Shown here piece after piece: positions 1 through 64,000 of a DNA stretch of 64,000 nt. Source of the DNA: Trichodelitschia bisporula (taxonomy: Eukaryota > Ascomycota > Dothideomycetes > Phaeotrichales > Phaeotrichaceae). The position numbers were made by a program, and so were the translations under genes. A model generated the notes under the pieces. It did not search any database and was not told where the DNA came from. It was given only the letters and a program-made list of their open reading frames with translations. The stretch is taken from assembly GCA_010356995.1 (NCBI GenBank), contig ML996688.1, positions 1,648,579 through 1,712,578 on the forward strand. The letters run 5' to 3'. The stretch's first letter is position 1. Every line of letters starts with the position of its first letter.

Positions 1-1990
1 TGCGATAGCTCCCCTTCGACCAAGTTGCCTCCTCCGTCAAAGCGCAAGCGTCCGGCCTCCCCTCCGCATGAAGAGGTTCTCGCAGACAAAGATGATATTG
101 CGGTATGTTGTTGGCGCGTAAATCGCGTCGAGAAGTGCGCGAAATGCGCGTACACGGCGGGCTGCTCGGGTACCTTTGAGATCAGGTTGCTAACGCCTCC
201 GTCGCATTCATAGTTCATCGTCATGTTCCGGTCGCGCTTCAGCGAAGTGTTTTCCACCAAGTTGATTCAGTTCGGGCCGCAGGATATCGAGCGCGGCGTC
301 GCTGGTCAGCTGCCATCGCCTCAAGTTGAGGCACTGCTCTGCGCCCTTCTGGGCTTGGTCCTCAATCGCAAGAAGCCTGTTGAGTGAGTCCGGCATACCC
401 TTCGCGTAAACATAGACGGAGTATAGGTTGGGGGCTCGAAGCTCCTGCTCTGTCTTCCTGGAACATGTTCTGACCACAACTGCAACATAGGCGCGGACAC
501 TATGGGCGTGCCCTCGAAGAAGCCATATCGGTCAACAAGTCTCAGTGGCCTCGGGCGTGGGGTAGTGCCAACCCTATCAACAGCAACAGGTCCTTCAATA
601 CGATGTCAGCTATGGAGCGCGTACGTATCTCTGCATTCTTCGACAGTACCTGACTAACAACACTAGCTCACTCTCCTGAAGGCGCTGATCATGTGGTCGT
701 TGCACAGTTCCGATGCTGTCTCCGGCTTGATTAGAAAGTCCTACAAGCAGTCGCGCCACGATGATGACCTGAATCAACCTCTCTCTGTGCAGCCGTGGGG
801 GCGTGACGGTGACAAGCGGAGATACTGGCTGATTGAAGGGCGTGATGACACTCCTTTCCGCCTCTATCGCGAAAGTAACCCGGTGCTGAAGAACGTCACC
901 TGGCGGAGCGTTGCAGGCACGATTGACGAGCTGCGCGCCGTCGTTGAAAAGCTAAACGCAGATGGTACCCAGGCTGCGCGCCGACTTGCTGATCGCATCA
1001 CCAACGCCATTCCCCGGTTCGAGGCTACTGAGGAGGTATGTACTTTTGCTTACCATACAATGCAGTGGGGTTCTAACTGCGATACAGAAGCGTAAGCGAC
1101 GCGAGTACCGCCAGGCTAGAAAGGCCCAGTTCACGCGACCGGAGCCTGGATTCTCTCTCTATGAGGGCCGTACCCGTGGCAAGCGGATGAAGTACACTTT
1201 CTCAGATGAGGATGAGGAGGATGACTTAGAGGAGGATGACGTCGTCGAAAACAAGGGAACGCGCCGGTCCGCCCGGAATTCTGGCAAGAATTCCGGGACT
1301 GGCACTTCAGCTGAGCCCACTGGTCCAACCTACACCTCCAGTGGCCGGCGCACCGGATTACGCGGCGGAAGCAAAGACGTCAGCGGCCCGTCGAGCACTG
1401 CTGGAATTTCTCCAGCTGCGGAAGACCCCAACCATACGGATGCTTCAAATGCTCCAGCACCCCGCAACGGCCGATCGACGCGGACTTCCGGCCGGGTCGG
1501 CAAGACTGAGTGGGCGAAAGGGCGGAAGCACATTGAATCGTACAACTCGGTCGACGAGATGGACGACGAAGAAGATGCAACTTCATCCGGTGGCGACTGG
1601 GATGGTGGGGATGAGGATGAACCGGAGGAGGTCGTTTCCGACGAAGACGAAGACAGCTCCATGGGAGACTCGGATTTTGACACTGAGCCTAAGAGTCTCA
1701 TTGTCAAGCTCCCCGTTGGCAATGGTGGACTCAAGGCTAATACGGATGTGAGCAAGCAGAATGACACGATCGCCGTCGCTGCACCCAAGCTGTCCATCAC
1801 CAACGGGACCTCGGTTCAAGCGCCTGCTGATCCAGCCGTCAAGACCCGCAACGGCGACTTTATTGTCCTCAAGTCGCCTGTGGAGCCAGCGTCCGTCAAG
1901 CCGGAACACGCTCTTGTCTTGAGCCCTGCGTCACAGCACAAACCCGTCGTGGCTGCCTTCGCTCCGTTGGCTGCTCAGGGTTCGCAGTGA
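1..1990 (+). CDS. DDT/WHIM-domain chromatin protein, 5' end outside window
   Basis: The reading frame is already open at base 1, so the start codon lies upstream. Exons are 1-102, 214-383, 491-620, 667-1035 and 1088-1990, giving 557 residues in the window with all phases consistent. Exon 2 encodes a DDT-like domain (VMFRSRFSEVF, FGPQDIERGV, LLCALLGLVLNRKKP). Exon 4 carries a WHIM-like part with RRYWLIEG and a following W-rich helix. The C-terminal third is acidic low complexity with many Asp/Glu and Ser/Thr/Pro, as in chromatin proteins. DDT and WHIM modules are known from subunits of ISWI-type remodelling complexes (ITC1/ACF1-like). Nuclear location and remodelling partnership are inferred. 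No PHD finger or bromodomain is seen in the visible part. Confidence 0.82.
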
Positions 1991-2391
1991 TGTGTTCATG
2001 GACCATTCTAACGGTAACTGCAGCCCTTCTGATGATTGATATCATCTATCGACAGATTGGTTGTGGTTAGGGATTGGATTGGTGGGTTCGGCTGGGATAG
2101 GATAGGATCGTACGGGTTAGCTGGTTGTTCTCATGAGGCTTCATACGGCCTTGGGGGTCGGCGTGCCCCTTTCAGCAATTACATGTATCAATAGCTTCAG
2201 ACTCTAGAATGGGGGTTGTAGACGGTTTATTTTCTGTAGCGAGAATGGACGATTCCCCAAGCTTCAATCCACCTTGTGGTTTACCAACATGAGCTGATCC
2301 TTGCTCTCTGGTACAGCTCAATCGTGTCACTTCAACCGACTCTGAGCGTAGCGGTATTCATTATGTACATTTGTTCTCATTACCGCACGGC
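1991..2391. other. convergent 3' intergenic region
   Basis: This stretch lies between two convergent genes and holds their 3' untranslated sequence. I see no ORF, RNA gene or repeat in it. Confidence 0.6.
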
Positions 2392-3611
2392 CTATACAAA
2401 CTGCCCCGGAATCCTCAAATCCCCCGTACTCTGGAATCTTGCCCCACGAGGTCTCCTCCTCACCCCCTCTCTCCCCACACCTTCCGCCCTTCCCCTCCCC
2501 TCAGCCTCCCTCATCTTCCTCCCCTCCGCCACCATCCTAGCCTGCAAATCCGCATCACTCGCAACCTNNNNNNNNNNNNNNNNNNNNNNNNNTCCCCCTC
2601 CTCCCCATCCTCCACCGCCTCCTCCTCATACTCAAATTCATCCCCCACGCCCGCACTCCCCCCCACACTCCCTGCCTCCTCCTCCCGGTCCCGCGTATTC
2701 TTCTTCCGCGGCCACAAACTCGGGAGCACAATCTGCTGCACCCGCGGCTCGACACATCGTTCATCAAACCACGCGTGCAAACGCGCTTCGACCAGTTGTG
2801 CTATTTTGGGCACGTCCTGCAAGCGGCTGCGACTACCCATCAGCGAGCGCACGGATAGGTCCAGGCGGTAGTCCGGCAGGAAGGAGAAGGCGAGGGTAGT
2901 AGGTGCGGGCGCGGGGCCGTTGTTAGACGTAGGTGTGGGGGAGGGAATGAAAGACAGAGACAGCGTGCCGCTGAAGCGCACGACCGAGACCGCGAGCGCG
3001 ACGGGGAGAACCGCAGAGAGGGGTTTCGGGTAATTGAGCACGAGCTTCGTTTCTATACCCAGTGTGATCACGTCCGCGAGGTCGACGTCCAGGCGCGCCT
3101 GGAGCCGGGTGCCCTCGCTTACGCCCTCTGCCTGTCGACCTCCTTCATCGACGGGGATGATGCGGCAGTTACTGAAGATCGGAAACTCCTCGCCGAGATT
3201 GATCTCCGTCACGCTGATCTCGCCGATGAAATCCGGGCGCTGGGTCCCGTTCAGAACGCCAGTGAGCATCTTGAGTATCGCGCCGTCATGCTGGGCGTCC
3301 GCGCGGAGCTGTGCGATTGTCTGGGCTACGAGGACGTTGAACCAGTCTAGGCTCTCTGGGGTGTGTCCGCTGACGTTGTAGTATGTTTTTGCGAGGATGG
3401 TTGCCGGGGAGAGGGCGGGTTGGGGGCGAAGGATGGAGGAGGCTTTGTGCCTCAGGGCGGAGGTGGAGGGTCTGAGGTAGGACTGGGAGGAGCGTCGGGC
3501 TGCTGTGTGCGAGGGGGGAGGGGGGTCGCCGAAGATGAAGAATTTTATAAAGGCGAAGATTAGGATTGCGAGGGTGAGTTGGCCGAGGAAGAAGGCGGCG
3601 AGGGCGTTCAT
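2392..3611 (-). CDS. mmm1: Maintenance of mitochondrial morphology protein 1 (ERMES subunit Mmm1)
   Basis: Mmm1 is the ER-anchored SMP-domain lipid-transfer subunit of the ER-mitochondria encounter structure. The start is set at 3611, giving [19 protein letters not shown], one N-terminal membrane segment. An upstream in-frame ATG would add 32 unlikely residues. The SMP domain is clear: [40 protein letters not shown] and a VLNYPKPL segment. A 25-N gap at 2568-2592 interrupts the C-terminal tail. Beyond it the family-like tail ([20 protein letters not shown]) reads on in a frame that does not match a 25-base spacer, and ends with TAG at 2392-2394. The true gap length is therefore probably not 25, and no frameshift should be inferred. 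Divergent from the SDR gene, with 452 bp between starts. Confidence 0.93.
2568..2592. other. assembly gap (25 N)
   Basis: There are 25 consecutive N inside the 3' part of mmm1, flanked by low-complexity C/T-rich sequence coding for an acidic linker on the minus strand. The length is probably nominal, since the frames on the two sides do not join across 25 bases. Confidence 0.97.
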
Positions 3612-4063
3612 GGTGACGACGGCGGGGGAAGAATTTGAGGTGTAGGGTTGGCTTCTATGGTGGTGAGAAATGGGATGATGACTGCTGCTGTTCAATTCCT
3701 TTTCCAAACGCCATTGGGAGGCTGAGGTTGGTGGCTCACGAGATAGCTCGCATATTTTGGCGGTTGGAGGTTGGTGATGTCAAAGTTTGGAGGTGCGACG
3801 TCACATGCGGACAGCTGAGCAAAGCTTGACGTTGCGGCTCATCAGCCCTATGGAGATTTCCCCGCAACCTCAGCTCCTCCGCCTTTCCTTCCACTGGCTC
3901 GGATATCGTTGCTTTGTATCATAACTGCATCTTCACTTTGAATTTTGGTGCAAAGAAGCTCATGGAGAAGGAATTCGGATCTACATCCATATCATCCCAA
4001 TTCTGGTCCCTAACGGCTTGCTTGTCTTCATTCTCATAGAAGCGCACAGTAACCACTGATCAA
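3612..4063. promoter_or_regulatory. divergent intergenic region mmm1 / SDR
   Basis: This 452-bp region must hold the promoters of both divergent genes. I see no clear TATA box or other named element in it. Confidence 0.4.
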
Positions 4064-5293
4064 ATGGAGGAGCTATCAGCCTCCAGGCTCTCACCAAGTT
4101 CAGCATCGTGTCATCCAGCTCTTAGACTCCCGGCCACATGTAACCCGCCCAGCGAGCAGAATCCTCCGGAACAGGCCGTATGGATTGTATGATGTCCCAA
4201 CCCCTCAAACAATTGACCATAATTGATACCAGTTCAGATCTTTGGAGCCACTGGCCAGTTGGGCCGGTCACTTGTCCGAGCAGCCATTTCCCATGGCGAT
4301 AAAGTCACCTCCGTGGGCTGGACTCAAGAAGACAGCATGGAAGATGTGCGAGGCTGGCAGGAGACCAATTCAATCAGCATGTTATGCGACGTGAGAGTAC
4401 GAGAAACGGTCGATGCCGTAATCAAGAAATCGATTGAGCATTGGGGACGAATCGACGTCATTGCAAAGTAAGCTGATCTTTCTTCCCTCGTCACAAATGC
4501 TGAGACATCATATAGCTGTACCGGCTACGGCAAGTCCTCGAAGCCTTATCGGCCCAATTTGAAACTAACTTAGATCCAGGTGTCATGGGATCCTGTGAAG
4601 ATCAGGATGAGCACGAAATCCGCAACCAATTTGACACCAACTTCATGGGAACGCTGAACATCCTCCAACTCTCCCTCCCGCATTTCCGCGCTCAGGAATA
4701 CGGCCGGTATCTCATCTTCAGCAGCACCTCCGGTGCGCTCGGCGTCCCGGGTCTGGGGCCCTTCTGTGCCACCAAATACGCCGTAGAAGGACTCATCGAA
4801 AGCCTCTTGTACGAAATTGATACCTACAATGTCAAGGCCACTCTAGTCGAACCGAGCCACATGCGTCCTGACGAGCATGATACAATGGCTTTGGGCCTGA
4901 AGAAGTACGCCGCTTTCAAAGTGAAGGCGGCAAGCGAGCCGTATGCCGTGCCGAATGCGCCCGCGGGCCATGCGAAGCGGATGGTACAATGGCTGAATGA
5001 CAGGCAGCCGACTAGTACGGTCAAGAGCGCGGAGCTGATTTGGCAGTTGGCGCATTGCTCGTATCCGCCGCTACGGCTGCTTTTGGGAACCTATGCAGTT
5101 GAGAGCATCCGGGACAGGTTGAGATATATCATCGAAGAGGTACGTCATAGCCTCTGCGGTAGAGCCATTTCTGACTTATACGGTGCAGATCGAAGACTGG
5201 AAGCACCTCAACTTCCCCGTAACCGCAGCGGAAGACGCGGCTCAGAAAGAGGCTGCCCAGGATTCACCAGCAGAGCAATCCGACAAGGAATGA
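4064..5293 (+). CDS. Short-chain dehydrogenase/reductase with Phe at the usual catalytic Tyr position
   Basis: Exons are 4064-4186, 4238-4467, 4516-4529, 4580-5139 and 5189-5293, giving 343 residues. The Rossmann start is FGATGQLGRSLVRAA, followed by NCTGYG and NQFDTNFMGTLNI. The active-site region reads SSTSGALGVPGLGPFCATK, so the usual YxxxK is FxxxK here. The lysine is kept and the tyrosine is replaced. Exon 3 is only 14 nt and is followed by an intron with a GC donor (GCAAGT). Using that donor restores the family motif NCTGYGVMG, which supports the model. The ATG at 4064 adds about 40 residues before the Rossmann fold and is the least certain part. The substrate is unknown. It may be a pseudo-enzyme or may use a shifted catalytic mechanism. 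Confidence 0.85.
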
Positions 5294-5375
5294 GACCAGT
5301 GAATCCGTCTATCATTATCGGCACCTTACACGCCCTTTCTACCATCGGTCCCGAATACCCGCTCGAACGCTATCG

Positions 5376-6420
5376 CTATGATCCCCTTGAATACTCAACA
5401 CCAAGTCTAATCCCCGCTATCCACTCCTTCCCCATCCGTACCCTCGGCCGCACAGCCCATACATACAAGCTAAATCCAAAATACAACACATACGTCGTCA
5501 GCATCACAAACCCAAACACAACCTTCGCCCACATCAACCCCTCACTAACCCCCGCGATCGTCCCCCCCTCAGGCACCAACCTCCTCTGCACACAAGCTAC
5601 GTTCATCAACATCTCCCCAACACGCCCATTCACAAGAACACTTACAATCGAACCCCCATCCCCCGCTTGTTCCCAAATCACACCCAACCCACCACCCCAC
5701 ATACGCCCCCCACCCCAGCGCCATCCACCCCGCCCCAACCCCCGCCCACGCCACACTCGCCTTCCCGCTAACCCACATCAACACCCCCAGCCCCGCGCTC
5801 AGGATACTCAGCAACGGCATCACAGCGCCGTATGCAACTACCCGCCCAAGACCGCTAGGCCGGTCGCTTGGCTCGGCGAGCGGGGTGAGCGGGGCGGAGG
5901 GCGCGCTGGCTAGGGAGATTAGGCGCGGGGTGAGGGTGTTGGGGATGCTGGTGCTGGGTGGGGAGGCTTGCGAGCGAAGTGCGCGGGCGATCTGCGCGGC
6001 GTGGAGGAGGGCGAGGATCAGGGTTAGGGAGGCGAGGAGCAGGAGCGTGGTGTCGAAGGCAAGGATCCAGGTTGGGCCTTTAAGTTTGCGCGGCTTCGTC
6101 TCGGAGGGGTAGTGGTACGGCGGTGGGGGGTCGGTATCCGTGCCTAGGAGCGGGGAGGGCGAGGCGGAGAGCAGCGGCGATGGGGAGGCGGAGATACGTG
6201 GTGAGGGGTCGGGGGAGTGGAAGTACTGCGGCGCGGGATTGAGGGGTTTGGATGGGGGAATACAGCGATCGAGGAACGGGTGGGCCTGGTGGGCTCGCGG
6301 ACTCAATGAGGAGACAGGAGAATGCTCGCTCGCGACGTCCTGTGCGATGTTTGGGCCGGGTCCGGGGAGGGGGAGAGCCATGTCCTGCTCGCGGTGCGGG
6401 CGGTGATGCACACTGTGCAC
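5376..6420 (-). CDS. Four-helix membrane protein of unknown function
   Basis: Exons (minus) are 5646-6420 and 5376-5596, with a 49-nt GTAAGT intron. The product is 331 residues from the ATG at 6420; an ATG 13 codons later (6381) is an alternative start. The first half is Pro/Ser-rich and cytosolic-looking. Four hydrophobic segments follow: around LLLLASLTLILALLHAA, VMPLLSILSAGLGVLMW, AGVGAGWMALGWGAYVGW and, in exon 2, VVFGFVMLTTYVLYFGF. The intron joins frames so that the fourth helix is gained, which supports the splice. It converges on the SDR gene, with 82 bp between stops. The family is not recognised. The layout resembles small fungal MARVEL-like or other tetraspan proteins, but I cannot support a function. 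Confidence 0.62.
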
Positions 6421-7497
6421 CTTTTGCAGGAGGGAGAGGAGGAGGGGTAGGACGCGTATGGTGATGGTGATAGGGGAGGGGATCGTGGCCGGCGGAGGCG
6501 GGTTAGGAGGGACGATTTTAGGGACCGGTAGGAGGAGAGGTGCATTGTGATATACGGTAGCACTACTGCGGCCGGAGGGTGGGGTTGGGCGGGCTCGGTA
6601 GGCGTTTTTGGGGCGGCGCAGTAGGGAATATATGGCGCGGCGTCGGGCTGCCTGTGTGAGGCGTGGGTTGGGGTGGTGGGGTGTTGGTGAGGGGTGCGGG
6701 AGAGGCGAGGTGAGGTGATGAGGGTTGGGATAGGCTGTGTTACTGCATTTTTTCGTCTGCGTGCGCGATCCGATTATTCAAATGCTGTGATACCGGTTCG
6801 TGGAGGGCGGGTGGGATGGATGTAAGGCATGGTGTTGTGATTGGTTGGCGAGGCTGAGCCTTGTTGGTTGAGATGCGTAGCCGCGAAGGATGGGCGCCAC
6901 CAACAGTAGATCCAACCGCGATACGCAGCGGGGCATGAAGATTTGCGATAACCAACTACCGTGTAGGAGTTGGGTTTGATGCTTGAGGAAGCTTAAGATG
7001 CGGGGCTTTGCGCATCACATGGTCCTCGGAATAACGGGCCGAAGAACCAAATGATACCAAGACCGGTGAACAGTTTCTAATGCATGACAATTCGTAAACA
7101 TGTCAGATGATGTCTCTGTTTATATCTCCCTAGGAGAGCTTCCCAAATCACGATCATGCTTTGTTTACTCATAATTCATACCCCGAGAACCGGGAGGTGG
7201 TCAACTAAATGGCCGTGATAAGGCTTAGCGTTCGAGTCCACGCTACAGGACGGCTGTGCATGAATTCCTAGTACCAACATATTAGTGCTTGCCTGAGGAG
7301 CGGGTGATATCGACTTGCGGACGATCTTCCGACATCCGCAGAAGGAAGGCTGCAAGCAGTCATAAGCCTCCAGCAGCACATGGATTCTCGCATCCAGCAA
7401 GGGCAGATATAGACCTGCGGAAGGATGACCGCTCGCCCATCGAGCATAGCCTCTCAACAGCGGATGAACTCTGACAACCGTAGTGGCCGACTATCCC
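6421..7497. other. gene-free region, 1.1 kb
   Basis: This is the presumed promoter of the membrane protein gene plus the 3' region of rad14. The left half is G-rich on the plus strand. The open frames are short and show no recognisable protein motif. Confidence 0.45.
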
Positions 7498-8709
7498 TCA
7501 GAGCTCAATCTCCTCGCACTCCATCCCACACTCAACACACCGCTTCGTCGACACCCCAGTCTCCGGATTCATAACCTCCCCTCCCCACTCATGCTCATGC
7601 CGCTCATTCCGCCCAAGTATCGTATCCCCAAAATTGGTAGCCGCATTCCCCTCCCCAAGTCGCTGCCTCCGGTAAGCCTCAACCCTCGTCCGCTTCTTCA
7701 AGTCGTCGAGCTTAGCCTTGAACTTCTTCTCCTTCCGCACCTTCTTATCCGCTTCCCTCCGCTCGAATTCAGCATCAAGTGCTTCAGGCGAGCCCCATTT
7801 CTTCGCGGAGAAGGCGTACTCCTCGACCTGAAAGCGCAGGTACAGTTGCATATTGTTCCACGTCGACTTATGCGGATTCGGCTTCTCCAACCGCGGCAAA
7901 AGATCCTTATCCTTGAGTTCCGCTGCTTCAATTAGCCAACCCCCCTAAAATCACCCCCAGGAGGAACTCACGATCCGTAAGTAAATAATCATCCCTCGCC
8001 TCCGTCTTCGTCAACAAACTATACTTATCCGGATACTTATCCTTACACCTCCAACAAACATTCACCCCAAACGCCTCCTCCCACTGAAAATCAATCTCCA
8101 CACTCCCGCAATCCCTACACTCCCGTCCCTTCGGATCAACCACACTAATCCCCGGCTCAAACGGGCCCGTCCGCGCCTTCCGCAGCTTCTGAAGTAGCGT
8201 ATGCCGCTCCCATTCCTTAACACTCATATGCGCCGGCTTCCCCGCCAACGGGTCTACCACCGCCCCGGCACCCCCGGGATTCAAAGCGCGATTCGTCGGA
8301 TCGTCCGCGACGGATAAAAACCCGCCCCGCGTGTCGCTCATCTTGCTAAAGTCATACTCGACATATCTTCCCATCTTGGCGGGGCGAATCGCGGCGTCCG
8401 CCGGGGCGGCAGCCGGCTTCGCGGGCGAAGCTGCATTACGCAGCGAGGAAGGTACATTCGATGACCCGGCGATTTGTGAGTGTGGGCGTTTAGGCGCAGT
8501 GGGTGCGGTGGTGGTGGTTGCGGTTGCGGCGGCGGCGTCGGCGCGCGCCTGCAGTGCTTTGGCTTTGAGGCGCGCTTCTTCCTGTGCGGCGTTAGATGCG
8601 CTTGTTGGGCGTTGGGAGGACGTACTCTGCGCCGGACTTGTTCCGGCGTGAGGGGGTTTGGGGGGAGGGAGCCGGTGTGGCGTGGGGGGGTAGAGGGGCG
8701 ATCTGCCAT
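7498..8709 (-). CDS. rad14: Nucleotide excision repair damage-recognition protein Rad14/XPA
   Basis: Rad14/XPA binds damaged DNA and organises the excision-repair complex in the nucleus. Exons (minus) are 8626-8709, 7972-8581 and 7498-7922, giving 372 residues. The start MADRPSTPPRHTG with LTPEQVRRR fits the family N-terminus, and splicing continues into EEARLKAKALQAR. The XPA zinc finger is in exon 2: CRDCGSVEIDFQW, then VNVCWRCKDKYPDKYSLLTK, supplying the CxxC...CxxC ligands. TEARDDYLLTD continues across intron 2 into PELKDKDLLPRLEKPNPHK and the basic DNA-binding part NNMQLYLRFQVEEYAF. The C-terminus HEWGGEV...CVECGMECEEIEL carries an extra CxxC pair. Introns are 44 and 49 nt. Confidence 0.95.
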
Positions 8710-9267
8710 GATTGAGTGCGTGGGGTGGCGATGCTGGTTTATGGTGCGGGTTCGATGTTGGTGAGACTCGAGGCCGGGTTCGAGGCCGGCGGAGGTGAGT
8801 TCTTTGTTCGTGAATAGATGTTCCTGGGGTACGGATCTGGGTGGGAGTCGCGATGCGGAATGCAGTCGTGAGGGGTGCCCAAGCCCTGGCGCGTGGTCCC
8901 GTGCTGGGAGGCGAATGGGTTTGAAGCCAATTAGGCAACGAGATTAGGAGAGTTGCAGGCGCAATGACGAGGAGGCTCAGCAACGAAAGGATTCCCAACT
9001 GCACCACCAGCTAGGATACTCTAACTAAATGGCCAACAGCCAACCGCCAACATTAACCGTTCCTAGTCTCCCACCCCAATGCGAAGAGACCATCAAGTAC
9101 TCGTACATGAACGCATACTCTGTACAAGCAAGCCCATCTTCACATGCAACGGCTTCGGTGGAATTCCATTCCTATGCTCAACCAGTTACGACTCTATTCC
9201 CGGAGATAAACCCGACCCCCAACAAGAGACTGCCAGACTCCGTTCCCAGCCCAAACCCGATCGTGCA
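8710..9267. other. intergenic region rad14 promoter / snd3 3' end
   Basis: This 558-bp spacer lies between two tandem minus-strand genes. The frame upstream of the rad14 start remains open but has low-complexity Pro/Thr/His composition and no family motif, so I treat it as untranslated. Confidence 0.5.
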
Positions 9268-10019
9268 TTACTCCTCCTTCGCACCGCCACGGCTCGACTT
9301 CTCCGCCTGCTCAATGCTCTTCTTGTCCGTCTTGACCTCGCCACCCTGCATGGCGCCCATGAGGCCGGCGTTAGCCTTGAAGGGCCGCTTAAGCTCTCCG
9401 ACAGCAGGCTTCCCGAACATGTGGATCTTGATCAAGTTGCCCTCGAGAGCGCCCTTGAGCGGGATGATCGACTGGATGAGCAGCGGGTTGGTGTACTTAA
9501 AGTAGATGTGCATCACCGCCATCATGCCAATGCCCATGAGCTGGCTGCGGAACAGCGCACGAAGCTGCTGCTGGTCGTAGGCGTGGATGGTCGTCACGAC
9601 GGGCTTGGGCTCCTCGGCGGAGCCCATAGGGGCAGGCTCGACATACTTCAGAACCGTCAGGTCTAGGGGATGTTAGCCAGTCGCACCACGTGGAAAATTC
9701 TGCGCCCATACCCTTCTTCTTGTCGATCTGCAGCTTGACGTAGAAGTAGATCCCGACGATGATCACGTTCGACAGAATGTATAGCGCCCGAACACCGTTC
9801 AGGACGTCAGGGTTGTCGAACGGCACCTTCTTGGACGCCTGCATCATGAACCTTGACACAATTAGACATGGTCGATGCACGTCCTCGCTAGCGGTTGTAC
9901 GTACAGTATGATGGCGATGTTCGTCCTGTTCCAAACTCGTTAGCATCCATCAGAAACATCCGCAGTCTCACAGGCGGCGAGGGGCGGGCGACATACACCT
10001 GGGGGCTAAGGCCGACCAT
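9268..10019 (-). CDS. snd3: SRP-independent targeting protein 3 / Pho88
   Basis: Snd3 (Pho88) is an ER membrane protein of the SND pathway, which targets proteins to the ER without SRP; it was first linked to phosphate transport. Exons (minus) are 9997-10019 (23 nt), 9905-9925 (21 nt), 9712-9851 and 9268-9662, giving 192 residues. The two tiny exons rebuild the conserved start MVGLSPQVTNIAIIL, then FMMQASKKVPFDNPDVLNGV. Two membrane segments follow (ALYILSNVIIVGIYFYV and MGIGMMAVMHIYF), and the motif LTVLKYVEPAPMGS spans intron 3. Introns are 71, 53 and 49 nt. Family-length protein with no oddity. Confidence 0.95.
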
Positions 10020-10774
10020 CTTGAATGTTCGTCGCGAGAGAAACTGGCTTAAACGTAAAAAGTATTCACGAGAAGTGATGCAAGATCTTCACACGCAGTG
10101 GCGGTCGGGGAGAACGGAGAGTATGGATGAAGTTGAGAACTCTGGCTTGCGAACGAACTGCGTGCGCCAAAGAACAGATGGCGGTTCCCGGCCAGGTCCA
10201 GGGTCCGTCGGCTTGGAACATTCCAATTCCCCGGCTTTGCCCAAGCCCATGCAATTTGGGAGGGCGCAACGTCACCTCAACTCCTTCCGCGTCTGTACAT
10301 CTGCGCAAATGCAAAATCATCGTCGACTGCCATTTTGAGGTATGCAAATATCTTTCCTTTCGGCCCATACAGCCGATATACTTCTAGCGCATCGACGGAA
10401 ACATCTAAGCATGCATGAACTGTTGCCACGAGCTCGTGTTTCAGTTTGTCCAGCTGATCGAGCATTGAAACACTTCAATAGCCACTTTGCGAAATATGAA
10501 GCCACAGAGTCAGTCCCCGCATATGCGTGCGATGCTTCAGCGGGGTGAATCGTCAGATCTGGAGTTCAGTAGCATTAGCTCTCGTATCACCAAAGGCTGC
10601 GGACACATGTCGTAAAGCAAGCTGGACGAACCCACTAGGTCATACTGCTCTAAGATTCTCTTGAAGTCTATCCCTCTAATATATTCTGGTTGTGAAGATG
10701 CAGACGATGAGAAATGTACAGGTCGACCGTCTAGAGACAAACGTAGAGAACGTATCAACCACCAGTCGGATGAC
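10020..10774. other. intergenic region, snd3 promoter side
   Basis: This is 755 bp between the snd3 start and the stop of the N2227 gene. It holds only short open frames without protein motifs. No RNA gene or repeat was recognised. Confidence 0.45.
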
Positions 10775-12290
10775 TCAATCTTCCGCTGGCTTCTCCACAA
10801 CCCAATGCGCACACTGGTACACATTCTGCAGCATGCTGGTCGTGTCCCTCACATACCCCGCTTGCTTCATGTCCTCGTTGTTGCGGATGAGCGTGAACCC
10901 GATCTGCTCAAGCAACGCCAAAATTTCCTGGTTGCTCAGCTCAATTTTCATGTCCCATTGCTTCCCCGGCGCCACCGCCTGCTGTCCATTCACTTGCCTT
11001 GCTCGTGCATTCTCATCGTCGTCCACATCACCCTCCCGTCTGCCCCCTGGGCCATTCTCGTAACAGTTCCACAGCAAGGGGCCAACATTGATCCACTGGC
11101 CTCCGGGCTTGAGAATGTGCCATGCGGTTCGCATATAATCTAGAACATTTGTGGCCGTGTCCAGGAAGAAGACGGTGGCAAGGATATCGAATGCGGATGA
11201 GTGCTCCGGCCCCTGGAAATCCTTGGTGAAATCACGGCCATTGATTTGCAGGTTTGCCATCTTGATACCCAGCGTGCCAGATGAGAAATCAAATGAAGGA
11301 ACCTCGTGTAGAACATCTACTGGGCAAAGGTCAGGGATCGAGTAGTGTCGGAACTGGTCATCCGTCTTGACGTGGTTCGAGAACTGAGTGACCCATGGGT
11401 ACACTTCGATCTGGTTGCCATTCCTTGAAAGGTGGATTTGGCTATCGCTTTTCGCGAGGTTCCTGATGTGGTGCTTTGCATACTCTCGCGTGTAGCTCAG
11501 GATGAAGTTCGTTGCCAGAAGTTGATGATAGGACACTTCGTTAGCCTCAACATCATGTCCGGCGGCGGCAAGGTTAAAGGGGAGCCGACAAAGTCCGGCA
11601 CCGGGAACCTCAAAAGACGCGTAAGCAGAGTGCGCCAATTAAGTGACATAGTCGCTTGACGTGCACATACAAGGATACGTTTTGCGCCTTCCGTTGGAGT
11701 GCGCTGTGAATAATTCTGAACGTCCTCCATGACTGCCTGGTGGCAAGGATACCGTTCGGACTCGCTTTCCTTCGACCAATCCCGCCTACAAGCAAGTCAT
11801 CAGCAGTCTCTTAAGCAAATTTCTGAGCTTGCGGACCATATTTGTCTGATGGTTGAGCGAACAATGGCATGATCTTCTTCCGTTGCTAAATGGCCTTGAG
11901 ATGCCGGGTCGAACGTCGTGTCTAGACATAGTTCAGAACTTGGGACAACCTGTTGACGAGGTAGACAAACCGACCCCCCATTGCAGCCAACTCCTGCCTT
12001 GCTCATGAATGAGCCATGCAATCTTACCGTTTACTTGGAGCAAATTTTCACAAGCATTGAGCCTTTGGTTCATCATCTCTCTCAGCCGATCCTCCTCCGG
12101 TCTGGTGAGGGTGCTCGCTAGCTGCCGTCTCGGCAGCAAGATGTCATTTTCGGCAGCTTCATTGTAACGACTGAACTTCCTGTTAACACTATGGGTTCCT
12201 TGACAAGGGCCAGCAACTCAAAGGACGGGCTCACCGAAATGCGTCGAAGGCTTTGTACAGGCGGTCGGTGTCGACGCCATCGGGAAACAT
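10775..12290 (-). CDS. N2227-type (carnosine N-methyltransferase-like) SAM methyltransferase
   Basis: Exons (minus) are 12235-12290, 12028-12179, 11837-11921, 11671-11785 and 10775-11608, giving 413 residues with all phases closing. Family landmarks are RSTIRQIWRDWS (spanning intron 3), ERYPCHQAVMEDV, the SAM-binding loop RILVPGAGLCRLPFNLAA (spanning intron 4), SYHQLLATNFILSY, AFDILATVFFLDTATNVLDY and GGQWINVGPLLW. The family methylates carnosine-type dipeptides in animals; the fungal substrate is unknown. The donor of intron 3 (GTCCGC) is weak. Intron 2 (11922-12027) was chosen for its GTAAGA donor, but a shorter intron is possible, so residues around 70-75 are uncertain. In this protein the usual NEFS motif reads NEVS. 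Confidence 0.86.
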
Positions 12291-14120
12291 TCTTGAGATG
12301 GCTAGGAACCAAGCTCGAGTGACTTGCTCCGAAAATCAGTACGATGCGGACTCTTTTACATCCGCGGTCATCGGATTGCCCAACACAGCAAGCTAGTACA
12401 AGGAACGCCGAGCTTCCCCCATCAGGAGCAAGGGATTACCCAAAGGACCCGAAATTTGACGTTTATGTCACTACAGCAATAGCCGCATATTACGAGTGCG
12501 GGTACACAAACACTTGTGGGTAAGGCGCTTGTCATGACCCCGCTACGGTTACACAACGGTGCGGCTGCAGGCGATAGTCGAGCAATGCTCAATATCATAT
12601 CAACACAATATTTTTGAAAGTGGCTGCTCTAGCCGTACTTCCATTGCCGCTATTGCAAGGGTGCTAAGAGAGGGGGACGGACGGGAGTGCATATGCAAGA
12701 AGTGGGGACTCATGGAAGGTCAAGGTGACCAACTTGGGACCAACTTGGACGACGACAAAGGGTATGAGGGGTCACCACGCTTGAACACCGGTTGTTACAT
12801 CGAAGGATTTCGGCATAAGAGTCTTACTAGGCTTTGCACCGGTTCATTATTTTGACCGGCTGAACAACAGCCATGATGGTGAGATCAAACGGATGTTGGT
12901 GCAGATAATAGGAGAGAAGAAAAGGATGCATACCGCCTCAAGCCGGCCACTTGCAGACAAACAGAGTAAAAGATCGGCGGTCAGACGGAGGCTGAAGACG
13001 CGAAGGCTTAACTTAGGTCGGGTTGGCCACAGCAACGGTGCGCGTAGAGTAATAGGAACTTTGTGGATTGCAGAGATCGGAGAGGTCGATTGGGATTGCG
13101 TATGTAGCCGATGACTGCAGACAGGGCGACGACGACACCCATGTTGGCTGAGGCAAGTGTCAGCGAGTCTGGACATGAGGGTGTGAGGAAAGCGCAATAC
13201 AGGAGACTCAGCCGAGAGGTTGACTAGCGAGTCAAGGAAGGGCCGAAGGCCAAGGATTTTCTTTTGAGGGCGGGTAGGGGGTACCTTTCCGACTTCCGCA
13301 GCTCGGACCCGCTTTGAGAAGGGAATTTTGTGAATTGCACTTGCCTCAATTCCCATCTTGATCGGCAAGAATGGTGAAGGGGGGAAGCGCCATCTGGACC
13401 GTTAGGCCACCTCGGAATGAACCCCCCGAGCCGTCTGTGGATGAGATGGGGGATGGAAGGGAAGTGGTGGTGATGTTGGACACTCACATCCTCACATCCT
13501 CACCCTCCTCCTTTCAGCCTGCTGCCTTCAGCTTTGCAGAGCCCACCCATCTCGGCCGTTTGCCCTGTGAAAAGCACGTCCTCCGTTGATGTGCATTGTC
13601 CTCACCATTCCGTCCGTGTTGTACGCAATTCACTACCCGTGGCCGGTCATTGCCCCCAGTTCCGTTTGCTACAGCAAGGTGCCCGCTGCCGAAGTCCCGC
13701 ACTTGCACCGCCAGCATCAACTCCAACAGCAACGGTCCCCCTCGTAAAATACCAACAGAACCAACATCGCCAGCCAAACCAACATCAGTCAGTCAGCATC
13801 AGGATAGGAACTTACAACACTACCGATACTCCATCGCGACAAAGATCCAAGAGGAACCAACACTATCAGACGGCCACCTGCTCGGACACTCCGCCCAAAC
13901 ATTGTACTTGTGCCTTTCGTTTCCGAAGGATGCGGCGTTGGTCGCTTTGCAGCTAGAGTACTCCGTTTATGGCCTTGGTTTCACTGGTTCTTGCAAAGGG
14001 TGTGTGACACCTGTCAGTAGTTCCCCGGCTTCTTCTGCAGTCTGGTGCGTTGAGCGTACCGCCTGAAACGGTGGAAGCGTTACGGAGTATAAGGGGACGA
14101 GGTACCCCTCCAAACTCAGG
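12291..14120. other. gene-free region, 1.8 kb
   Basis: This is a divergent spacer between the methyltransferase and the MFS transporter. Open frames occur on both strands, the longest on the minus strand at 12847-13368 with basic, Pro/Leu/Ser-rich composition. None joins into a recognisable protein. No RNA gene or clear repeat was seen. Confidence 0.4.
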
Positions 14121-15939
14121 ATGAATCTGGGAGAACGGCAGGCACACGAACTCGACATTCTCCCCTCTCGGCCGAAGCGATCCAGCTACGCGCGGATGCC
14201 TCCCTCTTCGGAGAAAGCGGCAACTATCGACTCTCGAGCCATCTTCTACGGCGACGATGATGGATCTTGGGTGATCCGGGACTCGCGCCTCAACTCAACC
14301 ACAGCCACAATCGCAGGGAAGGTCTCGCCAGGCCCGCCAATCGATGGCGGGGCGCGAGCCTGGCTGTTCATGCTTGGCGCTTTTGTCATCGAGGCTGTCA
14401 TGTGGGGTAAGAGAAGCAATTCCTATTATTCCCAACTCCCCATTTCCATCCCAGTCATTCTTGATATTTTTATGCCTTTCTGTTCATAGTTTGCATCACC
14501 CTCCCTTGGGTTGCAATCTGCAGCCATGCGTCCTGTTGCAGTATGCTGGCGACCGCCCCTCGTCTTTTCCCTATCGTTGCAAAAAACTCTTGAAGCTCTT
14601 CCATCGCTGACAGTCTCACGCCTTCAGGGTTCCCGCTGTCGTTCGGAATATTTGCTGCACATTACCGCGATCTACCACAGTTCCGGGACGACAGATCCAT
14701 CCCGGTGATTGGGACCCTGGCAACGGTAGGTAGCCTTCCACTCGCGGGAAGCATGCGGTGTTCCATTCGCGCTAGAACAAGTTACCAGTTAGAGGAAAAC
14801 TAACGAATTGCAGGGAATACCATTTTTGGGCGCGCCTTTCATCACTCCATTGATGGGAAGATGGCACAACTATCGTCGCCAGATGATATGGGCCGGCTGG
14901 TTAACCTGTGCTGGTAGTCTCCTCGCCGCCAGTTTTGCAACAAAGCCCTGGCATCTCGTCGTTACGCAAGGCGTCGCCTACGGTCTTGGCTTCCTTGTGC
15001 TCTACTACTCCTTGTTGAGCATGTTGAATGAGTGGTGGGTCAAGAGGCGCGGACTTGCATACGGCGTCATATTTGCTGCTGCCGGGATCAGCGGCGTGGG
15101 CCTCCCTTATCTGATCCAAGTCTTGCTGCATCGCTTCGGCTTTGCCAACACGCTTCGCGCCTACGCGGTCGCCATTTTGGCTCTTGTCGGGCCAATTTTG
15201 CCACTCTGCGCCGGAAGGATAACGGAGAGGGACCCACAGCCGAGCACCCCTTTGGACTGGGAAACGATAAAAAATCCGCTGTTCTGGGCCTTCTCGTTTG
15301 CCAATTTATTCCAGGGGTTAGCTTTCTATCTTCCTGGGATATATCTGCCATGTGAGTTGTACCTATTGGTTACTGGCCAGTGTCTAATCATCCGCAGCAT
15401 TTGCACAAGCTCTAGCGCTCACCCCCTCGCAAGGCGCCTTGCTACTTTGCTTTTTGAATGGCTCCCAAGTGGCCGGACAAGTCCTAGTGGGTTGGGCTTC
15501 TGACTGGGTCAATGTCGTAACTCTTCTCATGGTTACGACGCTTTTCCCTGCCATCTTGGCGGGTGTGCTGTGGTATTTAGCGAGTCGGTTCGAACACATG
15601 GTTATCTTCAGCTTGCTGTTCGGTCTGCTCGCCGGGGGATTCAGTGTGCTCTGGCCCCGATTTATCAGCCTTTTGAGCGACGAGCCGACGACAAGCTTGT
15701 GGCTCTACGGGCTTCTGGCATTCCAGCGCGGCCTTGGCAGTGTTTCTTCAGGCCCGCTCAGTGCCGGCTTGCTCAAGCTGGAAATCATCAAGGGCAGCAC
15801 AAACCCCGCCGACTCTTACAAAGTTTTGATTCTCTTTGTGTCCATCTGTCTCTTCATCAGTGCCTTTGGAGGCGTGGCCTACTTCTTTCCCCAGCGAAAG
15901 GATTCGCAAGCTTCGGTTCGAGCGGAGAGTCCATTGTAA
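14121..15939 (+). CDS. MFS transporter, monocarboxylate-transporter type
   Basis: Exons are 14121-14406, 14628-14725, 14814-15351 and 15398-15939, giving 487 residues. The cytosolic N-terminus of about 75 residues leads into PIDGGARAWLFMLGAF, the usual opening of fungal MCT-like MFS proteins (DGG-A-W). Then follow FPLSFGIFAAHYRDLP, GIPFLGAPFITPLMGRW, the loop NEWWVKRRGLAYGVIFAAAG and about twelve hydrophobic segments. The central loop is ITERDPQPSTPLDWETIKNP. Intron 1 is 221 nt, long for this window; the others are 88 and 46 nt. Plasma-membrane uptake or export of monocarboxylates or related organic acids is the family expectation. The substrate cannot be read from the sequence. Confidence 0.88.
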
Positions 15940-18657
15940 GATTGTGTGGGCGGGCTTTTGTGACCACACTGCTTCTTATTTGTACATGAATGCATGTTAA
16001 CAAGGCGTATTGGGAGGGGCGGATGACTGATCAAAGCATTTTCGAGGCATCCGGACGGACGGAAAGTCCGAAGGATAGGAGTTTGGACTTGGAATACGGG
16101 CCGAGATTTGGCGGAGCTCTGATGGAGTACTTCTATCTCCTCCGCGATGTGGGCTATATGGCCTATGTAGATTTAGCTGCTCTGGGGGATGACTTGAGTC
16201 TCTCCTCACAATGCGAAATCAGTTTGAAACAACCTTAGAGCTCGTGAATGCCCGTCCCGGGGTGAGCCTGTAGATGGCGGCGAGGGTATAATTACTCCGG
16301 TATATAGGTGGCGATGGAGCCGGCAAAGAAGTGCCATGTGACTTGTACAGGATACGAAGGTGGATCGCACGCATCGGACGCAACGCACACAAGCGTGGCA
16401 ACGGTAAGGAAAGGCTAAAGTTCCCGCGAGATGTGGGACAGAAAGCGGCGGCAAAGACGGTTGAGGACGGGGACGAGACTAACAAACAAAGGCCTCTGTG
16501 CTTCGTGCTCGTCAATTACGACGACGGACTAAAAAACGCGCAGTCTGGCGCTGCGGTGCAGCGTGAGACACCCGGGACGGTTCGGTAATGCTGCACGACG
16601 GGTCAGCCGCGCGGCCGCGCAGGCGCAGGCCGGCGGCTCGGAGGATGATGCCGTTGAGGGGACTGACGGGCGGAGAGAAGGGCGGAGAGGGTCGCGTGTT
16701 GGGAGGCAGAATGTGCACAAGATGTAGTGGAGGGCCGGGTTGGGGCGCGTCGCTTCGCGGCCGCTTGCGCGGTCTCACGGTGCGGCTGGTGGTGTATTGA
16801 CAGTGACGACACTCCCGCATCTCGATGCGGCCGAACCCACCACCGTTTTGGCCCAAAGGGGGAACGCGAGAAACGCCAGTGCCGATCGCCCGCGGTCAAG
16901 CTCAAAGGCCAAGGAGCGCCAGCTTGGCATCTCCACAGTCTGCCTGGATGAGCTGACGGGACGGCTTGGGAGTTTGTTCTGACATCAACTCTTACCCCGC
17001 TTGCTTGAGCGTGGGGATATTGCCATTGTTGTGGTTGCTTATCGCATGATGATCCGTGGCTATAGCGATGATGGCCGCGGAGATGCCTATCTGAGGCGAA
17101 AATCGTCCGCTGGACGTGCCCCCTTCCGCTTTTCCAATAACCCAACAACGAGTCTCTCCGCGGCCGCGGCATCCTTCGAGTTAGATACGGCGAGTCACGC
17201 CCGAACGACGCATTCCTTTGCTCTCGCACCCGCTCTTACACCCCTTTGTCGAGGTGGTATTGCGCTATGCTCTTCATTCCCGTGGACTCAAATCAAGCCC
17301 CGGATTTGTCCCCGCTTACTCTGCCGACCCATATGGAGCATAAGCCGAGCAGTAAGCTGCGTTTAGCTGAAGAGCACCTGCGGCGAAGATGCCCTTGACC
17401 GGCTCGAGGGCTTGCTTGACGAATATCGGGAGTGGGACTTCTGCCCGGGAAACCCATGCGGTGAATGTTTAGCGCCCCCAAACGAACATGAAATAGACTG
17501 ACAGCCTCCCAATCAACGAGAGCTAAACATAACAGGAAGCGGGAATCCAATAATACATAAATTGATGTGCAGGAGAGTGGTCAAGCTCATGTCTGTGTGG
17601 CCGTAGGCTGGCCCTTCCGGCGCAGGGGCGCATGCACTCCCAACGTTGTTGGCCGCGCCTGCTGCGCCTACTTTGTTCATTTTGGTCTGCATCCTTCTGG
17701 TTGTTTGGGGCCGAATCCTCATTGTTTCCATGCCACTCACACGACGATGATGTAGTGCCCTGTGTCAAACTTGGGGGCAAGGAGGCCAACCTTGCTCACA
17801 ACCCCAATTACCTTCCGGCCTGTGAATAGCAACCTTTGGATTGATTGAAGAAAGGTGTTTTGATGGAGAGAGAGAGGCGAAGAAAGACAGAGAGCGACCC
17901 CACACAAGGAGAGAAGCTACGTATAAAGCTTTCATTGCCACCAGCCTGTGCGCATCGTACCACCATCCAGCCCCTTCACGTTCCGATTCTCTCTCCTCCT
18001 TGCCCTCACCGGCCTCTCCTCCGCCATTTGCTACTAAGCCCTAACAAAACTCTCCTCAGTTCGTTTCACCCCCCCGATCTGCGGCAGGATCGAGGAACGA
18101 GGGCACCATAATATATTCCGCATCAACTTGGATTCTGCACCCAAACGCTAGAGCACGCCAGCTCCGGTCTGGACCTTTAAGCTTGGGTTCTTCCCTCCCC
18201 CCTTCCGCCATCTTCGATTCTCAGCATTCACTTGGCAACCTCACCTGGGGTGCCTTCCTAATTCGAGGCCCGTTACTTCCTCCACGCATTGGCCCCCCCC
18301 GCAGCAATTCTTTGACTCGTTTGTTCACTTCTGCACTCCCTTTGATAAACAAGGTCACTACCACGCTTCCTTCAGAATTCGAATCCCACAAAGCGGCGGC
18401 TTCGACCTCCCTCGTCCCCCCCCGCCGGAACCTTTGCCCATCTCATATCTCGGTGCGATCTCGTACTCGAACCGGTTCATTGCACCAGAGCTCCGAATCT
18501 CCTATCCTTTGCTTCCATTCCGTCCGGAAAGTGCAAAGAATGAGCACTGTTGGAGCCTAAACCCACCGCCAAAAAAACTGACCTCATCGAATCCTCTACA
18601 CCCCAGCGTCGTGCCTCGCAGTACAGCTCAGCTCCTCAAACCAACCCCACCGGAACC
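15940..18657. other. gene-free region, 2.7 kb
   Basis: This is the long spacer before the TLC-domain gene. A 208-residue minus frame at 16603-17229 is arginine-rich and motif-free, and is rejected as a gene. From about 17,940 to 18,650 the plus strand is pyrimidine-rich, which looks like a long 5' leader of the TLC gene. Confidence 0.4.
17922..17928 (+). promoter_or_regulatory. TATA-like box upstream of the TLC gene leader
   Basis: TATAAAG is followed by a C/T-rich stretch up to the ATG at 18658. It is plausible as a core promoter with a leader of roughly 700 nt. Weak evidence by itself. Confidence 0.3.
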
Positions 18658-19798
18658 ATGGACGAGTTGCGCTTAAAAAACCGCACGAGTAACGGCCACC
18701 ACCGAAGGCCTCACATTGCCGTCATACCCAACCAGCAGATCTCGAATCTCACCGCGTACTCCGGCCTAATAATCACGATATGGATGGTAATACTGTTCTT
18801 CATTCGGTTCTACATTCTTGAGGGCTTCATATTTCCGCGGTTCTATGGGCGAAAATGGAGGGACATGGATGACCCGCTGAAGCGCGGCTTCATGAATCAC
18901 CACATTGCTGGTGGAGTGAAGATCGTGCTACTCATCGCTGGCGCGAAGCCGTTCGTCAATGTCGTCTTCGGGTACTCGGATTTCACGTCGCCGATGGGGA
19001 AGCATGCACACCCGACAATGGGTGACCTGCTCATAGTTCTCACTCAACTGTTTGTCGCGATGTACGTCTTCGAGCTTTTTTACCGCAAGACTCTCTCGCC
19101 AGTTGCGGTGATGCATCACGTCGGCGCCGTCATCATCGCACAGAGCGCGGTGGTGCTCAGTCTGGACTTGGAGCACGAGCGCGATGCCACGATTGAGTTC
19201 GTCCTGTGTCTTGTATGGGGTAAGTTTCCACTTCCGGCTTTCTTCTTATGCGGCATCTAACCAGCTGCTAGGTGCCTTTGATGTCCTTGCTGAAGGCTGG
19301 CTCAATCTCGCCTTTATATTGTACCGCATACATCCTCGAAACCACGCCTTCCTTTGCTACCTCTTCTTCAGCACATGTGCCATCACAGTCATGGGGTCAG
19401 TGGCAGAGACAATCATGATCATGGTCTTGTTCGGTCAAAGCTGGTCCCGCTGGGAGCTCTCCTTCAAGATTGTCACGCCGATACTGCACTTCATCTTCAC
19501 CCTCGCCCAGTTACATGGCAGCCGCATCCTGTTCTCCATGTGGCTGAAGCAGAAGCGCTACCTGAAGGAGGAAGACGAGGCACACATGGATCCGGAGCTG
19601 GGACGGCCCAAGGCGAGCGACGAGGCTAAGCCTGAAGTGATCGTTACGACAGACAGCGGAGAGGCCTCGCGGACAGAAAGCAATCCTCCCGATACGCCGG
19701 AAGCTTCAACAATGCCGTCGGGCTCAACAACAGAACCCCCGGCTGAGACGCGGCGACGCATCGGTCCAATTACTCGCTTTATCACGGGGTTGCGGTGA
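18658..19798 (+). CDS. TLC (TRAM/LAG1/CLN8)-domain membrane protein
   Basis: Exons are 18658-19219 and 19272-19798, giving 362 residues. The ATG at 18658 (MDELRLKNRTSNGHHRR) is the first in frame after a long open leader that lacks its own ATG. Membrane segments start at LTAYSGLIITIWMVILFFIRFYI. The TLC signature histidines are in PVAVMHHVGAVIIAQSAVVL. Further helices are around LNLAFILYRI, FLCYLFFSTCAITVMGSV and KIVTPILHFIFTLAQL. The C-terminal tail of about 85 residues is hydrophilic, with acidic and Thr/Pro-rich parts. TLC proteins act in ceramide synthesis or lipid sensing. Without the full Lag1 motif, ceramide synthase activity is not supported. An ER location is inferred. Confidence 0.85.
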
Positions 19799-20794
19799 TA
19801 GATACGGCGGACGGCGCTCTTTAGGCTCAGACTTTTATCATCAGCATCATGTACGGCGCATTCCGGGATCGTGTTTTCGGTTGGGACAGGCATTGGGCAC
19901 GGCGTTAGAGGAGCGGATGTACGTGTAATGGGAGCATTCCTTGGAGGATCAGGCGGATAGCTCTGATATTGCGGAAATACTTATCGGTAGTTGCATCTAT
20001 CTTTGCAAGCGTGATTGGTTGTTTGGCAACTACTAACTCGTCGTACTTTTGAGTTTCGAGATAGGAGGGCTAGAAGGGGGCAGATTTTGACCGGGTTGGA
20101 TCTGTTGGGGGGCTGGGTGGTGAGGCGAAGTTGACTCAGCATCTCAGGATCCCAACTGAAGGATCTCATTCCTCAGCCTAGGGACGGCTGGTCATCTATT
20201 TGCTTTCGGGCACTAAATGTGCGACTGCGTGGTCTAGACCCGAGCCCTGCATGGGTGTATGTGGGTGGGATCGGATCTACACGTGCGGTAGGGGTTCAGG
20301 GTACAGCAGGATGCAAGTTTTGATACCACGTTGATTTGTAAACGCCTGCCTGGGTTGCTTTGGTGAGTAGGGGCGTGAGCAGGGGAGTTATCGCTGCGAT
20401 CCTGCAGAGGTTCAGGGGCTAGGGAAGCAGTGACTTTACGCCCTGGCGGAGGGTCGTGGTCCGAACGATATCAGGCAAGTGCTCTGGGTTTCTCGACGTC
20501 GATCGATTCCGTCTGTGGGGTTCTTGTACGCTGATCATGCAACTGTAGCACTTATGTTTATGACTTAACCCTCCGATCCCTCTGCATCACATCGTCATAC
20601 CCTGATGCTCTTCGGCTGTGCCTCCTCCTACGGCGAGGCGAGGCCCAGCACGCACTGCCACGCCCCGGAGGTTGGAGCTGTTGGCAACCTCCCGCAGATG
20701 GTCTCTAACAACAGTCGGGTGCACCTGCAGTCTCTCGTGTTTTCATATTCATCATACTTCCATTGCTATCTAAGTCTCGCTCTAGTTCCAGCAC
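19799..20794. other. convergent 3' region, 1 kb
   Basis: This lies between the stops of the TLC gene and the dioxygenase gene. G/T-rich on the plus strand, with no ORF, RNA or repeat that I can support. Confidence 0.45.
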
Positions 20795-22013
20795 TCAGAT
20801 CACATCCTCCTGCCCGCCCAGAGCCTCACGGCGCGACTTGCTGGCCGGGTCGTAGTACGGCCGCTCGCCCAGGCTCACGGCGCGCTGGCCGGTGCGCGGG
20901 CCGAGGTTGAGATAGTCCCAGGTGGCCGTGTGGTAGACGCTGCGGTTGTCCCAGATGGCCAGGTCATTCGGGTTCTCCCACCGGAAGCGCACTTGCAGAT
21001 CGTGGTTGTCGGCAATGAGCTGCACGAACCAGGCGAGCGCCGCTTTGCTTTCCTGCGGGATGTCAGTCACGGAATATGCTCTGGAGAGAAACTCCATACC
21101 TCGGGGGTCAGGTCGTCGATGGACTGCACGTGCGAGCCCACGGCGAACACTGACTTCCAGCCCGTAACGGGATTCGTCCGAATCACAGGGTGCGTAGCCT
21201 TAAGCTCACTCCCCACATTCTCCGGCGCCCCGCGCTGCTCGGCATAAAGCTCATACCCATTCTCCTGCGCCGCCTTCCCAAACCCGGGCTGGGCATACGT
21301 CGCCGTCAAACTCTCAAAAAACTTCTGATAAGGCTTGGAAAGGCGGTCATACAACTCGTACCCCGAGGCCCAAAGAGTGTCGCCCCCGGTCTTGGGCAGT
21401 TGCGTCAGACGCAGGATGGCGTAGTCGCTGGGGATGGGCTCGAAGGTGATGTCGCTGTGCCAGCCGGATTTGCCGTTCTGCCGCTTGTCACTGATTTGGA
21501 TTAGGTTGCTCTTGCTGTAGGACTCTTTGATGCCTTCGCTGCTGATGACGCTGATTTCGTTGTCTTTGCCGCCGAGGCGCCGGCCCGCGTTGGCAATGGG
21601 GTGGATGTGCAGGCCGGAGGTTTTGGGCTTGCCGCTGGGGGGAGTGAGTAGACTGGTTATATAAGGAGGATGGGAGTATACCTGAGCTGGCCGAGGCGCT
21701 GCGCAAGTTCCTTTTGCAGGTCGTTGTCGAGGTCATCTTGCTTGCGGAAGAAGACGACGCCGCGGCGCGAGATGGTGATGGCGAGATCACGAATCAAGTC
21801 GTCTGAGTTCGGGGCGCGGAGTAGCTGTTTGAGGTTTATGGTCGGGTACTCGCGGCCGATGACGGGGGTCAGGTCGTGGGATTTGTACTGGTTGAGCAGG
21901 CCTTTGAGCTGGAGGGGCTCGCGGTGCTGGGTCGCGGGAGTCTGGGTCTGCTCTGCGGCGAGAGTCTCCTTTGACTCGGCGACGACGGGGATGGTTTGGG
22001 TTTCGGTGGCCAT
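20795..22013 (-). CDS. TauD/TfdA-family Fe(II)/2-oxoglutarate dioxygenase
   Basis: Exons (minus) are 21682-22013, 21100-21634 and 20795-21052, giving 374 residues. The start MATETQTIPVVAESK fits fungal alpha-ketoglutarate-dependent sulfonate dioxygenases. The facial triad is visible: H and D in KSGWHSDITFEP, and the distal His in WDNRSVYHTATWDY. The 2-oxoglutarate-binding arginine lies in the PRTGQRAVSLGERPYYDP region. FRKQDDLDNDLQKELAQRLG and LHIHPIANAG are also family-like. These enzymes desulfonate taurine-like compounds in the cytosol to supply sulfur. Introns are 47 nt each. The exact substrate is inferred only at family level. Confidence 0.92.
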
Positions 22014-23108
22014 TGTGGTGGTTATGCTGGGATGGGATTGAGGGATTGATACTTTTGTATTTGATACTGCTTCTATGGATGCTTTATACACATGGCTTTG
22101 CTGGCTAGGCTTCAGCCTTTCTTGCGACATCGAATCCGAGATACCGGGTTGCAACAGACAGGCAAGCAATGGCATCATACAGGGGCGCTGAATACACCCC
22201 GAATTGGAAATCAAGCAGCCAATAAGGCTATCACGAACGATCAACGGGCATATAGCATTGCAGCACCAAGCCTCGCATTGTGAGTTCGTGAGTTCTCGCC
22301 CCCGGCAGGTCGTGAGAATGGTGCCGATCTATCCGTCCGAAGAGCCGTGTATTCCGGGGAATATGGGGTTGTTCGTGAAGGGTGGTGATGTTGAGTGTGA
22401 AGTCGCGATTTACGGTTCATTGGCGTGATTTCAGCAAAAGCAAAGATGGGGTGCTGTTGCGATTGTGGAGTCGCATGTCGAGATCTAGGCCTGCATGTAG
22501 GTCAGCCTTGGCGACCCGGAGAGGTGAGAGCTCGGAGGGGAGTTTGCTCGGTCGCGAGCGCGTCTATCTCCAACGTGACCCCGCTGTTGCAATCTGTCTT
22601 TGCCGTTCTTCGCCATTGCCAACAGATGCCGCAATCATCTCTTTCCTTGACAGCTAGCATGACTTCTCGATTGACTCTTGCCATTGGAGTAGACGAGGAG
22701 CGCGGTGTGCACTGTGTCGGCATGTTTCTTGACGTTTCTCGTCTCAGCCACTTTGTGATCTGATACCCCAGAAAGCTTGTCTGCTAGAACCTCACCATTG
22801 TAGCTTTCAAACATCCCCGACCCAAGAGCCTGAGCTGTCGGCGATGAGTCTCAAGGGCGTATCGTGTGTTTACAAACAGCAAGGGATAGCTGTGAATATG
22901 AAGCCACTGATTTTGACCGCGTTTCGAGGGATCTGCGTTTGAACTTCTGTCGTTCCCTTTTGAAGGTTGAATCGCCATCCATATTGAGGACTTTCACTCT
23001 CGCTCTCGCTTACGCTTGCCCTAGAGCTACAGCTGTCGTTTAGTTGTCGAGATCTTCGAGTGTGCAGTTCAATTCTTCAAAACTTCACCTCCAAGCTGGT
23101 CTTGAGCC
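22014..23108. promoter_or_regulatory. divergent intergenic region TauD / SET
   Basis: This 1.1-kb region separates two divergent genes and should hold both promoters. Only short open frames. No recognised RNA gene or repeat. Confidence 0.4.
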
Positions 23109-24488
23109 ATGTATGCCCCCATCCTCCTCGCCCTTCTCCCCACCATCCTCGCCTTCACCACCTCCCCCAATGCAGACCCATCAACCTGCCAAATCCCCTT
23201 CCTCATCCCTCCCGCCTTCCAACGATCCTGCGCCCCCTTCCTCTCCCCCACTGTCGACCTCGAATCCACCCCTCAAGACGCCAGCAACATATCCTCAGCC
23301 CTAATCCGCTCCCTCCCCACCCTCTGGTCCCACGAACCCTACTGCGTCCACAGCCCCTCCGCCCGCACCACATTCTGCGTCTACACCCGCACGCCCTTCG
23401 CCTCCGGCCGCGGCCTCAGCATAATCTGCTCCCGGGAAGCACTCTCCCAAGTAACCAGCGCATCCGCCTTCCGCAACCCTGAGCCATGGACCGTGGCCCG
23501 GCCCGCGGCGGCGGGGAAATACACCGCGACGCCAATTCCAAACAAAGGATTGGGAAATGTAGCGACGGCTGCGATATCGCAGTACGAAGAGCTGCACGCC
23601 GAGACGCCGCTGCTGCTCGTTCAGGACACTGCGATGCAACATGTGGAGTGGGATGTGCTGTTCGGGATGCTGCGCGTGGCGGTGGAACGGTTGCCGGATA
23701 AGAGTAGGAGGCGGTTTATGGAGCTGCATGGACAGTTTGGGGGCGATCCGTTGTATGACCGGATCAATACCAATGCGTTTAACGGGAAGGTGGGGAGTGG
23801 CAGTGAGTCGTGGTGGACGGTTATGCCGGAGTCGTCGGTAAGTGGTTAGGCAATGCGGGAGGGCGAGGCTGATGCGGACCGTAGCGGTTCAACCACGATT
23901 GCAGGCCAAACGCCGTATACCACTTCGATCCCCAGGGCCTGACGCAGCACATCCACACCGTGCGACCCATCGCGCCCGGCGAAGAAATCACCGTCTCATG
24001 TACGCTCCCCGTCCCTGCATTCTACCCCTTCTAACCCCGCAGACCTGATCCCCACCCTCACACACGCCGAGCGGCACCAGAAGTTGAAGGCGGAATGGGG
24101 CTTCCAATGCGACTGCGCGGCGTGCAACGCAGCGCCCTGGGCCGTGGAACTGTCCGACGCGCGCCTCTCGCTCATCAGCAAGCTCGAGGGGCACCTTGAT
24201 GATATTTTGTCACGGAACGACGCTTCGACCGCGTCGGCGGAGTTGTTGGTTAGCTTGTATGAGTCGGAGAGGCTGGATGGGGCTATGGCGGATGCGTATG
24301 TGTTTGTGGCGTTGGAGTGGGCGTATGTGGCAAATGCCGAGAAGGCACGACAGTGGGCTGACAAGGCTATGGCGGCGATTGGAGCTTTGAGGGGACCATG
24401 GAACGAGTGGTATCAATCGATGGCGAAGTTGTTGGTGGAGCCGGAGGGTAGTCCTGCTTGGGATTATTTTGCGCGGAAAAAGGCGTAG
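23109..24488 (+). CDS. SET-domain protein with a signal-peptide-like N-terminus
   Basis: Exons are 23109-23837, 23885-23999 and 24043-24488, giving 429 residues. The N-terminus MYAPILLALLPTILAFTTS looks like a secretory signal. SET landmarks are NKGLGNVATAAISQYEELHAE, the substrate/SAM motif RFNHDCRPNAVYHFDP (created by intron 1) and GEEITVSY (created by intron 2). The post-SET cysteines read CDCAAC in FQCDCAACNAAPW. Introns are 47 and 43 nt. SET enzymes methylate lysines. In this fungal subfamily the target is unknown, and many members carry hydrophobic N-termini. Whether it is secreted or the N-terminus is only a membrane anchor cannot be told here. Confidence 0.86.
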
Positions 24489-24664
24489 ACAGCCGGAGAA
24501 TGTAAATCATAGGTACACGAAGCAGAGACAATCGGGACATCTTTGATAAAGTGGTATTGCTAACTAGATGACTATATGCAAGAAGCATAGTCGGGTATTG
24601 ATCTGAATCTGTAATCCATCAGTTGATGTCCGCCAGAGCAAAAAGCAATGATGAATGAGAGAAT

Positions 24665-24745
24665 GTCCTCAGTGATCTTGGTGTGTGTAAGCATCATCCC
24701 CAGTGGGTCAAATACTATCTAGTGCTAGAGTTTTAATCATTGGAC
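24665..24745 (-). ncRNA. C/D box snoRNA, U24-like
   Basis: Read on the minus strand, the order is terminal stem GTCC, C-like box ATGATTA, a D'-like CTGG, C' box ATGATGC, guide CACCAAGATC, D box CTGA and closing stem GGAC. The 4-bp GTCC/GGAC stem is perfect. The element before the D box (CACCAAGATC) is the conserved U24 guide for 2'-O-methylation of large-subunit rRNA, which I recall from human SNORD24 and yeast snR24. The first guide, before D', is poorly matched to the usual U24 element. The RNA lies in intron B of the host transcript. Length is about 81 nt. Confidence 0.6.
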
Positions 24746-24882
24746 GGGGTGTAAAAAAATTGAACTGACCTAGCGCATGTGGGGCTGCAGACTCGGGAGC
24801 TTGATAAAGCTGCTTCCTACGGACAATCCTATGAGCAAGTTAGCAGAGAACAGGCATTCGCTGCTGACTCGGAAGATATGAT

Positions 24883-24992
24883 TATGCTCAGAATATGTAA
24901 GAATTGAATATCATCGCTTCAGCGCCGTTGAGGGACTCCGGCGAGAGTCCCCGGTCACCGAGATCAATCGCAAATTATATCATCTCGGCAAG
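24883..24992 (-). ncRNA. C/D box snoRNA candidate, target unknown
   Basis: On the minus strand: C box GAGATGA (24980-24986), D' CTGA (24919-24922), C' GCGATGA (24911-24917) and D CTGA (24888-24891). This is the canonical C-D'-C'-D order, with D' and C' almost adjacent. Flanks allow a short TGC/GCA stem. Both C boxes match six of seven consensus positions. Candidate guides are CCCTCAACGGCG before D' and CTTACATATT before D. I could not assign rRNA targets by memory. It lies in intron A of the host transcript. Confidence 0.45.
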
Positions 24993-25403
24993 AGGGTAAA
25001 GGGAAGAAAAGAAGGGAAAGTCTTACCTGTTGAGTCAGTACAATGAAAGGATAACTGTCGGGAGCATCAGGTTAGTGAAGATGAAGCCATCCTCACGATG
25101 GATGAGGCTCTGGGAGCTGCAGAAGAGTCCATATGAAGGAGCTTGAAGGAGAAGCAAAACTTCTGAGCCTCTAAATACTAGTCCCTTGTCCGGGGTATGG
25201 TTATTCCGGGCGGAAGCTAAGTGGCTCCGGTTGCGTGTTCTTGCGCCTGAGGCAGCACCCACAAACCGAGCGCCAAGCGTCCGAGCGCACCCACTGCACC
25301 TCTGCGAATATTCACCGCAACCATCGCCAACTAACGACAACCGACAACCACAGCAACCCCATCCCCCAGTTGAATTCCGGCGGATCCCCATTCGACTTTC
25401 ACA

Positions 25404-26070
25404 ATGCCTTCAGGAGCCGGCCACAGGTGTAAGTTGATTCCCCCACGCCTCTGGCGGGCGCGTGCAATTTCGCGTTGCTCGCGCTCCCCGTCGCTTCGCA
25501 ATCCATAGGCTAACTTTGGCGATAGTATACGTGAAAGGGTATGTCCACTCCAAGATGCCTTCCAAGCCGCATGAATCCCATCGAGAAACGTCGAACTCCC
25601 GGTGTCTGCACCTTGCGCACCATGCACGACCGACTTCGATACCCACGGCGGTGACGAACTTGGGCTAAGAAACATAACAGACGTCACATCTCCTACCAGC
25701 GGGCCAAGCGCAACACGAACCCGAACACCAGCCTGATCCAGATTGAGGGCGTCGAGTCCACCGAGGCCGCCAAGTGAGTGCTACGAGGTCCAGTCGAGTT
25801 GCGATGCTAATGGTGCACAGCTTCTACCTGGGCAAGAAGGTTGCGTTCGTTTACCGTGCGTCCAAGGAGGTTCGGGGTACCAAGATCCGCTGCATCTGGG
25901 GCAAGGTCACGCGGACGTATGTTGTCACCGCTTCCACAGTACAACATATGGCTAACATAAGACGCAGACATGGCAACTCCGGCGTCGTTCGCGCTCAGTT
26001 CCGCAACAACCTGCCTCCCAAGTCGTTCGGTGCTGCGGTCCGGGTGATGCTCTACCCCTCCAACGTGTAG
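25404..26070 (+). CDS. rpl33: 60S ribosomal protein eL33 (RPL35A; yeast Rpl33)
   Basis: eL33 is a structural protein of the large ribosomal subunit. Exons are 25404-25428 (25 nt), 25526-25538 (13 nt), 25681-25773, 25821-25916 and 25968-26070, giving 109 residues, the usual length. The two tiny exons rebuild [13 protein letters not shown]. Then follow [79 protein letters not shown] and [14 protein letters not shown]. Introns are 97, 142, 47 and 51 nt. Being intron-rich near the start is common for fungal ribosomal protein genes. Divergent from the snoRNA host gene, so both may share ribosome-biogenesis control. Confidence 0.96.
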
Positions 26071-26849
26071 GGTGGTCGTCATGGTGCGGTCGTGGTTGTG
26101 TAGACAGGGGAGGAATCCAGGAAGGTTGCGCTGCATGGCTTGTATGAGAGACTCTTCGAGACTCTTTGTGCTCATGGGTCTGGTGTCCCGGATGTTTTCA
26201 ATGGGCGGAGCAACCATAAGCAGACCTTAAATGGACGAATCAACAGCTTTCTGCACAGCAACGGGAAGAGATTCCTAGATCACGTAGTTCGCATGTTGAT
26301 ATCCTTCGTCTACCCAATGGTACTTGTGAATCTCCGGCTTTCTATATTTTGTGCCACGTGCGTGTGATTTCCCGAAGTATTGCGACAATGCGTCGTCCCT
26401 GTACGGATGTAGATGGTTCAGTGGTGATGGCTCGGCGACGACGGCTCAGCGTTCGCAGTCAATCATTCCAGTCCTTGACATATTGCCCAAACAAAAACGA
26501 GGAACCGATGTGTCTGAGCATCAGTGTAGAGGGTAAAACTAGACTGGCGGAATGAAAGCCCTGTAACGGGGACTTGGAACTTTGTTGATTCCAGCGGCGG
26601 AAGCGCATCCCAAAACCGCCAAGCCATGGCATCAAGAAACGGACCCTGGTCACCGGCCGCGGCGCCTCGCGCCGGTATCTTTGGCAGAGCTCCGGAGAAC
26701 TTCGCATCGAGTCCCCGATCTGGATTTTCTGCCTTAATTCTTCTGCGATAGAGGCACTTCTCGGTTCACTCTTTCCCTTGTAGTTTAGGGCGACATGACT
26801 TGACATCCTTTGTGCGCGTCCACTTGCTTGCGATAGTGCTACTCCTCCA
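26071..26849. other. intergenic region eL33 / P5B ATPase
   Basis: This 779-bp spacer between two plus-strand genes holds the 3' UTR of eL33 and the promoter of the ATPase. No additional gene or repeat seen. Confidence 0.45.
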
Positions 26850-29800
26850 ATGGCGGACAACGACGAATTCGACGGCTTCGACGCCTCGAGTCGTCGTAGT
26901 AGCTATGCGACCGAGAGGGGATCCAACTATGGGAGGAGACAGCGGTTCTACAGGCGTGGCTCGAATATGAGCGAGTGCGTGCAGGCTTTTTCGTGAAAGC
27001 ATCTGCTAACAACCGCAGGGCGAGCTTCATGACTGACGTTGAGATGGCGACGGAAGAGGTACACACTCGCTTCCAGGGCTTCCACATGGCGACGCGCGGC
27101 TGATTTTCTAGGTCTTTTCTGGCCCACTTGCTGAAAGCGTTCCGACCAGCGTCTCGTCCTTCGCACACCGCAGGCTCCGGTCTGACTCAAATGCCAGCTT
27201 CGCCTTCTACAATGAGCAACAACGGGGAGAAGATTTGCTTGAAGAGGAGGCTATCGAAGACGGGATGGACGATTTGGAAGCCGGATCGATACGCGGATCT
27301 ACGGTAGACTCGGCGTCGATCCGACCGTCGCTCCGACCTTCGCTCCGCCCGTCGCTGAGCCGCAAGCTCTCGGATGCGTCTCATCGCGATACGGAGGAGC
27401 CCTTGCTCCTGCGGCGCATGTCGACTTCATCAAGCTCACACAGCCGTGCGCACAGGCGAGAAGGGAGACTGAGCCAGAAGATATACATCTTGACCGAGGA
27501 TCTCACGATCGTCGTCGCCGGCTTCAAAACGTCATCCATTGGATTCGCGGTATACATCACGCTCTGCGTGTGTACGGTGGGCCTAGCCTGGCTGCTGTTC
27601 CGGTGGATCCCACGATGGCGGGTTAACCTGGTCGGCCGCGCTACACCTCTACGAGACTGTGACTGGGTTGTCGTCGAAAACCAGTGGGGCGAGATGTCGG
27701 TACAGGATGTGCTGAAGCAGTCGTATGGCCGATCGTTATCCTCCGTCTTTGGCAGCGAGGAGAAGATGGGATACCATACGTACGACGAAGACGATGACCC
27801 CATTCTCAGGCAGCTCCGCTCGCTCGACTACAGATACATCCGCTTCTGCTTTCACCCACTCAAGGACAAGTTTCTTCTTGGGATCAGCTGGAAAGACCCG
27901 TCATGGAACGATGTTCAGGCTGTGCGCTTGGGGCTCGACAATGAAGAAAAGGACTACCGGGAACGGGTTTTTGGCAAGAACCTCATCGACATCGAGGAGA
28001 AGTCTACTAGCCAGCTGCTAGTCGACGAGGCCTTCCACCCATTCTATGTTTTCCAGATCGCCAGTCTCGTCCTCTGGTCCGTGGACGAGTATTATTACTA
28101 TGCCGGCTGCATTTTCGTCATCTCGTTGGTCAGCATCACGACTACCCTAATCGAAACGAAGCAGACCATGCGGCGGCTGCGCGAGGTCTCGAAGTTCGAG
28201 TGCGACGTCCGTGTTCTCCGTAATGGGTTCTGGAACACCGTCGAGTCGAGCGAGCTGGTTCCTGGCGATATCTATGAAGTCACCGACCCGAGTCTCTCGC
28301 TCTTCCCTTGCGACAGCCTTCTTCTTTCTGGGGACTGCATCGTCAACGAGAGTATGCTCACGGGCGAGTCGGTTCCCGTCTCTAAATCGCCTGCATCAGA
28401 TGAGGCTCTACAGCTCCTCAGTCTCGGAGGAGCCTCCATCCACCCAGACGTTGCCAGACATGTTCTCTTTAGCGGCACCAAGATTATCAGAGCTCGTCGG
28501 CCGCATGACGATTCCGATGATGAAGAGGCTGCCGCTATCGCCATGGTTGTCCGGACTGGGTTCAACACTACGAAAGGCGCCCTTGTTCGCTCCATGCTCT
28601 TCCCTAAACCCTCGGGCTTCAAGTTCTACCGCGACTCCTTCCGGTACATCTCAGTCATGGGCATGTTTGCTGCGCTGGGATTTATCGCCTCGTTCATCAA
28701 TTTTGTCCGTCTCGGACTGCAGTGGCATCTCATCGTGGTTCGGGCGTTGGACTTAATTACCATCGTTGTACCGCCAGCATTACCCGCGACGCTCACCATT
28801 GGTACCAACTTTGCGCTCTCGCGACTCAAGAACAAGAAGATCTTCTGCATCAGCCCACAGCGAGTCAACGTTGGCGGCAAGCTTGATGTGGTATGCTTCG
28901 ACAAGACAGGCACGCTTACTGAAGACGGACTCGATGTGCTCGGCGTTCGTGTCGCTCAGAAGCACCGGTTCACCGACATATTAACAGACATCGGAGCCAT
29001 TGCACCTCAAACAGCGCGTGATCGCGATCCTACCATAGACTTTAAGGCAAATAAAGCAGTGTTGTTCACCATGGCTACTTGCCACACGCTGAAGAGTATC
29101 GATGGCGAGCTTCTCGGTGACCCGCTGGACATGAAAATGTTCGAGTTCACTGGATGGACCTTTGAAGAGGGCCAGCACCGCGGCGGCTCGGATGAAGACG
29201 GCGCTACCAAGCTCTCGCCATCTGTGGCCCGGCCTCCACCTGGAATGCATTTCGATATCGACGGCAGCAAGGATCCCGTTGAACTCGGCATTTTAAGGTC
29301 CTTCGAGTTTATCTCGCAGCTGCGGCGAGCCAGCGTCATTGTCCGGCAGTACGGATCCCAAGGCGCAGAGATCTACGTCAAAGGGGCTCCGGAGTGCATG
29401 AAGGAGATCTGCCTTCCCGAGAGTTTCCCGCCTCAGTATGATGAGTTACTAGGCTACTACACCCAGCGCGGATACCGCGTCATCGGCTGCGCGACAAAGT
29501 CGATGCCCAGGCTCAACTGGATCAAGGCCCAGAAGATGAGCCGCGAGGACGTCGAGTCAGACCTGCACTTCAGCGGTTTCATCATCTTCGAGAACAAGCT
29601 CAAGCCCTGCACCGCAGAAATCATAAGCGAGCTTGGCCGGGCAAATATCCGGACCGTGATGTGCACCGGCGATAACATCCTGACCGCCATCAGTGTTGCC
29701 CGGGAGTGTAACCTGGTCGACCCGAACGCGCACTGCTTCGCGCCGCACTTTGTCGAGGGCAACTCGCGCTCCGCGTTGTCAAAACTCGTCTGGCAAAGCG

Positions 29801-31009
29801 TCGACAACGCCTCCTTCGAGCTCGACGAAAACACGCTGAAGCCGCAGCCTGCGCCACCGGGTAGCGACGCCTCGCTCCCTTACGATATTATGAATCTACG
29901 GAACTACACCCTAGCTGTGAGTGGTGATGTATTCCGCTGGATTATCGACTTCGCACCCGAGCAAGTGATGCGCGAGATGCTGGTCCGCGGACAGGTTTTT
30001 GCGCGCATGTCGCCGGATGAGAAGCACGAGTTGGTGGAGAAGCTGCAGAGCATCGACTACTGCTGCGGGTTCTGCGGCGACGGGGCGAATGACTGCGGTG
30101 CGCTCAAGGCAGCGGATGTGGGCATCTCACTGTCGGAGGCAGAGGCCTCGGTCGCGGCGCCCTTTACGAGCCGCGTCTTCGACATTTCGTGCGTGCCGGA
30201 GGTTATTCGCGAGGGCCGCGCGTCGCTGGTGACCAGCTTCAGCTGCTTCAAGTACATGAGCCTGTACTCGGCGATCCAGTTCACGTCCGTCAGCTTCTTG
30301 TATGCGTCGGCGTCGAACCTGGGCGACTTCCAGTTCTTGTACATTGACCTGCTGCTCATTTTGCCGATTGCTATCTTCATGGGCTGGTCCGGGCCGTATC
30401 CTGTGCTTTCGCAGAAGCGCCCGACGGCGAGTCTAGTGAGCCGCAAGGTGCTGACGCCGCTGATCGGGCAGATTTTGCTTGCGATCTTGCTGCAGTTGAT
30501 TGGGTTTGAGGCGGTGCAGAAGCAGCCGTGGTACCAACCGCCTGTGCTGGATCGGAAGCATTCTAACTCGAAGAACTCGCAGAACACGACGCTGTTTTTG
30601 CTGAGCTGTTATCAGTACATATTTGCTGCGATTATCCTGAGTGTAGGGCCGCCGTTTAGGCAGCCGATGAGCCGGAATAGTAAGTTGACGGTTGTTTGTT
30701 GGATAGACGTTGCTAACCAGTTTAGTGCCGTTCGTGGTCACGATGGTGACTGCGCTCCTGCTCTCGACTTATCTACTTGTCGGCCCAGCGGCCTGGCTGT
30801 ACAACCTCATGGAGCTGACATACATGGATGCCGGTTTCAAGGCATTCATTCTTGTCGTTGGAGTTGCCGGGTTCATGATTAGTTACCTGGGGGAGACATT
30901 CTTGTTCCAATACCTCGCTAAGTGGATCGGGCACCTGAAAGTACGGCTGGCGAAGGGACAGGGCAAGAAGCGGAAGGAGTACAAGCTCATACTGGACGGC
31001 AAGGTATGA
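26850..31009 (+). CDS. P5B-type ATPase, Ypk9/ATP13A2-like
   Basis: Exons are 26850-26974, 27019-27058, 27112-30679 and 30726-31009, giving 1338 residues. The cytosolic N-terminus has an Arg/Ser/Pro repeat (RPSLRPSLRPSLSRKLS), then the P5 N-terminal hydrophobic hairpin (YITLCVCTVGLAWLLFRW). P-type motifs are MLTGESVPVSK, the P5B signature PPALPATLTIG in M4, the phosphorylation loop CFDKTGTLTEDGLD, KGAPECM (nucleotide domain), CTGDNILTAISVA and the hinge CGDGANDCGALKAADVG. The C-terminus has six more helices. P5B pumps sit in vacuolar or lysosomal membranes and animal ATP13A2 exports polyamines; yeast Ypk9 gives metal tolerance. Polyamine or metal handling is inferred at family level. Confidence 0.96.
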
Positions 31010-31090
31010 TAGACGGATAATGTTTTGAGCGGCTCAATGCCTGAAGCTTCGGGATATCTGTACATACGGTAACTGTTATCCCAACCCACA

Positions 31091-31573
31091 TCACTGCACA
31101 CAAACCATCTTAACCTTCCCACTCAACCGCACCGGCCACCCCGCCTCACAATACACCGCAATTCCCTCCTCGAACACCACCCTGCGTTCCCCAAATACGA
31201 GCTCGGGCTCGTAGCCTGTGTCTTCGACCTGTGCACAGATGAGCACCTGCGGTCGTTCTAGGTTGCACACGACTAGATCCTCTAGCACAACGGGGAGGCG
31301 GACTACGCCGAGGAGGGTGAAGGGCTGGGTAGTCAGACTGCATGTCTAAAATAGTAGCTTAGGGACAAGCCAGAGGATGCTCACATGGCCACCTAGCTCG
31401 GCGGATAAGGCTGAGAGAAGGGGCGTCCCGCGCTTGATTAGATCAGGACTGACGCATTCTTCGATGGGACAGGAGGCGCGCCAGTCGTGGGGGCCGGAGA
31501 TGTAGGTGAGGAAGGAGTCGAGGGTCTCGCGGGTCGCGGATGTTAGGGGGAGGAAATCGAAGTGGGAGGGCAT
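31091..31573 (-). CDS. Orphan small protein
   Basis: Exons (minus) are 31385-31573 and 31091-31345, giving 147 residues. The 39-nt intron (GTGAGC...TTTTAG) keeps phase. The N-terminal part MPSHFDFLPLTSATRETLDSF...GPHDWRASCPIEECVSPDL is followed by a beta-rich C-terminal part with VLEDLVVCNLERPQVLICAQ. I do not recognise a family. There is no signal peptide or membrane segment. It converges on the P5B ATPase, with 81 bp between stops. The intron is short but within fungal limits. The coherent composition on both sides of the intron argues for a real gene. Confidence 0.55.
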
Positions 31574-34077
31574 TGGGTGGGTTAGGGATGTGGACTGTGG
31601 GTTTGGTGGGCGGGATGAGCGTAGGAAGGGCTCTATGTCATGATCTACGGCTTACATATAAGGGTTGCTTTTGCTCTGGACAGCTGTCGCTCTGATGCTG
31701 AAGTGTTGTTGTACATAGCGAGATGAGGCGGGTGGATCCGCTGCGGGTGCTGGCAGACGGAGAGGATGCCAGGTCCGCCGGTCCACATGTCCGGTATGCG
31801 GGTGTGCCTCAGCGGAGGAGAGGCGGCGTTGAACGGCATCTCGCATTTAAGGGATATATCTGGAGAGTGAGAGCATATTGCACGTTGCACGTGCGTTTGT
31901 TGTACTTTGATACTGTATACATGACGCCATGCATGTCGTCGGTGGACCTTGAGCGAGGGCTAGAACTAGATGTCCGGAGCTGGCTCCTTGTCAGCGTCAT
32001 TATCGACCCTGCATGCAAGGAACGAAAGCCACCGCCGCAAACGCCTCATTTACGCCCCCAAAAACGCCTGAGGTGGCTCGCAACTCAAAACTCAGGCACC
32101 AGCCCCGCACGCATCACCGGTGACGTAATGCTCAACTATTACGTCTCTCTCGCCGCTCAGGGAAGCCGTCATGGAAATCTCAACACCAAACAAACGGCTT
32201 CAAGGGAGCACAAGGCTGAAACATAACAAAAAGGGCAGCAATTGACGATCACCCCCTTTTTCCGATCGCATGTTGTGCCACGGCTGGCGGCCAATGCCTC
32301 TGCGCCGGCCCAGTTCCCGTCGCGGGCTTGTCCAACTTTTTCGTTGCGGATTACCCGCTGCTGAGGCCGAGTGCGAAGCGCCACCTCGGAGTCTTCGGCC
32401 CAAGTGTGAAGCACACTCGCCCAAATTTGCGGTGACCCTTGTCTAGGTAATCATGGCATTATTTTGTTCAGTTGGAGAGATTGAAGACTGCTTCTACTAC
32501 TATCCCGCTAAAGATAGGTGGGTGGGTTAAGCGATGCAGGTATGACTGCGGGGCGGGCTGCATAATCCGCCCGCCAGCACTTTCCGCGAGCTGCCGGCTG
32601 ATGGAATAATGAGGCCCAGCGAGCAGTAGCAGCTTTTGGAGCAAAAGCTCTTCTTGTGCGAAGCTGACCTTGGAAGCAAAGTGAGGTGGAAACAAGCGGC
32701 CAGGTGCTTCTGGCTGGAATATTTACCACGCCGTTGACCCCGCTGAGCCTAAGTCTGGGCCTCCGTCTCTCCCGCTTTTAATCCAACTCCTGCCTTGATC
32801 TTACGCGCACTTGAACACTTTTGAGTGTGCTAGCCGCGGGTCTGGTTCCATACTTTGTTCTATTCATTAGGTTACCTCCTCCGACCTACAACTTTGCGTT
32901 CGCCGGTCGTCACTCTGTGCGAAAGTGCGAAAATCCTACATCATCATCATCCCGTAGCCGTCCTTGCGCCCCCCCAGTCGAGATCGACACCGCGTCCCTC
33001 ATCAGCCAAGCGTACGCCTCCCCGCAGTCTACGTACGGTTCAGGCAAAGCTTCTCAGCAATTCAGCCCCAGAAGGCGAACGGCTAGAGCCGCGCACACAG
33101 CTTTCCCATCTCGCACGAGACGAGGGAAATACCCGAACCAACCTGAGAGCTTCCCAACCGACGCAGGAGCAGCACAAGGCGTTAACGCACGGGCACGAGG
33201 AAGCGAAATCGCCGTCATGACGGGTAACTCAATGATTGAGGTGCGTTTGGATGGGGCTTCTTCCAAGTTTTTTTTTCTACTTCGGCTCATGTCGTTCATT
33301 GCCCCTCCTCCTTGCCCCGCGCTGGGGGAGTGGGCTCCGTCGGGTCGAGGCATGCCCGTCCGTAATTCGGGACCCTGACGTGGTTGAGCCCAATGATGGA
33401 TGCTGCTGTTTTTGGCTGCTGTTTTTGGCTGCTGTTGCGTATTTTCCCGCTGTTTTGCTTGCCAGGGAAACGAGAGGGTCAAGAGTCAACAGAACGTCAA
33501 TGAGCCAGCCTTTTGCTTTTGTCAGGCTCTCGCTGACGTTCTTTTGACAACTCTTGACCCACCTCTTTAAGCAAAGCAGCGGAAAAGGGCACTCCACAGG
33601 TCTGCAACGGCTTCAAAATCTTGGCTTCATCCTCTCCACAGATTGAGGGTTTGGCATGCAGATGACCCTGATTACTAAGGCACCCAACCACCCCTCCATC
33701 TCGCGACGTCATCGGTCTTTGGGCTTTGTTGATGTATTCTCTGCCCTCCCCTTCCCTCCTTCCCCCTCATCCTGACCTCTGGGCATTCATCAAATCCACC
33801 AAGCACTTCCCCTCACAAAACCAAGTCGCGAAACCCTAAACGGCAAAAGAGAAGAAGCAGCAGCAGCCGCTCAACAAAAGGGAAAGAGGCGTCACAGTAC
33901 CCTCTTCTCTCATTCGTACCTGCCCTCTTTCACCCGTCCCAAATTACGTCGGACTCTCTCCAAGCTATTCATCATTCGTCATTTGCCCTTGAGCCTACTT
34001 CTTTGCTACTCCCTTTTCGTCACTACTTCCTTCCTTCCTCCCCCCCCCCACCACTCACCCCTCAGACATCACACATC

Positions 34078-34142
<65 letters not shown>

Positions 34143-34285
34143 GCCCCTACCTCACCCTTCACACACCCTCCCCCAAGCTACTACATCTTCATCCTGCAGA
34201 CAAAGCCTCCCTTCCCCCGATCAACCCCACTTTCTTACAAACCTTCTTCCCCCCACACTCCTCCCTCCACACTCTGCTCACCATC
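31574..34285. other. gene-free region, 2.7 kb, with the kinase leader
   Basis: This is a divergent spacer between the orphan gene and the kinase. It contains short open frames without motifs, a small GCTGCTGTTTTTG-type tandem repeat near 33401-33440, a C/T-rich leader from about 33,720, and the 62-C run at 34079-34140. Regulatory elements were not resolved. Confidence 0.45.
34079..34140. repeat. homopolymer run of 62 C
   Basis: There is an uninterrupted run of C in the leader of the kinase gene, ending 145 bp before its ATG. Possibly a real poly-C tract, but its length is probably not reliable in the assembly. Confidence 0.9.
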
Positions 34286-36499
34286 ATGGACACCCTACAG
34301 ACCTTCAAAAACCTGATCCGCCACGGCAGGCAAGCTCGCGGAGCCGAACCAGCAACCTCAAACGTCCATGCCGAGCGGACACACCGTCACGTTCACGCTC
34401 ACACCGATCCCAACATTCCCGATGTCAACCCGCCTCCACCAAATCCCCCCCATGGAGATTTCTCCGCTGCTGCTGTCGACAACCGCGGCGTGGCTGCTCG
34501 CGCTAACGACGTAGCTGCGCGCGCTGTTGACGATGCCCGCAAGCGGGACGCAGCCAAAGAGGCTACGGCTAAGGCTGCGAAATCGAAGGACATCGATCCC
34601 TCGGTCCTGGAACGCATCGTGGCGGAGGAGCGCGAGAGCAAGGGCAAGCTGCCCAAATATCCCGGTCTCGATCGCTATGTATTGCAGGAGAAGATGGGCG
34701 ACGGTGCCTTCAGTAACGTCTATCGTGCCCGTGACACGACTGGGGAATACGGCGAGGTTGCCATCAAGGTGGTTAGAAAGTTTGAGATGAACTCAAGCCA
34801 GGTTCGTGTCAAATTCCCTTCCCGCGTTGATTTTTTACGAGTTTTCGTGATTTGCCTGCTTTTCTTTTCTTCATCGAACCTGGCCAACGTTGTGGGAACG
34901 GTCTAGGGCGATGACGTTTTACATCCGGACTTCAAAAAAGCGCCCAAAACCGTGGAGGTGCGACTCCCACTCCGACTTCCTTCATGAACCTTTTGAGCGT
35001 GTTTGTAGAGACTTGAGAGTAGGTGCTGACGTCAGTCCCAGCGTGCCAACATCCTCAAGGAGGTCCAAATTATGCGAAACCTGGACCACCCCAACATCGT
35101 CAAGCTCGTCGAGTTCTCCGAAGCTCGGCAGTACTACTACATTGTTCTCGAACTGTGCCCCGGCGGAGAGCTGTTCCATCAGATCGTTCGTCTTACCTAC
35201 TTTAGCGAGAACCTTGCGCGTCACGTCATCGTTCAGGTGGCCAAAGCTCTCGAGTATCTGCACGAAGAAGCTGGCGTCGTCCATCGGTGAGTATCTCGGT
35301 GATGATGGTGAGGGGTTTGCTGACGTCATGGTAGTGACATCAAGCCTGAGAATCTTCTCTTCTACCCGACACCCTTCATCCCTTCCAAGAATCGGAAAAC
35401 GAAGGCGACTGATGAAGAAGACAAGGCCGACGAGGGCGAGTTCATTCCGGGCGTCGGTGCTGGTGGCATCGGCGTCATCAAGATTGCCGACTTTGGCCTG
35501 TCCAAGGTCATCTGGGACAGTCAGACGATGACTCCCTGCGGCACGGTTGGATATACCGCACCGGAAATCGTCAAGGATGAGCGGTACTCTAAGAGCGTCG
35601 ACATGTGGGCCATGGGTTGCGTGCTGTACACGCTTCTCTGCGGCTTCCCGCCCTTCTACGACGAGAGCATCCAGACGCTCACCGAAAAGGTCGCCCGCGG
35701 CCAGTACACCTTCCTCTCGCCCTGGTGGGACGACATCTCCAAGTCCGCGCAGGACTTGGTTTCCCATCTCCTCACGGTCGACCCGGCGAAACGTTACGGC
35801 ATCAAAGAGTTCTTGAACCACCCGTGGATCAAGGAGTCTCAAGAGCCGACGTACCCTGCTGCCGATGCGCCTCCACTGGCAACCCCTCTCCCTCAAGAAC
35901 AACCTCAGGAGAAGAACTTCCCTCCGCTTTCGTACCTCGAGGAAGCCACTCCTGGCGGCGGCCCGGCGCGTCGCATGGACTTCCGCTCACCCGGCGCCGT
36001 CAACTTGCGCGAGCTGTTTGACGTCGGCTACGCTGTGCATCGCCAGGAGGAGGAAGCGAAGCGGCGGACGCGTTTCGGCGGGCGGGGTATGAACAACCTC
36101 AACGCCTTGAATGAGGAGGACATGGACGAGGATGAATCACACAACATCTCGCTGTCGGCGCCGTACTCGCACGGCGAGCACGAAGGTCCGCCAGCCAAGG
36201 TGCCTCGCAACGCGGATGTCGGTTCTGTGGAGCGGCAGATGCGGAACGCGAGCTTGAGCGCTGCGGCACAGGCGCGGAAGCCAGGTGGCACTACAGCGGC
36301 ACCGCGAAGCAGTCGTGCCCAGGGCTACGGTCAACACTCTCCCGAGGTAGCGCAGGCGGCGCGGAAACAGGTGCGCAACCGCGCGGCTGGGCAGTTCGAG
36401 CTGAGCCTGGATAATGCAACGCTGCTGGGCCGTCGTGGAAAGAAGGGTGACGGGGAAGGTGGGAATCCGAGCCCGTTGGGTAGAGAGCTTAGGGTGTGA
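34286..36499 (+). CDS. srk1: Srk1/Rck2-type MAPK-activated protein kinase
   Basis: Exons are 34286-34801, 35042-35286 and 35335-36499, giving 641 residues. The kinase domain begins near residue 130 with the Gly loop KMGDGAFSNVY and VAIKVV. Further motifs are the HRDIKPENLLF catalytic loop (HR/D across intron 2), a family-specific insert FIPSKN...EGEFIPGVGAG, KIADFGLSK, GTVGYTAPE and YSKSVDMWAMGCVLYTLLCG. The C-tail is long, ending with FELSLDNATLLGRRGKKG, which resembles the MAPK-docking segment of Srk1/Rck2. These kinases act below the Hog1/Sty1 stress MAPK to slow cell cycle and translation. Intron 1 is 240 nt. The start MDTLQTFKNLIRHG fits the family; the frame is open further upstream only through C-rich leader sequence. 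Confidence 0.94.
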
Positions 36500-37743
36500 G
36501 ACTTGGAGGCGTTGTAGACGGGTAGTAGGTACATGGTCCACTTTTCCTCTGGTTTTAAGATGAGCTTGACTGGACTGGTGTGATGGAAATTATGGCTTGC
36601 ATTTCTGGGTCGCTTTGTATGTCTCTTTTTCCTGTGCTGAGCTTTTGTCCGGCGGAATTGAGTGTGCGTTTCGGGAGCTGGTGCTGGGGTTGGAACGGGT
36701 TCGTAGGTATGGATTTATCATGCTTGATGCTGCAAGGGTGGGTAGAGAGCGTGTTCCCGGTGCTTTAAGTGTTGGTAGAAAAATGCCACTCATTGCGATG
36801 AGGGTTTGAGAATCGCATCATCGAGCTGTACATTTGCCTCTAATGCGTAGTGCACTGCCCAGCGCGAACGCAAGGCTGCTCAATCTAACCGTCACTCTCT
36901 CCTCACCACATCAACTTCAATACCCACGTAGACCTTTGTAGCTTGGTGTTTCCAGTGGACGTGGCTTCTGGCGGTCGCCCGGGGAAAATCGTATTGAGGT
37001 CCGGGAAAGCCTTGGCTCCAGCAACAAAGGAAATATCAGAAAGTGCACCATCAATAAGCCCAACTGCGCCGGTAGTTTAAGGGTAGAATTTAGCCTTCCC
37101 AAGGCTGAGGTCCGAGTTCGATTCTCGGCCGGCGCACTGTTTTTATCTTGTTCATTAATGGGCACGCCCTTTTTGCTGTTTTGAAGGTGCGTAGATGGTT
37201 GAGAGGTACGGGAAGGTGCGGGGAGGTGTTCGGGACGGAGGATTCGGGACCTCAGCTGCGTTTACGGCGGATATCCACCTGTCCGCTGGCCACTTCAATG
37301 TTCACTTTTGACTTGTAGAACTAATTCTTACTGGAACTCACTGGAATGGCTTTTCAGACACTATGTCGAGGTCATGCATAATGAAGAAAATTCAATCCCA
37401 AATTGCCATCTCATACAAGCGGAACCTTATCTTCATGAGCACCTAGCAAGTTCGATTCTAGCTTTCATAATGGAGCATAGCCTAAGCACGAGCGGAAGCA
37501 ACGAAGTTGCAAAGTGAAAGTTGATCATGATTTTTGGATAGCGACAGGATAACTATGGCAAGCCACGATGGACTATCGTGGTACCGCTTCGCCGCTCCCA
37601 TCTCGCTCCTCTCTCTTCGTCTTTTGATGCTCCTTCCAATGGTGATATTTCGCCTGCCTTGAGAGTACACCATCCTCAATCAATAGCTTCCCGCGATGTC
37701 CGAAGCTCTGCTTTTCGGCTAAAGGGTTTGAGACTAGAATCCC
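36500..37743. other. intergenic region containing tRNA-Gly
   Basis: Besides the tRNA there are only short, motif-free open frames. Right of the tRNA the sequence loses the GC-rich character of coding DNA and leads into the P450 remnant. Confidence 0.45.
37066..37136 (+). tRNA. tRNA-Gly (anticodon CCC)
   Basis: A 71-nt cloverleaf. Acceptor GCGCCGG pairs with CCGGCGC and the discriminator base is A. The D arm is GTTTAAGGGTAGAAT, the anticodon loop TTCCCAA gives anticodon CCC, and the T arm is CCGAGTTCGATTCTCGG. A TTTTT pol III terminator follows at 37140-37144. No intron. Confidence 0.95.
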
Positions 37744-38406
37744 TTATCCAACTTCGAGAATCTCGCGCAACAGACCGTCGTTGATGGCGTCCATGGGTAC
37801 TCCATAACACGGTGTGAGGAAAGTGTTGAGAGCGTACCGTTGGATATATGGCTTCGGACCAACCTCTGCGGAGGCCTGGGCGCCGTTGAAGAGGGGGCTG
37901 ATCAAGACATTCGACTCCAAATCAAACATGCCGCGATAGCTCTTCACAGCCGCTCGGTTCAGGGTTGCTGAAGCCGCTTTCCGCTTCCGCCGACACGACT
38001 CGTCCCATGGACTGGTTTCTGCTGAAAAGCCCTGGGTCGAGGAAATCACATCATGGAAAGTGGTACAACCGCGGGCGATCGATGGTACTGGCCGCGTTGC
38101 CGACGTGAATGCGGCGGCTCCCTTGGTACGAGCTGAGAGCAACAGCGTCACGTGGAGCCGAGTCGGACTTGGAACACGGGATACTGGTGCTTCCTCCGTA
38201 GCCTTTGACACGCCGAGGCATGGTCCTTTCCCAGAAGAAGCACATGGCTGGTGAGTGGGAGGGCTCCTGGAATATCTGGAATGCCTTTGATCTTGGGTAT
38301 GCCCGTCCGGCTCAGAAACTAGCTTTGGAGTCAGAGAAATCGAAAAGTCGCCTATGGAAGCACCTATGTGCCAAAGGGAAAGCACCCCTATGGGCACAAG
38401 GTACAT
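37744..38406 (-). pseudogene. cytochrome P450 remnant (CYP504/phenylacetate hydroxylase-like, N-terminal half)
   Basis: On the minus strand, successive frames show P450 pieces in the correct order: MYLVPIGVLSLWHIGASIG (membrane anchor), IPKIKGIPDIPGALPL with YPVFQVRLGST, then VALSSYQGSRRIHVGN and IDRPRLYHF, and finally HDVISSTQGFSAETSPWDES, RRKAASATLNRAAVKSY and YIQRYALNTFLTPCYGV. The order matches the N-terminal half of phenylacetate hydroxylase-type P450s. At least two to three frame changes separate the pieces. The sequence stops before the I helix, ExxR and heme-binding Cys region, none of which is found nearby. A truncated, decayed gene. Confidence 0.75.
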
Positions 38407-39970
38407 GAAGGTAAAGTTTGGATGTGCTCGAGGCCTGGAGATGGTGTTGAATCGACCGAATGCCACGGGGTGCACTTGGTCTCGTCGCTGCTCCAAGGCA
38501 TGAGCTTCGTCATATAAACGAATGAGGTCCGAGGAGCGCGTCCGAGATGTCAACGCCGTTACGTATCGGGAAATAGGGATTTCTCGGCGTGGACTGTCTG
38601 GAAGTCGATGCGCTCCATCAATATATACGCCAGAAAACACCTATTCCTCGATAACTGAGTTAAGATCTCAGACGCGCTCCTGGGATCTCACTCGCTCATA
38701 CGACGAAGCTCATGCTTTTGCTTTTGGATCAACGACAAGACAAAGCTTTTTTTAAAAAGGTGCGTTCGGAGGATAGTCATGCCGGGCCGTCACTGTCTCC
38801 ATCAGCCACAACCGCCAACGTCAAGCGGCCCCTTGGGCCATCGACCGCGACGCGCCTGGGCATCACCGGCTTTTTGAGAGAATTTTGCGGCACAGCAGAG
38901 AGATAAGAGCTTTTGGATAACTTGAGAATGATAACTAGCAAGCAGTTTCATCCACCCCAGCGCTTCTTTGCGCCTAATACAAGGCCTTCGTCATTCTCTG
39001 CTGGAATTCCACAACCGTGATATCTTCATACTTTGGGGGAGTCTGGGGTTGCAAAGTACGACAAAGGACCGGCTGAGGTCATGCGGCTCGCTGTAAAGAA
39101 GAAGATGCTGGAGTATCGGTCTGGGCACACACCCTCCTTGAGGCCCTTCATGGAAGGCGGAATTGTCAGTTGATGAACACCCGCCTTGACGTCATCCTTC
39201 GTCCAACGTTGAATTTTTCCCTCAAACGGTCTCGCGCGATCGGCGCGCGCAGCCAAATCCACTCATGTGCGAAGCAACGGTCTAGGACAATTCAAAAGGC
39301 AAGGGACAAGGAGACATGATCGCATTTGCGCATGTAAAATATGTCATACAAGCACGGTCCTGGTGGATCGGCGCGTGCCGTGCGGGAAGGATGAGGCTGC
39401 GGACCGGCCCGACGGGCGCCAAGGGGCTCAAATGACTTTGTTTTGCGGGGTAGCGGGGCGCCGATGTCGCGGCAGACGTGCTCATCGTTGCAGGTGGTCC
39501 AAGGAAATATATGGGAAAGAGTAATGTGGCTTGCTCTTGTTGCAGAAGCTTGTCGTACCGGCCCGGACAGTTTGGGCGGGTTGAGCGGAAGGTTGTCATG
39601 CAACTTCTGGAATAATGGGGATGGCGGGCTTCTGGGCCAGCAAGATTGGCGAGGGATATATTATGGCAAGCATTCCTAACATCATGTATAGATGGCAACA
39701 GCTCCTTGTATGCTAGAAAGTGACTATCGGGACTCGGTAGGCAGTATGGGTTGGTGAACACCGGTTACTGGAAACTGCGTTATGATGTTGGAAGGAGGCA
39801 TACAGCTCTTGTTTGTATTAATGCCTACGGGCCCCGCGGCCATTATGGCTCTGGGTCTTTTCATTCACATTTTTTTTGGTTCCCCCTTTGGCATGTGGCC
39901 TCGTTAATCACATCTTTAGATACAACATCTCAAACAAACACTCGAACTTACCCGTGTCCAACTCCACACC
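38407..39970. other. gene-free region with inverted repeat, 1.6 kb
   Basis: Apart from the inverted repeat at its left end, only short open frames are present. The right part is the promoter side of the DUF3445 gene. Confidence 0.4.
38472..38747. repeat. imperfect inverted repeat, arms about 95 bp
   Basis: The left arm, 38472-38568, matches the reverse complement of the right arm, 38655-38747, with shared blocks such as GCATGAGCTTCGTC and AGGAGCGCGTC. A spacer of about 86 bp separates them. By eye, identity is about 70-80 percent with one small indel. It could be a small foldback/MITE-like element or an old inverted duplication. No clear target-site duplication or transposase was found. Confidence 0.6.
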
Positions 39971-41242
39971 ATGGACGGTTTCACCGCCTTCATTCGCTTC
40001 CCAGCATCGATTCTCTCCTCTTTCCCCGTCCTTGCCATCTGCCTCGTGCTCAGCCTCGCACTCCTTTTTGGGCCCCTCCGCAACTACGTGTATCGCTGGG
40101 CACAACAACGCCGCACGCTTGCAACTCTCTTCCCGCCTCCACCGCCGCTTGCCTCCCTCCCGCCTCCTCCAAACGTCCGGCCATTCAAGTCAATCTACCA
40201 TCACGCCACGAGCGTGTTCCCACACTCACCGGCCTTCCTGATCAGTCTAGACACAACCTTCCCCTCTCGCATCGCCTCCCGCATCTCAATCCTCTCCTCT
40301 ACGCCACACGCCATGGGCGCCCTATCCGCTGCGCTTCCCGCTGTCACAGAGCTGTATACGTACCTAACCCAGTCTTACCTGCCCACTCGCTGTCCAAACC
40401 TCTTCAAACTTACGCCCACCCACCTTTTGACCGCCACAGCACCCCGCTCCCACTCCCTCACCCCCACCCACTCCCTCATCCCCAAAGACCCTCTATTTGC
40501 CCTCGGCGCCTTGGTGGATGAGGACTTCTTGTTTCTTCTCTCCGGCCCCTCCGGATACACCCTGGGGGCCTACATCGTGGCCTACGGCACCGGGTTTACG
40601 CAGACCGGGCTCCTAGGCGCCAACCTTACGGATTTGCATGCTAAGGTTCCGGGGTGGAATGCAGATCTGGGCAGGAGTGTGGAGCGGTGGGTGGGAAGGT
40701 TGCGGGCGGGGGAGGTGTGGGGGCGGTGTAATGTAGGCTTCCCAGTGTAATTTTGAAGGAGAGGGGCTGATGAGGATAGTGGGCGGTGACAGAAAATGGC
40801 CGGTTGAGGGAAGAGGAGGGTGAAAATCAGGTGCATAACCATGAGCAATGGGACAGTGAGGGAGTGAATGTGGACGCGAGCGAGGTGAGTCTGAAACTAG
40901 TGGTGGGAGAGGGGAAGGCTGATGGCAGGCAAGGCGCATCTGGGGACTGAGATTCAGCTCTTCTATCGCTTGCCCCAGTCAGGGGTGGTCGTCTTCTCGT
41001 ATAAGACGTTCTTGTATCCGCTGGCGGAGGTGCGTAAGGAGGGGAGCGGACCGGCGCTGGCGGATGCCATAGAGCGGTTGGGGACGGGGAGTGTGCCGGA
41101 GATGAAGCGGTATGAGGATGCGGATTTGTGGGGGGAGGCTGTTTGTAGGTATTTGAGAGAGAAGGAAGGAGTGAAAGCCCTGGAGGAAAGAGGGCCCAGT
41201 AGCCTGCGAAAACGGCGGCGGGCTCGGAGGAGGAGTGGGTGA
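39971..41242 (+). CDS. DUF3445 (heme-dependent oxidative N-demethylase-like) protein
   Basis: Exons are 39971-40732, 40780-40884 and 40934-41242, giving 391 residues. The N-terminus has one membrane anchor (ILSSFPVLAICLVLSLALLF) and a Pro-rich linker. The DUF3445 part includes LTYLTQSYLPTRCPNLFKL-like sequence, FALGALVDEDFLFLLSGPSG, YTLGAYIVAYGTGF, LTDLHAKVPGWNADLGRSVE, WGRCNWAVTENGRL (spanning intron 1) and IQLFYRLPQSGVVVFSYKTF. Intron 1 (47 nt) was fixed because it restores the RxNW motif. Intron 2 uses the acceptor GCAAG. The bacterial family relative is a heme oxygenase acting on methylamines; the role in fungi is not established. Convergent with a broken ATP-grasp gene, 148 bp away. Confidence 0.82.
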
Positions 41243-41390
41243 TGGTTTTGATGATATATATTGCATGAAGGCCATGGATAAATGGAAGCGGATCTCAAAT
41301 TATGCCTCTTCGTCTTTCAATATATGTGAACGAAGAAATGAATTGAAGCCGAAGGAGAGGCAAAATACCTGCAAGGCCATCCAGACATTA

Positions 41391-43350
41391 CTACTCCACC
41401 AACTCATACCGAAACTCTCTCCTGACCCTCTCCGCCAGCCCAAACACCTCCTCCCTACTCCGCCTACTCACCAGCAAAAAATAAGCCAAATAGCTCAACT
41501 GCAGGCCCCAGGTCCCTTAAACCTACTACTCCTCTTAAGCACAGTCCGATAATCTACCATCGCCTCCCTCAACACCTCATCCTTCTTCAACAACTCCGCG
41601 CCCGCATCCTCCGTCTGCATAACCCCCGCCCTCTCCTCGGCAGTATCATCAGCACAAGATGTCATTGCGGTTCCGTCAGGGACGGCTGCGCCAGCGCGCG
41701 GTACCGCGCCTCATCCCCAATCAAGAGGAGCACCTGCAAAGCGTAGTAATCGACGCCGTACGTCAGCGCCGTGGCTACGCTCTCGAAGTACCCGGGCGGA
41801 CGCGCCTTAACCTCATGAAGCCATACACTCGGCTCCCCTCCCTCCCCCCCCATTCCCATCACCAATCGGGACCATATCCACCCTCCCCTCCACCGTTTTC
41901 CCATACTCCATCCGCGACCCCCTAATCCGTCCCTCAGCATAAAACGTTCCACTCCTCAACCCCATCCAGCAAATACTCTCCGCAAACCTCTCCTTCACCA
42001 GCGCTACCTCCCCCTCCGGCAAGCCGCGGGGGCAGTAGATTCGCCATCTTCTGAAACCCCGCCGCCTCCCCATCCCCAGGGGACGGGAAATCATCCGCCG
42101 CCTTCGCGAACAGAACCTCCCCATCCAACATCACAAGGTTAGCGGCAACCTCCGGTCCCGTCACAAAGAGCTCGATGAGAACATCGATATTTCCCCGGTG
42201 CCAGGTACTCGCTTTCTCGACGGCGGCGCGTAACTCGGCTTCATCCCTGACTTTGGTCACGCACTCGCTCCCCCAGCCTACGGCGGGCTTGCCCACGGCC
42301 GGGAACTGCATCTTCTCCAGCACTCCAAGCAGTTCATACACCCCGCGTATGCTTACCGCGCCTCCACCCTCGCTGTAACGCGTGAGGCCTTTATCCCCCG
42401 CCACTCTATAAGCCTCCGGATCCTCGCACCTCACCCCCCACCCCCGCAACCTGCGCAACACCCTCAACCCTCGAATCACTAACCGCCATAACCCCATCCA
42501 CCTTCTCCGGATATCCCCTTATCGCACCCACAGCCCTATCCACAAACCCATCATCCGCCTCAATATCCACGGGAACGAAAGGCTCGCGCATATCAGCGTA
42601 GGGGCCGTCGTCTGGCTCAAGCCAATGCCCCGGGTTGTTGAGTACAATGAGGGAAATTCCGAGGGCGGCGGCGGCGGCGTATATGCCGATTGAGGCTAAG
42701 GCGGAGGAGCGGGATTCGATCCAGGCTAGGCATTTGCGGCCGAGAGGCGTGGGGCAGAGGAGGGGGAGGGGGAGACGTGCGGTGAGTTCTGCGTCTAGAG
42801 CTGAGAGGCTGGTGTCAGGGGCGAGGATGGCGGCGCCGAGGGTGTTGGTGAGGAGGGCGGGGAGGGTGGGCGTGACGACTACGCCGTGGATGTGCGGGAG
42901 GCCGGGGAGGCACTGCAGCGGTTCCACGAAACCGAAGGTCTGAGAAGCCAAGTGACAGCCTTTGAGACGCCGCTCAACGATGTCGCACCGGATGGTCCAA
43001 CCGCGAGTTAGGGGGAGAATGAGGACGGCAGTGCTAGGGGTTGAGGGGGAGGAGGCGAGGGCGCTGTCGAAGAGGAGGGATTCTAGGGGTGGTGGGGTGG
43101 GGATTGGGTCTGAGGAGTTTGGGGAGAGGAGGAGGGTACCGCTTTTTTGAGATTAGGTTCGTGGGATGGGGAAGAGGTCGGGGAGAGTGAGAGGGAGAGA
43201 GTTGTGAAGGGCCGGCTTCCTTGAGCAGGGTTGAGAGTCCAGTTGATGAGGATGTGTTCTGCGAGTGTTAGAGCATGTGGTCGGGGAGAGACGGGACTTA
43301 CTTGGCTCGTTGAAGGCGGCGGTGAAGGCGGTCCACCATGTCTTGCTCAT
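41391..43350 (-). pseudogene. ATP-grasp carboxylate-amine ligase, broken copy
   Basis: The minus strand encodes in order: MSKTWWTAFTAAFNEP (exon 43302-43350, then a 43-nt intron to 43259), LESLLFDSALASSP, RGWTIRCDIVERRLKGCHLA, GIYAAAAALGISLIVLNNPG, CEDPEAYRVAGDKGLTRY, KPAVGWGSECVTKV, VLIELFVTGPEVAANLVMLD with the ATP-grasp patch DDFPSPGD, LRSGTFYAEGRIRGSRMEYG, LHEVKARPPGYFESVATALT, GVDYYALQ and a C-terminus ending FRYELVE. Protein sequence is well kept, but about six frame changes and one in-frame TGA (after SLTEPQ) prevent one product. Most frame changes fall in short A, G or C runs. Either a recently lost gene or a locally poor consensus. Confidence 0.8.
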
Positions 43351-44074
43351 ATTGAAGAGGCTCAATGCTCGAAGGGATAAGAAGGTCCAGTGAAGCCAAA
43401 GATGTCAAATAGATGGGAAGCCCTCATTGACAGCAAGCGCATGTGCTGATGCTACCGCTTTATCTCACCGCAGACGACTGCTCTACTTGCCCGACGGCCT
43501 CATCGCCGGTGTCGGAATATGAATATATGCTCAATGTAGCCAACTCGGTACCGCATTAGAGAGGGCGTCATAACCCTCAACATGATAAAAGCCCAAGCCA
43601 TGAGCGCATGCAGCTCGCACGTTAGCACCGGGCCGAGCCAGTGGCCTTTCCTTGCCCGATCAGGGTACGGCTTGGGTGAGGCAATTTGTCAGTCCAATCA
43701 GACTCTCGCATTGCTCCCATATATCATCACCGAAGGACTGGAAACTTACAGGGTGGTGGAGGGCAAAGTGTTCGAGAATGTGCTCCTCTAGCGCTTCATC
43801 CTTTGTCACTATTGTACAGGGGGAAGGACTGAGGGCAAATATGCGGCCCATAAAGTATTAAACATTTTACTGTTACTACCGGTGTAAAAAGACCGTAAAT
43901 CAGAACACCATTGACTGAGTAAAGCATCTAAATCCAATAATAACGCATACCCGGAGGCTTAAACTGATGCCTCTTTCCAAACCGCTAACGCCGGGCCATC
44001 CGGCCACGCTCGAATTTCAGGTCTCCTGCTTGTTCCTATCGTTCTTGTTCTTTGCCAGGGTTCAATTCTTCAGA
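43351..44074. other. gene-free region, 0.7 kb
   Basis: This is the promoter side of the broken ATP-grasp gene. Only short open frames are present and nothing was recognised. Confidence 0.4.
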
Positions 44075-44508
44075 CTATTCGGCGTTCTGTGCTTCGTTAG
44101 CATGTCAATCTGGGTTTTAAGCAGCCGAGTTTGCTTACCCCTTCGGTTTTTGAGTCGATCGTCTCCAAGGCGATGTCGCGGCGCGACAAGATCCAATGGA
44201 GTAGCAAGCCAATGTTCAGGGGGCCTAAGGTAGTGTGTGCGACCCGACGCAGTGCTGTCGCTAACGAAGTTAGCCAGTGCCCAAAGGAGTGTAAGAAGAA
44301 AGCAGAAAGACGGTCGAGGAGGGTCGGAACAAAATGCAGGGGGGAGAAGACGGGCGCGGAAGAGAGCAAGAGACTCGAGCTTGAGACACGGATGAAGCAG
44401 CTAAGGCATTATCTTACCGATGAAGAAGTACATGATTGCGACGTATACTTCTGCGAGGATGTAGTGCATCCAGCCGCGCTGTACACCATGGTCCATGCCG
44501 CGATCCAT
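44075..44508 (-). CDS. possible 74-residue membrane protein
   Basis: Proposed exons (minus) are 44418-44508, 44139-44260 and 44075-44086, total 225 nt, phases closed. The protein starts MDRGMDHGVQRGWMHYILAE and continues VYVAIMYFFI (membrane helix), then across intron 1 ALRRVAHTTLGPLNIGLLLH and WILSRRDIALETIDSKTEG. Intron 2 (52 nt) has donor GTAAGC, a TGCTAAC branch site and acceptor CACAG. Intron 1 (157 nt) has donor GTAAGA and a GGCTAAC branch just before the acceptor TTAG. No family is recognised. The splice signals are better than expected by chance, but the short product keeps confidence low. Confidence 0.4.
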
Positions 44509-46014
44509 TTGGTTAAGAGATGAATTGAACGGGCCAAATTCGGCGGATTAAAGTGCGGTAAGCATGATGGCGTTATGGGCTCGTTGATTGACTTTACGCT
44601 GATGACTCTCTGCAGACAAGCAAGCAACGGGTGAAGGAGGCTCAAATCGCAGCTTCGATGTGAAACTCGGTATGGCGGTTTTTGTCAAAACTGTCGGGAA
44701 AGGCGTTTATATACGAAGACGCCGCGTATTCCAGACATAGGACCCAGAGCCCTACCGGGAAACTTCTCTTGCAAAGAAGGGATTTGGCCACGTCATCGGG
44801 ATTTAGTCTTAGTTATCACCAGAGCAAAGCTAACATGTCTGCTGGGACCGATTGAACCGGAACCGGACTTTGAAGAGAAATTACGTCTCTGAGCACTCCA
44901 TCCTCGTTGCTTGGGCAGGCCCGGAGACAGTGTCATCGCCGAACCGTGGATCAGCGATACCTTGATATCACAGACGTTGTCATCCCGTCGCAGACAAGCT
45001 TCCTGGAGATGCCGCTACGCCGCCCGGATGATCGGTGATATCGTTCCGACTGGCGCTTCTACCTTCAACTGGGTCCTAAATCGTAGTGACGGTATCGAAA
45101 CGCACGTCCTTCTCCGGATGGTCTGACTGGAAAGGGTATCCTATGACATCGGACAAGGTGGAAAGCTGCTCTTGGAACCATCGGTCCCATCCACTGGTCC
45201 CTTAGCAGGTCCACGGTGTCCGAAGCAGGTATTTGGTTCGCGCCATTGGAGAGGTGTTCCAGAAAAGACTCAAGACATCGCGGGTTTTGGCGTCAAAGGC
45301 TCTAGAGGATTACTTGGGCCCCAGTAGCGGCGGTTGTACGACTTGATATTCGATACTGCCCTTGATAGACCGGAGTTCAATGCTTGTGTGACCGCTTGGA
45401 CCGATGCTAACGGGCCGTGCCGCTAGTTCGCTACCGGAGTGGCAATTCACTTATGATCAGGACATAGTGGGTAGTCGCTCATAGTATGTGGCCGTTTCCG
45501 TAAAGGTCGAGTGTGGAAGCGGACGCCTCTTCCGTCGACTTCGTGATGAGAGATCCGAGGGCTGATTATGCGGCACGCTAACGAACGAAGAAGAGTGGTA
45601 AATTAGTGAAGACATGTTGGGATGGATTGGAAAGCTAAACGCAAGTTCCCTGAGCCAGACGGTGTGCCATGAACCCTTATTGTAGCTCCTCCTTCGCGGT
45701 AGCAGAAGTGATGAAGCTCCGTCTGGATGGTTCATGGTGTGGACCATCAAGGTTACGTGTAGCTCAAGAGGATGTCATGAAAGGCGCGCAACCATACTAA
45801 GAAACTTCTATTGTAAAGAAAGTGAGATGTTCATGATGCGAAAACCCTTTTGGTGTTGTGCTCCCATCCCGATCTTCGTGACACCAAGCCCCGCCGTCCG
45901 TGCCCATCCCAGAGCGGGGCAGTGCCAAGCCTGAGCTGCATCTTCACTCGATCACCGACGTCAACCCTAACCCAGGCAGCATCACCACAGTCCACAGCCC
46001 AGCCACCCATCGCC
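44509..46014. other. gene-free region, 1.5 kb
   Basis: Low coding potential on both strands, with short open frames only. This is the promoter side of get4. No repeat or RNA gene recognised. Confidence 0.4.
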
Positions 46015-47125
46015 ATGTCCCGAATCGAAAAGACCATCGCGCGCCAGCAGCAAAAGTACGCTTCCCTAACCCTCCCATTGCCCAGTTAACCGGCGCAACA
46101 GAATCGAAGAAGGCCAGTTCTATGAAGCGCACCAACAGCTCCGCGTCATCGCCTCCCGCTACGTCAAACAGTCCGACTTCGCCTCCGCAATCGACATTCT
46201 CTCCTCCGGCGCACAAGGGCTATTGAAAGCGGGACAGGGCGGCAGCGGCGGCGACCTCGCGCTTTTCCTCCTCGATGTGTACGCGAAGGCGGAGGCCAAG
46301 CCCGATGCCGCGCATAAGGCGCGCCTGCTCTCCCTGCTGCGCGCGTTTCCGAAGCGGGAACCAACGCGCAAGCGCGTGATTAGCGAGATGATTGCGTGAG
46401 TGGAGGTTGCAACCTATGCGACCTGGCTGACGGGACAGATGGTCGTCCAAGTACGGCGAGTATCCCGCGGGAGATCCGGAGCTGCACCACGTAGCCGGGA
46501 CGCTGTACGCGGAAGGCAAGTCGCACCACCGGGCTCTATATGGCGCTAACAGGCCCCAGAGGACGAGGCCTACGACGCTGAGCGCCACCTCGTGCTCGGC
46601 ACCAAGGACTCGCCCGAAGTCCTCGCGCGCCTCGAGTACGAGTGGTACACGGAAAACGACTCGCACACTGCACCCATCTTCGCCGCGCGCGCCGTCCTGC
46701 CCTATCTGCTTACCGGAAATGTTCGAGCTGCGAACAAGGCCCTCCTGCTGTTCACCAGCCGCCTCCAGCAGGCGAATCCCGGGCTCGCGGTGCAGGAGGT
46801 TAGCAGCCAGAGCTCGGATCTGCGGGTGTATCCTAGCTTACCGCTGCTTAATTTCCTGGGGCTGTTGTTGCTGGCGCTGCAGCGGGGGAGCTCGGATTTG
46901 TTCCGGATGTTGAAGAGTCATTATGCGAGTCATTTGAGGGAGGTGGGCGAGTGGGATGAGGCACTGACGCAGATTGGCGAGATGTACTTTGGCATTAAGC
47001 AGCCGACGCAGAGCAATCCGCTTATGGATATGATGGGCCAGTTTTTGATGGGTGGAGGGGGTGGTGGCGGGGCGAAGAAGCCCTCGAGGCAAGTTGGTGG
47101 GCCGCCGGCTCCTGCGGTGGATTGA
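46015..47125 (+). CDS. get4: Golgi-to-ER traffic protein Get4
   Basis: Get4 bridges Get5/Sgt2 to the Get3 ATPase and so helps hand tail-anchored proteins to the ER. Exons are 46015-46055, 46102-46395, 46439-46515 and 46560-47125, giving 325 residues. Landmarks are KTIARQQQKIEEGQFYEAHQ (spanning intron 1), LRVIASRYVKQSDFASAIDI, LFLLDVYAKAEAKPD, AWSSKYGEYPAGDPELHHVA, AERHLVLGTKDSPEVLARLE and LPLLNFLGLLLLALQR. The C-terminus has a Gly run. Intron 3 (44 nt) uses a GC donor (GCAAGT) with a GCTAAC branch; without it the frame breaks. Introns 1 and 2 are 46 and 43 nt. Confidence 0.95.
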
Positions 47126-47255
47126 GCTGTGTTTTTCTCTGGCATATTTGGCAGATTAACGATATCCTGGGGTTCATGGCACAAAAAAGCTGGAGTACAT
47201 CAACTGCCATAGTAGGCACATAGCCATATATGCCAAAATCGCTTCCAAACATGCT

Positions 47256-48184
47256 TCACCTCCTCCTCTTCCCCTTCCCTTTAGATTTAAACTTCGGTCC
47301 CTCAATACTCGCCACATCCCTGCTATTAAGCACCAACGTCCCCCCCCTAAACCTGCCAACCGCCGGCGCATCCACCGCCCGCTCCCTCCTCCCCACACTC
47401 TTCCCCTTCGCTTTCTGCGCAACCTCAAGCACAATCCCCGCCTCCTTCGCCTCCTTCCGTCTCTTCGTTTCCCTCTCAGCCCCCTTGCGCACTATACCTT
47501 TCCGATGCGCCATCGGCATCTTTTCTTGTTTAAACAAGCTGCCTTTCGCGCCTAGTGCTTGGAGGCGGAGATCGAGCGCTTTGTGCCGGTTTTTGCCGGT
47601 GGGATCGAGGGCACCTGAGGTGCGGTCTGCGGAGAGGAGGTGAGATTCGGAGAGGAGGCGTTGGAGGGCAACATCGTTTTTTAGGTTCGCGGCGGAGTCT
47701 TCGTCTTCTGCGGGGGTGGGCTTGGGCCCTGAAGAGGGGAAGGGGGTGGGTTTTGCGGCGGTGGGCGGTTTGGAGGACTGCGCTGTGAGCGGGCATCTCA
47801 TTAGACTGCAGGGTGACATACGAGGAAGGCTTTTAACTCCGACTTGTCTATCTCCAGGGCGCGCGAGGGCGTGCTATGCACGACGACCACGGGCGCGGGC
47901 ACGGACTCGGACTCGGACTCGGACTCGGAGTCAAAGCCCGTCCACTCGTCTTCATCCTCGTCCTCCTCCTCCGCGGACTCGTGGTTCCCCTCGTCCGCAG
48001 CGGGAGCGAAGGGCAGCGGCGCGAACTTGGCTTCGAACGCGCGCTTGAAGATGGCTTGGAGGTCACTGTCTCCGTCGCTTTCGGGCTCAGCTGCCTTCGT
48101 TCCCGGAGCAGGTTTGGTTGCCGGAGCTGATTTGGGTGCCTCAGTGGGCCGTTTGCGCTTGCCGAGGGGGGCGAGGGAGGGCAT
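47256..48184 (-). CDS. faf1: Faf1-like ribosome-biogenesis protein
   Basis: Yeast Faf1 (human C1orf131 type) is needed for pre-rRNA processing and 40S subunit formation in the nucleolus. Exons (minus) are 47822-48184 and 47256-47777, giving 294 residues, with a 44-nt GTATGT intron. MPSLAPLGKRKRP is a basic start, followed by an acidic/Ser patch (EEEDEDEDEWTGFDSESESE) and SELKAFLSSKPPT across the intron. The conserved domain is NLKNDVALQRLLSESHLL, GKNRHKALDLRLQALGAKGS, LFKQEKMPMAHRKGI, RRERAVDAPAVGRFRGGTL and LNSRDVASIEGP. Convergent with get4, 130 bp between stops. An in-frame upstream ATG at 48259 would add 25 unlikely residues. Confidence 0.88.
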
Positions 48185-49064
48185 TGTGGTTTGTAATGGT
48201 GGTGATGAGGTGTGGTGGTGAGGTGGTGAGCGCGGTTGGGGTTGGAAATTTTGCGCCACTTGTGGCTGCTGGCGGGGCGGGAGGACCCGGCTTGGCGGTG
48301 GACGGGGGGCTGCGGTGGAAAGAAAGAGATGGGCTACGTGATGGCGGAGGAACAGAGAGAAGGTCGGGCTAAGGCGAAGAAACTTTATGAACCTGCTAAG
48401 CTTGGTTCTGGCTGGTAAATCTAGCCTTAAACCGAGTTTGAGGGTTTCCCATCACTCGTTGTGGATGTACTGGCGTTGCGAACCTGTCGGTCGTGGGTGA
48501 GGAGGGGGATTGTGTGGCTCATTTCCTTTTTCTGCAGTTTGCGACTTCAGCCTTGTCCACGAGTTGTTGGGGCCATGGAAGGAGCGGAGCGCACGGCACT
48601 TTAGGTGGAATAGAAGGCACTTTCACTGTGGAGTCTTCAAAGAAAGGGCTTTTTGGAGCTAGAATACATAAAAGTACAGATGGAAGGTGAATTCTATTAG
48701 TTGTCGATTACATTAGTTGGTGTAATGCAAGAGAAATGAAGGACATGAAAGCACAGAGAGAAACTAAACCACATGTGAGCACAGCTGTCCAAGATGGAGA
48801 ACGGAAAGGAAACACGTATCCTTATCCAGAGTCCAGCCTGTGTCCTGACTTGCTTAGCAAAAGCAAGAGCCATACCACAGCGACATTGTAAGAACCACGG
48901 TTGCCTGGCGCTTGTTGTACTTGAATATGTCGTTGAAAGAATCGGTGGTGTGCATGCGAACCGAGGAAAAGGTGCAAAAAGATCCAGACACGTAGTCAGT
49001 GTGCATCGAAGCAGTGGCCGAGATGGAGTGCCGCAGTAGCGGCGACGGTAGACAAAGCAGCCAG
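48185..49064. other. gene-free region, 0.9 kb
   Basis: This is the promoter side of faf1 and the 3' side of the next minus-strand gene. No supported feature. Confidence 0.4.
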
Positions 49065-50097
49065 CTAATCAACCAAATCCTCGATATAACCGTACTTTAT
49101 GCCCGTGAGAGCCTGCCAGTTCGCTTCGAACTCCTCGCTATTGACACGCTCCTCGAAGATCGCGGGCCGGTCTCCCGAGTACTCGTCGGCCATCGCCGAC
49201 GAAACTGGTTCCTGCATGTACTCATGAAACTCTTTAAAGGTGCCATGTAAGTGTTTAGGAGGCATCCCGCTCAGGCACTTGCGAGGTGTTAGCAGGCATG
49301 AGAACTGCTGGATGGGATACTTACTGCCTGGAAATTCACAACCGAGCGGTGCAGGCGGGGCCGGGGAGGGCGCCGGCGCGCGAAGCGACGCACTTTGGCA
49401 ATCACCTCAGCACGCGTAGGCGTAGGGTACTTTGACAGGCTGCGCAGTGGAAAATTCTTCCTTGTCGCCGCGGGAACTGGCTTTGGGCTTTCTGGGCCGG
49501 CAAGGGACTGCTCCAGGCCTTCCGGGGTGGAAACCTCTGAGACGGTCTGATGATCCCCATCCTCAGTATCTTCGAAGGCATCTGGTGGGAAGGTGCCCTC
49601 GTATTTACCCCCCGGGTGTAAGGTAGGCGCTGGAACCTCGACACTGACTGGATAATGCCAGGGCGTAACAGTGTATTTCGTGGCATCTTTCGGGTTCGCT
49701 ACAATGTAGCGGGTGGTCTCCGTGTCCGGGTCTAAACCCGGCCAGACACCGTCGGGACCGCCATGAAAAGCCCAGCGAAAGCGTGCGACGACGTTCACCT
49801 CATCAAGACGCCCGTTCTGGAAAAGCTTTGGTGCGCTAGGTGAGGATGTGAGCAATGGCGCTGCTATGACGGAAGATGCAGTGTAGCCTGAAAGGGATAT
49901 TGCTTGATGGTGGAGACGTACATGGCTTTGAACTGCTCGTGCGTCGTCACATTGAGCCCATCGGGTGTTCTCCCTTGCTTTGCTAGCTCCACACGAAGCT
50001 TGGGAGAAAGCATCGCAGAAAGACATTTGAGAGTCTTATAAGGGCGCTTCTTCTCCCGGGCCACGATGACTGCATATGGAGATCGGAACATCCCCAT
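49065..50097 (-). CDS. Orphan protein, 299 residues
   Basis: Exons (minus) are 49922-50097, 49325-49835 and 49065-49277. Intron 1 (86 nt, donor GTACGT) and intron 2 (47 nt, donor GTAAGT, TGCTAAC branch) close in phase. The basic N-terminus MGMFRSPYAVIVAREKKRPY continues KTLKCLSAMLSPKLRVEL. The middle has FQNGRLDEVNVVARFRWAFH, TETTRYIVANPKDATKY and a Ser/Pro-rich acidic linker. Then a very basic patch (KVRRFARRRPPRPRLHR), and a C-terminus HLHGTFKEFHEYMQEP...EANWQALTGIKYG. No signal peptide, membrane segment or known domain recognised. Probably lineage-restricted. Confidence 0.6.
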
Positions 50098-52358
50098 CTT
50101 TGCTCTAGACTTTGGATTGTCGCTTGTCGGTTATGTTTTCTGTGCTAGCAATGGTGGGAATCTTCTTCAAGGCGAAATGTGCCAGAGAGAACAGGAATGA
50201 ATGTTGATGAAGATTGTTGGGAGCGAAGTGTGTCTGAAGGAGATGGAATGTGTGGTGGTGGTGAGGACGTAGATCTGAGTTGCGAGGAGAGAGATGCAGA
50301 GCGTCCCTTACGATTTTAAAGGGCAAAACGGTCAAGGTCTAGTACCGATGGCTGCGAGCTTGCGAGCTCTTGCCCTCGCTATCAAGGTCAGCCAAGTAGT
50401 CGAACAGATCAAATGGGGGAGACCGCATTGTCTGGTTACGTTTGCGTAGCTTAGTGACCCTGAAAGCCAGCTTGTCCGGTAAAGGCGGTCTGATAGAGAG
50501 AACCTATGACTGCTGCACTGGAAAGGCGGAAGTCGGGAGATCCAAACGGTCAAATTGCTCGGCGTCATGCCCACGTTGCTGATTGCGGCTCGGCGAAGGA
50601 GTGCGGTTGCTACGGCGTCGCAGCAAAGGGCTGACCGCACGGCTCGGCGGAGTGGGCGATGGCCCCAATGGCACTGCGCTCGAAGTCGTTGAGAACAGCA
50701 TTGTCGTCGACCGCGATATGCTCGTCTTCGAACGAGAGAAGCTCTGTATCGATGCTTCATCTCGCGGGGAACTGCTGAGGTTGTGGTGACGTGGCGCTGA
50801 TGCCAGATGCTTGGAGAAGGGGAAACAACAGCCAACTTGCGTATGCCCTGTGACGGACTTTGCTTGCCATCTTGCCGAAGTTGTCGATGTCCTAATTAGT
50901 ATCACCGTGAGCGTACTATTGCCGTGGTCAAAGTGATTATGGAAGCGCCGATGGGCAGCCGTATGGGACCGAGTGAGCCTTCCAAACCTAAGGGGAGCCG
51001 CTTTTTCGAGCATAATGACATCGCACATGAGATCGGACTGTAGTAAACAACACCACGATCGATATTGAGGAGATAGCATCCGGGGGGGGCTTAACTGAAG
51101 TACGGGTGATGTGTACGGGTAGAACTTTAGTCAGGGTCACGATGTGAACCAGACTCCGAAGCCCGGACCGGACCGCAACGCCGCTGACCAGCCCAGCATC
51201 GCCACCAGAACAACCCTGGACTGAGCAAAGAAGTGGTGGCAACCCCCCCCCCCCCAGTGAATAGTCCGTTTGACTTTGCAAAAGCAGGGAGGGAGGGCGC
51301 CATCACTTTTTCGCCGACATTCCGTAGAGTCTCAAGTTACGAAGCCTCAGGGTCAATGTGAGGTGGTCCATCCTCATCCCAGTCCCGACTGATACAAGTG
51401 GTCCGCCCTTAACCACAGTCCGGAGCGATCTACGGCAGATGCCATCGCGAATGCTTCCTTTGCTTGTGCTATACGAACGGCCAGTCTGGGGGAGAAGGTT
51501 GCGTAAGGTAGTCCGGAAACAAGACCAAAGAGCAAGAGGCCAGCGGCTAGGGCTACAACACCCGCGGTGACGATGACGACTACTCCAGGGGCTAATCGAG
51601 AAAGTGAAGTAGCCGCCCCCCCACCCCAGGCTTCCGCTGAGCATACGCAACGTATGCAGAGACTACAGTAGGGGTGGGGTGGGGAGGGAGGTCGACATGA
51701 CTTTCCACCAGCCCTAGTACTCGTCGAACACCTACGGCTCCGGGAACAAGAGTAGCGGCTACAGTAGGTACACCTCGTGGTGACGACGACAACTGGTATA
51801 CCACGTACGGCATAGGAACCCAGAGCGGTAGATAGTATCGAAAACAGTGCGTAATATTTCCACTTCCGTTCCTGTCATAGCGGCTAGGAGGAGCTGCTAC
51901 CCGTCAAATTCTCGGTCGAGTAGAAGGTGTCGGGAGTGATGGAAAGCATCTGCTATACAAAATGCTTGGGTCCATCCTGCGATACAGTACATCCAACGGC
52001 GATTCCTGCTACGAAAGTCAGTCGTGGTCCACACATCGTAAACATAATGACATCTCATACCGTTCTTACTCTCAACCCCCCACCCGGCCCGTCTCTCCTG
52101 ATTCCATTCGGGCGCGCCTGTACGGGTAAGCCTCAGTGCCTTGTTCGAGCTTTCTCACGGGAGCAGGCGCAACTGCCTCTACCTTCTTCCAATCCTATCT
52201 TTCTCCTCCCCCCTCCTCCCCTCCTTCTCCTTCTCCATCTCCATCTCCTCTCCCCCTCTGCCACTGCCGCCGTGGCGACGACGGGCCGATCGGGCCGCAC
52301 GGGGCAGGCGGTATACGGGGCCCTTCCCGTCCCTACGCATTGCTGTCCCGCTCTTCCC

Positions 52359-52366
52359 TATAAAAA
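52359..52366 (+). promoter_or_regulatory. TATA box followed by a pyrimidine-rich tract
   Basis: TATAAAAA is followed for about 200 bp by nearly pure C/T sequence (TTCCTTTCTTCC-type blocks), the usual look of a fungal core promoter and leader. No coding sequence follows within 800 bp. It could drive a non-coding RNA or be a chance match. Confidence 0.35.
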
Positions 52367-52902
52367 CCCATCCATCTCCCCTTCACCTTCCCCAATCTCT
52401 TCCCGCCGGCTTCCCGTCTTCCCATCTTCTTTCCTTTCTTCCATCTTCCCTCCTTTGATCTTCCTTACTTCCATCTTCCTTCCCTCATCTTCCCTCCCCG
52501 TCCCTTCGCATCTCCCCTCCACCCCATCCCACCCCATCCACCCTCAACCTACCTACCATCACACCTATCTACCATAACATCTACCTACCACCACGCCCTT
52601 CCTTCTCTTTACCCCTCCAGCAAAGACAAAAGGTCAAGCCAGCCACGTGCTTTATTAACCTGCAGCATGACCCTAACCCATACCCAAACCCACGGACCCT
52701 CACACGCATGACACACGCGCATAAAACCCATTCTGACGCCGGCCCCACGCTCCCTGCTCCTTGGTCCTGTAGGGCGTGCATGTGCCGGGCCTCACGCAGG
52801 CCCGAGCGATGGAAATGCAAGGCTGGCCCCAGGGCAGAGCACTTGGCGGGGTCTAGACTATCGAGACTTCCTGAATCGAGAGGGGCTTAGATATGCTGCT
52901 CA

Positions 52903-53027
52903 AGGAGGCAGGTACGATCGGTCATTGAGGAGGCAGGTACGATCGGTCTTTGAGGAGGTAGGTACATTCCGTCTTTGAGGAGGCAGGTGCACTCGGTCTT
53001 TGAGGAAGCAGGCACATGCAGTTTTTG
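52903..53027. repeat. tandem repeat, 5 copies of 25 bp
   Basis: The unit AGGAGGCAGGTACGATCGGT plus CTTTG is repeated five times head to tail. Copies 1 and 2 differ by one base; copies 3 to 5 are progressively more divergent. Non-coding, between the pyrimidine tract and the 3' end of the BIM1-like gene. Confidence 0.9.
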
Positions 53028-53237
53028 GAGAAACATGAAACCTCGGCCTTCAACATTCCCCCTCATCGATCGTCGTATCAGGAGTCGCTAACTACTTACA
53101 GCCTCTCAGCACAAATCCCGGCATCAAGAAGTTGCGCCGAGACAACATTCGCACACACCTTCGTTTTAAAACGAACGTCACGACCTTGAGCATACAGTAC
53201 AAACCGCACCCCATCACGCCCCTCGCTCGTCGTTCGC

Positions 53238-53965
53238 TCAAATGACAACCGCAACCATGCCCGCCGCACCAAGCACGCCCACCGCCCAGGCACCTACCCG
53301 ACCGGCACCCGAACTCGGCTTCGCGGCCGCAGCCGTGCTCGCCGCCGAGCTGGCGGCCGAGGACGTCTTACCGCCCGACGTGGTAGTCCCATTCGGGCTG
53401 GCGTCGGCCTGGGCCCCGCTGAAGAGGGTAGCCGTCACGCCGGTGCTGTTCTTGCAGTGGTCGGTGTAGTCGGATGTGGAGAGGGGGGCGTCAGTGAAGG
53501 TCACGTCGGCGCACTGGCAAGGTTCGTTAGTGCTTGCTCAAGAACTTGATATAGGGGGGGGAGGAGACAAACCTGGTACAGCCCACCACTCGGATCGCCA
53601 TTCGTGAGCACCAGGATGGTGCCGTTGTCCCCTGCCTTAACGCTGGATGGGACGTTAACGCCGCCGATGCAGAAGTTGTCAGGGCCGTTTTCTTGGAATT
53701 GTTGACGGAGGACGGTCGTGAAGTCGTCCCCGGTAGGCGAGTTTCCGGTTGCCAGCAGGACTTTGCCCTTCACGGCTGTGTGCTCCATGTTGAGCTGGAT
53801 GGGGGCGTTGGTGAGCGGGAAGGGCGTGCGGGTGGAGCTGGGACTGTCGAAGCCGCCGCAGGGGTAGGCGACGATCTTGTCTTCATCGAAGCCACGGGCT
53901 GGGGGCCAGACGAGATGGAAGTGGGCGAGGGTAAGAGTTGGGAGGAGGAAGGCTGTGAACCGCAT
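53238..53965 (-). CDS. X325/BIM1-like LPMO-type copper protein, secreted and GPI-anchored
   Basis: Exons (minus) are 53573-53965 and 53238-53513 (59-nt intron), giving 222 residues. The signal peptide MRFTAFLLPTLTLA is followed directly by histidine, so the mature protein starts HFHLVWPPARG, the hallmark of LPMO-like copper proteins. Likely copper ligands are His1, His48 (in LNMEHTAVKG) and Asp120 (in YQCADVTF), mature numbering. Four cysteines (22, 85, 118, 133 or nearby) can form two disulfides; PCGGF and NFCIGGVNVP are family motifs. A Ser/Ala/Thr linker and C-terminal hydrophobic tail (GVLGAAGMVAVVI) indicate a GPI anchor. Family member Bim1 of Cryptococcus aids copper import with Ctr transporters and does not cut polysaccharides. 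Neighbours are a Ctr transporter and a metalloreductase. Confidence 0.88.
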
Positions 53966-55513
53966 TTTGGCGGTTGGGGATAAGACTGAATTGGGGGGTG
54001 ATTTTCTGGCGCTGAGAAAGATGGGCGGGGGTGTGCTTCTGGTGTTGAAAAAGATGGGAGGGGAGTTGATTTATATGGGAGTGCGAGCAGAGAAACTCGT
54101 CAGGGCGAGGAGACGGTCTTGGATGTGGGCCGTGGATGGAGAAGTGGAGGCGTAGCCAGAGAACAATGGAAATATCGACTGCAAGAGGGGATGCACACGT
54201 CAAGAGCAGTCAATTGCGAAGCCCGAACCAAAGGTAGAAAGCACAGTTAAAGTACCGGAACGCAGCTACTTTTAAGCCCCGCCCCCCCCCGCCTCGCGCC
54301 TTCTCAAATGCCAAACGCGTTGCGCCAGAGGACACCAAATTCCCTTCGCGGCTGGCGTCCCTGGAATGAGCGCAGGCGCGGCAAAAGCTTGACTTCCCCC
54401 AAGGATCCGGCTCGACGGCACTGTTTGTCTGCTGTACCTTCATGCGGCTGACTTGACACCGCGGATCGGGCTCGGTGCGACATCGCTTTCGGAGTTTGAA
54501 GTGGAGTTTGAAGTCATGTTCCCGTGACGCCGATCGGCGACCCGATGTGCTATTTCTCCGCCGTCTACTACGTAAACCACAGTTACTGGTCCCATCACAT
54601 CGTCCAAACCATAGTTCTACCTACCCAACATTATTTAACTTCGCCGGTCTCCTCCCCTCCCAAACTATCCATCATCCCTTCCTTCAAAACCTCCCATCGC
54701 CCCTTCGGTTTCCAAATCAGCCCATCTCCAAAACTCCCGCTCCGCCAAAATCTCACACCCCGCCAACTGCGCAAGATTGAGCACATTACCCCACCACGCT
54801 CCGCATGTCGACCCGCGCCAAAAAAAGCGCCACCACGACTCAGACCCGCAGGTGGGATGGCGGTTAGCCTAGCGTGGCGCGGCGTGGCTTGCCGCTTGCC
54901 GCAAACAGCACATCCACCTCCCCCTCCCCCTCCAAAAATCCCACCTTCACGCTTGCCCTACCGTGTACACTAACCTCGCGGCCCGCGCATAGGCGAGTCG
55001 CACTGACCCGGATCGTGGGAGGATTTTCATGAATGTTAGGGCGGCAGGGCTTAGAGGGGAAGGTCGAGGCCGGGAATGGAATGTGCCCCTTCAGTGCACG
55101 GCTTCCCGGCGATAATCTGCAGGGCTGTGCGCGGGACGTGACGATGGGTATCCCTGCTGGGCTGGGACGCCACAAGGCTTGTTTTGTGCTGGGGTCGGTA
55201 GTGGAGGGTGGGGCGGGAAACGGTACGTATTACGGTACCGCAAGTTGCTCCGGGTCAGGATGGGATACGTTTCGGTGGTCGTGTGCAGGTTACGAGTAGG
55301 ACACAGCAAGAGATAAAGAACAGGTTGGAGGAATGATGAATGATGGAATTAGTTCTAGCGGCCATTTGTCACTCATTCCAGTTTGAGCGACACAACCAAT
55401 GTATACGTGCTGCCGACGTACGACGCCCACCGAATGCACCCCAAGGCCAGCCCAATCCAGTACCAAAATTCCAAACTCCAGACACGCCATTGCTCCACCG
55501 GGCCCAGAGAGTA
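53966..55513. other. gene-free region between BIM1-like and Ctr genes
   Basis: This 1.5-kb stretch holds the promoter of the BIM1-like gene and the 3' end of the Ctr gene. Open frames at 54524-54973 (plus) and 54864-55175 (minus) are Pro-rich or Gly/Glu-rich and motif-free. No copper-responsive element could be named with confidence. Confidence 0.4.
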
Positions 55514-56149
55514 TCAGTGATGCTCTTCCACCGCCAGGTTATACCGCCCCAGCAGCAGCTCGCCTAGGAACGTGCCCCCCAATATGGACAAGAAGTAGCC
55601 GACGTTGAGCGTCATAACGGCCAACATGCTACATCGTCCCCATTAGCATTTGGTCATTGCGAGGATCTAGAAGCACACTCACAGCAAATACCCCACCCCC
55701 ACAATAACCGTCACAACGCACGCCCTCGGCCCATCCACACTCCACCTCCACGGCACAACCCCATGCACCGGCCGATGCACAACCTTAACCTCCTCCTCCA
55801 CGCCATTCGCCGTCAGCAACGCTGTCTTCACATTCGGCTCCGTGCTCGCGCGGGCCTTCTCTGCGACCGAAGCCTTATCCGCGACGACTACGAAGCGCCT
55901 GTCCCAGGCTTTATCGATCCAGCGCTTTTCGAGGATGTGTTTATAGACGAGGAGTGCGCGGAAGATGCCCGCGAGAGCGATGAGGAAGATGCAGGTGCCG
56001 GCGTAGCTGCCGGTGCTGTTGGGGGTCCAGTGTTGGGAGTAGAGGGGGGTGTGGGGGGAGGTGAAGAAGGTCATTTTCATGTCGGAGGCGTCCATTGTCA
56101 TGGCGGAGGCGGGTGCGGCCGCGAGGGCGGCGAGAAGAAGAGAAACCAT
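55514..56149 (-). CDS. Ctr-family copper transporter
   Basis: Exons (minus) are 55683-56149 and 55514-55628 (54-nt intron), giving 193 residues. The start at 56149 gives MVSLLLAALAAAPASA, a possible signal, then a short Met motif MTMDASDMKMTFFTSPHTPL. Helix 1 is YAGTCIFLIALAGIFRALLV. A cytosolic loop follows (KHILEKRWIDKAWDRR and onward). Helix 2 reads CVVTVIVGVGYLL and continues across the intron into LMLAVMTLNVGYFLSILGG, holding the selectivity MxxxM (MLAVM). Helix 3 holds GxxxG (GTFLG) packing. Ctr trimers import Cu(I). Upstream in-frame ATGs would add 53 residues without family similarity. Divergent from the reductase gene, so co-regulation by copper or iron status is likely but inferred. 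Confidence 0.92.
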
Positions 56150-57345
56150 GGGAGTGGGGGCGGGTTGAGGGTTTGCGTGAAGTGTGGACGGTGCAGACGT
56201 GAGGGCGAGGAGTATTGATGTGCGATTTAACGGCGGATAGACATACGTCGAGTTCGAGTCGAGTCGAGGTGTTTGTGGAGGTTGAGTGTGGGGAGAATCC
56301 TCACACAAGGGAAAATTAGTGGCCGGTGCCGGGTGTCGCGGGCGCGGGCGCGATTAGAGCAGGAATTGATGATGTGAGCGGGGTGTGGAACGGCGCGGGG
56401 GCCAGCGCGCATTGTAAGAAGACCGAGTCTCTTGAGTCGTGGATTTACCTCCGCGACGACAGGCGGCCGAGAAGACGAGCGCTTAGGAGTTCCTTTTTCC
56501 GCCTGGAGGTGGACTTGTCCTTGTTCTTCGCATTACTCGACTTGCGGCGTTCTCTCACGCGCAAGTTGGGATGTCGAACTGGACCATAGAAGTCGCTCGA
56601 GAGAACCCGGGGTGTGCAGGTAAGAGAGACGCGACTAGACCCGTCGTGGCGAAAACCTTCTCAATCATGCGCACACCAACCTGAGAGGCTGGGCGGGAGC
56701 GGAGACGTCAAACAAAGAAACCTGAGGGGGTTTGCGGCGCCTCTTGAGTCTCCGAGTACACGATGCTTCGTGCCTGAATGCGCGCGGCTGTTATGCGCTG
56801 CTGTTAAGCTTGGGGTTTTATATATGTGTGGGTTATACTTCAGTCCAATACGACTCTGGACCTCGAGACTGTGCGTCAGTTTTGTCTCTGATTGTGGCTT
56901 GAGGCGCTACCCGTAGTGGGATAGGTGGGAGTGGCGGGCTGCTAGTGGGAAGTCCAAGCTCCCTTGATATGCCGACCATCTTGGGCAGGCCGATGATACG
57001 ACCCACACATCTTTTGTCGGCTCATCCTCCTTCCCGCTTTAGGACTTTGCATGGTCTTGCTGGAAAGAATTCCAATGGTTGCAGAAGTAGTCGCTTTGGA
57101 CGCAGTGCGAGTCTGACAGGTTTGAAGTCTTCTCTTGGGCTGTTCCCGGGCGCGTGGTCATCCGTACGGCCCGAGAGTGTGGAGCTTGCTTGCGACTGCG
57201 ATTCCTACGTTCTCATCCGCTTTTACATCTCACCTCACTTCGCATCGCACCTCTTTCTACCGTCTCTCTTATACTCCATTCTCTGCCTATGGTACCTCTT
57301 CCTCGTATACTCCGAGTCGATATCTAACCCTCCATCACCGCCATC
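56150..57345. promoter_or_regulatory. divergent promoter region Ctr / ferric reductase
   Basis: This 1.2-kb region is shared by the two divergent metal-uptake genes. The last 150 bp before the reductase ATG are C/T-rich. I could not identify a clear Mac1/Cuf1 copper element or a GATA-type iron element by eye. Confidence 0.45.
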
Positions 57346-59662
57346 ATGATGGACATGGACATGGGCGACATGGACATGGGCGCCGGCTCAATGTCCATGG
57401 GCCCGGGCATTCCGTCGCTCTTCGAAGTCCAGAATGCGTACTGGGCTGTAATCGGTGCTGCTGTTGGTGTAGCATTTCTGGCCAACCTCACAAACATGTT
57501 CTTGCACCGTCAACGGTACGTCTCCTCTAGTGTCAAAAGTTGTGATCCTTTGCTCATCGTACTGCAGACTATACGCCGCGCGCAATGGCCTCCCCTCCCC
57601 CGCAAAGCCGAAATCGCTCTTCTTCACGCTGTACGCAACCGTGACGGCAGTCATACGGGAAGCGTCAAACGCGACATTAACACCGCTCAAAATCCGCAAC
57701 TACCATGTGCGCATGCCAACGGTAGGCCAAACCGTCCTAGTACTCGCCAACATGGTCGTCCTCGTCGTGCTCTGCTTCTACGGGTTCGACACCACACTCC
57801 GTGTCAATTTCGAAAACATCGGGTATCGGACTGGGTTCGTCGCCATTGCCCAAATGCCGTTGTTGTTTCTGCTGGCCGGGAAGCATAACGTCATCGGCTG
57901 GCTCTCCGGCATGAGTTACGAGCGGCTGGCGTGGTTGCACCGCTGGGCTGCGCGCTGTTTCCTGCTCACTACTTTCCTTCACTTTGGCTACTGGTTGGCT
58001 GATTGGTGGCCCTATGGCGCGTGGAAGTACCAGAAGATGGCTGGTGATCCGATCACGAAGCACGGCATCATCGCTTTCGCTGTCCTGCTCTGGATTGTAG
58101 TCTCCAGCTCCATGCCTATTCGGGGATGGAACTACGAGTTCTTCGTCGTCCAACACTTGCTCTCGTTCACTGCCTTTGTCACGATGGTCTACATCCACAC
58201 GCCCGTCGAAGTTCACCCCTGGATCTGGGCCTGCGTGGGCATTTTCTTCTTCGATCGCGTCACTCGCTGGCTTCTCGTCCTTTACACCAACATCTCATAC
58301 TTCCACCCGAAGCAACGCGCCTCAAAAACCATGACCGGTCCATGGGCATGCCGCGCCCAATTCACACCCCTCTCCAACGACACCACACGTATCACCGTCC
58401 ACGACCCTCCAGTCAATTGGGCACCGGGCCAACACGTCTTCCTCTCCTGCCACAGCGTCGTCCCATTGCAAAGCCACCCCTTCACCATCGCCTCGATCCC
58501 CCGCGACGGCAAGATGGAATTCTACGTCAAATCCGAAGGCAAAGCCACACGCTCCTTCTTCCGCCACGCCGAGCGCCAACATGGCGCCCTTCCCGTCGAC
58601 GAGCGCGGGATCCAGCGCTCCGAAGTCCGCACCGTCGCCATCGAGGGCCCATACGGTCGCGTCCGCCCGCTACGCCAATTCGACTCCGTCGTTTTGATAG
58701 CCGGTAGCTCCGGCGCTAGCTTCACGGTCCCCCTACTACGCGACATCGTCACAGGCTGGGCCGAGCCCTCCACACCTTCGTCGTGGAAGGACTGGATCAC
58801 CCCCCGCGGCGTAGCCACACGCCACGTACGCTTCGTGTGGGTCGTCAAGGCGCGCGGCCAGGCGGAGTGGTTCGCCTCGCAGCTCTCAGAGGTCGCAGCC
58901 GAAGTCGTCGCTCTGCGCGAAGCGGGCCTATCCATCGAAGTCGAGATGTCAGTCTACTGCACCTGCGACGACGGCTTCACGGCCGAGCACCGCTCCTTCC
59001 TCGCCGAACTCGCCCGCGCGGTCGGCGACGGCGGCGAGAAAGTCCGGGGTCATCTCCCAGGTGGCCGTGGCACGCCGCTGCCCGAGAAGCTGCCCGAGAA
59101 GGAAATCGAGGCTAAGAACGGCACGACGACGACTGAGTACGCTGTCAGCCCTGCCCCCGGCCGTGTCAGCATCGATGACGCTGAGGCTGAAGGGTGTGGG
59201 CCGAACGGGTGCTGCTGCAAACGCGAAGTCGAGGATGAAGACGAGGCGGGCGAGGCCGCGGAGTGCTGCTGCTGTGGGCCCGCTGAGGGCGACAACGGCC
59301 GTATAAAGGACACGCCTAGCACCGCTGCCACCGCGCCCAGCGATGCGAAAATCGAACCCCCAAAGCCCGCCGACCGCCCGACCTCCCTTGCGACAACCAC
59401 ATCCTGGACAGCCGGCGCCACGCCACGGAAGAGCCTGCTTCATCCGCGTATTGCGGTGCTATCGGGCCGTCCAGCGTGTGCGAATGTTATCCGGAAGAGC
59501 CTGGAGCAGGCGAGGGGGGAGAGTGCGGTGGTGGTGTGTGGGCCCGGTGGGCTTGTGAGTGATGTGCGGAGTGCGGTCGTGGGGCTTAGTGATGAACGGG
59601 CTGTGCATAAGGGGACGGGGGCGCAGGGGATTTGGTTGCATTGTGAGGGGTTTGCGTATTAG
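57346..59662 (+). CDS. Ferric/cupric reductase (FRE family) with Met-rich N-terminus
   Basis: Exons are 57346-57515 and 57568-59662 (52-nt intron), giving 754 residues. It starts MMDMDMGDMDMGAGSMSMGP, a Met motif like that of Ctr transporters. Helices follow. Heme-binding histidine pairs with 13-residue spacing are in HRWAARCFLLTTFLH and HLLSFTAFVTMVYIH. The FAD site is HPFTIASIP, and NADPH-site motifs are IEGPYGR, GSSGASFTVPLL and VVCGPGGLVSDVRSAV. The C-terminus is WLHCEGFAY. A long insert in the NADPH domain holds two Cys clusters, CGPNGCCCK and CCCCGP, in an acidic context. The family reduces Fe(III) and Cu(II) at the plasma membrane to feed uptake. Divergent from the Ctr gene. Confidence 0.95.
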
Positions 59663-61654
59663 GGTTGGGTATGGTGGAGTTTTTGGGGGTAGGGGGTGGG
59701 TTGGGAAGGCGTTTGGTGGGACATTGTTTGTGATGGTTAGGAACATCGTCATACTTGGAAGGCGCACCTATGTGAAGAAGGACAGCTTCTTCTTGATACC
59801 TTGGAAATGCCATAATGCTATTATCTCAATGCGCTGAACATTGCTTCAAAAATGAATGTGTCTCGTCTTTTCTTGCTCACATCTTGCCGGCTAGATGGAG
59901 TGAGAGACCGTATTCATCCTGATGGGAGCAATGGCTCGTTATGCACGTCAAGGCAACTGTAAAAGTGAAGATTGAAGTAGAAGACAAAGAGAGGAAGAGA
60001 GTCAGCGACTCTCGAGATTTTTATATGCGATGCCAAATATCCTACTTTGCTCCTTCCCTCCATCATGAGCTCAATACATCATGTCCCTTACATAAGAATG
60101 CTCCTTCCATGCCTACATAACCTTCTTCACATGCAGCAAAAGCTCTAACCCAGCATGGGATGAAAGGGCAAAAAGGGTTGTCCCCAGCGAGAATCGAACT
60201 CGCGGCCTTCGGATCGCTCCAATCTAGGACTGGATCATACAGAGTATGAGACCGACGTGATAACCGACTACACCATGGAGACTGGTATCAGATGATTGGG
60301 ATGGAACACGTTCAACAAGTATATAATCTAGGCAAAACATGCTGCCGTGGGTTGGTTCGGATGACATCACGCCGTCATGGTCTGGAGGACGTATGCTGAA
60401 AGACTGGATATGGGATAGGCCGACTAGGATGCGGAAAAATTTCTTACTGTGGGCGTTCGGCTAAGGGCTTGGGCATGGCTATCGGTCCGAACGACAGCGC
60501 ACTGTGCTCCGCTGTCGATGGGAAGGGCCCACGTGGATCGAGCAAGGACAAACACAGCGCTCGAAGCTGAACTTTCTGTTAAGGTCGATCATGTTCACCC
60601 TCTAGTCCGCAGTTCTCGCCTTCCAAGCATCTAGCGATCCTATACGACTTTCAACACCACCTGTCATAGCGCGATATGCATACCATCTCTCTGTCTGCCT
60701 CCGCCGAACGTCGTCAACTGCATCCACTCCTAAAATTCTGCGAATAAAAGTCTACAATCACCATCATATCTGGTTAGGCGATCGCTCAGACGCGCCGCTC
60801 GCGTGCCGACCATCCAGAAGAAGCATCGACTATTCACATCGGCCTGCAAGTGCGGGAGCGCTAATGGTACCTGCAGTACCCCAGATCCGCACAATGGACG
60901 CGCGCCTGTGGATGAATGCCACAATACAAATGGCCGCAGCGGCAAAGGGCCATGGAGAGTGGACGCCTGCGCGCTCAAGGAGGGAATTCGACGCGTGCCC
61001 TGAAAGCTGACGGAGCGATGAGCGAATCTGCTGATGCACGTATTTGATACGACCAGACGTATCCTTTCGGCTCTTGTCCAGTCCGCTGGCACGACAACCA
61101 GTCGAGCTGCGCTCGCTGTACTGGCTGTCGATAAAGCGCCAGTTGTACCCACTTCCTTCCGCCAGCTTTCGCCCCATCTCAACATTCTGTCTGCAGTCTG
61201 AGCAGACTCGAGCCATCAATCCGATCTGATGAAACGCACACCCCATCTCCATTTTTGCACTCGGCGTTCGCCGCTTTTGGCTGGCTGACGCATTGACCAT
61301 CCCCCCAGTCGAAGCGTACTGTATTATGTCAGCAATGAGCCTTCACGTTCCCACAACTCCTGGAGACCTCATCTTCTCTGCAAACCCGACCTTCTCACCA
61401 CCCCGTTACCTCAACCCACACGGCGAGCCTTGACAAACATTTGCATCGCGTGTCAAATCCGCTGCGCAATCGGGCCCGTTGTGTCCGCGAGCGTCTGCAG
61501 TGGGTGTCACATCCGGGCTGACCGGTTCAACACCTCCTCTCTCCGCCTCATCCTTCCCTTGCTTCTCTATCTCATCCACAACGCATCTGTATGAGAATCG
61601 CGGTACCGCAGCCGGTATCTCACTGTCCTTATCCCTAGCGGTCCTCGTCCCTAG
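59663..61654. other. intergenic region containing tRNA-Met, 2 kb
   Basis: Apart from the tRNA, the stretch holds short open frames without motifs and the promoter side of bre1. Confidence 0.45.
60179..60282 (-). tRNA. tRNA-Met (elongator, anticodon CAT) with a 30-nt intron
   Basis: On the minus strand acceptor GTCTCCA pairs with TGGGGAC (one T-G pair) and the discriminator is A. The D arm is GTGTAGTCGGTTATCAC, the anticodon loop CTCATA then intron then A, and the T arm GCGAGTTCGATTCTCGC. The intron occupies 60215-60244, one base 3' of the anticodon as usual for nuclear tRNA introns. The context CTCATAATCCGAAGG after splicing resembles elongator tRNA-Met. Mature length is about 74 nt. Confidence 0.9.
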
Positions 61655-64000
61655 ATGCTGATGGCTGAGGGCCGCAAGCGCGCCGCCGAAGACGCAGCGG
61701 CGATCAAGCCCCACAAGCGGCGCGAGGTCAGCGCACATAACAACGTGGCCACCAACGACAGCGCAGCGGCCGATGGCCACCACAACGATGTGATCAAGTT
61801 CGGAACTGCCGGCGCTGCCTGGCAAGTCGATCTCGAGGTATGCGTCTTGTATCCTGGGTGGCGTTGTGCATCGCGGGCAAACTGACGTCGCTCCAGACCT
61901 TCCAGAAAGATGCCATTATGCGCCAGATGCGTGAGCTGAAGCGCGAGAAGCAGGTCCTCGAACAGCAGCTGAAGGCCGTGCAGGAGCGCTCGGAGTTCCA
62001 TGACGAGCACTTGCGCGTTATCGATGCGTGGCTCGCTCAGGTTAGTCACGCGCATTATCTACACGGATGGTCCTCACTCTCGTAGTTGATAGATGAAGTC
62101 AAGGTTGCTGTGGGCAAGACTGAGGACTCCACCAAAGGTTTGATCCCGGTCCATGCGGTATGCTCTAGCTAATGCACCGGCAGATATCCTCCCTTCTGCG
62201 CTCTACACCGCCGATGGTATCAACTTCCGTGAGCGTCTGTCCGCTGTCTCTGAGGAGGTTAAGGCCGTCATCGCCGCCCTGTACTCTAATCTGCCCGATG
62301 CGCCTCCAGAAACGGTTCAGCTCCAGAAACGCGTGAACGAACTGCTTGCGGCCGAGAAGGGTCATATCGCGGAACTGAAGCGCATGACTGTTGAGAGACA
62401 CAATTTGGACGAGCGCCTTGAACTTGCATCATTCAGATACCTGCGCGCTGAGCGGACACTGGACCGCAACAGGAGCAAAGCCGTCTCAAGTGTTGAGATG
62501 CAAGGCCACCATCAGTCATCTGTCTCTCAGTCGGAGAATAAGCCGGAAACTACAAACGGGGTCCACGAAGTCTTGAGCGAGGATGCGCTGCGTGAGCACT
62601 CAGAGGCGGTTGCGACAGCTGCAAAGGTCAAGGAGCAGCTCGCCGCCCTGGAAGCGGACAACACCAAGTTATCCAAGGAGGTCACAATACACAAGGCCAA
62701 GCTGGAGAGCCTCTCGGACGAAGACTTCGCCCAAACGGAACTTTTCAAGGTCATGAAGGCACAGTTGGAGGACAGCTTCAACAAGCTCAACGACCTGGAG
62801 GCTACCCATATCCAGCTCCGGGAGGAGGCCAAGAAACTTCATTCCGAGCGCACGGCGTACCGAATGCAGGTTGATGAGGAGTGTCGGGTTGCCGTTGCGC
62901 GCGCGGACGAGCAGGCAGTTAAAGCCGATACTGACCTCCAGCGCATCCGGGCTACCCGTGATGAGCTGGCAGCCACCAACGACGTGCTCAGGCAGTCCTT
63001 AACCAAGTACGAAGAGCCTCTCAAACTGCAGGAGGACCTGAACAAGGGCAGCCAGCATCGCATCGAGGCACTTGAGGCCGAGGTCGAGCGGTTGAAGGTG
63101 CAGGCGGGCGAGGTTCAACCAGAAGAGGGCGAAATCGCCAAGTACGAGAAGCTCGGATTCGAAGCCGTCTGCGCCGAACTTGTGAATCTGAAGAAGTCAT
63201 ACTCGCTTCTGAACACCGAGCTTCAGTCGATGGAGCAGGCGTACAAGAAGGCGCAAACCCTGGCTTTTGGAAAGATTAAGGAGTTCATCGAAAGCGAAAC
63301 AAAAGCAGCCAAGGCGGCTGCTGATAAGGCAAAAGCGGACCAGAAGTACTTTGCAACAATGAAAGTCAAGGAGGCATATGAGATGGAACTTCGGGCGCTC
63401 AGGAAGCACAACAAGCAGAGCTCCGGTCTCATCGCCGCCATCAAAGACAGGGAGGCGAAGCGTCTCGAACAATGTGCACAACTTGAGAGGCAGGTGGCGG
63501 AGCTTCGCGATGCGATAGGCGTCATGACTCGGGAGCATCAGGCGCTGGAGCGCAAGGGAACGGATGCTACGACACTTTCGGAGGGCCTCTCGACACAAGT
63601 CAAGAAGCTGCGCGAGTCGCTGGAGGAGAAGGATGCTGCGTTGCGTGCCGTTGAGACCGCGAAGCGTGAGGTGGATGCGGATATTGAGGGTCTCAAGTCC
63701 AAGGTCGATTCGTTGAAGAAGAAGGCAGAGGAATGGCGCAATCGTGCGAGGAGCAACCCTACCGAGGAGGTTGAAATGCTCCGGGTAAGTTCCAAGCCAT
63801 CCGTTCTGATATTTCGTATTTCTAACTGCTATGAAGCGCGTTGCCTACTGCGGCACCTGCCAGCGCAACCTTAAGGACACCATCCTCCGGACATGCAACC
63901 ACCTTCTCTGCAAAGAGTGCGTCCAGGAGCGCATCAGCAACCGCATGCGCAAGTGTCCGATCTGCATGAAGCCCTTCGGAATCAACGACCACGCGACCGT
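61655..64000 (+). CDS. bre1: E3 ubiquitin ligase Bre1, 3' end at window edge
   Basis: Bre1 monoubiquitinates histone H2B with Rad6, a step needed for H3K4 methylation. Exons are 61655-61837, 61897-62040, 62086-62137, 62184-63784 and 63837 to beyond 64000. The N-terminus MLMAEGRKRAAEDAAAIKPH has a basic patch. Then TFQKDAIMRQMRELKREKQV starts a long series of coiled coils (for example KHNKQSSGLIAAIKDREAKR). Intron 4 ends with the weak acceptor TGAAG and leads into the C3HC4 RING: AYCGTCQRNLKDTILRTCNH, LLCKECVQERISNRMRKCPI and CMKPFG. All eight zinc ligands are visible. The stop codon is outside the window, probably a few codons away. A second ATG lies two codons after the first. Confidence 0.95.

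What the first reader, a model, noticed from the sequence alone, without database searches (positions are those of the whole stretch)
53238..59662. Three-gene copper-acquisition locus: X325/BIM1-like protein, Ctr transporter, metalloreductase
The sequence shows three neighbouring genes for surface copper handling. One is a secreted GPI-type protein whose mature N-terminus is the copper-binding His1 of LPMO-like folds, one is a Ctr Cu(I) importer, and one is a ferric/cupric reductase divergent from it. Known biology: Cryptococcus Bim1 works with Ctr1 in copper import. Physical clustering of all three functions suggests a reduce-capture-import module, which I have not seen described as a cluster. 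This is the best candidate for a new system in the window.
Basis: partly seen in the sequence, partly recalled or inferred. Interest (0 to 1): 0.78.

Follow-up and report, generated by a model that had tools for sequence, protein, structure and literature searches.

The report
Fungal copper-uptake three-gene cluster
Three neighbouring genes in an ascomycete fungus encode a surface copper catcher, a copper channel and a metal-reducing enzyme; the trio recurs in related fungi and most likely works as one copper-uptake kit, although a version in a well-studied mould was already noted in 2008.

Summary
In detail: window 53238-59662 carries three intact genes, a BIM1/X325-like copper protein (BLP), a Ctr importer (CTR) and a ferric/cupric reductase (FRE), in Trichodelitschia bisporula. 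The cluster is not chance: probability about 2e-5 in this genome, and 35 other contig lengths are shared by at least two of the three homologue lists, six by all three. The order BLP-CTR-FRE matches Aspergillus fumigatus Afu6g02800-02820, reported in 2008 as adjacent, co-induced and deleted together (PMC2481287); the CTR-FRE pair was reported in 110 of 127 species in 2020 (PMC7705104). So the cluster is real and old, but not new. I found no paper stating that the conserved third gene is BIM1-like. The Mac1 octamer TGTGCTCA is enriched upstream of this genome's copper genes (3 against 0.17 expected), once at BLP, but the shared CTR-FRE promoter has none. FRE carries a conserved Cys-rich insert and a Met-rich tail; the Cys motif is absent from the matched domain of 10 other reductase-type loci. 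Verdict: new member of a known kind.

The parts
53238..53965 (-). BLP: BIM1/X325-like secreted copper-binding protein, 222 aa, exons 53965-53573 and 53513-53238; predicted mature N-terminus His15; C-terminal Ser/Ala-rich stretch and hydrophobic tail of GPI type
   Evidence: PF20238 130 bits; LaX325 6ibh E 1.8e-9; H15, H62, D124 each in at least 90% of 21 sequences; signal cleavage and GPI tail read by eye, no predictor run
55514..56149 (-). CTR: Ctr-family copper importer, 193 aa, exons 56149-55683 and 55628-55514; MTMDASDMKM near the N-terminus, MLAVM (MxxxM); start may be Met17
   Evidence: (PF04145 133 bits)
57346..59662 (+). FRE: ferric/cupric reductase, 754 aa, exons 57346-57515 and 57568-59662, divergent from CTR; H181, H195, H253, H267 invariant in the alignment, at positions that fit the haem ligands of the family (assignment from family knowledge)
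   Evidence: (PF01794, PF08022, PF08030)
57346..57408 (+). Met-rich N-terminal tail of FRE before the first membrane helix
   Evidence: 57 of 65 NCBI-sourced homologues have at least 3 Met in the first 20 residues; 1.36 expected
59195..59275 (+). Cys-rich motif CGPNGCCC...CCCC (residues 600-626) inside a poorly conserved insert of the FRE NAD-binding domain
   Evidence: C605-607, C624, C626 invariant in 21; CCC in 117 of 120; no CCC in the matched domain of 10 other NAD_binding_6 loci
56150..57345 (.). CTR-FRE divergent intergenic region; no TGCTCA Mac1 core
54778..54785 (-). TGTGCTCA, exact match to the A. fumigatus MacA site, between CTR and BLP, about 813 bp upstream of the BLP start
   Evidence: site sequence from PMC6514546 (passages)

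Best explanation
This is a member of a conserved Pezizomycotina copper-uptake gene cluster. FRE moves electrons from NADPH through FAD and haem to the cell surface and reduces Cu(II) to Cu(I). The GPI-type BLP holds copper at the cell wall in a His-brace plus Asp site and hands it on, and CTR imports the Cu(I). Copper shortage is likely sensed by the genome's one detected copper-fist factor, which has the Mac1-type pair of Cys motifs. Shown here: gene identities, the copper-ligand residues of BLP, the conserved His of FRE, recurrent linkage, and enrichment of the Mac1 octamer upstream of copper genes in this genome. Inferred: copper as the physiological substrate in this species, direct transfer between the three proteins, and Mac1 control of this locus.
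For: Family membership and key residues. Linkage: 36 contig lengths shared by at least two of the three homologue lists, 7 by all three (own contig included), six of them of 5.7 to 21.3 kb; 31 of 34 named species on one contig length. A fused CTR+BLP gene model in Paraconiothyrium shows the same CTR-to-BLP order and strand (P0035). In A. fumigatus the same trio is adjacent and co-induced, and the triple deletion is menadione-sensitive with no growth loss on iron-limited medium (PMC2481287). In P. destructans BLP2 and the reductase with the next locus tag rise together on copper withholding, log2 3.57 and 3.59 (PMC13208438). A copper-fist protein with two Mac1-type motifs is present. TGTGCTCA occurs 3 times in 8.7 kb upstream of copper genes, 0.17 expected from 4 in 200 kb of sampled genome; 0 in 15 kb upstream of the 10 other NAD_binding_6 loci.
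Against: No TGCTCA core in the shared CTR-FRE promoter (0 seen; 1.08 expected at the window's rate). Three of the six upstream regions tested lack the octamer. In P. destructans the two CTR genes have locus tags far from the BLP2-FRE pair, so the trio is not obligatory. No expression data for T. bisporula. Two further BLP and two further CTR genes lie on other contigs. The A. fumigatus induction was seen with neutrophils, not copper chelation, and the mutants were no more neutrophil-sensitive. Contig-length identity is indirect, weak on chromosome-sized contigs, and the lists were capped at 120 rows.
Confidence: 0.8

Rival explanations
1. FRE serves mainly reductive iron uptake, and its place beside the copper genes reflects the need of iron oxidases for copper.
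For: Many named homologues are called ferric-chelate reductase; the A. fumigatus authors first read the locus as iron/copper assimilation.
Against: The A. fumigatus triple deletion grew normally on iron-limited medium (data not shown there). AnfreC shares an AnMac1-bound promoter with AnctrA, and F. oxysporum fre9 is a Mac1 target beside ctr3. P. destructans VC83_03096 rises on copper withholding.
Confidence: 0.09
2. BLP is mainly a cell-wall protein (chitin/chitosan integrity), and the cluster links wall remodelling with copper status rather than forming an uptake relay.
For: Cryptococcus Cbi1/Bim1 loss alters the cell wall (PMC9258870); P. destructans BLP2 is abundant in all tested conditions (PMC13208438).
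Against: Copper-ligand residues kept in at least 90% of 21 sequences; Bim1 and Ctr1 interact physically and genetically (PMC9258870); the recurrent neighbours found are CTR and FRE (wall genes were not searched for).
Confidence: 0.09
3. The three genes are neighbours by chance and are not co-regulated.
For: No Mac1 core in the shared CTR-FRE promoter; other BLP and CTR copies are unlinked.
Against: Chance 2.2e-5 in this genome and repeated linkage in other fungi, including A. fumigatus.
Confidence: 0.02

Closest known systems
Aspergillus fumigatus Afu6g02800 (GPI-anchored, BIM1-like) - Afu6g02810 (ctrA2) - Afu6g02820 (metalloreductase)
   Same: Same three families, and the same gene order BLP-CTR-FRE as implied by the locus numbers; adjacent, co-induced, deleted together (PMC2481287). 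AFUA_6G02800 is the Swiss-Prot match of a P. destructans BIM1-like protein (PMC5810475).
   Different: The 2008 paper calls the first gene only a putative GPI-anchored protein and reads the locus as iron/copper assimilation and oxidative stress; strand orientation not checked here.
AnctrA-AnfreC pair of Aspergillus nidulans, conserved in 110 of 127 species
   Same: CTR and FRE adjacent and sharing a promoter region (PMC7705104, passages).
   Different: The passages read name no BIM1-like third gene; the T. bisporula CTR-FRE region has no canonical Mac1 core.
Fusarium oxysporum ctr3-fre9-FOXG_07771 Mac1 cluster
   Same: Divergent CTR and FRE, bound and activated by Mac1 (PMC11563359, passages).
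   Different: The third gene FOXG_07771 is described as a SAM-domain protein, not BIM1-like.
Cryptococcus neoformans Cbi1/Bim1 with Ctr1
   Same: His-brace GPI protein working with a CTR importer (PMC9258870, passages).
   Different: Described as a protein partnership under Cuf1; no physical gene cluster in the passages read.
LaX325 (PDB 6ibh/6ibi/6ibj)
   Same: Fold and copper-ligand residues of BLP.
   Different: From Laetisaria arvalis; about 30% identity to the modelled orthologue.

Membership tests
X325/BIM1-like (PF20238) | PF20238 match above gathering score | tested here: met
   130.3 bits against 27
X325/BIM1-like (PF20238) | His1 after signal cleavage, second His, and Asp on a Gly-rich loop (ligands as described in PMC7529816) | tested here: met
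   H15, H62, D124 present; each in at least 90% of 21 aligned sequences; cleavage site read by eye
X325/BIM1-like (PF20238) | LPMO-like fold closest to LaX325 | tested here: met
X325/BIM1-like (PF20238) | GPI anchoring | not tested
   Tail looks right by eye; no predictor or experiment
Ctr copper transporter (PF04145) | PF04145 match and MxxxM motif | tested here: met
   133.3 bits; MLAVM in the protein; an M...M pattern in 120 of 120 listed homologues
Ctr copper transporter (PF04145) | Cu(I) transport | not testable with these tools
   needs yeast complementation
Fre metalloreductase | Ferric_reduct, FAD_binding_8 and NAD_binding_6 domains | tested here: met
Fre metalloreductase | Haem-ligand His pairs in the membrane domain | tested here: met
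   H181, H195, H253, H267 invariant in 21 sequences; their role as ligands is recalled from the family, not computed
Fre metalloreductase | Cu(II) reduction | not testable with these tools
   needs an enzyme or yeast assay
Mac1-regulated CTR-FRE pair | TGCTCA core in the shared promoter | tested here: not met
   0 in 1196 bp; one TGTGCTCA upstream of BLP and one TTTGCTCA in FRE intron 1
Mac1-regulated CTR-FRE pair | Mac1-type factor in the genome | tested here: met
   copper fist with RGHR and GRP plus two C-x-C-x4-C-x-C-x2-C-x2-H motifs at G000:C16:608053
Mac1-regulated CTR-FRE pair | Copper-dependent co-expression | not testable with these tools
   no expression data held

The most novel reading that the evidence does not exclude
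The reductase of this cluster is a dedicated copper-handling enzyme whose true substrate is Cu(II) held by BLP: reduction weakens the His/Asp site and releases Cu(I) onto the Met-rich tails of FRE and CTR, while the conserved cytosolic CCC...CxC element in FRE senses returning Cu(I) and shuts the reductase down. This would be a reductive-release relay, encoded as one old cluster, in which the reductase carries its own copper sensor.
Probability: 0.2. Interest if true: 0.72.

Novelty: new member of a known kind. Interest (0 to 1): 0.42.

Why it matters
How BIM1-type proteins serve Ctr uptake is described as unclear (PMC9258870). Recurrent linkage of BLP with a particular reductase points to that reductase as a candidate for the missing releasing step and gives a direct experiment. 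It also offers a reading of the 2008 A. fumigatus triple-deletion phenotype (menadione sensitivity without an iron defect) as copper starvation of Cu,Zn superoxide dismutase; that reading is my inference.

Tried and rejected
Chance neighbourhood was rejected. My first paralogue and promoter scans read the genome-search loci as if turned to the gene's strand; they are in genome orientation, so the minus-strand loci were read on the wrong strand. I redid both. The Cys result stands, and the promoter result changed from inconclusive to a genome-level enrichment of TGTGCTCA; for that I raised my confidence from 0.78 to 0.80. I had looked at nine motif patterns; TGTGCTCA was the one taken from the A. 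fumigatus literature, and the Poisson value (0.0008) is uncorrected. TTTGCTCA was not enriched (0 seen). Paralogue limits: 7 of the 10 other loci match most of the NAD domain, and L014, L015 and L017 only its front part; CCC strings do occur elsewhere in five fetched stretches (L007, L008, L012, L015, L016), outside the matched domain.

Extra copper genes at the flanks: eight flanking reading frames scanned with Pfam gave BRE1 (and a weak OVT1), FSAF1 and an ATP-grasp domain for three, and nothing for five; this was not a full annotation. NCBIfam gave no match for three proteins. The homologue lists show 120 of 165 BLP, 120 of 908 FRE and 120 of 1084 CTR hits, and contigs under 3 kb were dropped before counting. 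Several metagenome FRE rows start late, so the Met-tail count was made on 65 NCBI-sourced rows; on all 120 rows 60 had at least 4 Met before the first membrane helix. The strict Cys pattern held in 96 of 120 rows and a relaxed CCC..CxC pattern in 112 of 120. Lipid attachment to the CCC motif was considered and not excluded.
Full report
What is there. The window lies in Trichodelitschia bisporula (Dothideomycetes, Phaeotrichales): public proteins of that species match all three genes at 96-100% and their contig length, 1906560, equals contig C2 of the window's genome. The three genes are intact: BLP (minus, 53965-53238, 222 aa), CTR (minus, 56149-55514, 193 aa) and FRE (plus, 57346-59662, 754 aa). 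Pfam places them in the BIM1-like, Ctr and ferric reductase families well above cut-off. CTR and FRE are divergent; BLP follows CTR on the same strand.

The reductase. FRE has the three domains, four invariant His at haem-like positions (role recalled from the family), and a model (of the public T. bisporula protein P0121) that resembles NOX/DUOX enzymes. Two features stand out. Its N-terminal tail is Met-rich: 57 of 65 NCBI-sourced homologues have at least three Met in the first 20 residues, 1.36 expected. A poorly conserved insert of the NAD-binding domain carries CGPxGxCCC...CxC: CCC occurs in 117 of 120 listed homologues and in 39 of 39 rows of alignment A4, with the CxC in 38. It is absent from the matched NAD domain of the 10 other such loci of the genome, three of which match only the front part. 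Model confidence in the insert is 48, 70 and 47 over residues 591-600, 601-610 and 611-620 of P0121 and mostly below 40 around them. The homologues were chosen by similarity to this FRE, so the counts show conservation within its clade, not a link to copper.

Linkage. The homologue lists show 120 rows each. Counting contig lengths of 3 kb or more, 84 BLP, 113 FRE and 69 CTR lengths were compared: 19 shared by BLP and FRE, 13 by BLP and CTR, 18 by FRE and CTR, 36 by at least two and 7 by all three, own contig included; a jitter control gave 0.07 chance coincidences for BLP against FRE. Six shared contigs are 21.3 kb or shorter, out of 28 BLP, 35 FRE and 10 CTR contigs at or below 25 kb. Of 34 named species in at least two lists (compiled by hand), 31 have their hits on one contig length; for the other three (Venturia nashicola, Phyllosticta capitalensis, Lasiodiplodia theobromae) the rows stand for several sequences, so the lengths cannot be compared. 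Tags that are consecutive or nearly so: Verruconis PV09_00418 (BLP) and 00420 (FRE); Geoglossum M1840_004552 (CTR) and 004553 (BLP); Thelocarpon M1832_002484/002485, Bathelium M1821_003146/003147 and Xylona L228DRAFT_249662/249663 (FRE and CTR). These include Dothideomycetes, Geoglossomycetes, Xylonomycetes and Thelocarpales. Paraconiothyrium P0035 is a fused CTR+BLP model in the same order and strand.

Papers. In A. fumigatus, Afu6g02800 (GPI-anchored), Afu6g02810 (copper transporter) and Afu6g02820 (metalloreductase) are adjacent, differ by log2 11, 8 and 3 between hyphae with normal and CGD neutrophils, and were deleted together; the mutants were menadione-sensitive, not peroxide-sensitive, grew normally on iron-limited medium and were not more neutrophil-sensitive (PMC2481287, passages). 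That Afu6g02800 is BIM1-like follows from its being the Swiss-Prot match of P. destructans VC83_07867 (PMC5810475, passages), which other authors call a Bim1-like protein (PMC12113139, passages). For the P. destructans pair VC83_03096 and VC83_03095 the A. fumigatus homologues are given as XP_747795 and XP_747797 (PMC13208438, passages). AnctrA-AnfreC is conserved in 110 of 127 species (PMC7705104, passages); F. oxysporum ctr3-fre9 are Mac1 targets (PMC11563359, passages). In Coccidioides immitis, CIMG_10032 (expression library immunization antigen 1) and a copper transporter CIMG_10037 are both strongly up in young spherules (PMC8150946, passages); that CIMG_10032 is of this family is inferred from the same name on BLP hits P0040 and P0077. 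Ten searches of open-licence papers brought up no statement that a BIM1-like gene is a conserved third member of the CTR-FRE pair; I read passages of the papers named above, not whole texts, and the original Bim1 and X325 reports were not read.

Regulation. The genome has one detected copper-fist protein, with RGHR, GRP and two Mac1-type Cys motifs. TGTGCTCA, the A. fumigatus MacA site, occurs 3 times in 8.7 kb upstream of copper genes (this BLP, the CTR on C16, the BLP on C19), 0.17 expected from 200 kb of sampled genome, and not at all in 15 kb upstream of the 10 other NAD_binding_6 loci; the TGCTCA core gives 12 against 5.3, and 6 against 9.2 in the controls. The CTR-FRE intergenic region has neither; FRE intron 1 has one TTTGCTCA. 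So Mac1-type control of copper genes is likely in this fungus, but a motif shared by all three promoters of the trio is not seen.

Judgement. The most likely reading is a reduce-capture-import copper module; identities and linkage are shown, the relay and its regulation are inferred. As a cluster it is already visible in the literature piece by piece, so this locus is a new member of a known kind. The freshest, untested idea is that the linked reductase acts on BLP-bound copper and carries copper-binding elements on both sides of the membrane.

Noticed in passing
FRE 59195-59275 (Cys motif) and 57346-57408 (Met tail): Conserved Cys-rich element in an otherwise variable insert, and a Met-rich N-terminal tail; the listing of one paper search showed no description of either.
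   Followed up: partly
G000:C2:1751114-1751309 (L020, L021); P0025, P0041: BLP gene models in Delitschia and Clohesyomyces are fused to a downstream NAC-domain protein, and a T. bisporula NAC locus lies about 43 kb from the trio on the same contig, hinting at older synteny.
   Followed up: partly
P0001 against window 53514-53572: The public T. bisporula BLP model keeps nine extra residues at the splice; 19 of the 20 relatives aligned lack an insert there and one (Lentithecium P0030) has a five-residue one, so the splice used here looks right.
   Followed up: yes
L002 (CTR on C16) and L005 (BLP on C19): Unlinked CTR and BLP paralogues also have an upstream TGTGCTCA, at 435 and 692 bases from the matched exon.
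   Followed up: partly
window 60181-60280: By eye this looks like an intron-bearing tRNA on the minus strand, but ARAGORN reported only a tRNA-Gly at 37066-37137.
   Followed up: no
window 52900-53015: By eye, several head-to-tail copies of a roughly 35-base unit just downstream of BLP.
   Followed up: no
window 42409-43152, 47259-47873, 62144-63871: Flanking frames match ATP-grasp N-terminal, FSAF1 and BRE1 families; none is a known copper gene.
   Followed up: partly
P. destructans VC83_03095/03096 (PMC12113139, PMC13208438): BLP2 and a metalloreductase have consecutive locus tags and nearly equal protein induction on copper withholding (log2 3.57 and 3.59); the passages read do not remark on the adjacency.
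   Followed up: yes
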